Shown here one piece after another: positions 1-64,000 of a stretch of DNA of 64,000 bases. Origin of the DNA: Flavobacteriaceae bacterium (GTDB taxonomy: Bacteria > Bacteroidota > Bacteroidia > Flavobacteriales > Flavobacteriaceae); contig JAENXC010000005.1 of assembly GCA_016649715.1 (NCBI GenBank), positions 62,001-126,000 on the forward strand. Reading direction: 5' to 3'. A program made the position numbers and the translations under genes. How positions within the stretch are numbered: the stretch's first letter is position 1; each line of letters opens with the position of its first letter. Under the pieces are notes generated by a model, which was not told where the DNA came from, did no database searches, and was given only the letters and a program-made list of their open reading frames with translations.

Positions 1-1
1 T

Positions 2-2428
2 TTGAAGCGTTATCTTTTCATACTTTTTCTGTTGCTTTCCTCCGTGGTTATTTCACAGGATATTGCTTTGTACAAACAGTTTAACGGCCATTATGATTAC
101 ACTGCTTTTGGAAATACTTTAAATGTTGAAGAAAACGGCCAGGGCACACAATGTTTTATACTTACCAGCAGCAGCGCCGATTTTCAGCTGCAAACAAATC
201 AAGAAGTGGTTGCTGCCTATCTTTATTGGGCTGGCTCCGGCCCAGGGGATTTCAACGTTACATTTAATCAAGTTCCCATTGTTGCCGAACGCACTTTCAA
301 TTTTATCTTTAGCAGCGGCGGTCAGGACTATATCTATTTTTCAGCCTTTGCCGATGTTACCGAACAACTAAAAACCACGGGCAACGGCAACTACACGCTT
401 TCCGATTTAGACCTTACCCTCGTAATCCCTGCTTATTGCATTCCGCCGGGCTCTGGCACAAACTTTGGCGGCTGGGCAGTGACGGTGGTTTATGAAGATG
501 CTGCGCTGTCCAACAACCAAGTGAATATTTTTGACGGTTTGGAAAGCGTTTCGCAAAATAACCAAACGTTGAATATAACCTTGGACAATTTATTGGTTTT
601 AGACACCCAAGGCGCAAAAATCGGATTTCTGGCGTGGGAAGGCGACAAAGCATTGGCCGTGAATGAAACCCTTCGCATAAACGGAAATATTCTCAGCAAT
701 CCACCGCTAAACCCTGCCGATAATGCTTTCAACGGCACCAACAGTTTTACGGGCAGCGATGTGCTTTACAATATGGATATTGACTTTTACCCTATTTCAA
801 ATTATATAAATCCGGGCGATACTTCGGCAACTATCCAACTTACCAGCGGGCAGGATTTTGTGATGGTGAACAACATAATTACCGTGCTAAATACCGAATT
901 GCCCGATGCTACCATTTCCATAGATGAAATAATTGGCGGCACGGAATGCGGCAATCGGGAACTCACAGTAGACTACACAGTTTACAACCTCAACAGTACC
1001 GATGTTTTACCCGCTGGAACGCCAATCGCATTCTACGCAGACGAAATTTTGGTAGCACAAAGCGCAACCATTGCCGTTATTCCTATTGACGGACAAGAAA
1101 GTGGAAGCATTACTTTCACAGTTCCGAACACTATTGAAGCAGATTTTATTCTAAAAACCGTTGTGGACGACACCGGCAACGGAACGGGGATTGTTAATGA
1201 AACGAACGAAGAAAACAACGAAGCCGAAACCCCTATCCATTTACTCATATACCCAGTAATCACAGGGCTTCACAATTTGGAAACCTGCGATGTTATTGGG
1301 GAAGAATTTTTCGATTTAACGGAGGCCACTTCACAAATAGACCCGATTTATGCATTAGGTTTTTTCCTTTCGGAAGCGGATGCTCAGAACAACAGCAACC
1401 CAATTCCCAACCCAGAAAACTTTCAGAATACTGAAAACCCGCAGACCATTTTCATTCGTGTTTCAAACCCCGATTGTTTTTTGATAGACAGTTTTACGGT
1501 GGAAGTAATTCTCTGTCCTCTGCCCGATGCCACGATTGTGCTTCCTGAAATCTCTGCATGCCGCGATCGAGTTTTATTGCTTCCGTTTACGGTTTACAAT
1601 CTGGAAGCCACAGCGCCCTTGCCTGCCAATGTTTCAATAGCTTTTTATGCCGAAGGGGTTTTGTTGGGGCTTTCGCAAACGCAACAGATTATCCCTATTG
1701 GTAGCAGCGAAACTAGCGAAGTGGAACTGCTTTTGCCCGACAGTCTGCCCGATACTTTTACAATAACCGCCGTGGTTGATGATGACGGAAACGGCAATGG
1801 CTCAGTGGAAGAACTGCGTGAAGACAACAATACTTTTACGCAGTCCATTTCTTTTGAAAGCATCCCTCCCATCCCCTATTTGCCAAATCTTTTGGAATGC
1901 GACACAGGTTTTGAAACGGCTATTTTCAACTTAACGGTTCAAGATGTTTTAATTCGAACTGGGCCCGATGATGTGATTCGGTATTTTACCACTTTGGAAA
2001 ATGCTTTGGAAAACACAAATCCCATCAGCAATCCTTCTGAATACCAAAACAATACCGACCCACAAATTATTTATGTCCGTTTGGAAAACGAAATCTGTTT
2101 TGTCACCGCGTCCTTTTCAGTGGCCACGGAAAAATGTGCGCCGTTTATTCCCCAAGGTTTTTCGCCCAACAATGATGGAATCAATGATACTTTTGAAATA
2201 AGCAACCTGCTGAATATTTATGAAAACTTTGAACTGAAAATCTTCACCCGCAACGGCAACTTGATACACACCTCCCATAACGCCGACGGCTTTTGGAATG
2301 GCATAGCTACACAAGGTCTGCTTTTTACTGGGAATACCGTTCCCGTTGGCACCTACTATTACGTTTTGGTCTTGAACGACCCCAAATATCCCGATGCTTT
2401 TATTGGGTGGGTCTATGTGAATTATTGA
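2..2428 (+). CDS. Secreted T9SS type B cargo / gliding-motility-associated adhesin-like protein
   Basis: Large extracellular protein exported by Sec and then T9SS. Residues 1-18 form a signal peptide (KRYLFILFLLLSSVVIS, cut before QD). Residues about 300-500 and 508-710 are two copies of one module: a CARDB-like beta domain starting PDATI and ending VDD.GNG.G...E.NEENN, followed by a Cys-bounded domain with NPQTIFIRV or DPQIIYVRL. The last ~95 residues (CAPFIPQGFSPNNDGINDTF onward) are a CHU_C / gliding-motility C-terminal domain, the type B T9SS sorting signal. The readable start is TTG at base 2; an ATG just outside the window is possible, so the 5' end is uncertain. The ligand or role is unknown. 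It lies directly upstream of a T9SS plug-like gene, which may be coincidental. Confidence 0.85.
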   Translation: MKRYLFILFLLLSSVVISQDIALYKQFNGHYDYTAFGNTLNVEENGQGTQCFILTSSSADFQLQTNQEVVAAYLYWAGSGPGDFNVTFNQVPIVAERTFNFIFSSGGQDYIYFSAFADVTEQLKTTGNGNYTLSDLDLTLVIPAYCIPPGSGTNFGGWAVTVVYEDAALSNNQVNIFDGLESVSQNNQTLNITLDNLLVLDTQGAKIGFLAWEGDKALAVNETLRINGNILSNPPLNPADNAFNGTNSFTGSDVLYNMDIDFYPISNYINPGDTSATIQLTSGQDFVMVNNIITVLNTELPDATISIDEIIGGTECGNRELTVDYTVYNLNSTDVLPAGTPIAFYADEILVAQSATIAVIPIDGQESGSITFTVPNTIEADFILKTVVDDTGNGTGIVNETNEENNEAETPIHLLIYPVITGLHNLETCDVIGEEFFDLTEATSQIDPIYALGFFLSEADAQNNSNPIPNPENFQNTENPQTIFIRVSNPDCFLIDSFTVEVILCPLPDATIVLPEISACRDRVLLLPFTVYNLEATAPLPANVSIAFYAEGVLLGLSQTQQIIPIGSSETSEVELLLPDSLPDTFTITAVVDDDGNGNGSVEELREDNNTFTQSISFESIPPIPYLPNLLECDTGFETAIFNLTVQDVLIRTGPDDVIRYFTTLENALENTNPISNPSEYQNNTDPQIIYVRLENEICFVTASFSVATEKCAPFIPQGFSPNNDGINDTFEISNLLNIYENFELKIFTRNGNLIHTSHNADGFWNGIATQGLLFTGNTVPVGTYYYVLVLNDPKYPDAFIGWVYVNY

Positions 2429-2547
2429 AAGAGAAAAATTCTGAATTGAAAAAAAAAGGAAAATTAAGCACAGATTTTTCTGCTGAAACGAAACAGAGTT
2501 TTCAACAGGCACAAAATTTGTTTATCTTAGCTTTTTAAACCAATATC

Positions 2548-3801
2548 ATGTCAAAAACATTTACTGCTGCCCTTCTTTTAGTGTTTACAGCCTTTCCCGC
2601 TTTCTCCCAAATCATAGAAAAAGTAGAACCCCAATACATTAGCACTATCCAGTTTCGCGGCGCAACGGACCAAAGCCAACTGCCCATTATAAACTTGGGG
2701 AGCCGGCTCCAGCTTTCTTTTGATGCGCTCAATGGCGAGGAAGAAGATTATTATTACACCATTACCCACTACAATTTTGACTGGTCGCCCAGTGATCTTT
2801 CCAAGAGCGAATACTTGGACGGTTTTGACGATGTCCGCATTCAGGATTACCAAAACTCACTGAACACCCTTCAAATATTTTCGCATTACGAACTTACCGT
2901 TCCAAACCGAGATACCCGTGCAATAGAAAAAAGCGGCAACTATCTGCTGAGCATCTTCAATGGCGAGGGCGAACTTGTTTTTACACGTAAATTTCTGGTG
3001 GCGGAAAACATTGCAAGTGTGGACGTAGAAATAAAACGCGCTCGCGACCTTAAGGTAATCAATGAAAAACAAGTGGTTCAGTTCAGCATAAACTCTCCCA
3101 GTTTATTGTTGGTAAACCCAAAACAGACTGTGAAAACACTTGTACTTCAAAACAGCAATCTAAAAACCGCAATCACAGATTTGGTGCCACAATACACCAT
3201 GGGCAACGAGCTTATTTACAGATACGACAAAGAAGCTTCCTTCGGCGGCGGCAATGAATTTCTGGCTTTTGACAATAAGGACGAACGCTCCGCCACCAAT
3301 GGGGTCCGCTCCATAGAACTAACGGATGTTTACGAAAATTACCTTTACACAAACATTCCGCGATACAACAGACCCTACACGTACAACCCAGACATAAACG
3401 GAAATTTTGTGGTCCGCAATATAGATGCCCGAAACCAGGACTTGGAGGCAGAATATGTGCGGATGCACTTCAACTTACAATATTATGAAGATTTGGGCGA
3501 CAAGGAACTTCACATATATGGCAATTTCAACAACTGGACTATTGATGGCAGCACCTATATGAAATACGATCCTAAAACTGATAGCTATAAAAACAGCCGC
3601 CTCTTCAAACAAGGATTTTACAACTATAAATACGTAGTTGTAAACCGCGATGGAAGCATAAACGAAGGTGCCGTGAGCGGTGATTTTTGGCAGACCGAAA
3701 ACGATTATACTGTGGTGGTCTATTTCCGTGATCTTGGAGCGAGATATGATCGGATTATAGGAACAGGTTCTGCAAATTCAACAAATATAACAAGCAATTA
3801 A
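2548..3801 (+). CDS. Type IX secretion system plug-like protein (DUF5103 family)
   Basis: 417 residues with a signal peptide (residues 1-20, ending AFPAFSQ). The body matches my recollection of the DUF5103 / T9SS plug family: an N-terminal beta domain containing YYYTITHYNFDWSPSDLSKS, then EYLDGFDD, and a C-terminal region with LHIYGNFNNWTIDG. In Flavobacterium the family member (Plug) closes the periplasmic side of the SprA translocon when no cargo is engaged. The length is typical. It is preceded by a TATCTTAG sequence one base off the -7 consensus. It is probably transcribed alone or with the upstream cargo gene (119-base gap). Family assignment rests on pattern memory, not a search. Confidence 0.85.
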   Translation: MSKTFTAALLLVFTAFPAFSQIIEKVEPQYISTIQFRGATDQSQLPIINLGSRLQLSFDALNGEEEDYYYTITHYNFDWSPSDLSKSEYLDGFDDVRIQDYQNSLNTLQIFSHYELTVPNRDTRAIEKSGNYLLSIFNGEGELVFTRKFLVAENIASVDVEIKRARDLKVINEKQVVQFSINSPSLLLVNPKQTVKTLVLQNSNLKTAITDLVPQYTMGNELIYRYDKEASFGGGNEFLAFDNKDERSATNGVRSIELTDVYENYLYTNIPRYNRPYTYNPDINGNFVVRNIDARNQDLEAEYVRMHFNLQYYEDLGDKELHIYGNFNNWTIDGSTYMKYDPKTDSYKNSRLFKQGFYNYKYVVVNRDGSINEGAVSGDFWQTENDYTVVVYFRDLGARYDRIIGTGSANSTNITSN

Positions 3802-3861
3802 GAAAGCCCATTGGCACATTTTAAAAAATAAATAACACCCCATCCCATAATTTAATTGGTG

Positions 3862-4956
3862 ATGAAACGCAAAAAAGACAAAGCCTCCAGCGGAAGAAAA
3901 TCGGTTCAGTACCGAGGTACTAAATGTTTGAATTGCGGCCACCCACTTGACGTTAGCGATGTGTATTGCTCCTATTGTTCACAACTGAACAGCAACAAGC
4001 AACTTTCCATAAAAGATTTCTTTTCTGAATTTATCAGCAGCATCCTGGTTTATGATTCGCGTTTGCGCAATACGCTTAAAGATCTTTTATTCCGCCCGGG
4101 CGTTATAACAAGGAATTATGTGAAAGGACAAAGATTGAAATACGCCAATCCATTCCGATTTTTCCTGAGTGTTTCCATTATTTATTTTTTACTGCAAGGC
4201 TTCATTGGTACGTTTCAACCATCTGAAAATGACAACTTATTGAACCTAAACGTCAAGCCTGCCAATGAAGGATCTCTGGATTCTCTTTTTGCGAATCAAT
4301 CGCCCGAAATCTTCTTTTCGAAATCACGTGGAGATACCCTAAAAGCCAAACAGCTTGGGATACCGCTCTATTTTTCTGAAAAAAGCCTTGACACGATGCC
4401 GTTTTTCGAAAATTACAGAAAAAGAGGCTCATTATATATGGCCTATTATTACCGAACCAAAACTGAAAATCCAACAGAGGCTTTGGATAGTTTGGATCAT
4501 ACAAATACGTTCAACAACCGCTGGCTATACTCGCGTGCAATAACCTGGCACAAAATAACTCACAATCCGAATGCATTCATTAATTACATAACCTCTAAGA
4601 TTCCTTTTTTTCTTTTCTTTTTCACTCCCTTCTATGCGTTGTTTTTTTGGCTAGTGTACTCAAAAAAGAAATATACTTATATTGAACACGTGGTTTTTAT
4701 CTTCCATATTTTCAGCTATATATTTTTGACAATGCTGATTTTTACCATTCCGGATTTAATTTGGGGCATTAATTTTTTCATATCATTGCTTTTCCTGTTT
4801 CTGGGACCCTTATATTTTTATTTGGCGTTGCGCAATTTTTATGACCAAGGCAGGTTGATAACGTTGCTAAAATTTGTATTTTTAAACATTGTATTTATTA
4901 TTGGCTTTTTTATTGCCACCATTTTGTTTGTCACAGCAAGCGCAGCGATTTATTAA
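3862..4956 (+). CDS. DUF3667 family membrane protein with N-terminal zinc ribbon
   Basis: 364 residues from the ATG at 3862; upstream in-frame TTG and GTG codons are less likely starts. Cys22, Cys25, Cys36 and Cys39 form a CxxC-x10-CxxC zinc-ribbon-like motif. It is followed by the family's conserved stretch (SIKDFFSEF, DSRLRNTLKDLLFRPG, RLKYANPFRF) and about five hydrophobic segments (near residues 95-112, 248-268, 275-296, 300-320 and 330-352), indicating an inner-membrane protein with a cytoplasmic zinc-binding head. The hydrophilic loop between the first two segments is long (~135 residues). The function of DUF3667 proteins is not established. apaG follows after 6 bases, so the two are likely co-transcribed. 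Confidence 0.8.
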   Translation: MKRKKDKASSGRKSVQYRGTKCLNCGHPLDVSDVYCSYCSQLNSNKQLSIKDFFSEFISSILVYDSRLRNTLKDLLFRPGVITRNYVKGQRLKYANPFRFFLSVSIIYFLLQGFIGTFQPSENDNLLNLNVKPANEGSLDSLFANQSPEIFFSKSRGDTLKAKQLGIPLYFSEKSLDTMPFFENYRKRGSLYMAYYYRTKTENPTEALDSLDHTNTFNNRWLYSRAITWHKITHNPNAFINYITSKIPFFLFFFTPFYALFFWLVYSKKKYTYIEHVVFIFHIFSYIFLTMLIFTIPDLIWGINFFISLLFLFLGPLYFYLALRNFYDQGRLITLLKFVFLNIVFIIGFFIATILFVTASAAIY

Positions 4957-4962
4957 TAAAAC

Positions 4963-5349
4963 ATGGTACAACAAGTAACACAAGGGATTAAGATTTCGGT
5001 AAAAACCGAGTTTGACGGCACGTTTTACAAAAACCGTAAAATGCAGTACGCCTTTGCCTATACCGTTACTATTGAAAACCAAAGCAAAGACACTGTGCAG
5101 CTCACTGCTCGCAGCTGGAAAATCAAGGATTCCCTCAATAATACAGAAGTCGTGGAAGGCGAAGGAGTAATCGGCCAAAAACCGATATTGCTCCCAGGCG
5201 GAAAACACAGTTATACCAGCGGATGTCTTTTATACTCACCTTTTGGCGCCATGAAAGGTCATTATAATATGGTTAACTTTACAACCACCCGAAAGTTCCG
5301 GGTTTCCATTCCGCTTTTTAATTTGAGCGCACCTTTCTCTATGAATTAG
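4963..5349 (+). CDS. apaG: ApaG (DUF525) protein
   Basis: 128 residues, the usual size of ApaG. The family is a single fibronectin-like beta sandwich; seen here are FAYTVTIENQSKDTVQLTAR, RSWKIKD, VEGEGVIGQKPILLPGG and YTSGC.L.SPFGAMKGHY, all characteristic. ApaG is linked genetically to Co2+ resistance and Mg2+ efflux in enterobacteria, but its biochemical role is unsettled. It follows the DUF3667 gene closely. A GC-rich 25-base element shared with the rodA 3' end starts two bases after the stop codon. Confidence 0.92.
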   Translation: MVQQVTQGIKISVKTEFDGTFYKNRKMQYAFAYTVTIENQSKDTVQLTARSWKIKDSLNNTEVVEGEGVIGQKPILLPGGKHSYTSGCLLYSPFGAMKGHYNMVNFTTTRKFRVSIPLFNLSAPFSMN

Positions 5350-5350
5350 A

Positions 5351-5375
5351 AGCCCCCTAGCCCCCAAAGGGGGAA
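5351..5375. repeat. 25-base element with CCCCC-AAA-GGGGG core, copy 1
   Basis: Begins 2 bases after the apaG stop. It is 24/25 identical to 61743-61767 after rodA. The core CCCCC-AAA-GGGGG can fold into a short GC hairpin, but no T-run follows as in an intrinsic terminator. Confidence 0.75.
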
Positions 5376-5449
5376 CACTCAGTACGCTCTATCAACTAAT
5401 AAATACGAATCAAATTTGCTGAATAAAATCGAAGTCCAGCGTATTGTCT

Positions 5450-5572
5450 TACTAAATACTGAATTACTGCGTAATGATTTACTAAATACTGATTACTGCG
5501 TACTGATTTACTGAATTACTGCGTACTGATATACTGACTACTGCGTACTGAATACTGAATTACTGACCCTTC
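5450..5572. repeat. Degenerate tandem repeat built on TTACTGCGTACTGA
   Basis: About five imperfect units of ~21-23 bases, each with TACTGCGTA(C/A)TGA followed by variants of TTTACTGAA. The array runs into the 3' end of the NRDE gene and supplies its last codons and stop. The 18 bases at 5534-5551 recur exactly at 50859-50876. Spacing and sequence are too irregular for a CRISPR. Confidence 0.8.
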
Positions 5573-6251
5573 CTTTTTGCAAATCTTCATAACGCATTTC
5601 TACGGTTTCTTTATTCTTCACAATTTGGGTAATACTTTTTGTTTTTATGAAACCACGGTCCATAATTAGGTTACTGTTTAAATCTCCTTCGCCTGCGGTT
5701 TTATGGAATTTAAGAATTTCTTCTTCGGAAGGTTTTACCGTTTTAAACAAAAATTCTGAAAACCACTGTTCTCGCTTTTTTTTCAGATTTTCTGGGTATA
5801 ATGGCGAAGAAGACCATATTTGCGTGGCCAAAGGTTCTTCGGAAAAATGATAATCCAAGCCATCCCAAACCAATTGAAACAATTGAACTTCGGTTTTCCA
5901 TTCAACTATAATTGCGGTAAATGGCTCTATTTCGTTGAAATCGTACTTTTCAATTTCCGTTTTCAAATCATCACTTTTCAGCAAATCTTTTACAACCAAA
6001 CCTCTACTCTTTCGGTAAAAAGGTTTGCGCTTGTGGGCAACAAACCCACCGTTCATTAAAGTTACTGCTCTTTTCTTTTCGCTTATCCCAATCCAAGTTC
6101 CTCCCGCAACGCCATCTTTCGGATAAAGCAATTGCACACCTTCCTCTTCATATATTTTTGGCGGAAATGTTTCCCGGCCCGGAGTTTCATCGCGGTTAGA
6201 AGTCAGTATAAAATCGTTGTTGGATTTTGGAATGAAAGTTATAGTACACAT
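5538..6251 (-). CDS. NRDE family protein (TANGO2-like)
   Basis: 237 residues. It begins with Cys2 (MCTITFIP), which is conserved in the family, followed by the name-giving motif as SNRDETPGR, then GGTWIGISEKKRAVTLMNGG. NRDE/TANGO2 proteins occur in bacteria and eukaryotes; the fold resembles N-terminal nucleophile hydrolases, and a role in lipid or haem handling has been proposed for eukaryotic members. The bacterial role is unknown. The last six residues (VFSTQ plus stop) are encoded by a tandem repeat, so the native C-terminus has probably been altered by the repeat. It is a monocistronic minus-strand gene facing apaG. Confidence 0.88.
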   Translation of the reverse strand: MCTITFIPKSNNDFILTSNRDETPGRETFPPKIYEEEGVQLLYPKDGVAGGTWIGISEKKRAVTLMNGGFVAHKRKPFYRKSRGLVVKDLLKSDDLKTEIEKYDFNEIEPFTAIIVEWKTEVQLFQLVWDGLDYHFSEEPLATQIWSSSPLYPENLKKKREQWFSEFLFKTVKPSEEEILKFHKTAGEGDLNSNLIMDRGFIKTKSITQIVKNKETVEMRYEDLQKGRVSNSVFSTQ

Positions 6252-6261
6252 TCTAAAAGAG

Positions 6262-6385
6262 TATTCAGTGTTCAGCGGCAGTTTTCAGTAAAGCTACTAA
6301 ATAATATAAATTTTGACCTTAAATATGTAAATGTTTATTCTTTTATACGACCAAAACTGCCTACTGCAACTGCCAACTGAACACC
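6262..6385. repeat. Short CAGT/CTGC-type repeat fragments upstream of the NRDE gene
   Basis: GTATTCAGTGTTCAGCGGCA, then TTTTCAGTA, and later ACTGCCTACTGCAACTGCCA are degenerate units of the same AGTATTCAGT family seen at 24633-24690. They lie between the divergent NRDE and pruA genes. Confidence 0.5.
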
Positions 6386-6395
6386 AAAAAAATCG

Positions 6396-6403
6396 TACCT
6401 TTG
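6396..6403 (+). promoter_or_regulatory. Candidate -7 box (TACCTTTG) for pruA
   Basis: Perfect match to the Bacteroidota -7 consensus TAnnTTTG, 32 bases before the pruA ATG. No clear -33 TTG at standard spacing. Confidence 0.6.
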
Positions 6404-6434
6404 CAATCTTTATAAACAGAAAAACAAAATAGTT

Positions 6435-8060
6435 ATGGGAAATGGATTTTTTGAAGTACCAATCGCCGTAAATGAGCCTATAAAAAGCTATGCGCCAGGT
6501 TCAGCAGAACGAGATGAAGTACTTGAAACTTACAGAAAAATGTACAAGGCAAAAATAGAAGTGCCTTTATTTATCAATGGAAAAGAGGTTAAAACCAAAG
6601 AAACCGCTACTATGTCTCCTCCGCACGACCATAAACACGTGTTGGGGATCTATCACAAAGCAACCAAAAAAAATGTGGAGGAAGCAATTGCCACTGCTTT
6701 GGAAGCTAGAAAAAAATGGGCAGTAATGCCTTGGGAACAGCGCGCAGGTATTTTTCTACGAGCCGCCGAATTACTTGCCGGACCTTATCGGGCCCGAATA
6801 AATGCCGCAACCATGCTTGGGCAATCCAAAAACATATACCAAGCCGAAATTGATTCAGCCTGTGAGCTTATAGATTTCCTTAGATATAACGTTCAATATA
6901 TGACCGAAATCTATGCTGAACAACCCGAATCTACTTCTGCAGCATGGAACCGTATTGAGTACCGACCTTTGGAAGGTTTTGTATATGCAATTACGCCTTT
7001 CAACTTTACAGCTATTGCCGGAAACCTTCCTGCAAGTGCCGCATTAATGGGCAATGTGGTGGTTTGGAAACCGAGCAACACCCAAGTATATTCCGCAAAA
7101 GTTATTATGGATGTTTTCCGTGAAGCAGGAGTTCCTGCTGGCGTAATCAATATGGTTATGGGTGATGCCGCTATGATTTCGGACACACTTATGGCGAGCC
7201 CAGATTTCTGCGGGGTTCACTTTACGGGTTCTACTGGAGTTTTTCAAGGAATTTGGAAAAAGATTGGCGACAACATAAAAACCTACAAAACCTATCCACG
7301 CATTGTGGGCGAAACGGGTGGAAAGGATTTTATTGTTGCCCATAAATCTTCAAACCCTAAACAAGTTGCAACCGCAATGAGTCGTGGCGCTTTTGAATAT
7401 CAAGGCCAGAAATGTAGTGCCGCGAGCCGTTGCTATATTGCTAAGAGTATTTGGAAAGACGTTGAAAAATATTTGATTGACGATATCCGTTCCTTTAAAA
7501 TGGGAACTCCAGAAGATATGGGCAACTTTATAAACGCCGTTATTAGCGAAAGTTCTTTTGATAAACTTGCAAAATATATTGATGCAGCCAAAAAAGACAA
7601 AAGTGTTGAAGTTATTGCAGGTGGAAATTATGACAAGAGCAAAGGTTACTTTATTGAACCTACCGTAATTGTCGTAAAAGATCCAAAATACACAACAATG
7701 TGTACCGAGCTTTTCGGTCCTGTTCTTACAGTGTATGTTTATGACGACAAGAAATGGGAAGAAACCTTGCACTTGGTTGACGAAACCAGTGAGTATGCCT
7801 TAACAGGAGCCGTTTTCAGTGAAGATAGATATGCTTTGGAAGAAGCTGTTAAGATTCTTGAAAATGCTGCCGGTAACTTCTACATCAACGACAAACCTAC
7901 GGGAGCCGTTGTGGGTCAACAACCTTTTGGTGGCGCGCGTGCCAGTGGAACCAATGACAAAGCTGGAAGCAAACAAAACCTATACCGATGGATTTCTCCA
8001 AGAATGGTGAAGGAAACCTTTGTTTCACCTACGGATTATAGATATCCTTTCTTAGGATAA
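6435..8060 (+). CDS. pruA: L-glutamate gamma-semialdehyde (1-pyrroline-5-carboxylate) dehydrogenase
   Basis: 541 residues. Oxidises P5C / glutamate semialdehyde to glutamate with NAD+, the second step of proline catabolism. Aldehyde dehydrogenase signatures are present: EYRPLEGFVYAITPFNFTAI, VVWKPSNTQ (cofactor-binding Lys), HFTGSTGVF, the general-base Glu in VGETGGKDF and the catalytic Cys in QGQKCSA. The QGQKCSA form and the ~540-residue length match the stand-alone P5CDH group. No proline dehydrogenase gene lies in the window. It is transcribed alone from a consensus -7 box and ends in a strong bidirectional terminator. Confidence 0.95.
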   Translation: MGNGFFEVPIAVNEPIKSYAPGSAERDEVLETYRKMYKAKIEVPLFINGKEVKTKETATMSPPHDHKHVLGIYHKATKKNVEEAIATALEARKKWAVMPWEQRAGIFLRAAELLAGPYRARINAATMLGQSKNIYQAEIDSACELIDFLRYNVQYMTEIYAEQPESTSAAWNRIEYRPLEGFVYAITPFNFTAIAGNLPASAALMGNVVVWKPSNTQVYSAKVIMDVFREAGVPAGVINMVMGDAAMISDTLMASPDFCGVHFTGSTGVFQGIWKKIGDNIKTYKTYPRIVGETGGKDFIVAHKSSNPKQVATAMSRGAFEYQGQKCSAASRCYIAKSIWKDVEKYLIDDIRSFKMGTPEDMGNFINAVISESSFDKLAKYIDAAKKDKSVEVIAGGNYDKSKGYFIEPTVIVVKDPKYTTMCTELFGPVLTVYVYDDKKWEETLHLVDETSEYALTGAVFSEDRYALEEAVKILENAAGNFYINDKPTGAVVGQQPFGGARASGTNDKAGSKQNLYRWISPRMVKETFVSPTDYRYPFLG

Positions 8061-8080
8061 GCCTTCAATTCATTTCATAA

Positions 8081-8116
8081 AAAAACCCGTTCCAAGATAA
8101 TCTGGAACGGGTTTTT
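8081..8116. terminator. Bidirectional intrinsic terminator
   Basis: A 14-bp stem AAAAACCCGTTCCA pairs with TGGAACGGGTTTTT around a short loop. A-run and T-run on both sides let it serve both the pruA transcript and the converging Omp28-type gene. Confidence 0.9.
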
Positions 8117-8136
8117 CAATTTTTTGAAAACTCTGT

Positions 8137-9453
8137 TTAATAGTAAATTTTTGTTTCGCCCAAGGCAGCGTGTTGCGAATTTTTGGCATTATTATCAGCC
8201 TTCACAACCATTACTACAAAGCTTAAATTTTGAGCATTATAATTAGAGGGAACCGTAAAGGTATAAGTCTTTTTATATTCTTGGTAAGCAGGTGTATCTG
8301 GAATATTATCTCCAAAAAGACCTGAAAGTGAATTGCGTATTGCATCGTTGTGTATAAACCCAACAATTGGATTGCCCATTCCGTAATAAGGACTGTTCGG
8401 ATTACTATTAAAATAATTGACCTGATCTGCAACAATGCCACTTTCAATTAAATATACTACCAGTTTATCGCCTGGCGCGGAACCATTTCTGTAAACCACT
8501 TTTGCATCTACAGAAAGTGTAGAACCACTAATTTGTGAACTGATAGCTACGGAAAGATCTGTCTCTAAACCAGCAATACTTGTAACGATGTCATAATCAT
8601 ATAAAAGAGAATTAGGAATGGAATTCCATGTAACGGTTCTGTTTAACTGTGTTTGTGGGAAACTATCGGGCACTCCAAATTCAGCCTGTAGATCATCAAC
8701 TTGTGGAAAATCCATAGGATCTGGTGGGCCAATTGAACTTTCATGGATGGCAACTACCGAAACGTGAGGAGTCAGTTTCCTGATAGAATCAATGGCTGCT
8801 AAAGCTTTTAAGCAATAGCCGCACCACGTACCTGTGTAATCTTCCAACACTACATTTCTTTTAGGAATATAAACCGAAAAGTTCTTTTTTGCAGTTGTGT
8901 ATGTTGCACCATTTACCAAATATTCGGCATAAACTTCAAAAACTCCTTCGGTGGAAGAGGAATAGGTAAATCCGGTAATTGCGGCGTTATTCACATAAAA
9001 AGTAGCATCTGCTGCAGTGTTGTTTCCAAATGAATCAAGCAACCCAAAAGTAATGGTCTGGTTGTTCATTGCTCTGGTAACATCCAAAGTTAATGCGCGT
9101 TCAGTCTCGGAAATCACTTCAAAATTAAGAATGTTGCTAACAGCGCTTCCGTAAACAGCTTTTACGGCAAATGCTCCCGTAGCTGAAAAGGTATATGAAT
9201 TGCCCGGAATTTCAGAATCGTTCACGTATAATTTTGAAGTAGAAGTATAATCTTCGCCATTACTGCCAGTAATGGTAAAAGTTACCATTCTATCTAAAGG
9301 TATTACTTCCGGTTCGTTATCGCCAGTATCACTTTTTAGGGTAATAGAAAGATTTTGAGAAGGGGCGCCAAGCGGGTCTTCTTTTTTGCTGCATCCAACG
9401 ATAGCTAAAAATGCAAAAAGAAACAAAATTTTAAAGTAGGGATAGGTTTTCAT
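8137..9453 (-). CDS. Omp28-related lipoprotein with thioredoxin-like domain
   Basis: 438 residues from the ATG at 9453. An in-frame ATG 39 bases upstream would put 13 extra residues before the signal sequence and is unlikely. It is a lipoprotein: MKTYPYFKILFLFAFLAIVG then Cys21, followed by SKKEDP. Two Ig-like beta domains (about 35-105 and 115-185) precede an Omp28-type domain starting NVVLEDYTGTWCGYCLKAL, whose CGYC motif is a potential redox pair, and ending in family-typical VVMVVKADNNAKNSQHAALG. Omp28 was described as an outer-membrane adhesin in Porphyromonas; here redox or surface roles are both possible. A second Omp28-type protein lies at 12993. Confidence 0.82.
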   Translation of the reverse strand: MKTYPYFKILFLFAFLAIVGCSKKEDPLGAPSQNLSITLKSDTGDNEPEVIPLDRMVTFTITGSNGEDYTSTSKLYVNDSEIPGNSYTFSATGAFAVKAVYGSAVSNILNFEVISETERALTLDVTRAMNNQTITFGLLDSFGNNTAADATFYVNNAAITGFTYSSSTEGVFEVYAEYLVNGATYTTAKKNFSVYIPKRNVVLEDYTGTWCGYCLKALAAIDSIRKLTPHVSVVAIHESSIGPPDPMDFPQVDDLQAEFGVPDSFPQTQLNRTVTWNSIPNSLLYDYDIVTSIAGLETDLSVAISSQISGSTLSVDAKVVYRNGSAPGDKLVVYLIESGIVADQVNYFNSNPNSPYYGMGNPIVGFIHNDAIRNSLSGLFGDNIPDTPAYQEYKKTYTFTVPSNYNAQNLSFVVMVVKADNNAKNSQHAALGETKIYY

Positions 9454-9543
9454 AAAGAATAATTTAATAAATAGTGGGCTAATATAACGCATTTATAAAA
9501 AAGGCACGGTTTTGGAATGTTAAATCCATAACTTTCAGCAATA

Positions 9544-9551
9544 CAAATTTA
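9544..9551 (-). promoter_or_regulatory. Candidate -7 box for the Omp28-type lipoprotein gene
   Basis: Reads TAAATTTG on the minus strand (TAnnTTTG), 90 bases upstream of the ATG at 9453. Confidence 0.45.
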
Positions 9552-9611
9552 AGTTTTTATTAAAAATGACTTAATATTGCTTCACTTTAATTAATTATTA
9601 ATATTTATTGG

Positions 9612-10100
9612 ATGAAAAAATTACTCCCCCTTCTACTCGCTTTGGTTACTTTCAGTGCCATTGCACAAAATGATTTGCCAAAAATTGATATGACCACCTT
9701 AGATGGCAAACCAATCAACTCAAACGATTTATCTACAGACAACAATGTAATTGTAGTCTCTCTTTGGGCCACGTGGTGCGTTCCGTGCATAAAGGAACTG
9801 GATGCCATCAGTGAAATATATGCAGATTGGCAGGCAGAAACAAATGTAAAGCTTTACGCAGTTTCCATTGACGATAGCCGTGGCGTGAAACGCGTAAAAC
9901 CTTTGGTAAACGGAAAAGGTTGGGACTATACCGTTCTCTTGGACACTAACAATGATTTTAAACGCGCCGTGGGTGCCGCCACTGTACCACTGACCCTTTT
10001 GGTGAAAAACAATCAGATTGTTTACAGACATTCCGGCTACAGCCCAGGTTCAGAGATAGAACTTTATGAAAAAATAAAGGAGTTTTCCGCTGCTAATTAA
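9612..10100 (+). CDS. TlpA/thioredoxin-family periplasmic disulfide oxidoreductase
   Basis: 162 residues with a signal peptide (1-18, ending TFSAIAQ) and one thioredoxin domain. The active site is WATWCVPCIKEL (CVPC, residues ~58-61), followed by VKLYAVSIDD and the cis-Pro motif in ATVPLTLLV. Proteins of this type reduce disulfides in the periplasm, for example for cytochrome c or secreted proteins. A DUF6029 outer-membrane protein gene starts 25 bases downstream, and the two are probably one transcript. This suggests a common envelope task, but the substrate is unknown. Confidence 0.88.
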   Translation: MKKLLPLLLALVTFSAIAQNDLPKIDMTTLDGKPINSNDLSTDNNVIVVSLWATWCVPCIKELDAISEIYADWQAETNVKLYAVSIDDSRGVKRVKPLVNGKGWDYTVLLDTNNDFKRAVGAATVPLTLLVKNNQIVYRHSGYSPGSEIELYEKIKEFSAAN

Positions 10101-10125
10101 AAAATTTACCAACCAAACCTATACA

Positions 10126-11799
10126 ATGAAAAAACTTATCCTTGGGAGCTTTATGTTTATGGGCTTCCTTTCCTTTTCGCAAGACAATGGCTACTTTTTT
10201 GGTGGCCTTGAATCTAACTCACAATGGCTCGTGCCAGATGAAAAAATTGGTTTCGATGCTCCAGAAGATCGATTTAGGGCCAACAATTATGTGCAATTTA
10301 ATTATTCACTGGGAAAATTTACAGCAGGGGTTCAATATGAAGCATATCTCCCTACCGTACTACTTGGATATTCCCCCACGTGGGAAAACCAGAACGGAAT
10401 TGGCACCTATTATTTGAATTATAAGAATGAAACCCTGGATATTACGGGAGGTTATTTTTATGAGCAATTTGGTAATGGTCTTATTCTTCGAACCTGGGAA
10501 GATCGTCAATTGGGCATAAACAATGCTCTGAAAGGACTTCGCGTTAAATTTACACCTACTGCCGATCTACAATTAACTGGCGTTTACGGTCAGATCAGAA
10601 ACGGATTTGACGTTTCCGAAGGGGTTATGCAAGGTCTTGACGCCAATGTTGATTTAACCGGACTTTTAAAAGTGGATGACTTTGATGTAAAATTAGGAGC
10701 TAGCTATGTGGGACGTTACCAATCAAACGGCGCGAATGATTCAATTCCAGCAAACATTAATGCTTATGGAGGAAGATTGGATTTCGTTGTCAAAAATTTC
10801 TATGGTGGCGTTGAAGCAATCACCAAAGATCCAGACGTAGTTGTTACTGAGGGTGCAGTTGCCTCCCCACAACTTTTTGATGGCACAGCACTTCAAGTGA
10901 ACTTAGGATATGCCCAAAAAGGATTGGGAATTAGTTCCACATTCAGAAGACTGGAAAATTTTAGTTTTTACGCAGACCGTTATGCGGAAGGAAATGTATA
11001 CAATGAGCAAATTGTAAACTACGTTCCCGGTCTTACAAAACAACACGACTATTTATTGTCCAATATATATGTTTATACTGCACAGCCACGTTTGCTTTTC
11101 AGCGATACTGAAAAAAGAGCTGGAGAAGTAGGCACACAAGTGGATGTTTACTATTCCTTCGATAAAGAATCATTTCTGGGGAAATTGGGAACCAAATTGG
11201 CTGGAAACTTTTCATATTGGGCAGGTTTGGAAGCTACATATAATGATGCTGAACAAACGTACGACCCCAAATTCATTGGTAAGGGCGACCGTTATTTCCG
11301 TGATTTAAATATTGAGTTGAAAAACCGTTGGAATTCAAAATGGAGTTCTGTCGCCACTTTTCAGGATGTAATTATTGACAAAGGCGTTGCTGAAGGTGGC
11401 CCATTGGGAACCCAAGGCGATATTAGAGCCCAAATTGGAGTAATTGAAGCAACCCGACGTTTTGAAGGAGGTAAAGCATTGCGTATGGAATTGCAACATC
11501 TTTGGGTTGATAAAAGAGGAAAAGTAGCAGATAGAAAGTTGGATAGAAAGAACTGGGCAGCTGCCGTGTTGGAATACAACTTTAGTTCTGCATTTACACT
11601 TTATGCAGCAGATGCTTGGAATTATGAAGGCGAAGGAAAAATTCACTATTACAGCTTCGGAGGAAGTTACTCCAAAGGTCCTGCTCGTTTCGCATTAAAT
11701 TACGGCCGCCAACGCGGAGGCTTGATTTGTGTGGGCGGTGTTTGTAGATACGTTCCTGAAAACACCGGTGTTACAGCCAATCTGGTGGTTACTTTCTAA
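10126..11799 (+). CDS. DUF6029 family outer-membrane beta-barrel protein
   Basis: 557 residues with a signal peptide (ending GFLSFSQ). The body alternates aromatic and polar residues throughout, as in a beta barrel (VQFNYSLGKFTAGVQYEAYL, LDITGGYFYEQFGNGLILRT), and the last strand ends in a hydrophobic residue (TANLVVTF). I recognise it as the DUF6029 family found in Bacteroidota, which has no established function. It contains CVGGVCRY near the C-terminus, a Cys pair that could be a substrate of the adjacent thioredoxin-like protein (inference). It is co-directional with that gene and followed by a strong terminator. Confidence 0.8.
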   Translation: MKKLILGSFMFMGFLSFSQDNGYFFGGLESNSQWLVPDEKIGFDAPEDRFRANNYVQFNYSLGKFTAGVQYEAYLPTVLLGYSPTWENQNGIGTYYLNYKNETLDITGGYFYEQFGNGLILRTWEDRQLGINNALKGLRVKFTPTADLQLTGVYGQIRNGFDVSEGVMQGLDANVDLTGLLKVDDFDVKLGASYVGRYQSNGANDSIPANINAYGGRLDFVVKNFYGGVEAITKDPDVVVTEGAVASPQLFDGTALQVNLGYAQKGLGISSTFRRLENFSFYADRYAEGNVYNEQIVNYVPGLTKQHDYLLSNIYVYTAQPRLLFSDTEKRAGEVGTQVDVYYSFDKESFLGKLGTKLAGNFSYWAGLEATYNDAEQTYDPKFIGKGDRYFRDLNIELKNRWNSKWSSVATFQDVIIDKGVAEGGPLGTQGDIRAQIGVIEATRRFEGGKALRMELQHLWVDKRGKVADRKLDRKNWAAAVLEYNFSSAFTLYAADAWNYEGEGKIHYYSFGGSYSKGPARFALNYGRQRGGLICVGGVCRYVPENTGVTANLVVTF

Positions 11800-11820
11800 A
11801 AGCTATTTTTCAACAAAACA

Positions 11821-11857
11821 AAAAGTGCCCCGAAGAAAACTTCGGGGCACTTTTTTA
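11821..11857. terminator. Bidirectional intrinsic terminator
   Basis: Stem AAAAGTGCCCCGAAG / CTTCGGGGCACTTTT with a short AAAA loop and a T-run. It separates the converging DUF6029 and T9SS cargo genes. Confidence 0.92.
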
Positions 11858-11876
11858 TTCAAGAGTAATTCAATTT

Positions 11877-12614
11877 TTATTGAACAACAATCTTTGTGGT
11901 TTGTGTAGCTCCTCTTTCATTGCTGAATTGAAGGATATAAATCTGAGAGCTTAGGTCAGACATATTAACGGTCTGAAGGCCTGTTTCAAAACGAGCTTGT
12001 TTTACAACACGCCCTTGCAAATCATAAACCTTCATACTTACTGGTTCGTTTACGTTCAGTACCAATTCATTTGAAACAACAGTAGATTGGATGGTCAAAT
12101 TTACTTTGCTGTTTTCGTTTACGCCCAAAACATTTGGGTTGTAACGATAGGTAAATGTCAACGGTGTGCCTATTTCAGTAACCCCATCAGCCTCATATTG
12201 GTGGAAAGCAAAAACATATTCCAAAATATCAGTTCCGTTTCCTGGATCAGCATTTAAAAAGTGATTGCCCTCTCCGGTTGTTTCTCCAACTGCAATAGGG
12301 AAAACTTGGGGTGCGTCAGGAACAGTGAAACCCACTGCAAGATTAGTATAGCACTGAAGTGCATAACACAATTCAAAGAATTCACCAGTGGCATTTACTG
12401 CGCTCACAAATTCAATTCTTGTATAAATTACGTCTGTTGGATTATCATTGGTAACAAAAAACACATAATTAGCTGCAGTTCCATATCCGTAAACTCCAAA
12501 TTCCAAAACCTCTCCATTGTTAAGTTGGTTCCCATTTATGTCTCTTACTGTATATTGAGCATTGGCTATGGCAACCGAACCCACAATTGTTAAAAAAAGT
12601 AATTTAAGTTTCAT
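11877..12614 (-). CDS. Secreted protein with T9SS type A sorting domain
   Basis: 245 residues: signal peptide (1-19, ending SVAIANAQ), an unrecognised beta-rich domain (20-165), and a C-terminal T9SS type A sorting domain (about 168-245) with SMKVYDLQGRVVKQA and ending TTKIVVQ. The central domain has one close cysteine pair (ELCYALQCY), which may form a disulfide. No enzymatic motif is visible. It carries its own candidate -7 box 42 bases upstream and is likely monocistronic. Function unknown. Confidence 0.85.
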   Translation of the reverse strand: MKLKLLFLTIVGSVAIANAQYTVRDINGNQLNNGEVLEFGVYGYGTAANYVFFVTNDNPTDVIYTRIEFVSAVNATGEFFELCYALQCYTNLAVGFTVPDAPQVFPIAVGETTGEGNHFLNADPGNGTDILEYVFAFHQYEADGVTEIGTPLTFTYRYNPNVLGVNENSKVNLTIQSTVVSNELVLNVNEPVSMKVYDLQGRVVKQARFETGLQTVNMSDLSSQIYILQFSNERGATQTTKIVVQ

Positions 12615-12655
12615 TTCTCTTTGTTTTTTAGAATTAGTATTTTATAAAATTTTTA

Positions 12656-12663
12656 CAAAAGTA
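12656..12663 (-). promoter_or_regulatory. Candidate -7 box (TACTTTTG) for the 245-residue T9SS protein
   Basis: CAAAAGTA on the plus strand reads TACTTTTG on the minus strand, a full TAnnTTTG match 42 bases before the start codon. Confidence 0.55.
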
Positions 12664-12932
12664 AAGATAAAATTTAAAAACCCTCACTTCTTTAACCTTT
12701 CAATTTCAGTTATTTAACATTTGGGAAGATTTATTTTGAAAAAAAGATGTCTCAAAAAAAATAAAATGTGAATGATTTTTTTAAGGTTTTTTGGCATTTT
12801 GGGTAATTCCAATTTTTGAAGAAATCGAATAAATTAACTTTAAATGTTAAATTCCAAACTATTCGCATGTCATTTTAACATTTTTGCCCTAAAAAATTGC
12901 TGCTCAACTGATTCTAATAAATTTTAAACTGG

Positions 12933-12940
12933 TAGATTTG
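12933..12940 (+). promoter_or_regulatory. Candidate -7 box (TAGATTTG) for the 561-residue T9SS protein
   Basis: Matches TAnnTTTG, 53 bases upstream of the ATG at 12993. Confidence 0.5.
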
Positions 12941-12992
12941 TGGCTTAATTTAATTTAAACAATCATTTCTTAATCTAAATTCTACAAAAATC

Positions 12993-14678
12993 ATGTTTAA
13001 AAAACTATCCCTCAGTTTATTTTTTGCATTGTTTGCATGTGCCACATATGCGCAAACAATTGTATCAACCTCCCCACAAGACCAAAACGTAGTTCTTGAG
13101 GAATTCACTGGAATTCATTGTCCATATTGTCCTGACGGCCACGCAATTGCCAAAAGCATTCAAGATGCTCATCCAGACCGAGTTTCCTTAATTAATATCC
13201 ATGTTGGTGGTTATGCAGTACCTAGTTCTGGTGAACCTGATTTCAGAACACCTTATGGAAGTGCCATTGTAGGTCAAACAGGTTTAACTGGTTATCCTTC
13301 TGGAACTATTAACAGACATGTTTTTCCAGGCAGAGAAAACACACCAGGTGGAACTGCGATATACAGAAATTTTTGGGCTCAATCATCAAACGAGACAATG
13401 GCGATTGGCTCTGCCGTAAATGTTGCTGTTGAAGCTTCTATTGAAGTGACGACAAATGTACTAACTGTCCACGTAGAAGGATATTACACAAGTAACAGCC
13501 CCCAATCGACTAATTTATTAAATGTTGCATTGTTACAAAATAACACCAAAGGCCCACAAACAGGTGGTGGAGCAGGAAATAACTACAATCACATGCACCG
13601 TTTGGTTGAAATGATTACTGGCCAGTGGGGCGAGGTTATTAACACAACTACTGCAAATACTTTTGTTGACCGTACTTATACTTATCCTATTCCAGCAGAT
13701 TACAACGGAGTACCTACCGAACTTGCTGATATGGAAGTTGTAGCTTACATCACCAACACTCATCAAGAAACTCCTAGTGGAAACAGAGCATACCCTAGTT
13801 ATACAGGACTTACAAATGCCAATGATGCAAACGTAAGATCCATCACAGAAATTCCAACAACTTGTAAAACTAATCTTGCCCCAGAAATAAACATTCAAAA
13901 TTTAGGTCAAAACCCGCTAACTTCTTTGGCTATAGATTATACCATTAATGGAGAGGATCACACTTATAATTGGAGCGGAACTATTTTATCACTTCATAGC
14001 GAAACAGTTGAGCTTCCAGAAGTGCCTTATACCATCCAAGGAACCAATACAGTGGTTGTAACTCTTCCAAATGATGACAATAACTCCAATAACAGTGCTA
14101 CCACAACATTTGCCCAGGCTCCTCGCGGTACTAGTATGGTTACTATGGAATTACATATTGATAATAACGGTGCCCAAACCAGATGGTATGTGTATGACTC
14201 AAACGGAACCGCGATATACCACGGGGGACCCTATCCAAACAACAGTCCGCAAATTATTACCGAAGTTTTTGACCTACCAGCAGATTGTTATGAATTCCGT
14301 ATTTTAGACACTGCGAGCAATGGCGGTGGCGAAATAACCCTTACCGATAACCAAGGAACCCAATTGTATCATACAAACGGCAATTATGGCAACGGCGAAA
14401 GATCACCATTTTCAAGTAACGGTTTGTTAGGTGTAACCCAAAACCAACTTGACAACATCAGTCTATATCCAAACCCAGCAAGCACAACCTTAAATATTAA
14501 CGGCGCTGAAAATGCAAACGTTCAAGTATTTGATATTCTTGGAAAATTGATCCTTTCACAGGAAAATATTTCTATGGATGCTCAAATAAATGTATCTCAG
14601 TTTCAAACTGGAACTTATTTTATGAAAATTTCAAAAGACAACCTTGTAACCACCAAGCGGTTCTTGATTTCCCAGTAA
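12993..14678 (+). CDS. Omp28-type thiol-domain protein with T9SS type A sorting domain
   Basis: 561 residues: signal peptide (1-20, ending FACATYAQ), then an Omp28/thioredoxin-like domain beginning NVVLEEFTGIHCPYCPDGH with a CPYC motif (residues ~44-47), a middle beta domain (about 300-370), a region with IDNNGAQTRWYVYDSNG and YEFRILDTASNGGGEITL, and a type A T9SS sorting domain (about 487-561) starting ISLYPNPASTTLNI and ending TKRFLISQ. The combination suggests a cell-surface or secreted redox-active protein, though the CxxC may serve only structure. It resembles the lipoprotein at 8137 in its N-terminal domain but is anchored by another route. Confidence 0.85.
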   Translation: MFKKLSLSLFFALFACATYAQTIVSTSPQDQNVVLEEFTGIHCPYCPDGHAIAKSIQDAHPDRVSLINIHVGGYAVPSSGEPDFRTPYGSAIVGQTGLTGYPSGTINRHVFPGRENTPGGTAIYRNFWAQSSNETMAIGSAVNVAVEASIEVTTNVLTVHVEGYYTSNSPQSTNLLNVALLQNNTKGPQTGGGAGNNYNHMHRLVEMITGQWGEVINTTTANTFVDRTYTYPIPADYNGVPTELADMEVVAYITNTHQETPSGNRAYPSYTGLTNANDANVRSITEIPTTCKTNLAPEINIQNLGQNPLTSLAIDYTINGEDHTYNWSGTILSLHSETVELPEVPYTIQGTNTVVVTLPNDDNNSNNSATTTFAQAPRGTSMVTMELHIDNNGAQTRWYVYDSNGTAIYHGGPYPNNSPQIITEVFDLPADCYEFRILDTASNGGGEITLTDNQGTQLYHTNGNYGNGERSPFSSNGLLGVTQNQLDNISLYPNPASTTLNINGAENANVQVFDILGKLILSQENISMDAQINVSQFQTGTYFMKISKDNLVTTKRFLISQ

Positions 14679-14701
14679 AACACTTTCTTAAATATTTTTC
14701 C

Positions 14702-14730
14702 AAAACCCCGATCTTTTCGGGGTTTTTTTT
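14702..14730 (+). terminator. Intrinsic terminator
   Basis: AAAACCCCGA-TCTT-TCGGGGTTTTTTTT hairpin 24 bases after the stop of the T9SS/Omp28-type gene. Confidence 0.92.
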
Positions 14731-14739
14731 ATCTTAACC

Positions 14740-14765
14740 CTTCCAGCGTTTTAAAACGGCGGAAG
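14740..14765. repeat. 26-base imperfect palindrome upstream of the Nudix gene
   Basis: CTTCCAGCGTTTT and AAAACGGCGGAAG are inverted copies matching at 11 of 13 positions around a TTTTAAAA centre. It may be an operator, or a second terminator since ATTTT runs follow. It lies 33 bases before the Nudix start codon. Confidence 0.6.
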
Positions 14766-14797
14766 AGTTTTATTTTCGATTTTTAAATTGCGCTATT

Positions 14798-15361
14798 ATG
14801 AAGTATTCAATTAAGAATGAAGAAGTAGTTTTCAATGACCACTACAAAATAGTAAAAGCGAACGTAACTTATGACACTTTTGAAGGAAAACAAATAACCA
14901 CCAAACGGCTTGCTTTTGAAAGGGGCGATTCTGTTGCCATTCTATTGCTTGAAAAAGAAACTCAGAGCATTTTATTGACGAACCAATTCCGCTACCCAAG
15001 CTGCAAGAACAACGACGGTTGGATGTTGGAAATTCCCGCAGGTTCCGTGGAAAAAAACGAAAAACCCGAAGATTGCATTGTCCGCGAAGTGATGGAAGAA
15101 TTGGGTTACAAAATAAAAAAGCCAAAGCATATCAGCACCTTTTATACTTCACCCGGAGCTTCAACAGAACGTGTATTTTTATTTTTTTCTGAAGTTTCCC
15201 AAAAAGACAAAACCGAAAAAGGTGGTGGTAACGAAAGTGAAAATGAAGACATACAATTGGTGAAAATCCCCGTTTCAAAAATCAAAATGAAAATGGGGGA
15301 ATTGAAGGATGCAAAAACGATTCTCGCAATCCAATGGTTTCTTTTAGAGGGTAGTGGGTAG
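14798..15361 (+). CDS. Nudix hydrolase (ADP-ribose pyrophosphatase-like)
   Basis: 187 residues. The Nudix box GX5EX7REUXEEXGU is intact (GSVEKNEKPEDCIVREVMEELG), preceded by MLEIPAG, which is typical of the ADP-ribose/NADH pyrophosphatase branch, as is TERVFLFFSE. It hydrolyses a nucleoside diphosphate linked to another moiety in the cytoplasm; the exact substrate cannot be read from sequence. The last residues (EGSG) and stop codon fall in a GGGTAGT tandem repeat, so the C-terminus is repeat-derived. It sits alone between a terminator and the converging rsmG. Confidence 0.9.
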   Translation: MKYSIKNEEVVFNDHYKIVKANVTYDTFEGKQITTKRLAFERGDSVAILLLEKETQSILLTNQFRYPSCKNNDGWMLEIPAGSVEKNEKPEDCIVREVMEELGYKIKKPKHISTFYTSPGASTERVFLFFSEVSQKDKTEKGGGNESENEDIQLVKIPVSKIKMKMGELKDAKTILAIQWFLLEGSG

Positions 15362-15384
15362 TGGGTAGTGGGTAGTGGGTAGTC
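15349..15384. repeat. Tandem heptamer repeat (GGGTAGT)5
   Basis: Five perfect copies of GGGTAGT. The first two provide the last codon and the TAG stop of the Nudix gene. Confidence 0.9.
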
Positions 15385-15403
15385 AAAAAATGTAAAATTG
15401 GTA

Positions 15404-15446
15404 AAATCTCCAAACCTTGAATCTTGAATTTTCAAACCTTGAATTT
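15404..15446. repeat. AACCTTGAAT-type short repeats at the rsmG 3' end
   Basis: CAAACCTTGAATCTTGAATT then TTCAAACCTTGAATTTTAAC: two to three copies of (C)CTTGAAT(C/T)TT. The second copy overlaps the last codons and stop of rsmG. A similar CAAATCTTGAATATTGAAT patch lies at 21694-21714, after trkH. Confidence 0.6.
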
Positions 15447-16061
15447 TAACGGCAGGTGTACCACACTTTTGGTTTCAAAAAAATCCTCCTCAAAATAATC
15501 ATTTAAAGGAAAAACTGTGGCCTTTGGATAAAATTTCAATTCTTCAGCCAGATCGCCTCCTTTTAAATATAGGATTCCATTTTTTCGTTCGTGGAGGCTT
15601 TTTTTTGCAATCTTGCCGTTCACCCAATGTACGAAAGTTTCCATCTGTGCCACGGCGCGGCTCACTACAAAATCATATTTCCCCGAAACACTCTCAACGC
15701 GGGCATTGGTGGCTTTCACATTTTTTAGCTGAAGTCCTTCAATAACCTCTTCCACCACTTTAATTTTTTTTCCAATACTGTCAACCAAATGAAACTGCGT
15801 TTCGGGAAATAGAATGGCCAGCGGAATGCCCGGAAACCCGCCCCCAGTTCCCACATCCAAAATTTTTGAACCCGGAAGAAACGGCTGCACCTTTGCAATT
15901 CCCAGCGAATGCAATACATGCCGAAGATAAAGTTCATCAATGTCCTTTCTGGAAACGACATTTATTTTTAAATTCCAATCTTCGTAAAGCTCCTGCAATT
16001 TAATAAACTGAACTTTCTGAATATCAGTTAATTGTGTAAAATATTTCAATATGAGTTCCAT
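15432..16061 (-). CDS. rsmG: 16S rRNA (guanine527-N7)-methyltransferase RsmG
   Basis: 209 residues from the ATG at 16061 (MELILKYF). The longer ORF start at 16091 lies upstream of the -7 box and would not be transcribed. RsmG methylates N7 of G527 in 16S rRNA with SAM; its loss gives low-level streptomycin resistance. SAM-binding motif I is ILDVGTGGGFPGIPLAI. Also typical are NVVSRKD, RHVLHSL, and DFVVSRAVAQM. The length is standard. The final residues overlap a short repeat. Confidence 0.95.
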   Translation of the reverse strand: MELILKYFTQLTDIQKVQFIKLQELYEDWNLKINVVSRKDIDELYLRHVLHSLGIAKVQPFLPGSKILDVGTGGGFPGIPLAILFPETQFHLVDSIGKKIKVVEEVIEGLQLKNVKATNARVESVSGKYDFVVSRAVAQMETFVHWVNGKIAKKSLHERKNGILYLKGGDLAEELKFYPKATVFPLNDYFEEDFFETKSVVHLPLKFKV

Positions 16062-16077
16062 AAAATTATTTAAGAGG

Positions 16078-16085
16078 CAAAAGTA
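16078..16085 (-). promoter_or_regulatory. Candidate -7 box (TACTTTTG) for rsmG
   Basis: Full TAnnTTTG match on the minus strand, 17 bases upstream of the ATG at 16061; it decides against the upstream start at 16091. Confidence 0.6.
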
Positions 16086-16140
16086 TGGCATCTTTGCGAA
16101 ATTTATGATTTTGAACTGAAGGATTTCCGCAAAAGATAAC

Positions 16141-16148
16141 TATTTTTG
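16141..16148 (+). promoter_or_regulatory. Candidate -7 box (TATTTTTG) for the desaturase-aminotransferase pair
   Basis: TAnnTTTG match 40 bases upstream of the TTG start at 16188, divergent to the rsmG box. Confidence 0.5.
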
Positions 16149-16187
16149 TGGTTTACACCGTAACAATCCCCTATTAAACAATTAATT

Positions 16188-17288
16188 TTGACATACAAAA
16201 ATTTAAATTTTTCCCGAGTTGACAGTGCCAAATTCTTTAGAACATTGAACAAACGCGTAAATGAATATTTCAAGGATAACAACATAGCCCGAACAGGCAA
16301 CTGGAAACTGCACTTGAAAACGATTATTATGTTTTCACTGTACCTTACCCCCTATTTTCTTTTACTAACACTTGATTTTCCTGGCTGGGCACAATTACTT
16401 TTCACTATTGTTATGGGCGTGGGCATGGCCGGTGTGGGCATGAACGTGATGCACGACGCCAATCACGGCTCCTATTCCTCCAAAAAATGGATCAATAAAG
16501 TTATGGGAAGTAGCATGTATATCCTTGCCGGAAATGTTTACAACTGGCAGGTGCAACACAATGTTTTGCACCACACTTATACCAATATCCAAGGCTACGA
16601 TGAAGATTTGGAAGCAGGAAGGATCCTCCGTTTTTCAAAATACTCAAAATGGAGCAGATTCCATAGGTTTCAGCACATTTACAGTCTTTTCTTTTATGGA
16701 TTGTTGACGTTCAACTGGGTGCTTACCACAGACTTTTTTCAGACCAAAAGGTACTTGAAACGCAAACTTTCATACGGAAAGATGCCAAAACCTATCACAC
16801 AATGGAGTATTTTGGCAATAACGAAAATGATTTATTTATCGCTTTGGATCGTGATCCCCATACTGTTTTTCAACATCGTTTGGTGGAAGATTTTAATTGG
16901 TTTCTTCGTAATGCACTATGTTGCAGGACTTATATTGAGCGTAGTTTTTCAACTTGCTCATGTGGTTGAAGATACTGACATTATGCTACCGGACGAAAGT
17001 GGCACGATGAAAAATACTTGGGCAATACACCAATTGTTCACGACCGTAAATTTTGATACTGACAATAAAATTATAAACTGGTACACTGGCGGCCTAAACC
17101 ATCAAGTGGAACACCATATTTTTCCGAACATCAGCCACATTCACTATAAAAACATTTCAAAAATCGTAAAAAGCACTACCAAAGAATTCAACCTACCTTA
17201 TAAAGAATATAAAACTACCCGCAAGGCGATCATAGCACATTTCCATCATTTACGCGAAATGGGACTCAAGCCTGCCCTACCCGCTTAA
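16188..17288 (+). CDS. Membrane fatty acid (acyl-CoA) desaturase
   Basis: 366 residues. Integral-membrane di-iron desaturase introducing a double bond into acyl chains. Three histidine boxes are seen: HDANHG, HNVLHH and HQVEHH; the Q in the third box is typical of front-end (delta-6-type) desaturases and their bacterial relatives. Hydrophobic stretches near residues 45-90 and 205-250 form the membrane hairpins. The start is TTG at 16188: no ATG fits before the conserved N-terminal FSRVDSAKFFRTLNKRVNEY. The aminotransferase gene follows after 5 bases, so they are co-transcribed. Likely role: membrane lipid unsaturation. Confidence 0.9.
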   Translation: MTYKNLNFSRVDSAKFFRTLNKRVNEYFKDNNIARTGNWKLHLKTIIMFSLYLTPYFLLLTLDFPGWAQLLFTIVMGVGMAGVGMNVMHDANHGSYSSKKWINKVMGSSMYILAGNVYNWQVQHNVLHHTYTNIQGYDEDLEAGRILRFSKYSKWSRFHRFQHIYSLFFYGLLTFNWVLTTDFFQTKRYLKRKLSYGKMPKPITQWSILAITKMIYLSLWIVIPILFFNIVWWKILIGFFVMHYVAGLILSVVFQLAHVVEDTDIMLPDESGTMKNTWAIHQLFTTVNFDTDNKIINWYTGGLNHQVEHHIFPNISHIHYKNISKIVKSTTKEFNLPYKEYKTTRKAIIAHFHHLREMGLKPALPA

Positions 17289-17293
17289 TCATT

Positions 17294-18481
17294 ATGGACA
17301 ACAGACTTTCAAAACGAGTGAACGAGATGGCAACCTCGGCCACTCTGGCAATGGCTGCCAAAACAAGAGAATTAAAAGAACAGGGAATTGACATTATTGG
17401 CCTCAGCCTTGGAGAGCCAGATTTTCCAGTTCCCGAATTTGTGAAACAAGCCGCAATTCAGGCAATAAAAGACAACTATCATTCCTACACTCCCGTGGAC
17501 GGTTATGGTGACTTAAAAAAAGCCATTATCACAAAATTCAAAAGAGACAATAACTTAACATATAAACCTTCGCAGATAGTTGTATCCACAGGTGCCAAGC
17601 AGTCTTTGGCAAACCTTACGATGGTACTTTTAAACGAAGGTGATGAAGTTTTGCTGCCTGCACCTTACTGGGTTAGCTACGCAGACCAATGTAAAGTTGC
17701 TGGTGGTATTCCGAAAGAAATTCCATCTTCCATTGAAACCGATTTCAAAGTAACTGCTGAAGCACTTGAAGCCGCAATTACGCCGAAAACAAAACTGATA
17801 ATCTACAGTTCCCCTTGCAACCCGAGTGGATCCGTTTACAGCAAAAAAGAGCTCCGAAAATTGGCCGATGTTCTAGTGAAATATCCCAACATAATAGTTA
17901 TTAGTGACGAAATTTACGAGCACATCAATTTCACTGGAAACCATACCTCAATGGCCGAATTTGATGATATGTACGACCGCACCGTGGTTGTGAACGGAGT
18001 TTCAAAAGCTTTCTCAATGACGGGATGGCGCATTGGTTATATTGGCGGTCCGGAATGGATTGCCCGTGCCTGCGATAAAATGCAGGGCCAGGTAACCAGT
18101 GGCGCAAACTGCATTGCACAACGAGCTACGATTACCGCTTTGGAAAATCCACCGAGCAAAATAAAATTTATGGTGGATGCTTTTAAGGAAAGAAGAACAT
18201 TGATTTTGAGTTTACTTTCCGAAATTGAAGGTTTCAAAACCAACAAGCCCGAAGGTGCTTTTTATGTATTCCCCGATATTTCTTATTTCTTTGGAAAAAC
18301 CCTTCGCGGAAAAAACATTAATACCGCTTCCGATTTTTCATTGTACCTTTTGGAAGAAGCCAAAGTGGCCACCGTTACAGGTGAAGCCTTTGGCGGCCCA
18401 AACTGTATCCGTCTTTCGTATGCCGCTTCCGAAAAGGACATAAAAGAGGCAATTCAACGAATCAAAAAAGCACTGGAATAA
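17294..18481 (+). CDS. PLP-dependent aminotransferase (aspartate aminotransferase type)
   Basis: 395 residues, class I/II fold-type I aminotransferase. Seen: LSLGEPDFPVPEFV, YTPVDGYGDLKKAI, STGAKQSL, NPSGSVYSKKEL, VISDEIYEHI and the PLP-binding lysine in VSKAFSMTGWRIGY; the substrate-carboxylate Arg lies in NCIRLSYA. This subgroup is usually annotated aspartate aminotransferase (aspartate + 2-oxoglutarate to oxaloacetate + glutamate), but other amino-acid specificities or prephenate aminotransferase activity cannot be excluded. It is the second gene after the desaturase. Confidence 0.9.
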   Translation: MDNRLSKRVNEMATSATLAMAAKTRELKEQGIDIIGLSLGEPDFPVPEFVKQAAIQAIKDNYHSYTPVDGYGDLKKAIITKFKRDNNLTYKPSQIVVSTGAKQSLANLTMVLLNEGDEVLLPAPYWVSYADQCKVAGGIPKEIPSSIETDFKVTAEALEAAITPKTKLIIYSSPCNPSGSVYSKKELRKLADVLVKYPNIIVISDEIYEHINFTGNHTSMAEFDDMYDRTVVVNGVSKAFSMTGWRIGYIGGPEWIARACDKMQGQVTSGANCIAQRATITALENPPSKIKFMVDAFKERRTLILSLLSEIEGFKTNKPEGAFYVFPDISYFFGKTLRGKNINTASDFSLYLLEEAKVATVTGEAFGGPNCIRLSYAASEKDIKEAIQRIKKALE

Positions 18482-18611
18482 TGAAAAATAACCCGAAACA
18501 AATTTTGATGAATTTGATGGGTTAAAATTGGGTATTCCTATTTCTATTTTATTTATTATCTGTAATTTGCGCTTTGAAATTTTTTTTTAATCCCTAAATA
18601 AATCTTTATTA

Positions 18612-21524
18612 ATGAAAACTAAATTTACTTTACTGCTATTTTTCCTCGCTTTCGTCTTCCAAGTACAAGCGCAGGAAAAAACAAAAGCCACCTATGTGGG
18701 CAAAATAGGCTCGATGGTCCATGTACCGTCCATAGCCTCTCAGACTAATTTGGTCCCAGCGAGGGTTAAAGAAGAAATCATGCAAGACGGAAGAGCTTCC
18801 AGAAACTTGATTGTTCCCGGAAAAGATCCGCAAACAGAAGATGACTATTTCAAAAGAAACCCCAATAAAATGGAACAGATCCTTAGCGGAAAAGCTCCTA
18901 CCTTGGTTTTTGACGCTGCTTCTTCAAGCTCACAACCAACAGATCCCTCCATCGGTGTTGGACCAAATCATGCTGTCGTGGTTTTTAACACCGGCTTCCG
19001 TATTTTCGACAAAAGTGGAAACCCGTTAACTGGACAGATTAGCCCAAACCCAACCATTTTTCCAAACGGAGGATGCTGCGACCTTACCATTTCCTACGAC
19101 AATGCCGCTGACAGATTTGTGATGACCTTTTTGGGCAGTGGTGCGCAGGTTGCCGTTTCTGATGGACCAGACCCCGTGAATGATGGTTGGTATGTTTATA
19201 ACATTCCACAAATCAATGACTATCAAAAACTTTCTGTTTGGAGTGATGGTTATTACATTACAGACAACACTGGTGCTACCAATAAAATTTATGCAATGGA
19301 AAGAACCAAAATGCTTGCGGGTGATCCAACAGCACAAATCATTGGTTTTCCACTTCCTGGCATTGTAACCAGTGGATTTTACAGCCCACAAGCTTTGAAT
19401 GTTTCAAACAACAACCTTCCCGCAGCCGGTGGTTTACCTATTGTATATTTACAGGATGACGCTTGGTCCGGTGTTTCACAAGACCACGTAAAGCTTTGGA
19501 CAGTTGACGTTAACTGGGCAAGTCCTGGAAGTTCCACCATTTCTGCTCCTATTGAATTGCCCACTGCGCCATTCATTTCAGTTTTTGATGGTGGAAGTTT
19601 CTCAAACCTGTCTCAGCCCGGTGGTGGTGCCGATATTGACGCACTACAAGCTACTATGATGAACCAGGCACAATTTAGAAGATTTGGGGACCATAACTCT
19701 GCAGTATTCAACTTTGTTGTAGATACAGATGCTTCAAGTGGTGAACTTGCGGGCGTACGTTGGTTCGAGCTTCGCCAAACTGCCGATGGGCAACCTTGGT
19801 CCGTTTACCAAGAAGGAACCTATACCGCTCCAGACGGAAAACACGCTTGGCACGCCAGTATGATGATGGATGTGCAAGGAAACATCGGGATGGGCTATAC
19901 TTCTATGGCAGGCCCCACAACTCCTGATCCAACTACAAAAAGAGTAAGCTCTTATTATACCGGGCGTTACGCTAACGACCCTTTAAACACAATGACTATT
20001 GGCGAAGAATTAATAGCTGCTGGTAATGCCAACATTCCCGGTTTGCGATACGGCGATTATAGCAAAATTGACATTGACCCTTCAAATGACAAACAATTTT
20101 GGTTCGACAATGAATATATGAACAACGGACGAAAAAACGTGGTTGGTGTGTTCCAGATTGCTCCGAATTTCACCAATGATGTTGGGGTGGTAAGTATAGA
20201 CTCACCCGTTACAGGAACACTTTCCAATAGTGAAACGGTAACAATAACCATTTTCAACTACGGACAAAATAGTGCTTCTAACATTCCTGTAACTTTTCAG
20301 GTAGATGGCGGAGCAGTTATTTCTGAAACTTTTACTGGAACAATCGCTTCTGCAGCTACTGGCCAATACACATTTACGGCTACCGCCAATATGGGTACCG
20401 TGGGACAAACGTATTCAATAACCTCAGAAACTAATTTAACTGGCGATGAAGATACCACAAACGATGCCCGTACCAAATCTGTTACCTATCTGCAACCAAA
20501 TGACATTGGCGTAATTGCCATCACTTCCCCAGTTTCTGGAACTGGTTTAACTGCAGCTGAACCCATTAAAGTTACCATCAACAATTTTGGAGGAGCGCCA
20601 CAATCAAATTTTGATGTTTCTTATGATTTGGAAGGAACAGTAGTTAACGAAGTAGTTGCCGGACCTTTGGCCGCGAATTCATCAATGTCTTACACCTTTA
20701 CTCAAACTGGTGATTTTTCCGCTTTGGGAACTTACAACTTAAGTTCCACCACTTCATTGCCTGGTGACAGCGACACTTCAAACGATGCTACATCCGTGGT
20801 GATAATCAAACAAAACTGTCAGCCTGTGGGCGATTGTTCTTACGGGGATGGTTTTCAACTGTTCAGTGTTACGGATATAAACAATCCGTCTGGTTGCGAA
20901 GGGTATGCAGATTTCACAAATCTTATTGCGGGAATGGAACCGGATTCCACTAACGACCTTACTATAACTACTGGCTATGGCGATCAGTTTATACGTGTGT
21001 GGATTGATTTTAACGACGATTTTGTTTTCACAAATGATGAAACCGTGGTAAACAACGTTGAAGTTGCATCCGGTCAGGGAAGTGGAACATACACAATCAC
21101 AACCGATTTGGCAATCCCTGCAGGTGCGGCACTTGGCCAGCACTTAATGCGCGCCAAAACCAACTGGAACGGACCTGTACCCGATGATGCTTGTGAGGAA
21201 TCGACCTTCGGTGAAACTGAAGACTATTCTGCACAAATTGGAACAGTGGGTATTGGTGAAAATATCTTTGACGAAAATGGTTTAGTTATTTTATCACTTG
21301 ACAATAATAATTTTGACGTAACCCTAAAAACCGTAAACTATTCCGAAGCTATGAACCTTTCGGTTTACAATACTTTGGGACAAAGATTGTTGTTCAGAAA
21401 ATTGGAAAACAACGGAAACGGATACAACTATAAATTGGACATGGATTATGTGGCCAAAGGAGTTTATTTGGTTCGCGTTGGCAACAAGAAAGACGGAAGA
21501 GTTAAACGAATTATCGTGAAATAA
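18612..21524 (+). CDS. Large secreted protein with CARDB-like and GEVED domains and T9SS type A signal
   Basis: 970 residues: signal peptide (1-20, ending VFQVQAQ), a ~480-residue N-terminal region with propeller-like repeats (DPSIGVGPNHAVVVFNTGFR, KLSVWSDGYYITDN, LPIVYLQDDAW), then two CARDB-like beta domains starting NDVGVVSIDSPV and NDIGVIAITSPV (about 525-615 and 630-720), a GEVED domain (about 735-880; IRVWIDFNDDFVF and GETEDYSAQIG), and a type A T9SS sorting domain at the end (MNLSVYNTLGQRL, GVYLVRVG, VKRIIVK). It is probably a surface or secreted adhesin or hydrolase-like protein; no catalytic motif is seen. Monocistronic with its own terminator. Confidence 0.85.
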   Translation: MKTKFTLLLFFLAFVFQVQAQEKTKATYVGKIGSMVHVPSIASQTNLVPARVKEEIMQDGRASRNLIVPGKDPQTEDDYFKRNPNKMEQILSGKAPTLVFDAASSSSQPTDPSIGVGPNHAVVVFNTGFRIFDKSGNPLTGQISPNPTIFPNGGCCDLTISYDNAADRFVMTFLGSGAQVAVSDGPDPVNDGWYVYNIPQINDYQKLSVWSDGYYITDNTGATNKIYAMERTKMLAGDPTAQIIGFPLPGIVTSGFYSPQALNVSNNNLPAAGGLPIVYLQDDAWSGVSQDHVKLWTVDVNWASPGSSTISAPIELPTAPFISVFDGGSFSNLSQPGGGADIDALQATMMNQAQFRRFGDHNSAVFNFVVDTDASSGELAGVRWFELRQTADGQPWSVYQEGTYTAPDGKHAWHASMMMDVQGNIGMGYTSMAGPTTPDPTTKRVSSYYTGRYANDPLNTMTIGEELIAAGNANIPGLRYGDYSKIDIDPSNDKQFWFDNEYMNNGRKNVVGVFQIAPNFTNDVGVVSIDSPVTGTLSNSETVTITIFNYGQNSASNIPVTFQVDGGAVISETFTGTIASAATGQYTFTATANMGTVGQTYSITSETNLTGDEDTTNDARTKSVTYLQPNDIGVIAITSPVSGTGLTAAEPIKVTINNFGGAPQSNFDVSYDLEGTVVNEVVAGPLAANSSMSYTFTQTGDFSALGTYNLSSTTSLPGDSDTSNDATSVVIIKQNCQPVGDCSYGDGFQLFSVTDINNPSGCEGYADFTNLIAGMEPDSTNDLTITTGYGDQFIRVWIDFNDDFVFTNDETVVNNVEVASGQGSGTYTITTDLAIPAGAALGQHLMRAKTNWNGPVPDDACEESTFGETEDYSAQIGTVGIGENIFDENGLVILSLDNNNFDVTLKTVNYSEAMNLSVYNTLGQRLLFRKLENNGNGYNYKLDMDYVAKGVYLVRVGNKKDGRVKRIIVK

Positions 21525-21544
21525 TTAAGAAATTCTTTCAATTT

Positions 21545-21582
21545 AAAAAACCCAAAGCACAAAATGTGCTTTGGGTTTTTTT
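21545..21582 (+). terminator. Intrinsic terminator
   Basis: AAAAAACCCAAAGCACA / TGTGCTTTGGGTTTTTTT hairpin 20 bases after the stop of the 970-residue T9SS protein gene. Confidence 0.92.
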
Positions 21583-21719
21583 ATGAATTCCATTGCCGTA
21601 TTCTTTCCACAAAACAAAGCATGATTAAAATTTGAAATACTCAATGCCCAAAATATTGGTTTCGTTTAAATAGTATACGAAACCTGTTACCTCAAATCTT
21701 GAATATTGAATCGTGAAAC

Positions 21720-23225
21720 CTACCGATTCCTCCAGAAAAACGGCGTAAGCAGAATAAGCACCGTAAACAATTCCAACCTACCAATAAGCATCAAGAAACT
21801 GGACCACCATTTTGCGGCATCGGGCAGATAGGCATAATTGTTCACAGGTCCCAAATCTCCTAAAGCCGGGCCAATATTTCCTAAAGTTGAAGCTGCTCCG
21901 CCAAGCGCCGTTTTAAAATCCAGTCCCAACCAAGAAAAAACCAAAGTACCTATAATGAATGAAAGCATATAAAGAATAAAAAACCCAAGTATATTGAAAA
22001 CAATAGGCTGCGGCACGGCCTTTTTATTGTAACGAACTGGCAAGATAGCGTGCGGATGAAGGGTTCGTTTAAATTCCAACACCCCATTTTTTATCATAAT
22101 TATATGGCGCATTACTTTTATTCCTCCAGCCGTGGAACCCGCACAACCGCCCAAAAACATCATTCCAAAAAAGAAAATGGTCAAAAAGGGCGTCCACAAT
22201 GTATAATCGGCACTCACAAAACCGGTGGTGGTAATAATGGTAAGCACTTGGAAAAGCGAATGGCGGACAGCACTTTCAAAAGGACCCCAAACCATAGGAT
22301 GCGCAATGCTGGAAAGTGTAACATCAGCTTCAAAATAAATCAACAATGCTCCAACAATGGTAAGGCCAACGATAAAAACAGTATATAATCTAAACTCTTC
22401 ATCCTGAAATATTTTCTGAAATTTCCGTTTGAAAGCAAAATAGCTCAACACAAAATTGCTCCCCGCCAAAAACATAAAAACAATGATAATGTACTGCACC
22501 ATTGGTTTATTGTTCCAATAGGCAACACTGGCGTTTTTGGTTGAAAAACCACCCGTACTGAGTGTTGCCAACGAATGATTGATGGCATCGAAAAAACTCA
22601 TTCCGGCCACTTTCAGCAAAATTGTTTCCGCCAAAGTATAGCCCACATATATAAGCCACAACCGTTTTGCGGTATCAGTAATCCTTGGGTGCAGTTTGTC
22701 TCCACCAGGGCCTGGAACTTCGGCTGCGAAGAGCTGCATACCCCCAATACCCAGTAATGGTAAAATTGCAATGGCCAAAACAATAATACCCATCCCGCCT
22801 ATCCAATGTGTAATGCTTCGCCAAAAAAGTACGCCCCGCGGAACACTTTCAATATCAGTTAAAATGGAAGCTCCCGTAGTGGTATAGCCGCTCATCGTTT
22901 CAAAAAAAGCATCGGTAAAACTTGGGATAGCATGGGTGAAAATATAGGGCAACGTACCAATGAGAGCCATAAAAATCCAGCCGAAGGTGACTATAATATA
23001 CCCTTCCCGTTTTTGGATTTCCTTTCGATGGTTTTTGGTCAGCAACATTATAATCCCGCCAACTCCCAAGGCAACAGTGCCCGCCATTATTATTTCTTGC
23101 AGCACACCGTCTTTATAATACCAACTTACAATGGCGGACAGAAGCATAAAACCACCGTTCACCATCAGCAAAAGGCCCATTAAATGCGAAATGATTTTAT
23201 AGTTAAGCTTGGTCAGTGAACTCAT
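21720..23225 (-). CDS. trkH: Trk-type potassium uptake, membrane subunit TrkH
   Basis: 501 residues. Four-fold pseudo-repeat potassium channel subunit. The filter-region motifs are seen in order: TMSGYTTTGAS, LATLSTGGFSTKN, ITTTGFVSADY and ASTLGNIGPALG. About ten membrane spans. It works with the NAD-binding subunit TrkA, encoded immediately upstream; trkA stop and trkH start share one base (TAATG), indicating translational coupling. A short CTTGAAT-type repeat abuts the stop codon. Confidence 0.95.
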   Translation of the reverse strand: MSSLTKLNYKIISHLMGLLLMVNGGFMLLSAIVSWYYKDGVLQEIIMAGTVALGVGGIIMLLTKNHRKEIQKREGYIIVTFGWIFMALIGTLPYIFTHAIPSFTDAFFETMSGYTTTGASILTDIESVPRGVLFWRSITHWIGGMGIIVLAIAILPLLGIGGMQLFAAEVPGPGGDKLHPRITDTAKRLWLIYVGYTLAETILLKVAGMSFFDAINHSLATLSTGGFSTKNASVAYWNNKPMVQYIIIVFMFLAGSNFVLSYFAFKRKFQKIFQDEEFRLYTVFIVGLTIVGALLIYFEADVTLSSIAHPMVWGPFESAVRHSLFQVLTIITTTGFVSADYTLWTPFLTIFFFGMMFLGGCAGSTAGGIKVMRHIIMIKNGVLEFKRTLHPHAILPVRYNKKAVPQPIVFNILGFFILYMLSFIIGTLVFSWLGLDFKTALGGAASTLGNIGPALGDLGPVNNYAYLPDAAKWWSSFLMLIGRLELFTVLILLTPFFWRNR

Positions 23226-24574
23226 TATAAAAATAGTTTTTCCACTTTCGCGATAGATTGCAGAAGGCAGCAGACCACCACCCTATCGCCGTTTTTTATT
23301 TCGAAATCGCCCAAAGCAATGATGCCTTCCCCATTTCTGACAACCCCACCAATGATTGCCGAAATCGGAAAATCGAGGTCTTTTATTTTTTTGTTGCACA
23401 CTTTGGAATGTGAAGAAACAACGAATTCCAAAAGTTCAGCATTCATATTGTTAAGCTTGGTCATTGCCACAACTTCGCCTTTGCGGACATAGCGGAAAAT
23501 ATTGTTTGCCGCCAACAATTTCTTGTTGATAAGCGTATCAATACCGATGGAATGTGAAAGCTGAAAATAATCCATATTTTCCACCAAAGCGATGGTTTTT
23601 TTTACACCTTTAGATTTTGCAACCAAACAAGACATTATATTGGTTTCACTGTTTCCGGTAACGGAAATGAAGGCATCCATATCCTCGATGGATTCTTCCA
23701 ATAACAAATCCACATTTCTGCCATCGCCGTTTATCACTAAGCAACCTGGAATATCATCAGCAATTTCAAAAGCCTTTTCTTTGTTAGTTTCAATAAGTTT
23801 AACATTGAAACGGTTTTTGCACAGATCTTTCGCAGTTTTGTAGCCAATTTTGCTTCCGCCGAGAATCATCACATTTTTAATTTCCTGTTTGCTTTTCCCG
23901 GAAAGTTTGAAAATTTGGTCATCCCCTTTTTTGACCGTGGTAAAGTAAACCTGATCACCTTCCTTAAACTGGGTATCGCCACGGGGAATGATCGTGTATT
24001 GTGTTCCGAAACGTTGCATCGCGATGGGAACATATTTTAAATCCGGATAGATTTTTGCCACTTCCTTTACAGATTTGCCCACAAAAGCCGAAGTGCGGGA
24101 AAGGTTCAGCCCAACCATGGTCAGCGCCCCATCCTCAAATTCATAACTTTCGTTGAAAGCACTTTGGCTAAGCAACAATTCAATTTCATCGGAAGCCAGT
24201 GATTCTGGCGAAATAAGTTCATCAATTCCAAATTTTGTGAACCTCACTTCATCTTTTCGGTCAATAAATTCAGTGTTGGAAATACGTGCAATGGTCCGTT
24301 TGGCACCCAGTTGTTTGGCAAGCACACAAACGGTAATATTGGTAGTTTCACTGGAAGTAACCGCAATAACCAGATCGGTCTCATCTACCCGCGAATCCTT
24401 CAAAACAGCTATAGAAGTAGAGTCGCCGCGCACCACCCGAATGTCCAAATGTGTATCGGCGTGGGCCAAAGCTTCGCGGTTGGTATCGATAAGGGTTATG
24501 TTCTGCGACTCAAAGGACAGCAATTTCGCAAGGTGGAAACCCACTTCCCCAGCACCAGCAATGATAATTTTCAT
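23225..24574 (-). CDS. trkA: Trk system potassium uptake regulator TrkA
   Basis: 449 residues with the two-copy TrkA architecture: RCK/TrkA_N Rossmann domain (IIIAGAGEVGFHLAKLL), TrkA_C, a second TrkA_N (VMILGGSKIGYKTAKDL) and a second TrkA_C (SAIIGGVVRNGEGIIALGDF). It binds NAD(H)/nucleotides and gates TrkH on the cytoplasmic side. It is the first gene of the trkA-trkH operon, with a consensus -7 box 36 bases upstream. Confidence 0.95.
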   Translation of the reverse strand: MKIIIAGAGEVGFHLAKLLSFESQNITLIDTNREALAHADTHLDIRVVRGDSTSIAVLKDSRVDETDLVIAVTSSETTNITVCVLAKQLGAKRTIARISNTEFIDRKDEVRFTKFGIDELISPESLASDEIELLLSQSAFNESYEFEDGALTMVGLNLSRTSAFVGKSVKEVAKIYPDLKYVPIAMQRFGTQYTIIPRGDTQFKEGDQVYFTTVKKGDDQIFKLSGKSKQEIKNVMILGGSKIGYKTAKDLCKNRFNVKLIETNKEKAFEIADDIPGCLVINGDGRNVDLLLEESIEDMDAFISVTGNSETNIMSCLVAKSKGVKKTIALVENMDYFQLSHSIGIDTLINKKLLAANNIFRYVRKGEVVAMTKLNNMNAELLEFVVSSHSKVCNKKIKDLDFPISAIIGGVVRNGEGIIALGDFEIKNGDRVVVCCLLQSIAKVEKLFL

Positions 24575-24609
24575 CGAACTTTAATTTTTTGCTTTCTATT
24601 AAACTTTGA

Positions 24610-24617
24610 CAAATATA
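24610..24617 (-). promoter_or_regulatory. Candidate -7 box (TATATTTG) for trkA-trkH
   Basis: Full TAnnTTTG match on the minus strand, 36 bases before the trkA start. Confidence 0.5.
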
Positions 24618-24632
24618 TATAAATAAAAAGCA

Positions 24633-24690
24633 GTTTTCAGTATTCAGTATTCAGTAGTCAGTGGTCAGTACACAGTAACCAGTATGGTAG
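24633..24690. repeat. Degenerate TTCAGTA/GTCAGTG repeat
   Basis: About seven 6-7 base units: TTCAGTATTCAGTATTCAGT, AGTCAGTGGTCAGT, ACACAGTAACCAGTA. Same family as 6262-6385 and, in reverse complement, 5450-5572 (TACTGAATACTGAATTACTG). Confidence 0.8.
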
Positions 24691-24773
24691 TTTCGCGATT
24701 TATCGTGTGCCCCATTATTTAACTGTTGCTTTGAGTTGGTTTTTTGATAATGTGATTCACGACTGTGCGTTTT

Positions 24774-24843
24774 TTCGATTTCGATTTTGATTTTGATTTC
24801 GGTTTCAATTTCGATTTCGGTTTCAATTTCAATTTAGATTTCA
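24774..24843. repeat. (GATTTC/GGTTTCAATTTC) degenerate hexamer repeat
   Basis: About eleven hexamer-like units of the form (G)GATTTC, GATTTTGATTTTG and GGTTTCAATTTC. It ends about 10 bases before the ubiE/menG -7 box. No ORF spans it. Confidence 0.8.
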
Positions 24844-24854
24844 TTAAAAAACAG

Positions 24855-24862
24855 TAGTTTTG
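24855..24862 (+). promoter_or_regulatory. Candidate -7 box (TAGTTTTG) for ubiE/menG-porT
   Basis: TAnnTTTG match only 14 bases before the ATG at 24876; the 5' leader must be very short. Confidence 0.5.
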
Positions 24863-24875
24863 CAAGCGCAATTTT

Positions 24876-25607
24876 ATGGAAAAGAAAATAACACCTTATA
24901 AAGATTCTTCGGAAGGGAAAAAGAAACAGGTTGAACAAATGTTCGATACTATTTCTGAAAATTATGACGACCTAAACCGTGTAATTTCCCTCGGTTCCGA
25001 TATTAAATGGCGAAAAAAAGTCATAAAAATGGTCGCAGAAAAAAATCCAAAAACCATTCTCGACATCGCCACCGGCACGGGCGATCTTGCCATTCAGTTT
25101 GCCGAAAAAACTTCCGCAGAAAAAATTGTGGGCTTGGACCTTTCCGAAGGCATGCTTTCCGTGGCCCGTAAAAAAGTTTTGGGAAAGAAGATCTCAGAAA
25201 AAATTGAATTCGTGCAAGCAGATTCCGAAGCATTGCCTTTTGGGGATAATGCCTTTGATGCAATCACGGTTTCCTTCGGCATCCGCAATTTTGAAAACCT
25301 CGAAAAAGGACTTTCCGAAATTCTTCGCGTGCTGAAAAAAGGAGGTTTTTTTGTAATTTTGGAAACTTCGGTGCCAGCGAAATTTCCTTTTAAACAAGGC
25401 TATCATTTGTATTCAAAAACCATTTTGCCTCTCGTGGGCAGGGTGTTTTCAAAAGACAAAGTGGCCTATAAATATTTAAGTGAAAGTGCCTCGGCATTTC
25501 CCCACGGCGAAAAGCTCAACAATATTTTGCGCAAAATTGGGTTTAAAGAAGTGAAAAATAAACCACAAACTTTCGGAGTGGCAACCATCTATAACGCTAC
25601 AAAATAA
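24876..25607 (+). CDS. menG: Demethylmenaquinone methyltransferase (UbiE/MenG)
   Basis: 243 residues. SAM-dependent C-methylation of demethylmenaquinone, the last step of menaquinone synthesis. Family motifs: MFDTISENYDDLNRVISLGSD, the SAM site ILDIATGTGDLAIQFAE, GLDLSEGMLSVARKK, VSFGIRNFENLEKGLSEILR and a C-terminal GVATIYNATK. As Bacteroidota use menaquinone, the menaquinone substrate is the likelier one. porT follows after 3 bases, an arrangement I recall from other flavobacteria. Confidence 0.94.
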   Translation: MEKKITPYKDSSEGKKKQVEQMFDTISENYDDLNRVISLGSDIKWRKKVIKMVAEKNPKTILDIATGTGDLAIQFAEKTSAEKIVGLDLSEGMLSVARKKVLGKKISEKIEFVQADSEALPFGDNAFDAITVSFGIRNFENLEKGLSEILRVLKKGGFFVILETSVPAKFPFKQGYHLYSKTILPLVGRVFSKDKVAYKYLSESASAFPHGEKLNNILRKIGFKEVKNKPQTFGVATIYNATK

Positions 25608-25610
25608 TTT

Positions 25611-26321
25611 ATGAAGAAGCTATTTTTTGTGCTTGCCGTTTTATGTATTGCAAACAGCGCCAATGCGCAGTGGTTTTTCAACAAAGAGCGACTTGCCAAT
25701 TTGGAAAATTTTGATAAGAAACGGCTCTCTTGGGGTTATTTTCTGGGCTTCAACAGTTACGATTTTAAATTTGACTATAAACAAGAATTTGGCGATAACA
25801 AAACCGAGATTCAAGTGGAGCGCTCTTCGGGTTTCAATGTAGGTCTGGTGGGCGATGTGCGCATCAATGACTATCTCAACGTACGTTTGGAACCGGGGCT
25901 TTATTTTATGCAGCGAAACCTCATTTTTCCAGGTTTTGAAGAGAAACGGGATTACCTGCGCGAAGTAAAATCCACCTATATTCACGTGCCGTTATTGCTT
26001 AAAGTTTCAACAAAGCGGCTGAACAACATTAAACCTTTTGTTGTAGGCGGGGTTTCTACCGCTCTCAACCTTTCCAGTGAAGAAAATAACCCCGAAGACA
26101 ACGAACAGGGAAAATTCCGGATGACCAAGGGAACCAATTTTTACGAACTTGGTTTTGGGATTGACTTCTACTTGTATTATTTCAAATTCACGCCTTCTAT
26201 CCGCGGTGTTTTTTCGATGAGCAATGAATTGGTCCCCGATGATGACCCCAATAGCCCGTGGACCGGAAACATTGAAAAACTCTCCTCTCGCGGCTTTTTC
26301 GTGAACTTTACTTTTCAATAG
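25611..26321 (+). CDS. porT: PorT, outer-membrane beta-barrel protein of T9SS
   Basis: 236 residues: signal peptide (1-20, ending ANSANAQ) and an eight-strand-type barrel (LSWGYFLGFNSYDFKFDYK, IHVPLLLKVSTKRLNNIKPF, FYELGFGIDFYLYYFKF), ending on an aromatic strand (FFVNFTFQ). PorT is needed for secretion of T9SS cargo in Porphyromonas and Flavobacterium. The position immediately after menG supports the call. Its 3' end overlaps the converging RNA methyltransferase gene by 14 bases. Confidence 0.88.
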   Translation: MKKLFFVLAVLCIANSANAQWFFNKERLANLENFDKKRLSWGYFLGFNSYDFKFDYKQEFGDNKTEIQVERSSGFNVGLVGDVRINDYLNVRLEPGLYFMQRNLIFPGFEEKRDYLREVKSTYIHVPLLLKVSTKRLNNIKPFVVGGVSTALNLSSEENNPEDNEQGKFRMTKGTNFYELGFGIDFYLYYFKFTPSIRGVFSMSNELVPDDDPNSPWTGNIEKLSSRGFFVNFTFQ

Positions 26322-27036
26322 ACCTTCTAAATTCGCTTAAAAGAATTGCTGTTGCCGTTGCCACATTTAGGCTTTCGGTTTTCTGGATTTTTCCGAAACG
26401 GGGAATGGTTATCCGGTGTGTTATTTTCTGGATTATTTCTTCTGAAATGCCATTGGCCTCGTTGCCCATCACAATTATTCCATCCTTCGGAAGTTTTTCT
26501 GAATAAACACTTTTTCCATCCATAAAGCCGCCATAAATGGGCAATTTCGTTTTTTCGAAATATTCCAAAAGCGAAAGATAATGCACTGGCACCCGCGCCA
26601 AAGAACCCATGGTAGCCTGCACCACTTTTGGGTTGTAACAATCCGTAGTGTCTTCCGAACAAATTAATTGTTGCACTCCAAACCAATCGCAAAGCCTGAT
26701 AATGGTTCCCAGATTTCCCGGATCGCGCACGGCGTCCAAAGCAACAATCAACCCTAAATCCTGCAATGGTTTTGGTTTTGGTATTTCAAAAACGGCCAAA
26801 GAAGTATTTGCCGTTTTTAGGGAACTCATTTTTCTAAGTTCGGCTTCGGTGATGTGAAAATGATTTTCTGCAACAATTTGTGAAGCATCAGTGGTAAAAA
26901 GCCAGTGAAGTTTCAAGCCTTCGCGAAGCAATTCAGCAATTACTTTTGGTCCTTCACCCACAAAAAGACCCGTTTGTTCACGGTACTTTTTTTGTTGCAG
27001 GCTCGTTATTAATTTTGTTTGACTTTTGCTGACCAA
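26308..27036 (-). CDS. TrmH/SpoU family RNA 2'-O-methyltransferase
   Basis: 242 residues from TTG at 27036, giving MVSKSQTKLITSLQQKKYRE, the usual N-terminus of this family; the ATG 45 bases upstream adds an untypical hydrophobic tail. An SpoU-substrate-binding-like N-terminal domain (to ~85) is followed by the SPOUT knot domain with ALDAVRDPGNLGTIIRLCDW (motif 1), GIIVMGNEANGIS (motif 2) and RFGKIQKTESLNVATATAIL (motif 3). It methylates rRNA or tRNA ribose; the exact site is unknown. Its start lies 36 bases from the divergent tamL start. Confidence 0.9.
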   Translation of the reverse strand: MVSKSQTKLITSLQQKKYREQTGLFVGEGPKVIAELLREGLKLHWLFTTDASQIVAENHFHITEAELRKMSSLKTANTSLAVFEIPKPKPLQDLGLIVALDAVRDPGNLGTIIRLCDWFGVQQLICSEDTTDCYNPKVVQATMGSLARVPVHYLSLLEYFEKTKLPIYGGFMDGKSVYSEKLPKDGIIVMGNEANGISEEIIQKITHRITIPRFGKIQKTESLNVATATAILLSEFRRSIEK

Positions 27037-27043
27037 AATATAG

Positions 27044-27051
27044 TATTTTTG
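27044..27051 (+). promoter_or_regulatory. Candidate -7 box (TATTTTTG) for tamL
   Basis: TAnnTTTG match 21 bases before the TTG start at 27073, inside the 36-base gap between divergent start codons. Confidence 0.5.
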
Positions 27052-27072
27052 AATTTGAATAAAATTGAACAC

Positions 27073-29670
27073 TTGAAGCACGACCTCACAAAAATATCAC
27101 TATTTATAGTAATGATTGGCCTGTTTTTTTCCTGTAATGCAGTAAAGCGCGTTCCCGATGGAAAATTTTTGCTCACAGAAAATACCATACTCGTTGACAG
27201 TGTGAAAATTAAGGACGCTGGGGTTTACAGTCAGTTGGCCCAAAAACCCAACACATCCATTCCGCTCATTGGGATTCCTTTTGGACTTCATATATATAAC
27301 CTTGCAGATCCGCAGCCAGATTCCACCTATTACAGATGGCTTCATAAAAACCCAAAGAGGGAGGAAAGGCTCATTCGTTTTCTTTCAAAAAAACAGGTGG
27401 ACCAAATAGATAGCAGCTATGTGGGTCTTAACAAATGGTTGCTAAAATCTGGTGATGCTCCGGTAATTATTACCGATAAAAAAATTGAAAAATCGGTAGA
27501 TAGATTAAAACGCTGGTACGCCAGTTACGGTTACTTTAACGACGAAGTGGATTATAAAATAACACCCGGCGAGAAGAAGAAAAAGAGAGCTGCAATAACC
27601 TATTCGGTTAAAAGACACCAACCCTATTTTGTGGGCGATTCCATCATTGAAAAAATAAGTTCGCCTGTGGTTGATTCACTTTTTCAACTTACAAAAAGCA
27701 AAACGTTTATTGTTCCTGGGAAACAATATGCCGCCAATGATTTTGTAAATGAACGGGACCGGCTCACCATTCAATTCAGGAATTCTGGACTTTTTCATTT
27801 TGAGCAGGATTATGTGGGTTTTGAGGCAGACACAATAAATACGGAACACAAAGCGAATATTACCTATATCATCCCCGACAGAAAAATCACCAACGGAGAC
27901 AGTACCTATACCGTTCCTTTTAAAGTCCACACAATTAACGAAGTTAGAATCGTGACCGATTTTACTTATGAAAACCGCAACAAAAGTTTTCAGGATTCTT
28001 TAAGCTATAAAGGATACAAGATCTATAGTTATGGCAAAATGCGTTATCGGCCCAAGTCCATTGCCGATGCCGTTTCCATCACGCCCGGAAAAATTTATAA
28101 GGATATTGACCGCACCTTGACCTATAACCAAATTAGTGATTTGAAGATTTTTAAATATCCGAACATTAGCTATGCTGAAGTTGAAAAGGATTCCACAGGA
28201 AGATTACTAAATTCCACGATTTTGCTCAGTCCGCAAGATCGTTTTACACTTGGGGTAGATTTTGATGCTTATACCTCTACTATTCAGCAATTTGGAATCA
28301 GTTTTAGTGGAAATATGATTTTTCGGAATATCTTCCGTGGAGCTGAAATTTTAGAAATTTCAGGCCGCGGAAGTCTTGGTTCTTCCAAAGATGCGGCCGA
28401 TAGCGAAAGCAAGTTTTTCAACATTTCAGAATTTGGCAACGACATAAAACTCACGTTTCCCCGGATCATTTTTCCCATAAACACCGAAAAACTCATCCCA
28501 AAATATATGTCCCCCACAACGAGTTTCAGTTTGGGGGCGAGTGCACAAAACAATATTGGTTTGGATCGGCAGACCTTCAATGGAATATATAATTACCGTT
28601 GGAAACCTTCAAAAATCCTGACCTATCAGTTGGATCTGCTAAATCTGCAATATGTAAAAAACCTGAATATTGGCAATTATTTCAACGTTTACAAAAACTC
28701 CTACGACCAGCTGAATTCCATTGCGCAAGTAACCGAGAGCAACAATCCGGGAGCCATCAATCCCGATTTTTACAGTTACGATGTAAACAACAACCTTCAA
28801 TTGCTGGTACCCGATGGAGCCAATGGTTTTATATCAGACGTAAAAAACGGCACCATCAACCCTATCTTTTTGGAGGGCGATAGTTTTACGTCAGTAAACA
28901 ATATTGACGAACGCAAAAAACGGCTCACCGAGGACAATTTAATTTATGCAACAAATGTGACCCGCACACGCGATACGCGCGAAAACATACAGGACAATAA
29001 CTTTTCAAGGACCCGATATAAATTGGAAGTTGCAGGAAATCTTCTTTCGGGCATTTCCAGTCTTGCCGGGGCACAAAAAAACGATGACGGCAACTATACG
29101 GCTGTGGGTGTTGTATTTTCACAATATGTGAAGGGAGAGGCGGAATATATTAAACATTGGGAACTGAATGACAACAATGTTTTAGCGTTCCGTGCTTTTG
29201 GCGGGATTGCAATTCCTTATGGCAACAGCAACAGCATCCCTTTTACGCGAAGTTACTTTGCGGGCGGCGCTAACGACAACCGAGGTTGGCGGGCTTATGC
29301 CCTAGGTCCTGGAAGCAGCGGGAGTTTAGACGAATTCAATGAAGCAAATTTTAAAATAGCACTTAACGCGGAATATAGGTTCACTATTTTGGGAGCGTTC
29401 AAAGGTGCGCTCTTTGTGGACTCCGGAAATATTTGGAACGTTTTGGACAACATTAAGGACGAACAATCGGTATTCAACGGAATAGCGGATATTAAAGAAA
29501 TGGCCGTTGCTTCCGGTTTCGGTCTGCGGTATGATTTTGGTTTTTTTGTGTTCCGGTTCGATGTTGGTTTCAAAACACACAACCCTGCACGATTGGTGGG
29601 CGAACGTTGGTTCAAAGACTATAATTTCTCCAAAGCGGTTTACAACATAGGCATCAACTATCCCTTCTAA
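27073..29670 (+). CDS. tamL: TamL: Omp85-family (BamA/TamA-like) lipoprotein
   Basis: 865 residues starting at TTG 27073, giving a K-H-D-L-T-K head, a hydrophobic stretch (ISLFIVMIGLFFS) and a lipobox Cys at residue 20 followed by NAVKRVPDGKFLLTEN. A lipoprotein signal instead of a normal signal peptide marks TamL, the Bacteroidota TamA relative. POTRA-like segments follow (about 80-370), then a 16-strand D15/Omp85 barrel with SYFAGGANDNRGWRAYALGP and a terminal aromatic strand (YNIGINYPF). It inserts or transports envelope material with TamB, which is not in this window. An ORF start at 27019 would run into the divergent gene's start and bury the lipobox. Confidence 0.87.
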   Translation: MKHDLTKISLFIVMIGLFFSCNAVKRVPDGKFLLTENTILVDSVKIKDAGVYSQLAQKPNTSIPLIGIPFGLHIYNLADPQPDSTYYRWLHKNPKREERLIRFLSKKQVDQIDSSYVGLNKWLLKSGDAPVIITDKKIEKSVDRLKRWYASYGYFNDEVDYKITPGEKKKKRAAITYSVKRHQPYFVGDSIIEKISSPVVDSLFQLTKSKTFIVPGKQYAANDFVNERDRLTIQFRNSGLFHFEQDYVGFEADTINTEHKANITYIIPDRKITNGDSTYTVPFKVHTINEVRIVTDFTYENRNKSFQDSLSYKGYKIYSYGKMRYRPKSIADAVSITPGKIYKDIDRTLTYNQISDLKIFKYPNISYAEVEKDSTGRLLNSTILLSPQDRFTLGVDFDAYTSTIQQFGISFSGNMIFRNIFRGAEILEISGRGSLGSSKDAADSESKFFNISEFGNDIKLTFPRIIFPINTEKLIPKYMSPTTSFSLGASAQNNIGLDRQTFNGIYNYRWKPSKILTYQLDLLNLQYVKNLNIGNYFNVYKNSYDQLNSIAQVTESNNPGAINPDFYSYDVNNNLQLLVPDGANGFISDVKNGTINPIFLEGDSFTSVNNIDERKKRLTEDNLIYATNVTRTRDTRENIQDNNFSRTRYKLEVAGNLLSGISSLAGAQKNDDGNYTAVGVVFSQYVKGEAEYIKHWELNDNNVLAFRAFGGIAIPYGNSNSIPFTRSYFAGGANDNRGWRAYALGPGSSGSLDEFNEANFKIALNAEYRFTILGAFKGALFVDSGNIWNVLDNIKDEQSVFNGIADIKEMAVASGFGLRYDFGFFVFRFDVGFKTHNPARLVGERWFKDYNFSKAVYNIGINYPF

Positions 29671-29685
29671 ACCAGTAAAATTTGT

Positions 29686-29693
29686 TATTTTTG
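29686..29693 (+). promoter_or_regulatory. Candidate -7 box (TATTTTTG) for fba
   Basis: TAnnTTTG match, 20 bases upstream of the ATG at 29714 and just after the tamL stop. Confidence 0.55.
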
Positions 29694-29713
29694 TTTGCTA
29701 AATACATTTGGAT

Positions 29714-30805
29714 ATGAGCCATGGAATTAAGCCCGGAGTAGCCACGGGAAAAGAAGTTCAAAAAATACATCAATACGCAAAAGCGAAAGGTTTCGCAATG
29801 CCAGCCGTGAATGTTGTGGGCTCAGACAGCGTGAATGCCGTTATGGAAACCGCTGCCGCATTAAACGCTCCGGTAATCATACAATTTTCAAATGGCGGGG
29901 CACATTTTAACGCTGGGAAAGGCCTTTCCAATGAAAACGAAAAAGCCGCAATAGCGGGTGGCATTGCGGGTGCTAAACACATCCACGAACTTGCGAAAGT
30001 TTACGGCGCAACCATAATTTTGCACACAGACCATTGCGCAAAAAAATTACTTCCTTGGATTGACGGCTTGCTTGACGCAGGTGAAAAATTCTATAAAGAA
30101 ACTGGGACGCCGCTCTATAGCTCACACATGATTGACCTTTCCGAAGAACCTATTAAAGAGAATATTGAAATCTGCAAACGCTATTTGGAGCGCATGAGCA
30201 AAATGGGGATGACCCTCGAAATTGAATTGGGCATCACCGGTGGCGAAGAAGATGGCGTTGACAACACTGGCGTGGATTCGTCAAAATTATACACCCAACC
30301 CGAAGAGGTGGCTTACGCTTACGAAGAACTCTCAAAAATAAGCGACCAGTTTACCATTGCCGCTGCCTTTGGAAACGTGCACGGCGTTTACAAACCGGGA
30401 AATGTAAAATTGACACCCGTAATTCTGAAAAACTCTCAGGAATATGTTCAGAAAAAATACAACACAGGCCCTAACCCAATAGATTTTGTTTTTCACGGTG
30501 GAAGCGGTTCCACTTTGGAAGAAATTCGTGAAGCAATTGGCTATGGGGTGATAAAGATGAATATTGACACCGATATGCAATTCGCTTTTACGGAAGGCGT
30601 GCGGGATTATATGGTAAACAATCTGGAATATCTGAAAACCCAAATTGGAAACCCCGAAGGCGATGAACTCCCAAATAAAAAATATTACGACCCACGAAAA
30701 TGGCTTCGCGAAGGCGAAATCACTTTTAAGAAAAGACTTGAACAGGCTTTTAAAGATTTGAATAATGTGAATACACTTTCCGAAGGAAGTAACAGTAAGC
30801 AGTAG
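29714..30805 (+). CDS. fbaA: Class II fructose-bisphosphate aldolase
   Basis: 363 residues from ATG 29714 (MSHGIKPG). Zn-dependent cleavage of fructose 1,6-bisphosphate into DHAP and G3P. Seen: SNGGAHFNAGKG, the zinc and catalytic region HTDHCAKKLLPWIDGLLD, LEIELGITGGEEDGVDN, FGNVHGVYKPGNV and FHGGSGSTLEEI, all of the E. coli FbaA type; the length is also alike. The last residues (SNSKQ) and TAG stop are encoded by an AGCAGT repeat, so the tail is probably repeat-derived and variable between relatives. Confidence 0.96.
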   Translation: MSHGIKPGVATGKEVQKIHQYAKAKGFAMPAVNVVGSDSVNAVMETAAALNAPVIIQFSNGGAHFNAGKGLSNENEKAAIAGGIAGAKHIHELAKVYGATIILHTDHCAKKLLPWIDGLLDAGEKFYKETGTPLYSSHMIDLSEEPIKENIEICKRYLERMSKMGMTLEIELGITGGEEDGVDNTGVDSSKLYTQPEEVAYAYEELSKISDQFTIAAAFGNVHGVYKPGNVKLTPVILKNSQEYVQKKYNTGPNPIDFVFHGGSGSTLEEIREAIGYGVIKMNIDTDMQFAFTEGVRDYMVNNLEYLKTQIGNPEGDELPNKKYYDPRKWLREGEITFKKRLEQAFKDLNNVNTLSEGSNSKQ

Positions 30806-30823
30806 CAGTAGCAGTAGGCAGTA
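30788..30823. repeat. AGCAGT/AGGCAGT short tandem repeat at the fba stop codon
   Basis: AGTAACAGTAAGCAGTAGCA then GTAGCAGTAGGCAGTA: five to six units of (A)GCAGT(A). The fba TAG lies within the third unit. Confidence 0.85.
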
Positions 30824-30840
30824 TAATAATAGACCTATGC

Positions 30841-30873
30841 GAATCTAAAATCTAACGTCTAAAATCTAAAATC
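30841..30873. repeat. AATCTAA short repeat upstream of accD
   Basis: GAATCTAAAATCTAACGTCT then AAAATCTAAAATCT: four copies of (A)AATCTAA with one variant, ending 5 bases before the accD ATG. It sits where the ribosome-binding region would be. Confidence 0.8.
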
Positions 30874-30878
30874 TTATT

Positions 30879-31745
30879 ATGCCTTGGTTTAAAAGAACAA
30901 AAAAAGGGATCCAAACCCCAACGGAAGAAAAAAAGGACGTCCCGAAAGGGTTGTGGTACAAATCGCCCACCGGAAAAATTGTGGACAGTGAAGAACTGGA
31001 AAAGAATTTTTACGTAAGCCCCGAAGACGGCTACCACGTGCGGATAGGCAGCAAAGAGTATTTTGAAATCCTTTTTGACGACAACAAATTCAAGGAGCTC
31101 GATAAAAACCTTACTTCTCAAGATACTTTAAAGTTTGAGGATAAAAAGAAATATACTGACAGGCTGAAAGAAGCTCAAGAAAAAACCGGCCTTAAAGACG
31201 CAATTCGTTGTGCCGTTGGAAAATCCAATGGTGCAGATTTGGTAATTGCCTGTATGGATTTCAGTTTTATTGGCGGTTCTATGGGAAGTGTTGTGGGCGA
31301 AAAAATTGTCCGTGCCGCAGATTATTCCTTAAAGAAAAAAATTCCGCTTTTGATAATCTCAAAAAGTGGCGGTGCCCGAATGATGGAAGCCGCACTTTCC
31401 TTAATGCAGCTTGCAAAAACCAGTGTGAAACTCGCTCAGCTGAGCGATGCTGGAATACCTTATATTTCTTTGTGCACAGACCCAACAACGGGTGGAACAA
31501 CCGCTTCCTTTGCAATGCTTGGAGATATAAATATTAGCGAGCCCGGCGCATTGATCGGTTTTGCTGGACCGCGCGTAGTTCGCGATACCACAGGGAAAGA
31601 ACTTCCCGAAGGTTTCCAAACTGCTGAATTTGTTTTGGAGCACGGCTTTTTAGATTTTATAACCCATCGCCGAGACCTAAAACGAAAAATAAATCTCTAC
31701 CTCGATTTGGTTTTGAATAGACCACTTCGCGAAAAAACTGCATAA
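30879..31745 (+). CDS. accD: Acetyl-CoA carboxylase carboxyltransferase subunit beta
   Basis: 288 residues. The CT beta subunit transfers carboxyl from carboxybiotin to acetyl-CoA. Crotonase-like core motifs: [60 protein letters not shown], and [14 protein letters not shown]. The four Cys of the N-terminal zinc ribbon known in E. coli are all absent: the corresponding region reads [20 protein letters not shown] then [11 protein letters not shown] recall the same loss in other flavobacteria, so this is probably lineage-typical. A strong terminator follows. Confidence 0.95.
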
Positions 31746-31781
31746 AAAAAGCTGCCCAAACTAACGGGCAGCTTTTTTTTA
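31744..31781. terminator. Bidirectional intrinsic terminator
   Basis: AAAAAAAGCTGCCC / GGGCAGCTTTTTTTT stem between the converging accD and lipoprotein genes. Confidence 0.92.
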
Positions 31782-31793
31782 TTTCACATTTAA

Positions 31794-32627
31794 TCAATTC
31801 ATTATAAAAGGATATTCTTGGCCATTATAGATAAATACGGCCTTGTTATCACATTCACCATCGCCAAAATCAATGGTAGCGGTCAAACCGTCCTGGGTTA
31901 CTTCAAAACGGCCTGCAACCAAGTAAGGGCAAGCAGTTTTATAAACAAGAGCCTCGGTCACTTTACCGCTGCGTTCAAATCCATTGCTAAATTGGGTCTG
32001 CCAATTTCCGGTTACGTGATACACATTGTCCAGCCAAGTGCCAGAGCCAACGCCTTCAACCCACTCTGATATACGGGTTCCGTTGCGGGTGCCAGTTACG
32101 GCATTGTTTGGAAAACTGATCGTTAGGCTTTCATTAACCGTAGATTGTGGATTTCCGTTTTGATTTGCAATTTCATATAAAATTGTTCCGCCGCCGCCAA
32201 CGTTATTTCCGTTGAAAACAAAATTCTGAAAGGTATAATTAACCGTATATGTCCCTGAAATGAGCGGCCCGTATTCCAAGAAAATACTTCCGGAAACCAC
32301 GTTTCCATTATTCAGGGTACAGGAATCGCCAAAATCCAACAATATCGTAACTACATTTCCTTGAGTCCCGATGGTGATTGTGGTGCATTGGGGAAAAAGT
32401 GAAAGCTGAGTAATGCCTCGGCCACCTGTTTCGTTTTCCACAAAGGCCTGTTCCATAATATTAAAGGTTCCTTCAGCAACATTGTCCATTTTTGCAGCTC
32501 TTGTAGAGTTATCAGACGTAAAATTTACTCCTTCCGAAGTATTGTTTTCTTCCTTAATACAACTTGTAAACAGGAGAATGGCCATCGTAAAAAACATGCC
32601 AAAAATTTTAAACGGGATACTTTTCAT
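31794..32627 (-). CDS. Hypothetical lipoprotein with repeated DFGD beta motif
   Basis: 277 residues. Lipoprotein signal: FGMFFTMAILLFTS then Cys23, followed by IKEENNTS. The body is beta-rich and contains the motif LDFGDSCTLNNGNVVSG near 95-115 and a similar TIDFGDGECDNKAVFIYNGQ at the C-terminus, suggesting two related halves. Conserved Cys residues sit within both copies. I recall similar lipoproteins in many Bacteroidota but no assigned function. It is monocistronic and faces accD. Confidence 0.75.
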   Translation of the reverse strand: MKSIPFKIFGMFFTMAILLFTSCIKEENNTSEGVNFTSDNSTRAAKMDNVAEGTFNIMEQAFVENETGGRGITQLSLFPQCTTITIGTQGNVVTILLDFGDSCTLNNGNVVSGSIFLEYGPLISGTYTVNYTFQNFVFNGNNVGGGGTILYEIANQNGNPQSTVNESLTISFPNNAVTGTRNGTRISEWVEGVGSGTWLDNVYHVTGNWQTQFSNGFERSGKVTEALVYKTACPYLVAGRFEVTQDGLTATIDFGDGECDNKAVFIYNGQEYPFIMN

Positions 32628-32734
32628 AAATTAAGGTTTAGGGGTTTAGACATTTATAACGCCGAAAAAAACAGATTCGGTATATTTTGAATTAATTTTT
32701 TATTTGAAGTGGGTCAATTTCAAATCGGTTTTTG

Positions 32735-32742
32735 TATTTTTG
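32735..32742 (+). promoter_or_regulatory. Candidate -7 box (TATTTTTG) for rpsO
   Basis: TAnnTTTG match 57 bases upstream of the rpsO start. Confidence 0.5.
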
Positions 32743-32799
32743 CGCCCTTGATTATCAAAACGGTAGTCAGTACATAAAAATCATTTTAATAATATTGGC

Positions 32800-33069
32800 A
32801 TGTATCAATCACAAGAAGTAAAAGAAAAAATTTTTGAAAAACACGGTAAGTCAAAAACCGATACTGGTTCTGCAGAAGGACAGATCGCTTTGTTCACACA
32901 CCGAATCGAGCATTTAACCAAGCACCTTAAAGCAAACCACAAGGACTACAACACAGAGCGTTCTTTGGTAATGCTGGTAGGAAAAAGGAGAGCGCTTTTG
33001 GATTATTTAACCAAAAAAGACGTTCTTCGTTATCGTGCAATCGTTAAAGAATTAGGATTACGTAAGTAA
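32800..33069 (+). CDS. rpsO: 30S ribosomal protein S15
   Basis: 89 residues, the standard length. S15 binds 16S rRNA early in assembly of the 30S platform. Seen: FEKHGKSKTDTGSAEGQIAL, LTKHLKANHKDYNTERSLVM and VGKRRALLDYLTKKD. pnp follows as in most bacteria, but a hairpin and a 181-base gap separate them, so expression is at least partly independent. Confidence 0.98.
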   Translation: MYQSQEVKEKIFEKHGKSKTDTGSAEGQIALFTHRIEHLTKHLKANHKDYNTERSLVMLVGKRRALLDYLTKKDVLRYRAIVKELGLRK

Positions 33070-33075
33070 TATTTT

Positions 33076-33107
33076 AAAGGGCTCTTTACGGGCCCTTTAT
33101 TTTTTAA
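33076..33107 (+). terminator. Intrinsic terminator or attenuator between rpsO and pnp
   Basis: AAAGGGCTC-TTTAC-GGGCCCTTTATTTTTT: a stem with one imperfect pair plus a T-rich tail, 7 bases after the rpsO stop. Confidence 0.85.
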
Positions 33108-33250
33108 TTTTCAGAATAAATTTCTGAAACACATAGAAAAGCTACCCTTAAGTTTTTCATTGGTCAACCACAACAACACAACAACACTCGACTGATAAAC
33201 AGTCGTTGACCATTTTTAACCGTCCGTTTTACGGACAAAATGAAAAACAA

Positions 33251-35503
33251 ATGATACCTAAAGTATTTAGAGAGGTCATTGACCTTGGTGATGGAAGAGA
33301 GATTTCCATCGAAACCGGAAAATTGGCAAAACAGGCCCATGGCTCTGTGGTTGTGCAATCCGGAAAATGTATGTTGCTTTGTACCGTAGTTTCAAACTAC
33401 GAACAAAAAGACTTAGATTTTCTACCTTTAACAGTAGATTATCGCGAAAAATTTGCCGCTTCAGGTCGTTATCCAGGCGGTTTCTTCAAAAGAGAAGCAA
33501 GACCGAGCGATGGCGAAGTATTGACCATGCGTTTGGTGGACCGCGTACTGCGCCCACTTTTCCCAAAAGATTATCACTCTGAAACTCAGGTGATGATCCA
33601 GTTGATGAGCCACGATGAAAACGTAATGCCAGATGCAATGGCAGGTTTGGCAGCTTCTGCAGCTATTCAGCTTTCAGATTTTCCTTTTGAATGTGCCATT
33701 TCTGAAGCACGTGTGGGACGGATCAATGGCGAATTCATTATCAACCCTTCAAGAGCTCAATTGGAAGAATCTGACATCGATATGGTGATTGGAGCTTCTA
33801 TGGATTCGGTGATGATGGTTGAAGGTGAAATGAAAGAAATTTCAGAAGAAGAAATGGTTGATGCCATTAAATTCGCTCACGAACACATTAAAAAACAATG
33901 TGAGGCTCAACTTAGATTGGCCGAAGCTTTCGGCAGAAAAGAAGTTCGTGAATATCAAACAGAACGCGAAGACGAGGATTTGAAAAAGAAAATCCACGCT
34001 ATGGCTTATGATAAAGTATATGCCGTTGCACACTCCGCTTCTGCAAAACACGAAAGAACCGACGCTTTCGCTGCTATTAAAGAAGAAATCAAAGCTACTT
34101 TTTCTGAAGAAGAATTGGCAGATTTCGGCGATATGATTTCAAAATATTACAACAAAGCTGAAAAAGCTGCCGTTCGTGACCTTACTTTAAATGAAGGTTT
34201 GCGTTTGGATGGAAGAAAAACTGACGAGATCCGACCAATTTGGTGCGAGGTTGATTATTTGCCTTCCGTTCACGGTTCCGCAATTTTTACCCGTGGGGAA
34301 ACCCAAGCTTTGGCAACCGTTACTTTGGGAACTTCTCGCGAAGCAAACCAAATAGATATGCCGTCCTTTGAAGGGGAAGAAACTTTCTACCTTCACTACA
34401 ACTTCCCTCCTTTTTCAACAGGTGAAGCCCGCCCAATCCGCGGTACTTCCCGAAGAGAAGTTGGTCACGGAAACTTGGCGCAACGCGCGTTAAAAGGTAT
34501 GATTCCTAAAGATTGCCCTTACACCGTTCGTGTTGTTTCAGAAGTATTGGAATCTAACGGTTCTTCATCTATGGCCACAGTTTGTGCTGGAACAATGGCT
34601 CTAATGGACGCGGGGGTCCAACTTAAAAAACCAGTTTCGGGAATAGCAATGGGATTAATTTCTGACGGAGATTCTGGAAAATATGCAGTGCTTTCAGACA
34701 TTCTGGGTGATGAAGATCACTTGGGCGATATGGACTTTAAAGTAACCGGAACCGCAGACGGAATTACCGCTTGCCAAATGGACATTAAAGTGAAAGGTCT
34801 TTCATATGAAATTTTGGTGAATGCATTGAAACAAGCTGGTGCTGGACGACTTCACATTCTTAAAATATTGGTTGACACTATTGCCCAGCCAAATGCAGAT
34901 GTAAAACCACACGCTCCAAAAATGGTTACCGTTACTATTCCAAACGAATTTATCGGTGCTTTGATTGGACCAGGTGGAAAAGTAATCCAACAACTTCAGA
35001 AAGATACAAAAACAACAATTGTTATTAATGAAGACCCTATAACCGAAGAAGGTATCGTGGAAATTCTTGGTACAAACCAAGAAGGGATTGATGCCGTATT
35101 GGCGAAGATAGATTCGCTTACCTTCAAACCTGAAGTGGGTAGCGTTTACGAAGTGAAAGTAATTAAAATGTTAGATTTCGGTGCGGTTGTGGAATACACA
35201 GACGCTCCCGGAAACGAAACATTACTTCACGTTAGTGAACTTGCTTGGGAAAGAACAGAGAACGTTACCGATGTTGTAAATATGGGTGATGTTTTTGATG
35301 TGAAATTCATAGGTTTTGATCCTAGAACGAAGAAAGATAAAGTTTCTAGAAAAGCTTTATTGCCAAAACCGGAAGGTTATAAGGAACGCCCGCCACGCGA
35401 CGATAGCCGAAACGGAGGAAGAGATAGCCGTGATAGTCGTGGACGCGACAACCGTGGCCGTGACGATCGCAATAGCCGCGATAGAGATAGAAAGAGAGAT
35501 TAA
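33251..35503 (+). CDS. pnp: Polyribonucleotide nucleotidyltransferase (PNPase)
   Basis: 750 residues from ATG 33251 ([13 protein letters not shown]); the longer ORF start at 33206 adds 15 residues not found in the family. 3'-5' phosphorolytic RNase. Domains: RNase PH 1 (about 1-150), alpha linker, RNase PH 2 (about 320-550; [12 protein letters not shown] and [20 protein letters not shown]), KH ([20 protein letters not shown]), S1 ([20 protein letters not shown]). It ends in a ~38-residue tail of R, D, N, S and G ([16 protein letters not shown]), a low-complexity extension that may bind RNA. Confidence 0.96.
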
Positions 35504-35509
35504 ATTAAA

Positions 35510-35583
35510 GTTAGGAGTTATGAGTGCAGAGTTAAGATCACTTATAACTCTGAACTCATAACTCCGGACTCATAACTCTGAAC
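35510..35583. repeat. GAACTCATAACTC repeat after pnp
   Basis: GTTAGGAGTTATGAGTGCAG, then CTTATAACTCTGAACTCATA, ACTCCGGACTCATAACTCTG: four units of about 13 bases (ACTC[CT]GGACTCATA types), the first inverted relative to the rest. It lies between the pnp stop and the terminator. Confidence 0.8.
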
Positions 35584-35585
35584 TT

Positions 35586-35621
35586 GAAAAAACGTCTTTC
35601 AGCAATGAAGGGCGTTTTTTT
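35586..35621 (+). terminator. Intrinsic terminator for pnp
   Basis: AAAAAACGTCTTTCA-GCAA-TGAAGGGCGTTTTTTT; the stem includes G-U pairs. It lies downstream of the repeat patch. Confidence 0.85.
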
Positions 35622-35694
35622 ATAGAAACGAACAGTGCCTTCACATTTAATCATCCGAAATAAAATTTTCTGTATCTTTAAATAAAAAAATCCG

Positions 35695-35898
35695 ATGACA
35701 AATATCACAATTAAAAAAGGCAAACTCTCAAAAACTGAGTTCAATTCAACCCAAGAATTGTATATCTATTTAAAAGAGAAGCTTTCCCCTTTAAAGCTAT
35801 ATTTAGTTGATGACGAATCAATTTCAGATGAATCCTTAAAAAAGATTAAACACTCAAAAAACAATTCCCACAAAATACTAACCGATTTTCAGGGATGA
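35695..35898 (+). CDS. Small hypothetical protein, possible antitoxin
   Basis: 67 residues. No family recognised. The charged composition (many K, E, S) and the 4-base ATGA overlap with the downstream RelE-like gene suggest an antitoxin partner. A TATCTTTA sequence, one base off the -7 consensus, lies ~25 bases upstream. The TA assignment rests on gene arrangement and the partner's C-terminal motif only. Confidence 0.55.
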   Translation: MTNITIKKGKLSKTEFNSTQELYIYLKEKLSPLKLYLVDDESISDESLKKIKHSKNNSHKILTDFQG

Positions 35899-36131
35899 AA
35901 GTTCTGGAAGAGGACGGCATAGTTGAATTTATTAAAAAGAGAAATCTTGAAAAACCATATTTAAAAGCCAAAAAATATATGGAAATGGGGTTCTATGAAG
36001 TAGTGGATTTACGGAAAAGAAAACCTAAGACCGCCAACATTTTTTATTTCAAAATCAACAAGAAATATCGTGCCATTGGGTACGAAGAAAATGGTTCATT
36101 CATTGTTGCCGAAATCTCCGACCACCAGTAA
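35895..36131 (+). CDS. Small RelE/ParE-like protein, candidate toxin
   Basis: 78 residues. The C-terminal half (IFYFKINKKYRAIGYEENGS and AEISDHQ) resembles the RelE/ParE fold: a conserved [FY]R-type strand, a K..YRAIG strand and a terminal [DN]HQ. The N-terminal half is helical and contains FIKKRNLEKPYLKAKKYMEM. If right, it acts as an mRNA interferase or gyrase poison neutralised by the upstream small protein. The pair sits in an otherwise ordinary stretch between pnp and a beta-barrel gene. Start ATG overlaps the previous stop by 4 bases. Confidence 0.55.
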   Translation: MKVLEEDGIVEFIKKRNLEKPYLKAKKYMEMGFYEVVDLRKRKPKTANIFYFKINKKYRAIGYEENGSFIVAEISDHQ

Positions 36132-36324
36132 ATATACTGAGTATAAAAAAGTCATCTATCCCGGAATGCTTGGAGAGAGGACTTTTTTCATTCATAAGGT
36201 CTTTTAATTTTGTGGGATTATAATTTCAAAAAATATCTCCTTTAAATGGGGCATCTTGCTTCATTGAAAAAATTCTGTGTTCAGGAAAATTAATTTTATA
36301 GCGCAGTTGCATTCGCAAAGCGGG

Positions 36325-36897
36325 CTAGAATTTTGACTCACGATGATATTGCAATAAGAGTCCGCCAGTAAACAATGGCTTTTCACCGCTTATGGTAGCT
36401 TGAAGCTGAAAACCAATGGCAAACCTTCCAGTTACCAGAGGCTTCAATTTAACCTGTAACGGCACGGCAAAATACGTGGCGCCACCAATGCCTCCGTTAT
36501 CGCGAATTGATTCATCAAATTGTTTGTGCAACATACCAATCCCTCCAAAAACATCAAAATAAAAACGTTTGGCCAGTTTAAATTCTCTTCCATAGAGCAA
36601 ATCGAACTCATAAAACCAGTCATTTACACCATCGCTCCAAATAATGTCTACTTCAGTACCAACCGTTGCTGAGATTCCAAATAAATTTTTTTTGTATTTA
36701 AAATTCGCCTGACCTGCAAAAGCTGGGCCTGCAGAAATGGAGTTATCATTTTTATCGCCCACTTCGGCATAGAATAGCCCAACGGGTAAAATTGAAACGG
36801 AATGCAAGGAAAATTTATTTGAAATTGACCCTTCTTGCGCTGAGGAACTAAATGGCACCAGTAAAAACAATAAACCATAAATATTTAGTTTGTACAT
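36325..36897 (-). CDS. Hypothetical outer-membrane beta-barrel protein
   Basis: 190 residues from ATG 36897 (MYKLNIYGLLFLLVPFSSSA, signal peptide); ATG at 36906 is an alternative. The rest alternates polar and hydrophobic residues with aromatic girdles (FGISATVGTEVDIIW, FYFDVFGGIGMLHKQF, FAIGFQLQATISGEK), as in an 8-stranded OmpA-like barrel, though the chain ends ESKF rather than on a strict aromatic terminus. Function unknown. No clear consensus promoter is seen. 193 bases without a gene separate it from the RelE-like gene. Confidence 0.7.
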   Translation of the reverse strand: MYKLNIYGLLFLLVPFSSSAQEGSISNKFSLHSVSILPVGLFYAEVGDKNDNSISAGPAFAGQANFKYKKNLFGISATVGTEVDIIWSDGVNDWFYEFDLLYGREFKLAKRFYFDVFGGIGMLHKQFDESIRDNGGIGGATYFAVPLQVKLKPLVTGRFAIGFQLQATISGEKPLFTGGLLLQYHRESKF

Positions 36898-37017
36898 AAT
36901 TGTCATTTTCTTATTTTGGGAAATTGTAAGATACATAATATTAATAGAGGGTATTTTAAATTATCACGCAACCTTTTAAGACTTTCCAGACTATAGGGTA
37001 ACACTAACGAAATAATT

Positions 37018-38055
37018 ATGAAAAATCTTTGGTACATCCCACTTATTCTGTTGCTCACATTTTTCAATTCTTGCGAAGACGAGCCCATAAGTAAAGCAGA
37101 CCCCTCAAAAGTAATCCAAGTGAATTCTGAATTGTACAACCTTATTCAGAAAGCCGCTGGAAACGACTTTGAAAATGAAATTACCTGTATCGATTTCAAC
37201 TATGCCTTTACGCTCGTTATTTATGACGAAAACATGGACATCTTCGGCTATCAAGTTGTAAATAGCGATAATGAATTCAGCGACTTTTTGGGATCGCTGG
37301 AGGAAGGAAAATCCATCAGCCTAAGCTTCCCTATAACCAGTGTTTTGAATAACGGACAGCCCTATGTAATCAATAATAACGACGAACTGAAAGCAGCCAT
37401 AGACAAATGCTTAAAGGCAGATACCGTTACCACTTGCAACAATATTTTAACCGAAACTACCTGTATTTGGACGGTTAATCATTTGGACGGTCCAAATAGC
37501 GAATATGATGGCGCCTATTTTGAAGTGAGCAATTATGGTAACGTAGGCTTGCATTTTGAAGAGAATGCCTTCGGCGGAACTTGGATCACCTATTTTATTG
37601 AAGATGAATTGCATCTTAATATTTTCATCACAGGCGATGAAAGCATAAGCAACGATTGGAATTTTGATTGGAAAGTTATCAGTTTTGACAATTCCCAAAT
37701 GGAAATAGAGAACGGAATCGACCGCTTTTTACTAACAAAAGACTGTTATGAACCCTGCAGAAAATTTCTGTTTGAAGAGTGCGAAACCGAGCCTGGTTCG
37801 CATAAAGCAGTGTTTGATTTGGAAAGCTATTTTGAATGTTTCTTCCCACTAACTGGAATTCCTGATCCCGCAACTGTTGAAGTGAGCTATTATGAAACCT
37901 ATGAGGATATGCTGGCGGGTACAAATCCCATTGTTAATTTACTATATGAAAACACTATAAATCCCCAAGTTATTTATGTTAGATTTGAAGATGTAAATAC
38001 TGGCGATCTACTTGCTTATTTACCCATAATTTTAAAAGCGATCCAATGTTCTTGA
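37018..38055 (+). CDS. Hypothetical lipoprotein with an adhesin-type C-terminal module
   Basis: 345 residues. Lipoprotein: MKNLWYIPLILLLTFFNS then Cys19, followed by EDEPISK. The N-terminal domain (about 35-125) is unrecognised; the middle (about 140-240) has a lipocalin-like look (CIWTVNHLDGPNSEY, ISFDNSQMEIENGIDRFLL). The last ~90 residues (CETEPGSHKAVFDLESYF, YYETYEDMLAGTNPIVN, NPQVIYVRFED) match the Cys-bounded module that occurs twice in the T9SS type B protein at base 2. It is followed after 16 bases by an ECF sigma factor gene, suggesting a linked regulatory unit. Function unknown. Confidence 0.75.
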   Translation: MKNLWYIPLILLLTFFNSCEDEPISKADPSKVIQVNSELYNLIQKAAGNDFENEITCIDFNYAFTLVIYDENMDIFGYQVVNSDNEFSDFLGSLEEGKSISLSFPITSVLNNGQPYVINNNDELKAAIDKCLKADTVTTCNNILTETTCIWTVNHLDGPNSEYDGAYFEVSNYGNVGLHFEENAFGGTWITYFIEDELHLNIFITGDESISNDWNFDWKVISFDNSQMEIENGIDRFLLTKDCYEPCRKFLFEECETEPGSHKAVFDLESYFECFFPLTGIPDPATVEVSYYETYEDMLAGTNPIVNLLYENTINPQVIYVRFEDVNTGDLLAYLPIILKAIQCS

Positions 38056-38071
38056 AACCTTTGATGTTTAT

Positions 38072-38617
38072 TTGAAAGAAACCGAACTCATAAAAGCTTG
38101 CATAAAAAACAACCGGACAGCTCAAAACGAATTGTTCCGGCAGTATAAAGACACCCTATTTTTCACCTCTTTGAAATATTCCAGAAATGAAGCCGATGCC
38201 GAAGACAACCTGCACGATGCCTTTATAACCATTCTTCAAAAGATAAAAACTTTTAAAAACAAAGGTTCCTTTGAAGGTTGGATGAAACGGATAACCATTT
38301 ATAAGGCAATTGATAAATACAAAAACAACAAATTCATAAACATTGAAATTAAGGATGATATTTTAGACGAAAAGGTTGAAATTGAGGAAAACCCCGCAGT
38401 AAATCTGGACCAACTATTGGAAATTGTTCAGCAACTCCCGGACCAGTACAGACTTGTATTTAACCTCTACCAGCTCGATGGATTTTCGCATAAGGAAATT
38501 GCTACACTTTTGAACATTTCGGAAAGCACCTCAAAATCCAACTACCATCGTGCAAAATTGATATTGCGCGATAAAATTCAAACACTCAGCACAACCAGAA
38601 ACCTTAAAGCGAATTAA
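38072..38617 (+). CDS. ECF-type RNA polymerase sigma factor
   Basis: 181 residues. Sigma region 2 (NELFRQYKDTLFFTSLKYSR, then EDNLHDAFITILQKIKTFKN and GSFEGWMKRI) and region 4 with HTH (LPDQYRLVFNLYQLDGFSHK then EIATLLNISESTSKSNYHRA). It directs transcription of a small regulon. The start is TTG at 38072; the nearby ATG is out of frame. The next gene, 2 bases after the stop, is a single-span membrane protein that may be its anti-sigma factor. Confidence 0.9.
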   Translation: MKETELIKACIKNNRTAQNELFRQYKDTLFFTSLKYSRNEADAEDNLHDAFITILQKIKTFKNKGSFEGWMKRITIYKAIDKYKNNKFINIEIKDDILDEKVEIEENPAVNLDQLLEIVQQLPDQYRLVFNLYQLDGFSHKEIATLLNISESTSKSNYHRAKLILRDKIQTLSTTRNLKAN

Positions 38618-38619
38618 AA

Positions 38620-39240
38620 ATGGAACAAAAGAAAGACATAGGAGCACTCTTTGAAAAAGGGCTGAATGACGGAAAAAAAATTCCAAACAAAAGTCTTTGG
38701 GAAAAGATAAATACTACGCTTGACGAAGAAAAACGCCGTAAAAAAAGAATACTCTATTATTGGTTTGTGGGTGCGGGGCTTTCAGTTTTATTGGGATTGT
38801 TTCTACTCTTAGGCAACGGGATTTTTTCACCTTCCAATTACAATTTGCCTGAAAACAATACTTCTTCACCAAATCAATCCATTTCTACTTTAGAAAAAAT
38901 TAGCAATGAGACTTCATTAGAAAATTCGACAAAAGATTCATTAAGCCATCAAACCTATACCGAGGAAAAACTTTCTAAAATTAAATATGTTCAAGAAGAT
39001 TCAGTATTAATGAAGAATGAAAATACTTCAAAACTAATTCCTGAAACCAAAACGGAAAAGATCCTTTCAAAAAATAAAAGTAAAAACGAAAATTATTCCG
39101 TTTCCAAAAATTATTATTACTACAACAGCCGTGATGGCAAACGATTGGTAACTTCAGATAAAAAGGTAATTGACAGTTTGCTTTTAGACAAGTCTCTGGA
39201 TTCGGTAAACATTAAAAAAATTGATAGTCTTGAACATTAA
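38620..39240 (+). CDS. Single-span membrane protein, putative anti-sigma factor
   Basis: 206 residues. A ~40-residue cytoplasmic head (IGALFEKGLNDGKKIPNKSL, WEKINTTLDEE) resembles the short N-terminal region of Bacteroidota anti-sigma partners of ECF factors. It is followed by one membrane span (WFVGAGLSVLLGLFLLLGNG, about 48-67) and a Ser/Asn/Lys-rich periplasmic part with no recognisable domain. The 2-base spacing from the ECF gene is the main argument for the call. Confidence 0.6.
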   Translation: MEQKKDIGALFEKGLNDGKKIPNKSLWEKINTTLDEEKRRKKRILYYWFVGAGLSVLLGLFLLLGNGIFSPSNYNLPENNTSSPNQSISTLEKISNETSLENSTKDSLSHQTYTEEKLSKIKYVQEDSVLMKNENTSKLIPETKTEKILSKNKSKNENYSVSKNYYYYNSRDGKRLVTSDKKVIDSLLLDKSLDSVNIKKIDSLEH

Positions 39241-39369
39241 CAATCATTTTCTGCGGTCTGAATTGGGAGTATTTTTAAAAAGATTTTAAACTTTTGTAAC
39301 CTTTCTGGTGTTTCTTACGTATAACCCAATACACAAGTTTTAACCTATAATCTACAGGACAAACCTTAA

Positions 39370-40233
39370 ATGAGACAACTCAAAATCACCAAGCAGGTTA
39401 CCAACAGGGAAACTGCTTCATTGGACAAGTACCTACAAGAAATTGGAAAAGTTGACTTAATCACCGCAGACGAAGAAGTAGAATTGGCACAGCGCATAAA
39501 AGCGGGTGACCAGAGTGCATTGGAAAAACTGACCAAAGCCAACCTCCGTTTCGTTGTTTCGGTGGCAAAGCAATACCAAAACCAAGGTCTTACCCTTCCA
39601 GACCTTATCAATGAAGGAAACCTTGGCCTTATTAAAGCCGCACAACGATTTGACGAAACCCGCGGTTTTAAATTTATTTCGTACGCCGTTTGGTGGATTC
39701 GCCAATCCATTCTACAAGCTTTGGCCGAACAATCACGTATTGTACGCCTGCCGTTGAACAAGATTGGGAGCATCAACAAGATCAACAAAATGTACGCTTA
39801 TTTGGAACAAGCCAACGAGCGTCCGCCTTCCGCAGAAGAAATTGCGAAAGAACTTGACATGACAATCAATGACGTTAAGGAATCGATGAAGAATTCTGGC
39901 CGTCACGTATCGATGGATGCACCTTTGGTTGAAGGAGAGGACAGTAACCTTTACGACGTTTTGCGAAGTGGAGAAAGTCCAAACCCCGACCGCGCTTTGT
40001 TGCACGAATCATTGCGCACTGAAATTGAGCGTGCTTTGGAAACCTTGACCCCAAGAGAAGCTGACGTTATTCGTTTGTACTTCGGTCTTGGCGACCAGCA
40101 CCCAATGACTTTGGAAGAAATAGGCGAAACCTTTGATCTTACCCGAGAACGCGTTCGTCAAATTAAGGAAAAAGCAATCCGAAGATTGAAGCACACTTCG
40201 CGAAGCAAAATATTAATGACATATTTAGGATAA
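39370..40233 (+). CDS. rpoD: Primary (housekeeping) RNA polymerase sigma factor
   Basis: 287 residues, the short form typical of Bacteroidota (no long non-conserved region). Region 1.2 ([20 protein letters not shown]), regions 2.1-2.4 ([37 protein letters not shown] and [14 protein letters not shown]), region 3 and region 4 with a HTH ([19 protein letters not shown]). It recognises the TAnnTTTG / TTG promoters listed in this annotation. A strong terminator lies ~70 bases downstream. Confidence 0.97.
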
Positions 40234-40302
40234 TATATGCATATCGGACGTATACAGGCATTGAATTCAATGCCTTAACCGTTCGTTTTTTGATTGATGA
40301 AT

Positions 40303-40331
40303 GACCTCCGGCTGATTACCGGAGGTTTTTT
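40303..40331 (+). terminator. Intrinsic terminator for rpoD
   Basis: GACCTCCGG-CTGATTA-CCGGAGGTTTTTT hairpin. It lies inside an extended open frame upstream of rpe, which confirms that rpe starts at 40408. Confidence 0.92.
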
Positions 40332-40384
40332 CATGCCGGAAAATTTCCACAGGAAATTTATCCGGCATCTTTTGGATATATCGT

Positions 40385-40392
40385 TACCTTTG
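40385..40392 (+). promoter_or_regulatory. Candidate -7 box (TACCTTTG) for rpe-ypdA
   Basis: TAnnTTTG match only 15 bases before the rpe ATG, so the leader is very short. Confidence 0.55.
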
Positions 40393-40407
40393 CAAAAACA
40401 TTTAAAA

Positions 40408-41067
40408 ATGAGCCACACAATATTAGCACCTTCCATCCTTGCAGCAGATTTCGCAAACCTTCAGCGCGATATTGAAATGGTAAACAACAGCGAGGCCGAT
40501 TGGTTCCACCTTGACGTTATGGACGGCGTTTTTGTGCCGAATATTTCTTTCGGAATGCCAGTTATTAAAAGCATTGCTGCACACGCAAAAAAACCTTTGG
40601 ATGTCCATTTGATGATCATTGACCCGGACCGATACATTAAAGCGTTTGCGGATTTGGGAGCGAACATCCTTTCAGTTCATTTTGAGGCTTGCAAACATCT
40701 TCACCGCACCCTTCAAGGAATAAAGGCTGAAGGAATGCAAGCAGGTGTCGCCATAAACCCCCACACTAATGTTTCTTTGCTTGAAGACACCATCAACGAT
40801 ATTGATTTGGTATGTATGATGAGTGTGAACCCAGGGTTTGGCGGGCAGAGCTTTATTGAGAATACTTATAAAAAGATAAAACAACTTCGAAAAATAATTG
40901 AAGTGAACGGCGCTTCCACTAAAATTGAAATTGATGGTGGGGTTACCAACAAAAACGCCAAACAATTGGTGGAAGCTGGCGCAGATGTTTTAGTTGCTGG
41001 CAGCTATGTTTTTGGGGCGAGCGATCCTTCACAAACAATTCAATATCTTAAAAAAATTGTACAATAG
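40408..41067 (+). CDS. rpe: Ribulose-phosphate 3-epimerase
   Basis: 219 residues from ATG 40408 (MSHTILAPSILAADFANL). Interconverts ribulose 5-phosphate and xylulose 5-phosphate in the pentose phosphate pathway. Seen: WFHLDVMDGVFVPNISFG, LDVHLMI, MSVNPGFGGQSFI and KIEIDGGVTNKNAKQLVEAG, a TIM barrel with metal-binding His and Asp. The in-frame ATG at 40294 lies before the rpoD terminator and is not used. Confidence 0.96.
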   Translation: MSHTILAPSILAADFANLQRDIEMVNNSEADWFHLDVMDGVFVPNISFGMPVIKSIAAHAKKPLDVHLMIIDPDRYIKAFADLGANILSVHFEACKHLHRTLQGIKAEGMQAGVAINPHTNVSLLEDTINDIDLVCMMSVNPGFGGQSFIENTYKKIKQLRKIIEVNGASTKIEIDGGVTNKNAKQLVEAGADVLVAGSYVFGASDPSQTIQYLKKIVQ

Positions 41068-41077
41068 CACCCAAACA

Positions 41078-42070
41078 ATGCCAACTTTTCCCCCAATTGA
41101 AAATTCATTTGATGTATTGATTATTGGTGCCGGCCCCATAGGCATTGCCTGTGCTTTGGAGTGCAAAAAGAAAGGCCTTAATTACATAGTGATTGAAAAA
41201 GGCACACTTACAAACTCCATTTACAACTATCCATTGAATATGACTTTTTTTTCCACTTCGGAAAAATTGGAGATTGATGAAATTCCTTTTATTAGCAACA
41301 ATCCCAAACCCACGAGAAATGAGGCTTTGGAATATTATCGGCGCGTTGCTACTTCAAATAAACTTCACATAAATTTATACGAAAAAATTCTTTCGGTTGA
41401 AAAGATTGAAAACCATTTCAACATAATTTCAGAAAAAAATAAGTACCGCGCAAAGAATATTATTGTTAGTACCGGTTTTTATGACATCCCGAAAATGCTG
41501 GACATTACTGGGGAAGCATTGCCAAAAGTGATGCATTATTACAAAGAAGCCCACCCTTTTGTGATGCAAAAAGTTGTTGTGGTTGGCGCCAGCAATTCCG
41601 CAGTTGATGCCGCGCTTGAAATATGGCGAAAAGGTGGCGAGGTAACTGTGATTGTCCGCGGCCCGCAAATTGGTGAACGCGTTAAATACTGGGTAAAACC
41701 AGATATTGAAAACCGAATTAAAGAGGGAAGCATAAAAGCCTATTTTAACGCCGAAATAGAGAAAATCACTGAAACAGAGGTTTTTATATATACCCCAAAT
41801 GGGAAGAAGGTTTTGAAAAACGACTTCGTTATTGCATTAACAGGTTATAGACCCGATTTTGATTTTCTAAAAAAAATGGGCGTTCATCTTTCCGAAGACG
41901 GGAAACAATTTCCTGCATACAATCCAGAAACAATGGAAACGAATGTTAAAGGGCTTTACTTGGCCGGAGTTATTTGCGGTGGAATGGAAACTTACAAATG
42001 GTTTATTGAAAATTCTCGGGTGCATTCCAAAATCATTGCAGCACATATTTCAGGAAAAATTCAACCGTAA
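41078..42070 (+). CDS. ypdA: YpdA-family putative bacillithiol-disulfide reductase (FAD/NAD(P)H)
   Basis: 330 residues from ATG 41078. Two Rossmann motifs: FAD site DVLIIGAGPIGIACALECKK and NADPH site KVVVVGASNSAVDAALEIWR. There is no redox CxxC as in thioredoxin reductase, which marks the YpdA group; YpdA reduces bacillithiol disulfide in Firmicutes, and flavobacteria also make bacillithiol. The C-terminus has VKGLYLAGVICGGMETYKWF, with a single Cys typical of YpdA. It follows rpe by 10 bases. Confidence 0.88.
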   Translation: MPTFPPIENSFDVLIIGAGPIGIACALECKKKGLNYIVIEKGTLTNSIYNYPLNMTFFSTSEKLEIDEIPFISNNPKPTRNEALEYYRRVATSNKLHINLYEKILSVEKIENHFNIISEKNKYRAKNIIVSTGFYDIPKMLDITGEALPKVMHYYKEAHPFVMQKVVVVGASNSAVDAALEIWRKGGEVTVIVRGPQIGERVKYWVKPDIENRIKEGSIKAYFNAEIEKITETEVFIYTPNGKKVLKNDFVIALTGYRPDFDFLKKMGVHLSEDGKQFPAYNPETMETNVKGLYLAGVICGGMETYKWFIENSRVHSKIIAAHISGKIQP

Positions 42071-42171
42071 GCTTTTCTTCAATACAATTTATATTCCGAA
42101 CCATCTCGAAAAATATAATCTGCCCATAATATCCCGCCGTATCATTCGTTATTTTCAAAAATCTTAGACAA

Positions 42172-42205
42172 AAAAAATCCCCGACATTTCTGTTGGGGAT
42201 TTTTA
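42172..42205. terminator. Bidirectional intrinsic terminator
   Basis: AAAAAAATCCCC / GGGGATTTTT stem with the ACATTTCTGT centre partly paired. It separates converging ypdA and the SusD-like gene. Confidence 0.88.
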
Positions 42206-42226
42206 AATAATTATTATTTCTATTTA

Positions 42227-43690
42227 TTAGAAATCAAAAGTATAGAACTTATCCCAAAATAATTTGGTTTCGGGAGCGTCTCCTCCAGCACCTAACAAAG
42301 TAACGGCATCAGCATAGCTTCCAGCATTCAAAGTTTGTTCGGTTACAGGGAAAGTATAACGTACAGGATAACCACTATCTGGTTGGTCTGGCTTAACCAA
42401 AAGAGGATAGTCCAAACGACGTACAGAAAGATAGGCTGCAAATGTTCTGTTATAAAGTGCAATCCAAGCTTGGGTACCAATAACTTCTTTCCAAGCAGGA
42501 GTAGAAGTACTAGCTCCTAAAGCAGTGGTATAGTCCACAGCTCCTGTTCCAAGATATGCAGTAGCATCACCAGCTCCCCAATAATCAAATGAGGCAGTAA
42601 TACCTGCTTTGTAATGGCTTTCAGCATCTCCACCCACAGAATATCCACGAGCAGCAGCTTCAGAAAGTAAAAACTCAGCTTCAACATACGAAAGTAGCAT
42701 CCCTGGGAAATCTCCAGCCTGAAGGGCATCAGATGGGTGAGAGTAGTTTGAATAAACCGTTTGCTCACCAATAGGTCCGCCGACATACACGCCATCTTTT
42801 AGTGTAAAATATGAAGCTCTTCTTGGGTCATTAAGACCGTTCATAGCGTCAACAAGTGTTTTACCTGCAACATAATCTTTACGTCCACTAAGAACCAAGT
42901 TGTCGTTTACAGGGTTATTGTTTGGCGCAGCACCGGAATAATGATAGGCTCCACTATCTGCATTGCTACTAAAAACACCTCCTGAAACAGCAGCTTGAGC
43001 AGTAGATTGTGACAATCCAGCATCTACATCGGCCAAGGTAAGTCCCATTCTAAGCAAAAGTGTATTCGCAAACTTTTTCCAGCTTGCAACGTCTCCAGAG
43101 TACACAAGATCTTCGGATGCACTAAAGCTTCCCAAACCAGTATTCATTGAATTTGATGCAGCAGTCAAACGTGCTACTAAATCCTTATAGACAACCAATG
43201 GATCGTCATAAGCAGGAGTTGGATTATCAATATCCAATGCTTGACTGTAAGGTATTGGACCAAAAGTTTCAACCAAATTGCTATATGCATACACATTAAG
43301 CACTTCAATAATAGCAAGTTTATTAGCTTTCAACTCATTGGTTAGATCATTATCGGTAGCAGTAATAACTTTCGTAGCTTCGTCAAGATCTTTCAATACA
43401 TCCCTGTACATCTCTCTCCAGTGGTTAGCTGGAATAGGACGGGTTGTTTGATCATATCTACTTTCATCTGGATAAGTGGTTTCTTGCCAATATTGAACCC
43501 AAAGTCTTAAGTTATTCAGGTTAACATTGGGCGTAGAAATTTGATCTGCCAATTGTTTTTGAGCAGAAGCAAAAAGACTTTCACCACTTACTGCAGTAGG
43601 ATCCTTTATATTTTTGTTCAGGTCCTCTAAGTGGTCTGAACACGATACGGCCATAACTGCCGCAGTTAAAATTAAAATTAGTTTCTTCAT
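42227..43690 (-). CDS. SusD/RagB-like nutrient-binding outer-membrane lipoprotein
   Basis: 487 residues. Lipoprotein: MKKLILILTAAVMAVS then Cys17, followed by SDHLEDLNKN. All-alpha SusD-type fold; features seen are LRLWVQYWQETTYPDESRY, ANHWREMYRDVLKDLDEA, and LSYVEAEFLLSEAAARGY. It matches the SusD-like_2 branch, which often pairs with TonB transporters for peptides or glycans. It covers the SusC channel on the cell surface. The SusC gene ends 11 bases upstream; there is no neighbouring glycosidase, peptidase or regulator. Confidence 0.92.
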   Translation of the reverse strand: MKKLILILTAAVMAVSCSDHLEDLNKNIKDPTAVSGESLFASAQKQLADQISTPNVNLNNLRLWVQYWQETTYPDESRYDQTTRPIPANHWREMYRDVLKDLDEATKVITATDNDLTNELKANKLAIIEVLNVYAYSNLVETFGPIPYSQALDIDNPTPAYDDPLVVYKDLVARLTAASNSMNTGLGSFSASEDLVYSGDVASWKKFANTLLLRMGLTLADVDAGLSQSTAQAAVSGGVFSSNADSGAYHYSGAAPNNNPVNDNLVLSGRKDYVAGKTLVDAMNGLNDPRRASYFTLKDGVYVGGPIGEQTVYSNYSHPSDALQAGDFPGMLLSYVEAEFLLSEAAARGYSVGGDAESHYKAGITASFDYWGAGDATAYLGTGAVDYTTALGASTSTPAWKEVIGTQAWIALYNRTFAAYLSVRRLDYPLLVKPDQPDSGYPVRYTFPVTEQTLNAGSYADAVTLLGAGGDAPETKLFWDKFYTFDF

Positions 43691-43701
43691 TTTTCTATGT
43701 T

Positions 43702-46700
43702 TTAAAATTGTGCTTTAATGTTAAACCCGTAATCTTGGGTAGTTGGCAATGAACCAGTAACATATCCTTGAAGGTTACCAGAGGTAAGTCCTGCTTCAGG
43801 ATCTGCATAAGGTAAATTCTTGTCAATTATCCAAAGGTTTGATCCTGTTGCACTGAACTGAAGCCCAGTCATAAAGGTGTTGTCAAGATATCTTGATGGT
43901 AAAGTATAGGTCAAAGATACTTGACGTAGTTTTACATAACTTGCATCGTAAACAAACTCAGAGTTTGGATATGCTGCATAACCAAACTGGCCAAATTCTG
44001 AAGCATCCACTCTTATAGTGTTTACGGTACCGTCTGGCAAAACACCAGGATTAATAAATCCACCACCGTCTTCAAGCGTATTTCTAACAGGGTTTCCAAG
44101 ATCGTTGATATAATCTGAGTCTACATAAAGACCTGTTGCTTGTCCATAATATTGGTCAAGTGAGAAAAGACTTCCTCCTTTTTGTATATCAATTAAGAAA
44201 CTAAAGGAAACACTCTTGTAGGTAAATGTATTTGTAATACCTGCCAACCATTCTGGGTTTACGTCTCCAAGAATTGTATTTGATGGAGTTTTTAATGGTT
44301 TTCCAGTTGCTGGGTTAATGATGTGATTTCCATTTTCATCGGTTTTGTAATCAGTTCCGTATATCACTCCAAAAGGTTGTCCTTCCACAGCGTTAATGGT
44401 TACACCTCCTTGGAAAGAACCTAACTGTAGTGCGTCTATACCTTTAGGTAGATCCAATACTTTACTCTTGTTTTGGCTCCAGTTTGCCATCAAGTTCCAG
44501 CTAAAATTATCAGTTTTAAATGGAGTAGCAGTTAAGGAAACCTCAATACCTTTGTTTTCAATTTCACCGGCGTTGATAACTTTTGTAGTAAAACCGGTTG
44601 CTGCAGTAAGTGGGGTTCGAATAATTTGGTTGTAAGAGTTGGCGTTGTAATAAGAAACATCAAAACCAAGACGGTTGTTAGCAAATCTCATTTCAAGACC
44701 TACTTCATAACTTTTGGTCTCTTCAGGCTTCAAATCTTTGTTTTTTGCAATACTGTTAACAGAAGTTCCTATATCCGAATTTATATCATAAGTATCTATT
44801 AAGTTATCAAATTGTCCTCCATTACCCACTTTTGCATAGTTGGCTCGCAACTTACCAAAAGTAATGGCATTCACATTTAACAATTTGCTAAACACAAAAC
44901 TTCCAGATACAGAAGGATATTTGTAAACAGCATTTTCTTTAGGCAGTGTAGAGAATCTATCTATTCTATAAGTACCATCTAAGTAAAAAATATTTGCGAA
45001 ACCAAGAGATACACTAGCGTACATACCGTCAGTTCCTGTTTTAGCAGCCACTTCCGAAGGATTTGGAGGGGAGTTAACACCATTTTGCAATGAAAACAAT
45101 CCTGGGATCAAAAGTCCACCAGAAGTAGAAGATGTTAAGGAATTATATTCTGATCTTCTAACGTTGGCACCCAATACACTCGCGATACTAATGTTCTCTG
45201 TGATGTTGCCATCAAAATTCAACATTAAATCATAATTGGTTTCTGTATTTGAAATTTCTCTTCTCATATAACCAGAATCCACAGATCCTCTTGTTACGCC
45301 GAAGTCAGCAGGAACAGAACCTACTGCTCTGCGCTCTTCTTGGCGCTCATTATAAGTATCTGTTGCAACACGACCGGTAACGTTAAACCAATCTGTAATT
45401 TCATAGTTAAGGTCAAAGTTTCCTATGAAACGATTTCTTGAATCGTTTTGGAAGTTTTCATAACGTGTCCAGTAAGGGTTATCCCAATATATAGGAGCAG
45501 TACCAGCTACTGAAGAACCTGGGTTCCATCCCACGTTTCTTTTGGTAGCAAAATAAATATCTCTTTGATCTTTAAGGTCAACGTTGGTTTCCCACCATTG
45601 TTTCATGTTCCCCACAATGTTGTCATTGTATCCTGTAGAGTTACGGCCTAAGGCAGCAGTTTTGATATAATTGGCAAAACCACTAACAGTCATTTTATCA
45701 GAAACATCAAAAGTACCACTAAAGATAAAGTTGTGTCTGTCTATTTGGCTGTTTGGCATTAAACCAGACTGATCCAGTTTGGTGTAAGACATACGGTATG
45801 AACCTTTGTCAAAACCATTGGAAAGCGAAATCGAGTTTGTAAGTGTTACGGGAGTTTCAAAGAAAGTAATAGCACCATGCTTAGAATTAATCCAAGGTGT
45901 TCTCTTTTTATAGTTTGGAGAAGCCGGATCAAATGAATCCCATTGGAAAACATATAGATTTGGATCAAAAGCAGGACCATAGGAAGCATCATCCAAATAG
46001 TTGGAAACTTGATCATCAACACCGTCACCATCTATATCCTCAAAAGTCCAATACTGGCCATAACCTGCACCGTATCCTGTTTGGTAATCAGCAAAAGTGC
46101 TTTTGTCAACAAAACCAACTTGTGCATTGGAGTTAAGAGTAACCCCAAGACCTTTGGCCTTACTACCTTTTTTGGTAGTGATCATTATAACCCCGTTTGC
46201 AGCTCGGGAACCGTAAAGCGCAGATGCAGCAGCACCTTTCAGCACGTTTATAGACTCTATGTCGTCTGGGTTAATGTCCATCGCGGCATTTCCATAGTCA
46301 TAATAGTTACCCGCAGCCTGACCTTGAGCGCTTGAGTTTGTGTTTTCATTACTAATAGGTACCCCATCTACAACAAACAATGCTTGGTTGTTACCGGTAA
46401 TAGAGGTATTACCCCTAATAACCACGTTGGTAGAACCCCCAAAGTTGTTGTTTCTTCTAATTTGAAGACCAGATACTTTTCCAGAAAGGGCGTTTGTAAA
46501 GTTGTTGGTCTTTACAGTAGCAATATCCTCTCCTGTTACCTGCTGTGTGGAATAACCCAGTGATTGTTTTTCACGGGAAATACCAAGTGCAGTTACCACT
46601 ACCTCGTCCAGTAATGCACCGGCTTTCATGGTTACGTTCATCTTATTTGAGGCCCCAACAGCAATCTCTTGGGTCTCAAAACCTACATAACTATAAACAA

Positions 46701-46911
46701 GTGTTTGTCCTGTAGCAGCAGTAATGGAATAATTTCCATCAAAATCAGACTGCGTTCCGGTACTTGTACCTTTTATAATTATGTTAACTCCTGGAAGCGG
46801 CAAGCCCGTGTCATCGGCTACCATTCCGGAAATTGTTTTCTCCTGTGCAAAAGCGAGCTGCACAATCAACACTAACAAAAGTGTTAAAATTCCACTAAAC
46901 TTTGTTTTCAT
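43702..46911 (-). CDS. SusC/RagA-family TonB-dependent outer-membrane transporter
   Basis: 1069 residues from ATG 46911 (MKTKFSGILTLLLVLIVQLA). Signal peptide (ending QLAFAQ), a CarboxypepD_reg-like domain (about 25-105; GVNIIIKGTSTGTQSDFDGN), the SusC-type TonB-linking motif LDEVVVTALGISREKQSL, a plug domain (RGNTSITGNNQALFVVDGVP, DIESINVLKGAAASALYGSR, AANGVIMITTKKG) and a 22-strand barrel ending DYGFNIKAQF. It imports an unknown substrate with the SusD-like lipoprotein. The long 5' region has no clear consensus promoter. Confidence 0.95.
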   Translation of the reverse strand: MKTKFSGILTLLLVLIVQLAFAQEKTISGMVADDTGLPLPGVNIIIKGTSTGTQSDFDGNYSITAATGQTLVYSYVGFETQEIAVGASNKMNVTMKAGALLDEVVVTALGISREKQSLGYSTQQVTGEDIATVKTNNFTNALSGKVSGLQIRRNNNFGGSTNVVIRGNTSITGNNQALFVVDGVPISNENTNSSAQGQAAGNYYDYGNAAMDINPDDIESINVLKGAAASALYGSRAANGVIMITTKKGSKAKGLGVTLNSNAQVGFVDKSTFADYQTGYGAGYGQYWTFEDIDGDGVDDQVSNYLDDASYGPAFDPNLYVFQWDSFDPASPNYKKRTPWINSKHGAITFFETPVTLTNSISLSNGFDKGSYRMSYTKLDQSGLMPNSQIDRHNFIFSGTFDVSDKMTVSGFANYIKTAALGRNSTGYNDNIVGNMKQWWETNVDLKDQRDIYFATKRNVGWNPGSSVAGTAPIYWDNPYWTRYENFQNDSRNRFIGNFDLNYEITDWFNVTGRVATDTYNERQEERRAVGSVPADFGVTRGSVDSGYMRREISNTETNYDLMLNFDGNITENISIASVLGANVRRSEYNSLTSSTSGGLLIPGLFSLQNGVNSPPNPSEVAAKTGTDGMYASVSLGFANIFYLDGTYRIDRFSTLPKENAVYKYPSVSGSFVFSKLLNVNAITFGKLRANYAKVGNGGQFDNLIDTYDINSDIGTSVNSIAKNKDLKPEETKSYEVGLEMRFANNRLGFDVSYYNANSYNQIIRTPLTAATGFTTKVINAGEIENKGIEVSLTATPFKTDNFSWNLMANWSQNKSKVLDLPKGIDALQLGSFQGGVTINAVEGQPFGVIYGTDYKTDENGNHIINPATGKPLKTPSNTILGDVNPEWLAGITNTFTYKSVSFSFLIDIQKGGSLFSLDQYYGQATGLYVDSDYINDLGNPVRNTLEDGGGFINPGVLPDGTVNTIRVDASEFGQFGYAAYPNSEFVYDASYVKLRQVSLTYTLPSRYLDNTFMTGLQFSATGSNLWIIDKNLPYADPEAGLTSGNLQGYVTGSLPTTQDYGFNIKAQF

Positions 46912-47314
46912 TTTTTTGTTTGTTTGAATTAGCACCCCAAAAGTGCCAATAAAATCTTACAATTCCAACTTTTAATGAAAGTAGATTATGAAAATTTTAT
47001 CAAAAAGTTATTTTAAAATTCCCCTTTGGACGGAAATTTTGGATTAATATTTTGCAAAGCCTTGGTTTTCTTATGTTTTCGAGAGAGGGGCATGGCCTGA
47101 AACTAAAAACAAAGTGTTCAAAAAAAAATCAAAATATTTTCAAACACTTTATCAACAATTCGTCGAAAGACACAAATAATGCAGTTTTTGGCGTTTTGGA
47201 GGAATTTTTTCAGAAGTAGGAGAATTCCTGTAAATCGGTTAACGAATTATTAAAAATGAAAATGTACTCGAAGGTACGAAGCAAAAAATCACTCCTTAAT
47301 ATATATTCAAAATC
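46912..47314. other. AT-rich leader region upstream of the SusC gene
   Basis: 403 bases with no ORF. A short GCAC/GTGC inverted pair lies at 46932-46946 and an 8-bp inverted repeat (AAAGTGTT ... AACACTTT) at 47111-47150. No TAnnTTTG box on the minus strand was found close to the SusC start. Confidence 0.6.
47111..47150. repeat. Inverted repeat AAAGTGTT / AACACTTT
   Basis: Two 8-base arms separated by ~24 AT-rich bases in the leader region of the SusC/SusD pair; possible regulator site or leader hairpin. Confidence 0.4.
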
Positions 47315-47848
47315 TTACTTGGAGGAACTTTCCCCTTTAAATTGCTGCGAATTGCTTTTGAAAAGCACATTGAAGGTAGTCAAACTGCCATAGCATCGCG
47401 TTACGTATTGTTGCAAATCTATCTTGTCCTGCTCCGCAAGTTCCTTACTGGCGTTTATTTTTTGTTCCATCACCCGAAGCCGGTCGCGAAGCATCACTAT
47501 TTTATGGAAAAAAGTATCGATAGGAATTTCTTTTGAAGTCAGATTTTTATCCACTGGCTGCAAAACCATGGTGCCTCCTTTCCATTTATCGGCAATGGGA
47601 ACAATTTCGCTGAAGCCATTCCATTTTTTAAGAATATCGCGCAGGCTTTTTTCAACTTCGTAAAAGCTTACAGTGTCCACTTCATCTTCGGCGGCTTCAA
47701 TAATTTCGAAATCATCGTCCGTGGGTATTGTTTCCAGACCATTTTCAATAAAGGTTACCCAGTACATTTTTGCTGTAACATTGGTAACTACCCCTTTTCC
47801 GTGTTTTGGATGATCAATTCGCGAGCCTATTCCTAAAATTTGTTTCAT
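47315..47848 (-). CDS. Conserved hypothetical cytoplasmic protein
   Basis: 177 residues. No signal peptide. The N-terminal 40 residues (LGIGSRIDHPKHGKGVVTNV, YWVTFIENGLETIP) look like a small SH3/Tudor-type beta barrel as seen in proteins that touch nucleic acid or the polymerase (CarD-like or UvrD C-terminal-like). The remainder is helical (TFFHKIVMLRDRLRVMEQKI, NASKELAEQDKIDLQQYVTR). I recall close relatives in other Flavobacteriaceae without assigned function. It is likely monocistronic, upstream of the SusC/SusD pair on the same strand but 400 bases away. Confidence 0.75.
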   Translation of the reverse strand: MKQILGIGSRIDHPKHGKGVVTNVTAKMYWVTFIENGLETIPTDDDFEIIEAAEDEVDTVSFYEVEKSLRDILKKWNGFSEIVPIADKWKGGTMVLQPVDKNLTSKEIPIDTFFHKIVMLRDRLRVMEQKINASKELAEQDKIDLQQYVTRCYGSLTTFNVLFKSNSQQFKGESSSK

Positions 47849-47920
47849 ACGTATATCTGTTTAGCGAGTAAAAATAAAAAATGGAATTGCCACATTGCTT
47901 ATAAAACTTCGATTTTTTTC

Positions 47921-47958
47921 AAAAAAAAACCATCCAAATTATAAACTTGGATGGTTTC
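47921..47958 (-). terminator. Intrinsic terminator after the 33-residue Lys-rich gene
   Basis: On the minus strand: AAACCATCCAAG, loop, CTTGGATGGTTT-like pairing, then a run of nine T residues. It lies 30 bases beyond the stop of the small ORF, supporting real transcription. Confidence 0.85.
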
Positions 47959-47986
47959 TGGATCCTTTAAATGGACCAACCGAAAA

Positions 47987-48088
47987 CTACTTCTTCTTAG
48001 GAGCAGTTTGCGGAGCCTTTTTGCTGTCCTGTTTTTTAGCTTGAGCTTTTGCAGGTTGCGGCTTTTTGTCTTGCTGTTTTTGTGACAT
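47987..48088 (-). CDS. 33-residue lysine/glutamine-rich small protein
   Basis: Starts ATG at 48088 and reads MSQKQQDKKPQPAKAQAKKQ followed by DSKKAPQTAPKKK, then TAG. It has no hydrophobic residue apart from Met, Ala and Pro, is strongly basic (12 Lys against 2 Asp) and is probably disordered. The composition resembles histone-tail-like or ribosome-associated basic peptides, but I assign no function. It is supported by ATG start, a terminator directly after it and lack of any other gene in the gap between copA and the 177-residue protein. Confidence 0.6.
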   Translation of the reverse strand: MSQKQQDKKPQPAKAQAKKQDSKKAPQTAPKKK

Positions 48089-48219
48089 AACAATTATTTT
48101 TTTAATTAACACCATAAAGGTAAAAAGCACCCCTGTTAAATTATTCTCTTCTTAGCTAAATTTTAACAATAGCATTCTTGCCGAAAAATTTAAAAGTACA
48201 TTATAGTGTATTTTTCATA

Positions 48220-50742
48220 TCAATCAATTTTTGCCGTCCGCAACCGCAGGGCATTAGTAATGACCGATACGGAGCTAAAGCTCATAGCCAAGGCCGCTAT
48301 CATGGGCGACAACAATATCCCGAAAAACGGAAAGAGAACTCCAGCGGCAATTGGCACGCCAAGTGTGTTGTAAATCAATGCGAAAAATAGGTTTTGTTTT
48401 ATGTTGCCCATTACTTTTTCACTTAAATGAAAAGCTTTCACAATGCCGTGCAGATCACCTTTTACCAAGGTTACACCAGCACTTTCAATGGCAACATCAG
48501 TTCCAGTACCCATCGCAATGCCCACATCACTTTTTGCTAAAGCGGGTGCATCGTTTATTCCGTCGCCGGCCATAGCTACTTTTTTACCTTCAGCTTGCAG
48601 TTTTTCAACTACTTCCAGTTTGTCCTGCGGAAGCATTTCAGCTTTAAAATCTGCAAGGTTTAATTCTGAAGCAACAGCTTTTGCAGTGTCGTGATTATCG
48701 CCAGTGAGCATTATAACCTGTATCCCTTTTTTCTGAAGTTCGGCAATGGCTGCTTTACTGTTCTCCTTTATTTTATCAGCAATCACAATATAACCCACAA
48801 CCTTTCCATCCACGGAAAGCATCGGTACGGTTTTACCCTTTTTCTGTTCTTCTGAAATTTCTTTTTGAAGTTCTTGGGAAATGTCCGCTCCTGCTTCTCC
48901 CATCATCTTTTCGTTCCCGAGTGCTGCTTTCTTTCCGTTGATAATTCCAGTAACGCCTTTACCAGTAACTGAATTGAAATCTGTTGTTTTCAACCCCGAA
49001 GCTTCGGGGTCAGTATTCTGTTTCTTTCCATATTTTAAGGTAGCATCGGCTAAAGGATGTTCGCTGTTCTGGTTGAGGGAAACTATATATTGAAGTACTT
49101 TTTCATCTGAAAAATCTTCTGAGGAACCAACTTTTTCTACTGAAGGTTTTCCTTCTGTGATAGTCCCAGTTTTGTCAATTATCAATACATCGATTTTGTT
49201 CAAAGTTTCCAGCGCTTCGGCGTTTTTGATGAGTACGCCATTTTGGGCGCCTTTCCCTACTCCAACCATTACTGACATTGGCGTTGCAAGACCAAGTGCG
49301 CACGGACAGGCAATTATCAAAACCGCAATGGCGTTTACCAAGGCAAATACATATTTTGGCTCAGGACCGAAAACAGCCCACACAATAAAGGTAACCACCG
49401 AAATTAAAACAACAATTGGCACAAACCAGCCCGAGATTTTATCTGCCAATTTTTGGATTGGTGCGCGACTACGGCTGGCTTTGTTTACCATTTCGATAAT
49501 TTGCGAAAGCAGGGTATCGCTACCTATCTTTTCGGCTTTCATCACAAAAGTCTGTTTCCCGTTTATGGTACCGGAGCTTACTTTATCGCCTTCCCTTTTT
49601 GTGACGGGAACGGGTTCGCCGGTAATCATCGATTCGTCAATGGAGCTTTCGCCTTCGAGTATGCTTCCGTCCACAGGGATTTTCTCGCCCGGTTTTACAC
49701 GGAGTTTGTCACCTACTTCTATTTTATCAATCGCTATTGTTTCTTCTTTTCCGTCCACAATCCGCACCGCTTTGTTTGGAGCCAGTTTCAACAATTCCTT
49801 TACTGCGGAATTTGTCCGGTTGTGCGCTCTGGCTTCCAAAACCTGCCCCATTAAAACCAAGGTGAGGATTACCGTAGCTGCTTCAAAATAAACATGCACG
49901 GTGCCCGATTCGGTTTTGAACTGCGGGGGGAAAAAATCTGGAAACAACATCCCAAAAACACTGAAAATCCAAGCCACACCCGCACCAATTCCGATAAGGG
50001 TGAACATATTCAAGTTCCAAGTTTTTATGGATTTATAGGCGCGTTCAAAAAACATCCACGTGGCGTAAAAAACCACTGGAATTGATAAACCGAATTGTAT
50101 CCAGTTCCAATATTTTATCGGCATCCAATCGTACAGTGGATTGTTTGGAATCATTTCAGACATCGCGATTATAAAGATGGGAAAAGTGAAAGCCACTGCG
50201 ATCCAAAACTTGTTCAGCAATTTTTTGTAGGTTTTGTTTTCAGCAGATTCGTCCACTTCCATTGGCACCAAATCCATCCCACAAATTGGGCAGGAACCAG
50301 GCTTATCCCGAACTATTTCGGGGTGCATTGGGCAGGTATATTGGGTTGGAGAGCTGTTTGAAGTTTTCGCCTCTTCCACCAAATCCATTCCGCAGACGGG
50401 ACAATCGCCAGGTTTGTCGTAGGTTTTTTCACCTTCGCAGTGCATTGGGCAATAGAAGGTGCCTGAGCTATTTTGCTTCGCTCTTTTTTCTTCCTTTTTC
50501 ATTTGGTGTTGCTGCGCTGCTTCGGCGTCGTCGGGAAGGGAAATACTGTATTTGCCACCGTCTTCTTCCAAAGCTTTTTGAAAAACATTCAATGGAATAT
50601 GTTTTTCCATTTCAATAACCGCCTCTGCTTTTTCGAGGTTTACCGATGCTTTTGAAACGCCTTCAATTTCGCTTAAAGTTTTTTCCACATGGCCTCGGCA
50701 GCCGTTGCAGGTCATTCCGTGTATTTTATATGTATGTGTCAT
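48220..50742 (-). CDS. copA: Copper-translocating P1B-type ATPase
   Basis: 840 residues. Exports Cu+ from the cytoplasm using ATP. N-terminal HMA domain (GMTCNGC, residues 9-15), two heavy-metal-binding ribbons of the CPMH...CPxCGMDLV type (about 97-122 and 136-160), eight membrane spans with ACPCALG (CPC about residue 480), phosphorylation motif DKTGT (about 520), HP in NSEHPLA, and [10 protein letters not shown]. The double CPMH/CGMDL ribbon is common in Bacteroidota CopA. The same-strand DUF3347 lipoprotein gene lies upstream, suggesting joint copper control. Three tandem-repeat bases-rich patches sit between the two. Confidence 0.95.
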
Positions 50743-50750
50743 TTTTGTTA

Positions 50751-50803
50751 GACGTTAGATGGTAGATGGTAGATGGTAGATGGTAGATGTTAGATGTTAG
50801 ATG
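50751..50803. repeat. TTAGATGG tandem repeat between copA and the DUF3347 gene
   Basis: Six to seven 7-base units: GTTAGACGTTAGATGGTAGA then TGGTAGATGGTAGATGGTAG, ATGTTAGATGTTAGATG. It directly precedes the copA start on the minus strand and so occupies its upstream region. Confidence 0.9.
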
Positions 50804-50840
50804 TTTTTATGAAAAAAAACAAAAAACTCCAAAACCTCCT

Positions 50841-50880
50841 AACTACTGGCACTGAACGCTGACTACTGCGTACTGATTTC
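50841..50880. repeat. CTGACTACTGCGTACTGA repeat at the DUF3347 3' end
   Basis: Imperfect units AACTACTGGC, ACTGAACGCT, GACTACTGCG, TACTGATTTC. The 18 bases at 50859-50876 are identical to 5534-5551 and supply the stop codon at the same offset. Confidence 0.9.
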
Positions 50881-51411
50881 CGCGTCAACCCTGCCACATT
50901 TCAGCATTTTATCGCCAAAATATGGATTTAAAATATCTTTACTGCTGCTAATCCAATAGGCTCCTTTGTTGTTGAAAGCCATTGGGCAATATTGTTTGTA
51001 AAGTGTGCCAGATTTTAAAGAATCTTTTAGCATAGCTTCAATACCGTTACTAAGGGCTTCAAAATTTTCGCGCTGAACTTTTATATCTTCAGAATTTGCC
51101 ATTGCAGTTATTGCGGTTTGGGTAGCTTCATCGGCGTTCTGCTCTTTTAATAAAAGTCCGAGTTTTGAAGCTTCAGTTGCAGTTTTGATGGCATCGGTAT
51201 TTACCAAACCTGCTTCCACTTGCAAATATTGTTCAAAAATGGCTTTCACTTTTGGGTCGTTAAATTCGGCCTCTGTTTTAGCTACTTCGTATGTTTTTTG
51301 TACTGTATTATCAACCGTTACCACTTCTGGCTCGGTTTGTTTCGCTTTGTCCTTGCACGATGAAACGACGAAGGCTGTAATTGCGAAGAAAATAAGTGCT
51401 GATTTTCTCAT
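50863..51411 (-). CDS. DUF3347 lipoprotein (copper-associated)
   Basis: 182 residues. Lipoprotein: MRKSALIFFAITAFVVSS then Cys19, followed by KDKAKQTE. The DUF3347 domain spans about 50-175 and ends in the conserved YCPMAFNNKGAYWISSSKD and DKMLKCG. Similar domains occur at the end of CusB-type efflux adaptors and near copper systems; Cys, Met and His in the motif may bind Cu+. The last residues (EISTQ) and stop are derived from a repeat, as in the NRDE protein. It lies upstream of copA on the same strand. Confidence 0.82.
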   Translation of the reverse strand: MRKSALIFFAITAFVVSSCKDKAKQTEPEVVTVDNTVQKTYEVAKTEAEFNDPKVKAIFEQYLQVEAGLVNTDAIKTATEASKLGLLLKEQNADEATQTAITAMANSEDIKVQRENFEALSNGIEAMLKDSLKSGTLYKQYCPMAFNNKGAYWISSSKDILNPYFGDKMLKCGRVDAEISTQ

Positions 51412-51433
51412 TATAAATATAAATTTAGAGTTG

Positions 51434-51441
51434 CAAAGGTA
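51434..51441 (-). promoter_or_regulatory. Candidate -7 box (TACCTTTG) for the DUF3347 gene
   Basis: Full TAnnTTTG match on the minus strand, 23 bases upstream of the ATG at 51411, within the 3' end region of the upstream membrane-protein gene. Confidence 0.5.
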
Positions 51442-51449
51442 TCAAAATT

Positions 51450-51884
51450 TCATCGGGATTTGTACTTCTGAAAATAAAAAGCAGGCAGTAAGATTAACAA
51501 AAACAAGGGTTGGATAAGAAACCTGCGCACATAGAATAAAACCAAATGGCTGCCAGTTCCTTCCGAAGTAAAAACAATGAAACTAAAAGCCACGAAAAGC
51601 CCAACAAACAAGAATCCGTAAAGAATTGATGAAAGATTAATGATTTCTCTATCCTTAAAAACTATCCAAAGTATTGCAAGGGAAATGATAGTATTCATAA
51701 AAAAACGAAATGATAAACCTATTAAAAGTGCCAGCATATCCATCTTTGGAAGTGGTAAGGTTTTGTAATCCATTTTGAAAAACTCCAAAAGAGGATCGTA
51801 AAATAATGTGTCTTCATAAACCCTGATGAGCACTAAAAAACAGGCAAGAATAACAATAGATACTATTTTTAATGACTTTTTCAT
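51450..51884 (-). CDS. Exosortase F-associated membrane protein
   Basis: 144 residues with four hydrophobic segments (about 6-20, 52-68, 85-110 and 120-138). I recognise the pattern of the small membrane protein that accompanies XrtF in flavobacteria (LRVYEDTLFYDPLLEFFK-like segment, then FRFFMNTIISLAILWIVF). It overlaps xrtF by 4 bases (ATGA), so translation is coupled. Its role is unknown; presumably it assists or regulates the exosortase. Confidence 0.75.
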   Translation of the reverse strand: MKKSLKIVSIVILACFLVLIRVYEDTLFYDPLLEFFKMDYKTLPLPKMDMLALLIGLSFRFFMNTIISLAILWIVFKDREIINLSSILYGFLFVGLFVAFSFIVFTSEGTGSHLVLFYVRRFLIQPLFLLILLPAFYFQKYKSR

Positions 51885-52432
51885 TTAGCTGAAGTTGGTT
51901 TCAGCATACGCACCCAAACCATCCAAAGAATAAAGACCATGCTATAAATTATGCCCGGAAAGACTACGGAATGCAATATATTTTCATACTCCGAGTATTT
52001 ATAGAGTGCAATAGTAAGAATCACGATTCTAATGATATTCACGATATAAATCAATACGGCACCAGCAAAAAGAAACAACAATGTTTTTTTGAAATTTCCC
52101 GCGAAAGCGATGATAAAAGCCACAAATAAAATAATGACGCTTACGGAATTGCAGCCTTCAACAATATTCACCGTGTATTCATTATTGATGGTTATCAACA
52201 TTCCGTGATCTATTGCGTCGGGCATTAAAACAGTGCTATAACCAAACCCATTAAGCACCGCGGCGCTTTGTTTTGCAACAAGATTCGTAACGTAATCTGG
52301 GAAATAAGTTCCATTTTCTGAAACTTTCAAGTAAACCGAATAAAGAATTCCAAGAACTAAATAGGTTCCTATAAACAGGGTTACAAAACGGATAACGGAT
52401 TTATATTTTCTGAAGAGTTTTCTCAATTGCAC
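51881..52432 (-). CDS. xrtF: Exosortase family protein XrtF
   Basis: 183 residues with about five membrane spans. Exosortases are membrane cysteine transpeptidases acting on C-terminal sorting tails at the cell surface. The catalytic triad motif is visible: Cys94 in NIVEGCNSVSVI, Arg135 in NIIRIVILTIALY and His154 in NILHSVVFPGII. XrtF is the short form found in Flavobacteriia, defined computationally; to my knowledge its substrate is not described. The downstream partner gene overlaps by 4 bases. No PEP-CTERM-like protein is seen in this window. Confidence 0.85.
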   Translation of the reverse strand: MQLRKLFRKYKSVIRFVTLFIGTYLVLGILYSVYLKVSENGTYFPDYVTNLVAKQSAAVLNGFGYSTVLMPDAIDHGMLITINNEYTVNIVEGCNSVSVIILFVAFIIAFAGNFKKTLLFLFAGAVLIYIVNIIRIVILTIALYKYSEYENILHSVVFPGIIYSMVFILWMVWVRMLKPTSAK

Positions 52433-52446
52433 TAGTTGCTTTTTAA

Positions 52447-52454
52447 CAAAAATA
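52447..52454 (-). promoter_or_regulatory. Candidate -7 box (TATTTTTG) for xrtF
   Basis: TAnnTTTG match on the minus strand, 15 bases upstream of the xrtF ATG. Confidence 0.45.
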
Positions 52455-52527
52455 CAGTATTTGTTTTTGGTGTATATAAACGTTTTGAAATACTTTTACC
52501 TAAGTAATCAAGAACTGAAAAAAACCT

Positions 52528-52983
52528 ATGTCCTTTTCACATTTAAAACCGAAAATAAAAACCATTTTGGCAAACGACCGCGAAAGCCAGCTTCAGCGCT
52601 TAACGGAAGTTTGCGAACTGCTGCAATCGCAGATTGGCTATTATGACTGGGTGGGCTTTTATTTTGCAAACGAGGTTGAAAAAACACTTCACCTAAAAGC
52701 TTTTGCAGGCGAACCCACGGACCATACGGTTATCCCTTTCGGAAAAGGAATTTGTGGCCAAGTGGCGATTTCCAACACAAATTTTGTGGTGCCAGACGTG
52801 AAAGCGCAGAACAATTACATTGCGTGCAGTATGTATGTAAAAGCTGAAATTGTTGTTCCACTTTTTAAAGACGGCAAGAACATTGGGCAGATAGATATCG
52901 ATTCGCACGTAGAAGATCCATTTTCCGAGGAAGATGAACGATTTTTGGAATGGGTGAACGAAGAAGTTGCGGATATACTTTAG
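52528..52983 (+). CDS. GAF-domain protein, free methionine-(R)-sulfoxide reductase-like
   Basis: 151 residues, one GAF domain. Typical fRMsr sequence elements: YYDWVGFYFA, LHLKAFAGEP, FGKGICGQVA with Cys76 and NNYIACSM with Cys100, AEIVVPLFKDGKNIGQIDID. Characterised fRMsr enzymes have three Cys; the spacing of Cys76 and Cys100 (24) equals that of the outer pair, and the middle one (expected near 86) is absent, as in a number of family members I recall. It would reduce free methionine sulfoxide in the cytoplasm with thioredoxin. Confidence 0.85.
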   Translation: MSFSHLKPKIKTILANDRESQLQRLTEVCELLQSQIGYYDWVGFYFANEVEKTLHLKAFAGEPTDHTVIPFGKGICGQVAISNTNFVVPDVKAQNNYIACSMYVKAEIVVPLFKDGKNIGQIDIDSHVEDPFSEEDERFLEWVNEEVADIL

Positions 52984-53019
52984 TCTTTTATAATAAAAAT
53001 TTAAGCACAACTTCTTCGA

Positions 53020-53125
53020 AAATTACAAATTCCAAATCCCATTGATTATGCCCTTGAAATTGAAGTTTAAAATTTGAGAATTTATTTGTTTTTTGGAATT
53101 TGAGATTTGGAATTTGCGCAGCTTA
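53020..53125. repeat. AAATTCCAAAT/GAATTTGAGA-type low-complexity patch
   Basis: Units such as AAATTCCAAATCCC, GAAATTGAAGTTTAAAATTTG and GGAATTTGAGATTTGGAATT (partly inverted) follow the GAF gene and reach the permease stop codon. Confidence 0.5.
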
Positions 53126-54379
53126 CATCCCAGTCCTTATCGCCTCCACTGGATCAAGTTTTGAAGCCGAAATGGCCGGAAGAATTCCTGAAATCAAGCC
53201 GATTGCTGCACTGATTGCCGTGCCGATAAACATATTCCACGGCGAGAGAACGAATTCAAAATCGCCCGTAAATTGTGATGCAAGTATGGAAACTATGAAC
53301 ACTAAAAACAACCCAATCAAACCTCCAATTACAGCAAGAATTATTGCTTCAAACAAAAATTGGAAAAGAATGAATTTATTTTTTGCGCCCAATGATTTTT
53401 GAATTCCTATTAAATTGGTGCGTTCCTTCACACTCACGAACATAATATTAGCAATTCCGAATCCTCCAACCAGCAGTGAAAAACCACTGATTATGAGCCC
53501 GATTATATTCATACTTCCCGTGATATTATCGATAAAATCTGCAAAACCCTGCATTTGGTTAATGAAAAAGTTGCTTATTTCATCCGGTTTCAAGCCTCGC
53601 TTCATTCGAAGTTTTTGCTCCAATACGGCCTTAAATTCGGCCTCGTCTACTCCTTTTTCAGGTTTAACAACAATTTGAGGAAAGGTGGTTTTATTGTTGT
53701 CGCCATAAATCCGCCGAACCACATTTACTGGCATCCAAACGGAAGTGTCCTTTGAATTTCCAAAAAGACCCGCACCTTCTTTCTTCAAAACCCCAATTAC
53801 GTTGAATTTTCTTCCGTAAATCCGCACTTCTTTCCCAATGGCAGCTGCTGCATCCCCAAACAACTGTTTGGCAATTTCATCTCCCAAAACCACGACCATT
53901 GAGCCGCTGTTGGATTCGGAACCGTTAAAAAACCGTCCCTCCGAAAGTTTCAATGCTTCAATGTTGTAATAACTATCTGTTACTGCGCCAATAGGCACAT
54001 TGTCAACTTGTCTGTCTTCATATTTTACACTTTCATCGGGAACATTCAGCGTAAAAGTTGCAGCTTCGATATTTGGGGTATTTCGCTCAATATACTGGTA
54101 TTCGTCATAGGTAACATCTGGGAACTGCTGCCATTTCCAACGCGGAATTTCTGTGGGTCCAAAATTGAAACGCATAATAATAATTGTGCTGTTGTCCAAA
54201 CCGCTTATGCTGCCTTCAATTTCTTTTTTCAGTGAATCCACCGCCGCTAAAACAGCAATGATAGAAAAGATGCCAATCGTTACCCCAACCAAAGAAAGGA
54301 AGGTTCGCAATTTATTGTTTCGCAACGCATTGAGCGCAAAATTGAAACTTTCCTTTAAAACGCGAAGATAGATTAGCAT
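53123..54379 (-). CDS. MacB/FtsX-type ABC transporter permease
   Basis: 418 residues. One N-terminal span (FLSLVGVTIGIFSIIAVLAA), a MacB_PCD periplasmic domain (about 45-255; ASSYDE-type region IPRWKWQQFPDVTYDEYQYI), and a C-terminal FtsX domain with three spans (FGIANIMFVSVKERTNLIGI, AIILAVIGGLIGLFLVFIVS, AAIGLISGILPAISASKLDP). The DPVEAIR tail is typical. It mechanotransmits ATP hydrolysis to the periplasm, for example for efflux or lipoprotein handling. No ATPase gene is adjacent in the window, so its partner is encoded elsewhere. Confidence 0.9.
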   Translation of the reverse strand: MLIYLRVLKESFNFALNALRNNKLRTFLSLVGVTIGIFSIIAVLAAVDSLKKEIEGSISGLDNSTIIIMRFNFGPTEIPRWKWQQFPDVTYDEYQYIERNTPNIEAATFTLNVPDESVKYEDRQVDNVPIGAVTDSYYNIEALKLSEGRFFNGSESNSGSMVVVLGDEIAKQLFGDAAAAIGKEVRIYGRKFNVIGVLKKEGAGLFGNSKDTSVWMPVNVVRRIYGDNNKTTFPQIVVKPEKGVDEAEFKAVLEQKLRMKRGLKPDEISNFFINQMQGFADFIDNITGSMNIIGLIISGFSLLVGGFGIANIMFVSVKERTNLIGIQKSLGAKNKFILFQFLFEAIILAVIGGLIGLFLVFIVSILASQFTGDFEFVLSPWNMFIGTAISAAIGLISGILPAISASKLDPVEAIRTGM

Positions 54380-54529
54380 TGATGATTATAAATTAACGAT
54401 TTTAAATTTTAGATTCCGATTTTCGGTTCCTGAGCGAAGCCCGAAGGACGATTTCCAAAAGGTTGATAAAATTATCAAAAGTAAGACGTTTTCTCTTTCT
54501 CTATGTTACAAATTTACTCTGCAATTATG

Positions 54530-54537
54530 TACTTTTG
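54530..54537 (+). promoter_or_regulatory. Candidate -7 box (TACTTTTG) for purH
   Basis: TAnnTTTG match 38 bases before the purH ATG at 54576. The CCTGCCTGCC element follows at once and would fall in the 5' leader. Confidence 0.55.
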
Positions 54538-54539
54538 CA

Positions 54540-54562
54540 CCTGCCTGCCCAAAAGGTAGGCC
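54540..54562. repeat. CCTGCCTGCC-type imperfect palindrome in the purH leader
   Basis: CCTGCCTGCC-CAAAA-GGTAGGCC: arms GCCTGCC and GGTAGGC pair at six of seven positions. The CCTGCCTGCC core recurs within the nuclease gene at 62047-62057. Confidence 0.65.
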
Positions 54563-54575
54563 TTAATTTCCAATA

Positions 54576-56106
54576 ATGAACAATTCCAAAAATTACGTCC
54601 GCTTTAATTTCCGTTTTTAGTAAAGAAGGGCTCGCCCCAATCGTTAAAAAACTGCACGAACAGCACGTAAAAATATACTCTACCGGAGGCACCGAAAAAT
54701 TCATAAACGATCTTGGAATTGAAGTAATTGCCGTGGAAAATATTACTGATTATCCCTCCATTTTGGGCGGCCGCGTGAAAACCCTTCACCCAAAAGTTTT
54801 TGGCGGAATTTTGAACCGTCAAGATAACGAAAGTGATGTTGCCGAAATGGCGCAGTACAATATTCCGCAGCTTGACGCCGTGATTGTGGATTTGTACCCT
54901 TTTGAAAAAACTGTTGCTTCTGGCGCTTCGGAAGAAGAAATTATTGAAAAAATTGACATCGGTGGAATTTCCTTGATTCGCGCTGCGGCGAAGAATTTTA
55001 AGGACACTATTTGCGTTTCTTCGGTTGATGAATATTCTGAATTTTTAGAGTTGATATCAGCAAACAACGGTGAAATTTCGTTAAAAGACCGCAAGCGTTT
55101 TGCCGCAAAATCATTCAACGTTTCCTCAAATTACGATACTGCGATTTTTAATTATTTCAATTCCGAGGAAAAATTGCCAGCTTTCAAAATAAGTGAAACC
55201 AACGGACAGGAACTTCGCTACGGCGAAAACCCGCACCAAAAAGGTTTTTTCTTTGGAAATTTTGATGAAATGTTCACAAAACTTCACGGAAAGGAATTGA
55301 GCTATAACAACCTTTTAGACGTTGACGCCGCGGTAAATTTAATGAATGAATTTAAAGGCGAAGTTCCAACTTTCGCAATTTTGAAACACAACAACGCCTG
55401 CGGAATCGCACAACGCGAAACCGTGCAGCAAGCTTATATGGCAGCATTGGCGGGTGATCCCGTCTCAGCTTTCGGCGGAATTTTGATAAGCAATGTTGAA
55501 ATTGACGAAGCTACCGCAACTGAAATCAACGACCTTTTCTGCGAAGTGGTGATCGCGCCTTCCTTTTCAGTTAAAGCGCAGGAAATTTTAGTAGGAAAAA
55601 AGAACCGAATTTTATTGATTCAGAAAGAATTTGCACTACCTTCAGCAACGGTACGAACTTGTTTAAACGGTGTTTTGGTTCAAGAAAAAGATAATATCAC
55701 GGACAGCGTCGAAATTTTAACGCACGCCACGAACAATAAACCCAATTCGGCAGAGTTAGAAGACTTGTTGTTCGCTTCAAAAATTTGCAAGCACACAAAA
55801 AGCAACACCATTGTTTTGGCAAAGAGAAAACAACTTTGCGCCAGCGGAACCGGCCAAACCAGCCGCGTTGATGCGTTACGGCAAGCAATTGAAAAAGCAA
55901 AAGCCTTTAATTTTAACCTTGAAGGTGCCGTGATGGCAAGCGATGCTTTTTTCCCGTTTCCCGACTGTGTTGAAATCGCGGACAATGCAGGAATAACCGC
56001 CGTAATCCAACCCGGAGGTTCCATTAAGGACCAATTGAGCATCGATTATTGCAACGCACACAAAATGGCAATGGTATTTACCGGTACGCGTCATTTTAAG
56101 CATTAA
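54576..56106 (+). CDS. purH: Bifunctional AICAR formyltransferase/IMP cyclohydrolase PurH, with apparent 1-base frameshift
   Basis: Last two steps of purine synthesis (AICAR to FAICAR to IMP). The frame from 54733 lacks the family's first ~50 residues, but the same frame reads ALISVFSKEGLAPIVKKLHE and STGGTEKF upstream from 54601, with no start. The good ATG at 54576 (MNNSK) is in another frame and hits TAG after 14 codons. Removing one base from the A5 run at 54588-54592 gives MNNSKITSALISVFSKEG and a 509-residue PurH of normal length. Later motifs are intact: GGRVKTLHPKVFGGILNRQD, LRYGENPHQKG, LKHNNACG and ASDAFFPFPD. Most likely a base-calling or assembly error. Confidence 0.88.
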
Positions 56107-56113
56107 ATTTTAT

Positions 56114-56121
56114 TACATTTG
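56114..56121 (+). promoter_or_regulatory. Candidate -7 box (TACATTTG) for the mre-rod operon
   Basis: TAnnTTTG match between purH and mreB, 48 bases before the mreB ATG. Confidence 0.5.
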
Positions 56122-56169
56122 TTAAAACCAAACTTAACACGTTAACTTTCAATACCACCGACTTAAACT

Positions 56170-57198
56170 ATGGGATTTTTTGACTTCCTCACTGAAGAAA
56201 TAGCCATTGACTTGGGTACCGCAAATACCCTAATTATTCACAACGACAAAGTTGTTGTGGACGCACCGTCCATTGTGGCGCGCGACCGAACTACCGGAAA
56301 AATTATAGCCGTGGGCCGCGAAGCTGCAATGATGCAGGGAAAAACACATGAAAACATCAAAACTATCCGTCCGTTGAAGGATGGTGTTATTGCAGATTTT
56401 GATGCAAGTGAAAAGATGATAAACATGTTCATCAACGATATTCCTGCCTTGAAAAAGAAATGGTTAAAACCTTCATTGCGAATGGTTATCTGCATCCCAA
56501 GTGGCATTACCGAAGTGGAAATGCGTGCTGTTAAGGAAAGTGCCGAACGCGTTAACGGAAAAGAAGTCTATTTGATCCACGAACCAATGGCAGCCGCAAT
56601 TGGTATTGGGGTGGACATTATGCAACCCAAAGGAAATATGGTGGTTGACATAGGAGGCGGAACTACTGAAATTGCCGTAATAGCCCTCGGCGGGATTGTT
56701 TGCGACAAATCCATAAAAATTGCAGGCGACGTTTTCACGAATGATATTGTTTATTATATGCGTACCCAACACAACCTTTATGTGGGAGAAAGAACTGCTG
56801 AAAAAATAAAAATCCAGATTGGTGCGGCAACTGAAGACCTAGAGCTTCCACCAGATGAAATGGATGTGCAAGGCCGCGATTTGCTAACCGGAAAACCGAA
56901 ACAGGTACAAACTTCATACAGAGAAATTGCAAAAGCTTTGGACAAATCCATCCTTCGCATTGAAGATGCAGTGATGGAAACACTTTCTCAAACACCGCCC
57001 GAACTTGCAGCAGATATCTACAACACTGGGATATATCTTGCAGGTGGTGGCTCGATGCTCCGCGGATTGGACAAAAGACTTTCGCAAAAAACCGATCTTC
57101 CCGTTTATATTGCTGAAGATCCTCTGAGAGCCGTGGTTCGCGGTACGGGAATTTGCTTGAAAAACCTCAGCAAATACAAAAATATATTGATAAAATAG
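56170..57198 (+). CDS. mreB: Rod shape-determining protein MreB
   Basis: 342 residues, standard length. Actin-like ATPase that forms membrane-bound filaments guiding lateral wall synthesis. Phosphate and nucleotide loops: IAIDLGTANTLI, VVDIGGGTTEIAVIALGG, and IYLAGGGSMLRGLDKRL. First gene of mreB-mreC-mreD-mrdA-rodA, downstream of purH as often seen in Bacteroidota. Confidence 0.98.
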   Translation: MGFFDFLTEEIAIDLGTANTLIIHNDKVVVDAPSIVARDRTTGKIIAVGREAAMMQGKTHENIKTIRPLKDGVIADFDASEKMINMFINDIPALKKKWLKPSLRMVICIPSGITEVEMRAVKESAERVNGKEVYLIHEPMAAAIGIGVDIMQPKGNMVVDIGGGTTEIAVIALGGIVCDKSIKIAGDVFTNDIVYYMRTQHNLYVGERTAEKIKIQIGAATEDLELPPDEMDVQGRDLLTGKPKQVQTSYREIAKALDKSILRIEDAVMETLSQTPPELAADIYNTGIYLAGGGSMLRGLDKRLSQKTDLPVYIAEDPLRAVVRGTGICLKNLSKYKNILIK

Positions 57199-57298
57199 AT
57201 TTCTGAAAAGTAATTTCAGAAAAAATTAAAAGAGAACCGTTACCCATTTTATGGCGTTGCTCCCAAGAGAAAGCAGATTATTTTAACCCCACAAAGCA

Positions 57299-58129
57299 AT
57301 GCAGCAGATTATATATTTCTTCATTCGGAATAAAAATTTCCTGTTGTTTGCCGTGCTTTTTATAATTTCGGTTGCGCTTACTGTCCAAACGCACAATTAC
57401 CACAACAATAAATTTATAAGTTCCGCCAATTTTGTTACCGGTGGCGTTTATACTTTCAGAAATAACATCACAGATTATCTTTCCCTCGGAAAAGAAAACC
57501 AACAACTGCTCGAAGAGAATTTGGTGCTTCGAAAAAAATTGGACCAATTTAAGGAAACGGTAGTTTTTGAAAAGTTGGACAGCACTGTGCTTCCCAATAA
57601 ATACAAATATTTCACCGCACGGATAATCAACAACAACTATACAAAGACTAAAAACCAACTCACACTCGATAAAGGCCGAAAGGACAGCCTCAAAATAGAT
57701 TTGGGTGTAATTTCTTCCAAAGGAATTGTGGGTATTGTGAGCGACGTTTCAGAAAACTATTCCACCGTACAATCTATTCTGAATACAAAAAGTAGGATAA
57801 ACGCCAAGCTAAAAAAATCGAGCCATTTCGGCTCCCTTATTTGGAATACCAAAGATCCAAACGTAGTGCAGTTGGTGGATATTCCGAGGCTCGCATCCTT
57901 GGAAAAAGGAGACACCATTGTTACTGGCGGTCGCTCCACTATTTTTCCAGAGGGCATTCCTATTGGGGCCGTAAAGGATTTTCATTTGGACAATGACGAC
58001 AATTATTATTACGTGAACGTTGACCTTTTTAACGATATGACCAGTTTGGAACACGTTTATTTAATTGAAAACAACGATGCCCAAGAAATAAAAGAATTGG
58101 AGAAAGGAGTGGAAGATGAAGAGCAATGA
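57299..58129 (+). CDS. mreC: Rod shape-determining protein MreC
   Basis: 276 residues. One N-terminal span (FLLFAVLFIISVALTVQ), a short coiled coil (GKENQQLLEENLVLRKKLDQ), then beta domains with DLGVISSKGIVGIVSDVSEN and SLEKGDTIVTGGRSTIFPEG. A periplasmic scaffold linking MreB to PBP2/RodA. The gene overlaps mreD by 14 bases. The 100 bases between mreB and mreC hold no evident feature. Confidence 0.94.
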   Translation: MQQIIYFFIRNKNFLLFAVLFIISVALTVQTHNYHNNKFISSANFVTGGVYTFRNNITDYLSLGKENQQLLEENLVLRKKLDQFKETVVFEKLDSTVLPNKYKYFTARIINNNYTKTKNQLTLDKGRKDSLKIDLGVISSKGIVGIVSDVSENYSTVQSILNTKSRINAKLKKSSHFGSLIWNTKDPNVVQLVDIPRLASLEKGDTIVTGGRSTIFPEGIPIGAVKDFHLDNDDNYYYVNVDLFNDMTSLEHVYLIENNDAQEIKELEKGVEDEEQ

Positions 58130-58625
58130 TATAGTTATAAATATCGTCCGGTTTGTGGTGCTTGTGTTTCTTCAAGTACTGTTGCTGAACAACATTAATC
58201 TCGGAGGATATATCAATCCGTATCTTTATATATACTTCATTTTAATGTTTCCCTTGGACGGCAACAAAGGACTATTGATTTTTCTAAGTTTCCTTTTGGG
58301 GCTTTCCATTGATATTTTTGAAGATTCGGGCGGGGTGCATGCCGCTGCCTGTGCATTTATAGCCTATATACGTCCCGTTGTTTTAAAATATTCCTTTGGC
58401 GTAAGCTATGAATACAACAGCGTAAAAATTAAAAAAGCAGATCCAATGGAAAGGCTCACTTACATTGCATCTATGGTTTTTATGCACCATTTTGTGATGT
58501 TTTCTTTGGAAATATTTAGTATTAATCATATACTGTTGCTATTGAAATCTACGTTCTTTTCAGGAATATTCACCATAATTTTGATTGTCTTCACCATGAT
58601 TTTGTTCAATAAAAAGGCTTCATGA
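58116..58625 (+). CDS. mreD: Rod shape-determining protein MreD
   Basis: 169 residues, five to six membrane spans (VRFVVLVFLQVLLLNNINLG, PYLYIYFILMFPLDG, IFLSFLLGLSIDIFEDSGGV). Integral-membrane partner of MreC. It overlaps mreC by 14 bases and mrdA by 4 bases (ATGA), a tightly coupled operon arrangement. The GLSIDIFEDSGGVHAAAC region is the family's conserved core. Confidence 0.92.
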   Translation: MKSNDIVINIVRFVVLVFLQVLLLNNINLGGYINPYLYIYFILMFPLDGNKGLLIFLSFLLGLSIDIFEDSGGVHAAACAFIAYIRPVVLKYSFGVSYEYNSVKIKKADPMERLTYIASMVFMHHFVMFSLEIFSINHILLLLKSTFFSGIFTIILIVFTMILFNKKAS

Positions 58626-60487
58626 GAAAAATTGTACTTATAGCATTGGTTTTGATCAGTGGGGTATTGTTTACCGCCCGGCTTTTCTATTTGCAGGTTT
58701 ATGACGCCTCTGGGGATTCACTTTCGCAAAACAGTGCCATTAAAGTAATGTACGATTATCCTCAGCGAGGCTATATGTTTGACAGAAACGGAAAGCTTTT
58801 GGTATCAAACCAACCGTCTTATGATGTGATGGTGATTCCAAAAGATGTGAAGCCATTGGACACTTTGGAATTTTGCGGGTTATTAAAAATTACAAAGGAA
58901 GAATTCAAGGAAATACTTCACAAGGCGCGGGTTTATTCACCACGACTTCCTTCGGTGGTGCTTCCACAGTTGAACAAGGCAGATTATGCTTCCCTTTCAG
59001 AAAAAATGTACAAATATGAAGGGTTCTACATTCAAAGACGTTCCCTTCGTGAATATCAAGTAAACCACTCAGCCAACGTGATGGGCTACATTGCGGAGGT
59101 GAACAACGCCATCATCGATGAAAACCCGTATTACCAAATGGGGGAACTCATTGGTACCGCTGGCGTTGAAAAGGAATATGAAGATGTACTGCGCGGTGTT
59201 AAAGGTGTAAAATACATTCAGAAGGATCGCTTCAACAGAGACATTGGACCCTACAAAGAAGGTCTTTATGACACCTTGCCAGAACGTGGAAACGATGTTC
59301 AATTAACCATTGATGCCGCCCTCCAAAAATACGGACAGGAATTGATGATACACAAACGCGGTGGTATTGTGGCTATTGAACCTTCCACAGGAGAAATTCT
59401 TGCACTTATCACGGCACCCAGCTACGACCCTTCGCTATTAGTGGGCCGCGACCGCTCCAAAAACTTTACTAAATTGTGGTATGACACCATTGGCAAACCG
59501 CTTTATGACAGGGTTTTAATGGGGGAATATCCGCCGGGTTCACCTTTTAAAACTTTAATTGCTCTGGTCGGTCTTCACGAACAAGTTGTGGATACACTTG
59601 ATAAGTTCTATTGCTATCGTGGTTTCCGTTACGGAAATAGACTATTGGGCTGCCACTCCCATCCAACCCCACTTGCAATGGTTGGTGGAATTGCCAACAG
59701 CTGTAACGCTTATTTCTGTAATGTATATAAAAGAATTATTGATAAATACCCAACTCCACAGGAAGGAATTGACGCCTGGAGAAGTGATCTTATGAGTTTC
59801 GGTCTAGGCGACTTTTTGGGCTACGATCTTCCCAGCGGCAAAAAAGGTAACATTCCTACTTCCAAATATTATAACAAAATACACGATTTCCCAGCGCATA
59901 ACTGGTCATCTTTGGCCACAATTTCAAACGCTATTGGACAGGGCGAAGTTTTGCTTACCCCAATGCAAATGGCCAATTTTACTGCCGCAATAGCGAACCG
60001 TGGCTATTATTACACGCCCCATATTATCAAAAACATTATTGGGCCAGACACCATTCCGCAGAAATTCAAGGAAAAACATTACACCACCGTTGAACAGGAA
60101 GATTTTAAGCCCGTTGTGGAAGGTATGTACCAAGTGTATCAGCGCGGAACTGCTCACTCAATACAAATTCCTGGAATAGAAATGTGTGGAAAAACTGGAA
60201 CTGCCGAAAATTTCACTAAAATAAACGGCAAGCGGGTTCAACTTACGGACCATTCCATTTTTATTGCTTTTGCACCAAAGGACAACCCAAAAATAGCTAT
60301 CGCCGTGTTTGTTGAAAACGGTTATTGGGGCTCACGTTGGGCAGGACGCATTGCTGGGCTTATGATTGAAAAATATCTAAAAGGCGAAATAACCCGGACC
60401 GATATGGAAAAATATGTGCTGGAAGGAAGCTTGGAAGCAGAATACGCCAAACCATACAGCGGTCAACCTTTTTCAATAAACCACTAA
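58622..60487 (+). CDS. mrdA: Penicillin-binding protein 2 (cell elongation transpeptidase)
   Basis: 621 residues. Class B PBP: N-terminal span (IVLIALVLISGVLFTARLFY), pedestal domain, then transpeptidase domain with active-site SxxK at Ser307 (PPGSPFKTL), SxN near 361 (NSCNAYF) and KTG at 524 (MCGKTGTAEN). It crosslinks peptidoglycan during elongation together with RodA, encoded next with a 1-base overlap. A target of beta-lactams such as mecillinam in other bacteria. Confidence 0.97.
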   Translation: MRKIVLIALVLISGVLFTARLFYLQVYDASGDSLSQNSAIKVMYDYPQRGYMFDRNGKLLVSNQPSYDVMVIPKDVKPLDTLEFCGLLKITKEEFKEILHKARVYSPRLPSVVLPQLNKADYASLSEKMYKYEGFYIQRRSLREYQVNHSANVMGYIAEVNNAIIDENPYYQMGELIGTAGVEKEYEDVLRGVKGVKYIQKDRFNRDIGPYKEGLYDTLPERGNDVQLTIDAALQKYGQELMIHKRGGIVAIEPSTGEILALITAPSYDPSLLVGRDRSKNFTKLWYDTIGKPLYDRVLMGEYPPGSPFKTLIALVGLHEQVVDTLDKFYCYRGFRYGNRLLGCHSHPTPLAMVGGIANSCNAYFCNVYKRIIDKYPTPQEGIDAWRSDLMSFGLGDFLGYDLPSGKKGNIPTSKYYNKIHDFPAHNWSSLATISNAIGQGEVLLTPMQMANFTAAIANRGYYYTPHIIKNIIGPDTIPQKFKEKHYTTVEQEDFKPVVEGMYQVYQRGTAHSIQIPGIEMCGKTGTAENFTKINGKRVQLTDHSIFIAFAPKDNPKIAIAVFVENGYWGSRWAGRIAGLMIEKYLKGEITRTDMEKYVLEGSLEAEYAKPYSGQPFSINH

Positions 60488-61743
60488 TGGCAGCTACCAA
60501 AAGTTACGTGCGTTTTGACTGGTTAATGATTTTTATGTACATCGCCTTGGTGGCCATGGGATGGATAAATATCTATTCGGCATCACTTAGTGACGCGGCC
60601 AAAGGTTTTTTCGATTTCGACCAAATTTACGGCAAGCAGATGATCTGGATAGGTTTAAGTATTGTCATAATTATTTTTGTTCTCGCCATTGAATCCAAAT
60701 TTTATGAACGTTTTGCAAGTGTCATTTACATCGTTTCATTGGTATCACTTGTGGGGCTTTTCGTTTTTGGAAAAACCATTGCAGGAGCTACTTCGTGGTA
60801 TGATTTCGGAGGGATTAGCATCCAGCCCAGTGAATTTGTAAAAGCCACTACCGCTCTGGCGCTCGCAAAATATGTGAGTGATATTCAAACGGATATGAAG
60901 GATTTTACATATCAAATAGGTGCTTTTATTATTCTCGTTTTGCCCGCAATTTTGATTATTCTTCAGCCTGACCCTGGGAGCGCGCTGATCTATGCCGCTT
61001 TTGTTTTTCCGCTTTATAGGGAAGGGCTTCACGGGGTTTATCTTTTACTGGGCCTTTTTACGGTTATGCTTTTCGTTTCCACACTCGCTTTCGGGGCGGT
61101 TTGGGTTGCCGTTGGGGTAGTGATTTTAGCTGGGATTCTTTTTTATAGGAATAGAAAAAAACGACCGAATATCATAAAATATGTTTTGATTGTAATGGGT
61201 GCAATTGTTTTCGCGTTTTCCGTAAGCTACATTTTCAACAACGTTTTTAAACAGCACCACCGCGACCGTTTCAACATTGTTTTGGGGAAAGAGGTTGATG
61301 CGCGCGGCATTGGTTACAACACTCACCAAAGCGAGATTGCCATTAGCAACGGCGGTTGGCTGGGTAAAGGTTGGACGCAGGGAACACAGACCAAAGGAAA
61401 TTTTGTGCCCGAACAGCACACCGATTATATTTTCAGTACCGTGGGCGAAGAATGGGGTTTTGTGGGAAGTATGATTGTAGTGTTATTGTTTGTTGCACTA
61501 ATTACAAGAATCATTTTTCGTGCGGAAAAACAGAAAAACCAATTCGGAAGGGTTTATGGCTACAGCGTTGCGGCAATTCTCTTTTTCCACTTTTTTGTGA
61601 ACATCGGGATGGTTACCGGCATTTTCCCAACAGTGGGAATTCCGCTTCCCTTCTTTAGCTACGGCGGTTCAGCTCTTTGGGGCTTTACTATTTTGCTCTT
61701 TATTTTTGTGAAATTGGACGGGGCGAATTATCACTACGCATAA
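60487..61743 (+). CDS. rodA: RodA, SEDS-family peptidoglycan glycosyltransferase
   Basis: 418 residues, about ten membrane spans. SEDS signatures: GISIQPSEFVKATTALALAK, LQPDPGSALIYAAFVFPL, QHTDYIFSTVGEEWGFVGS and the end VGIPLPFFSYGGSALWG. Polymerises glycan strands with PBP2 during elongation. It shares one base with the mrdA stop. The shared 25-base element overlaps its stop codon. Confidence 0.97.
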   Translation: MAATKSYVRFDWLMIFMYIALVAMGWINIYSASLSDAAKGFFDFDQIYGKQMIWIGLSIVIIIFVLAIESKFYERFASVIYIVSLVSLVGLFVFGKTIAGATSWYDFGGISIQPSEFVKATTALALAKYVSDIQTDMKDFTYQIGAFIILVLPAILIILQPDPGSALIYAAFVFPLYREGLHGVYLLLGLFTVMLFVSTLAFGAVWVAVGVVILAGILFYRNRKKRPNIIKYVLIVMGAIVFAFSVSYIFNNVFKQHHRDRFNIVLGKEVDARGIGYNTHQSEIAISNGGWLGKGWTQGTQTKGNFVPEQHTDYIFSTVGEEWGFVGSMIVVLLFVALITRIIFRAEKQKNQFGRVYGYSVAAILFFHFFVNIGMVTGIFPTVGIPLPFFSYGGSALWGFTILLFIFVKLDGANYHYA

Positions 61744-61767
61744 GCCACCTAGCCCCCAAAGGGGGAA
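61743..61767. repeat. 25-base element with CCCCC-AAA-GGGGG core, copy 2
   Basis: 24/25 identical to 5351-5375. It begins on the last base of the rodA TAA codon. Confidence 0.75.
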
Positions 61768-61860
61768 TTGAAATTGAAATTGAAGTTGAAGATGAAGATG
61801 AATTGAAAATGAAGTTTGAAGTTGTGATTTTTTACTGAAAACTGCTACTGAAAACTGCAA
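61768..61860. repeat. TGAAATTGAAGTTGAAGATG/CTGAAAACTG repeat between rodA and the nuclease gene
   Basis: Degenerate hexamer-type units (TGAAAT, TGAAGT, GAAGAT) followed by TACTGAAAACTGC twice. It ends two bases before the nuclease stop codon. Confidence 0.75.
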
Positions 61861-61861
61861 C

Positions 61862-62698
61862 TTATTTCCTTCCCCAAGCCTTTAAATCAATCATTTGTTC
61901 CATTTTATTTTCTATGGAATCTGGCAAATTAGGGAAAAAATCAATTCCTGTTTTGGCTTCAATCTCGTCGATGGAGACTGCGTATTCGTAAAAAGATTCA
62001 CTGGAAGGTTTATTCGGAATTACAAAAGCGATGGCTTTATAATTTCCCTGCCTGCCTGCTGGCACGGCATCGGAAGCATCCACAATTATTTTATAAAATT
62101 CGTTGGGGACTGAAACATTTTCATCGCCGATAGTTTTCATATTTCCTTTTAAAACGCCGCCAGTAACTACATAAACCCCATCGTATTTTTCGGCCCAAAA
62201 GCGCACTTTTTGTTCCAAACGGTTCCAGATTCCGGCATTAAAATCGTGATCCTGCGGGCTGATGTTACTGGTCAAAAAAGTTTCGTTGTAAGCTTCAAAA
62301 GAAATATTTCGGTCACCGGCAGGGCAAAGATGCCCGCGATCATAGCCTGAGTTTTTATAGTTTCGCCAATCGGCGGATTTGGTTTTTACTTTTTTATCTT
62401 CAATAAAATAGGGGCGTTCGAATTCATTTTTTGAAAGATCTTTTCTTTTCAATTCATAAGCTACCCATTCTGCCTGTTCGTCTTTTTCGGAATATGAAAG
62501 TGTGAAAGCATTGTGTTTTGCAATTACACCCGTGGTTGAAGTTGGCAGAAATGAATCATTAAATTCTTCGGAAATGCGCTGTGTTGTATTTGAAGTTTTC
62601 GTAGCTGATTTTTTATCAGTATCTAAGAAATCATCGGCATAATACAACGCAACTGTTACTATAATAATTACTAAAGGGTATATGTATTTTCGGTTCAT
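61862..62698 (-). CDS. DNA/RNA non-specific endonuclease (DRGH type), membrane anchored or secreted
   Basis: 278 residues from ATG 62698 (MNRKYIYPLVIIIVTVALYY); the ORF start at 62737 would overlap the toxin gene. One N-terminal hydrophobic segment, then a beta-beta-alpha-metal nuclease domain with the active site DRGHLCPAGDR (His123) and the metal Asn in FNAGIWNRLEQ (about 154-160). It degrades DNA and RNA in the envelope or outside. Between IIVDASD and NYKAIAFVIPN it carries PAGRQG (213-218), encoded by a CCTGCCTGCC element and not part of the fold. It is the third gene of a minus-strand unit with a TA pair. Confidence 0.88.
   Translation of the reverse strand: MNRKYIYPLVIIIVTVALYYADDFLDTDKKSATKTSNTTQRISEEFNDSFLPTSTTGVIAKHNAFTLSYSEKDEQAEWVAYELKRKDLSKNEFERPYFIEDKKVKTKSADWRNYKNSGYDRGHLCPAGDRNISFEAYNETFLTSNISPQDHDFNAGIWNRLEQKVRFWAEKYDGVYVVTGGVLKGNMKTIGDENVSVPNEFYKIIVDASDAVPAGRQGNYKAIAFVIPNKPSSESFYEYAVSIDEIEAKTGIDFFPNLPDSIENKMEQMIDLKAWGRK
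62046..62068. repeat. CCTGCCTGCCTGCTGGCA element inside the nuclease gene
   Basis: CCCTGCCTGCCTGCTGGCAC on the plus strand, encoding the AVPAGRQG tract in the minus frame. The core is shared with the purH leader element at 54540. Confidence 0.7.
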
Positions 62699-62720
62699 AA
62701 AATATTTTAAAAGAGCATTC

Positions 62721-63020
62721 TTATAAATATTTCTCAAGCTCCTTTGGGCCTTTGGAGTTATTCCAAAATAATTGAAGGTCTATCCGTTTTTTATCCTCAA
62801 AAACTTCATAGAAAACCGTAGTCTGTTTTGAAAGGACAAACATTCTAACTTGTCCTTTTTCAGAAATTTTGCCCATATATGGATTAGAGGAAAGTACTTT
62901 TTTAAATTCATCCACCAAATCGATAAACTTTTCGGCTTCCTTAGTGTTCCACTTTCGCAGAATAAAATCAATTTCTTCCTCGAAAGTTATATCGGCCAAT
63001 GGTGTCCAAAAAACAGTCAT
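62721..63020 (-). CDS. RelE/ParE-family toxin
   Basis: 99 residues of ParE type: MTVFWTPLADITFEEEIDFI then LRKWNTKEAEKFIDLVDEF, NPYMGKISEKGQVRMFVLSK and VFYEVFEDKKRIDLQLFWN, the classical helix hairpin followed by a four-strand sheet. ParE toxins inhibit gyrase; RelE toxins cut mRNA. The start overlaps the antitoxin stop by 4 bases. The nuclease gene follows 22 bases after the stop. Confidence 0.85.
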   Translation of the reverse strand: MTVFWTPLADITFEEEIDFILRKWNTKEAEKFIDLVDEFKKVLSSNPYMGKISEKGQVRMFVLSKQTTVFYEVFEDKKRIDLQLFWNNSKGPKELEKYL

Positions 63021-63262
63021 CGGGTATCCTCAATTTTCTTTCGAGCCTTGCCCATTACTGTATCGTGAGAAATTACCAAATCTTTATTGCTTTGCTCTTT
63101 GCTTTTTTCGATCAATTTTTTAACCTGTTCGGGCAAATCGTCCCAAAAATCAGTTGTTTCAATTTCGTGATTAAAAAAATATTCAGCTCTTTCTATTTCT
63201 TCAACAGTTGAAATTTCCATACATTTTTCAATCAACTTGTATTTTCTTTCTGTAATGTCCAT
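63017..63262 (-). CDS. Putative antitoxin of the ParE-type pair
   Basis: 81 residues. An acidic helical protein (STVEEIERAEYFF, WDDLPEQVKKLIEKSKEQSN) ending in a basic helix, as in small Bacteroidota antitoxins placed before ParE. DNA binding is expected but no HTH or ribbon is obvious. Candidate promoter box 25 bases upstream. It would neutralise the toxin and repress the operon. Confidence 0.75.
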   Translation of the reverse strand: MDITERKYKLIEKCMEISTVEEIERAEYFFNHEIETTDFWDDLPEQVKKLIEKSKEQSNKDLVISHDTVMGKARKKIEDTR

Positions 63263-63286
63263 CTGTGCACATAGTTAATTATCTAT

Positions 63287-63294
63287 CAAATATA
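63287..63294 (-). promoter_or_regulatory. Candidate -7 box (TATATTTG) for the TA-nuclease operon
   Basis: TAnnTTTG match on the minus strand, 25 bases upstream of the antitoxin ATG. Confidence 0.5.
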
Positions 63295-63323
63295 CAAATA
63301 GTTCGCCGTAATTATTCTACCAA

Positions 63324-64000
63324 TTAATTCCGCACATCCATCGCGTCGCGCAATGCATTTCCTATCAACATAAACGCGGTAACCAAACTCATAATGGCCA
63401 ATCCGGGAATAAGGGCGAGATACGGTTTCCCTAAAATAATATAGGCGTAATGGTCTTTGATGATTCCACCCCAACTGGGCATTGGCGGTTGGGCACCGAT
63501 TCCTAAAAACGAGAGCCCGCTTTCAATAAGAATGGCTCCTGCAAAATTGGCGGCAGAAATAATAATTACTGGTGCCATACTGTTTGGCAAAATATGTTTT
63601 ACGATTATTCTGAAATCATTAAATCCCAACGCACGGGCAGCGGTTACGTATTGCATCTGTTTTACGCCCATAACCTGCCCGCGGACTACGCGCGCTACTT
63701 CTACCCACATTGTGAGCCCAACGGCTATAAAAACTTGCCAAAAACCTTTGCCAAGTGCCAAGGTGATAGCTATTACCAAAAGCAAGGTTGGGATGGACCA
63801 AGTAACATTGATGAGCCACATTATTGCAGCATCCACTTTTCCGCCAAAATAACCCGCAATGGCTCCCATCGATATCCCTATAATCAATGAAATAAAAACA
63901 GCCACAAAACCGATGGCCAATGAAATTCGGATACCAATCAACATCCGGCTTAGCAGGTCGCGGCCGTATTTGTCAGTTCCCAAAAGAAAGGTCTTTTCGG
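63324..64000 (-). CDS. DppC/OppC-type ABC transporter permease (partial, 5' part outside window)
   Basis: About 225 residues visible; the frame remains open to the window edge (EKTFLLGTDKYGRDLLSRML), so the N-terminus is missing. LGTDKYGRDLLSR is the conserved entry to the transmembrane domain of DppC-like permeases, and the EAA loop is present as ARALGFNDFRIIVKHILPNS followed by GLSFLGIGAQPPMPSWG. Inner-membrane half of a peptide, nickel or solute importer; the other subunits are not in the window. Confidence 0.9.
   Translation of the reverse strand, partial: EKTFLLGTDKYGRDLLSRMLIGIRISLAIGFVAVFISLIIGISMGAIAGYFGGKVDAAIMWLINVTWSIPTLLLVIAITLALGKGFWQVFIAVGLTMWVEVARVVRGQVMGVKQMQYVTAARALGFNDFRIIVKHILPNSMAPVIIISAANFAGAILIESGLSFLGIGAQPPMPSWGGIIKDHYAYIILGKPYLALIPGLAIMSLVTAFMLIGNALRDAMDVRN

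Follow-up and report, generated by a model that had tools for sequence, protein, structure and literature searches.

In Xanthomonas and Nostoc, heptamer repeats with the units GGGAATC and GGGGA(T/C)T are, according to the sections of PMC4692102 drawn on here, located preferentially at most 50 bp from stop codons or overlapping them, are under-represented between divergent ORFs and vary between closely related species. Direct repeats of the heptamer TAACTGA are reported, in the corresponding parts of PMC4679880, from marine Beggiatoaceae, cyanobacteria and five Bacteroidetes, including A. sublithincola. In addition, a survey of long simple sequence repeats in prokaryotic genomes (Mrazek et al. 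2007, as summarized in passages of PMC4679880 and PMC4692102) found heptanucleotides to be the commonest class in most of the genomes surveyed, and proposed polymerase slippage.

The TACTGNN arrays of Aequorivita that we describe here are a new case of this type of repeat, already described in other bacteria. As in the published portions on Xanthomonas and Nostoc (PMC4692102), the unit is 7 bases long and the repeats are found genome-wide, mostly in non-coding DNA and seldom between divergent ORFs, with a strong bias to positions downstream of genes, near or over the stop codon, and generally without association to mobile elements; in those portions, length and sequence also vary between two close species. 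The same portions describe a single type of G-rich, quadruplex-forming unit, whereas Aequorivita has many units, mostly rich in A+T. The likenesses to the TAACTGA repeats, as far as the relevant parts of PMC4679880 describe them, are that these too are direct heptamer repeats which overlap the stop codon at 13 ORF ends, offer stops in all three forward frames, encode protein ends and, in A. sublithincola and Gramella, make up long sets in which other heptamers also occur. However, the unit is a different one, the doubled form of TAACTGA occurring 0 times in the 1.66 Mb of Aequorivita DNA that we sampled, and in the main species of that report the TAACTGA sets lie mostly just upstream of start codons. 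As in the survey of Mrazek et al. 2007, to the extent that it is summarized in the two reports, heptanucleotides are also the commonest class here. No paper with TACTGNN repeats in Aequorivita as its titled subject was found in the literature searched, a body of work that mostly excludes subscription journals. The preliminary description of this DNA knew of no described mechanism for the family; for the general phenomenon this needs amending, since both PMC4692102 and PMC4679880, in the parts cited, describe heptamer repeats that overlap stop codons.

The window, i.e. the whole 64,000-nucleotide stretch of DNA that we analysed, comes from the draft genome of a marine Aequorivita bacterium (3.4 Mb in 71 contigs, 99.86% complete), referred to below as the source genome. 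Two identical copies of the 18-mer CTGACTACTGCGTACTGA are present in it, and on the minus strand, where it reads TCAGTACGCAGTAGTCAG, each copy supplies the TAG stop codon and the S-T-Q terminus of a gene (Table 1), so that the TANGO2 protein (previously named the NRDE protein) ends FSTQ and the unrelated DUF3347 protein ends ISTQ. These points were correctly recognized in the preliminary description, which also drew attention to the equal offset of the stop in the two copies. The offset is indeed equal, but both it and the tail are forced: of the three minus-strand frames of the 18-mer, a single one (AGT ACG CAG TAG) contains a stop, therefore any gene that ends inside it ends S-T-Q. The copy at TANGO2, moreover, is a piece of a longer, irregular heptamer-like array.

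Table 1 Features of the window that bear on the two S-T-Q termini
Feature	Position	Strand	Basis or remark
Irregular heptamer-like (TACTGNN) tandem array	5449-5567 (about)		TRF; core 5532-5560 passes the period-7 scan
18-mer copy 1, within the array	5534-5551	+	Sequence identity
TANGO2/NRDE gene; stop TAG 5538-5540 and terminal S-T-Q in the array	5538-6251	-	ORF, PF05742
TAGTGGG heptamer array holding the stop of the + strand gene 14798-15361; other unit, same situation	15345-15383		TRF, scan
Further TACTGNN-family array (CAGT sense), between divergent genes	24631-24684		18-mer match search, period-7 scan
Heavy-metal P-type ATPase gene	48220-50742	-	HYC_CC_PP gene between ATPase and DUF3347 in five relatives read, missing here
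Second heptamer array (TAGATGT/TAGATGG), DUF3347-ATPase gap, separated by about 4 nt from the next gene's start codon	50746-50805		TRF, period-7 scan
18-mer copy 2, remnant of two to three TACTGNN-family units, below the array threshold	50859-50876	+	Identity, period-7 scan
DUF3347 gene; stop TAG 50863-50865 and terminal S-T-Q in the repeat	50863-51411	-	ORF, PF11827

We consider it probable, at roughly 0.8, that both S-T-Q ends are explained by heptamer arrays that are born by slippage, are sometimes copied and are tolerated between genes and over last codons. Such arrays would arise and lengthen by slippage or by small duplications of 7 bases, would occasionally be copied from one locus to another by gene conversion or template switching, and would persist where they do not spoil coding, namely between genes and over the last few codons. 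In the sense of the gene the unit reads TANNCAG, which gives TAA or TAG whenever its third base is A or G, and as 7 is not a multiple of 3, a frame that enters an array soon meets a stop. Where a duplication or deletion takes away the native stop, the array would then provide a new one together with a short repeat-coded tail, and with a single stop frame in the 18-mer that tail is S-T-Q. The coincidence of the two termini would in this way reduce to frame arithmetic and repeat biology.

Both 18-mers are fragments of a heptanucleotide repeat family (TACTGNN) that is scattered over the intergenic DNA of the source genome. At up to three mismatches the 18-mer has 7 matches in the window, against none in any of 100 shuffles, and 133 in the whole genome, where the reversed pattern gave 6; many of the 133 are concentrated in a few long arrays. 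When 59 genomes were searched for CTGANTACTGNNTACTGA, it was found in the source genome, in 18 of 27 relatives of the same genus, in 1 of 8 genomes from other genera of the family and in 0 of 23 from other families; two relatives (G015 and G016) have 0 matches, yet carry many heptamer arrays. Period 7 was the commonest tandem-array period in all five Aequorivita genomes sampled, with 63 arrays in 864 kb of the source genome and, in segments of 200 kb, 6 in G001, 9 in G002, 9 in G015 and 21 in G016, and units of 7 bases thus exceed both other periods and chance, one Markov resample per segment giving 0 or 1 such array. Outside the genus, heptamers were not clearly in excess in a non-random sample of 408,092 bases from 64 loci that surround DUF3347 relatives, where period 7 was represented by 6 arrays, period 15 by 7 and period 12 by 5.

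Merging the arrays of period 7 or 14 in the five genomes gave 134, of which 2 lie inside ORFs, so the arrays are mostly non-coding. Removal of these 2 and of 2 more without clean neighbours left 130 for comparison with gene ends, a set in which genes are crudely called (longest ORFs), one gap may hold several arrays and decayed arrays under the threshold are left out. Few of the arrays lie between divergent genes (11/130, compared with 180 of the 929 gaps of at least 40 nt). Two draft contigs of the source genome start inside long heptamer arrays (C42:1-117, site L020, and C25:1-100), and the counts are therefore probably too low for the longest arrays.

Stop codons of unrelated genes are overlapped by 26 of the 130 arrays, and start codons by 11. 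Random placement of each array in its own gap predicted 9.8, 15.2, 19.1, 22.1, 26.9 and 27.3 stop overlaps when entry into the gene was allowed for 5, 10, 15, 20, 30 and 45 nt respectively, and from 7.7 to 22.8 start overlaps; for the source genome alone, 13 stop overlaps compare with 16.4 expected at 30 nt. Because the expectation depends on the coding overlap that the null allows, stop overlap per se is not clearly in excess, and it does not support the proposal that a mobile unit captures the 3′ ends of genes. The depth reached into the gene, stop included, is at most 9 nt in 18 of the 26 overlapping arrays and 17 to 49 nt in the other 8. Among 16 ACTG-family sites examined, which are part of those in the source genome, 7 have a stop in the array or within 5 nt of it, and S-T-Q ends are found only at the 2 window sites.

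The position of the array edges is another matter. Edges lie flush with the stop (-5 to +10 nt) at 41 of 139 stop-facing sides, where the two nulls predict 21.0 or 13.1, an excess reached in 0 of 2000 simulations under either; for starts the same interval holds 27 of 121 start-facing sides against 16.6 or 10.7 expected, reached in 6 or 0 of 2000. Per genome, the stop-side counts are 22/79 in the source genome and 2/9, 7/16, 3/11 and 7/24 in the other four, whereas the start-side counts are 22/69 in the source genome and 5/52 in the other four together, which makes flush starts a feature of the source genome. This flush-edge excess is not predicted by plain slippage and counts against the explanation that we prefer. 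Aequorivita, which combines numerous sequenced species with many units of a single length, would be well suited to testing why array edges stop flush at coding boundaries, and also why 7 is a favoured length of repeats in bacteria.

Flush placement at stops, and at starts in the source genome, would be expected if the arrays were kept for a function at gene ends, be it the end of transcription, a frame-independent translation stop or a binding site for a regulator, and the near-absence of arrays from ORFs (2/134) and the somewhat commoner G+T-rich orientation past stops (above 0.5 on the gene strand in 27 of the 52 flush arrays, against a background of 34%) point the same way. We nevertheless regard such a function as unlikely. 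The two window regions fold little better than their shuffles (z of -1.67 and -1.18), 13 and 26 of 200 shuffles folding at least as well, which gives no support to a terminator; the units differ between the source genome and G001 at two gaps that hold arrays in both (15345-15383 and 30842-30874); and no regulatory role is identified in the cited sections on the Xanthomonas case (PMC4692102). Of the 34 arrays flush with starts, 8 are rich in G/T when read on the gene strand, against a background of 30%. A strand rule was judged weak and was not built upon. We also rejected the stop codon as the seed of arrays: the 46 arrays at -9 to +12 nt from a stop have in-phase stop triplets at a rate of 0.157 against 0.065 (5/5000 permutations), but the 21 that start 0-5 nt past the stop have a rate of 0.048, inside the range of the other phases, and the signal stems from arrays already covering the stop. 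Elsewhere in the window, a repeat of TACTGAAAACTGC at 61833-61862 lies directly past the TAA of the minus-strand gene 61862-62737.

When the 7 window arrays were compared with G001, an array was present in the matching G001 gap for 3 of them, the two just named with different units and a third (35540-35584) with the same unit family, and for 4 there was none, so that some gaps seem, from this comparison, to host arrays repeatedly.

At DUF3347 the terminus itself has clearly changed. Among the 26 relatives compared (G003 has no DUF3347 match), 25 end in E/K-[IVL]-x-stop (EVK, EIK, EIN and similar), G006 ends EISGQ and the source genome EISTQ, and the repeat stands where those 25 have their last residue and stop, so at this gene the earlier claim that the repeat resets the stop holds. 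A terminator-like hairpin, judged by eye, follows the stop in about 16 of the 26 and is absent, for example, from G001, G012 and G022. In the five relatives that we read (G004, G006, G013, G024 and G001), DUF3347 is separated from the P-type ATPase by a gene of about 138 codons, followed in G024 by further genes, and this gene encodes a HYC_CC_PP family protein (NF047658). With the G013 protein as the query, a close copy is present in 27/27 relatives (53-100% identity) and, by coordinates, is no more than 1.2 kb away from DUF3347 in each of the 26 relatives in which both occur. The source genome has only HYC_CC_PP copies of 28-29% identity, located elsewhere, and its DUF3347-ATPase gap of 120 bases contains an ACTG remnant and the TAGATGT array. 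In the source genome the native DUF3347 stop and the neighbouring HYC_CC_PP gene, whose loss is read from one draft assembly without reads, are gone and the repeat supplies the stop. Just past the native DUF3347 stop, G001 and G025 have CAGT-like sequence and G001 also has a TAGATG-bearing stretch, so both repeats of the gap have plausible local precursors. As to the order of events, we infer that the native stop was removed and then replaced from the array. This is a documented case in which a short repeat changed a protein end where a conserved neighbouring gene was lost. It is doubtful, however, that it can be generalized to heptamer arrays as a recurrent source of new stops and C-termini, lying flush with gene ends, spreading as composites and rescuing genes like DUF3347.

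The DUF3347 gap, which lacks a gene kept in 27/27 relatives and holds two types of repeat, is also what would be expected if arrays were scars of gene deletions, the break having been rejoined or filled within heptamer repeats and the upstream gene fused to the array. The gap 21525-21719, with a heptamer repeat where G001 has an extra ORF, could be read likewise. However, four other window gaps with extra ORFs in G001 have no period-7 array, and 5 of the 7 window arrays lie in gaps of unchanged gene order, which makes deletion scars quite improbable as the general origin. The repeat in the gap 21525-21719, of AATCTTG at 21695-21717, is separated by 2 nt from the stop codon of gene 21720-23225 on the minus strand.

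At TANGO2 the tail after MRYEDLQ is variable among the 28 genomes. None of the 27 relatives of the genus is near-identical to the source genome, the best TANGO2 identity being 86%. In several of 12 genomes inspected, the codons before the repeat resemble ATC AGT AAT TCA GTA TTC (I-S-N-S-V-F), a stretch already reminiscent of two to three heptamer units, and G007 has three heptamer-like units inside the TANGO2 frame and no array after it. Such repeat-like codons in relatives without an array make local growth likely, and from these alignments the TANGO2 array appears either to have grown out of the end of the gene itself or to be what is left of an older array. Other relatives end FSTH (G012), FSTG (G013) and FSTQ (G027), with short or degenerate repeats, or INTQ (G024). 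The FSTQ end of G027, with a few degenerate units and no array above threshold, partly undercuts the earlier view that the S-T-Q terminus depends on the repeat. A single origin of the S-T-x tail is not supported, since the five species with F-S-T-x or N-T-Q ends (G000, the source genome, with G012, G013, G027 and G024) fall into no single supported group: a 26-row tree built from two joined proteins, G003 and G007 being left out, pairs G027 with G011 and G012 with G022, and groups G024 with G017 and G005, all of these partners being without the tail. On the other side of TANGO2, G001 has an array of the CAGT type. Between the TANGO2 array of the window and the plus-strand gene 4963-5349, just past the stop of the latter, the window has a G/C-rich near-palindrome (GCCCCCTAGCCCCCAAAGGGGG, 5352-5373), and runs somewhat like it follow DUF3347 in G012 and G022.

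Local growth does not account for everything, as arrays at different loci have sequence in common. The composite TACTGCGTACTGA has 12 exact matches in the source genome, in about 10 separate arrays, with 0 for the reversed control, and is present in 10 of the 27 relatives. Sites L001 and L005 have 34 identical bases of irregular units in common. Exact units are shared by 82 pairs of arrays against a null mean of 24.7 (maximum 55), with units drawn from array-free gaps; at up to one mismatch the 503 pairs (null mean 381.6, maximum 529) are not a clear excess. Exact sharing and common composites mean that purely local birth is not the whole story, and ectopic copying between arrays is likely on these sequence comparisons.

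Identical composites at unlinked sites, together with array edges flush with stops and one gene for a transposase of the Y1 family that we searched for (C51:87447 of the source genome), might also be taken as signs of a mobile repeat (REP/RAYT-like or a MITE) that an enzyme of its own carries to the 3′ ends of genes, where it resets the stop. We find this very unlikely. Across 17 sites, 16 from the source genome and one from G024, homology essentially ends with the repeat: matches of at least 28 bases fall in repeat sequence, the exceptions being L018 and L019, two overlapping stretches from a single region, and a few weak matches, e.g. one of 28 bases that L004 shares with L011. No termini shared beyond the repeat were seen at these 17 sites. 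The 134 arrays have 89 different modal units, and a search of phage and plasmid collections, run with the low-complexity filter, gave no match to positions 5400-5600. A transposable unit is not indicated by these comparisons, and of the mobile or recombining repeat first proposed, some copying between loci is likely, whereas a mobile unit aimed at gene ends is not supported. Chance identity of the two 18-mers, for which their shortness might speak, is refuted by the shuffled and reversed controls given above.

For the favoured explanation, birth by slippage, the pair G005/G017 (about 90% identical, with 4 and 5 arrays in 200 kb) is an unfavourable comparison: one array is identical in both, the remainder are missing or unplaceable in the partner, and no whole-unit change in length was seen in this one pair. 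Neighbouring arrays at C34:44284-44349 (L140) and C7:84507-84575 (L156) of the source genome, and at C1:147266-148013 (L205) of G015, resemble mutual reverse complements and could form long hairpins. In the window, the sole Rfam match at gathering score is an S15-Flavobacteria ribosomal protein leader (RF03161) at 32735-32802.
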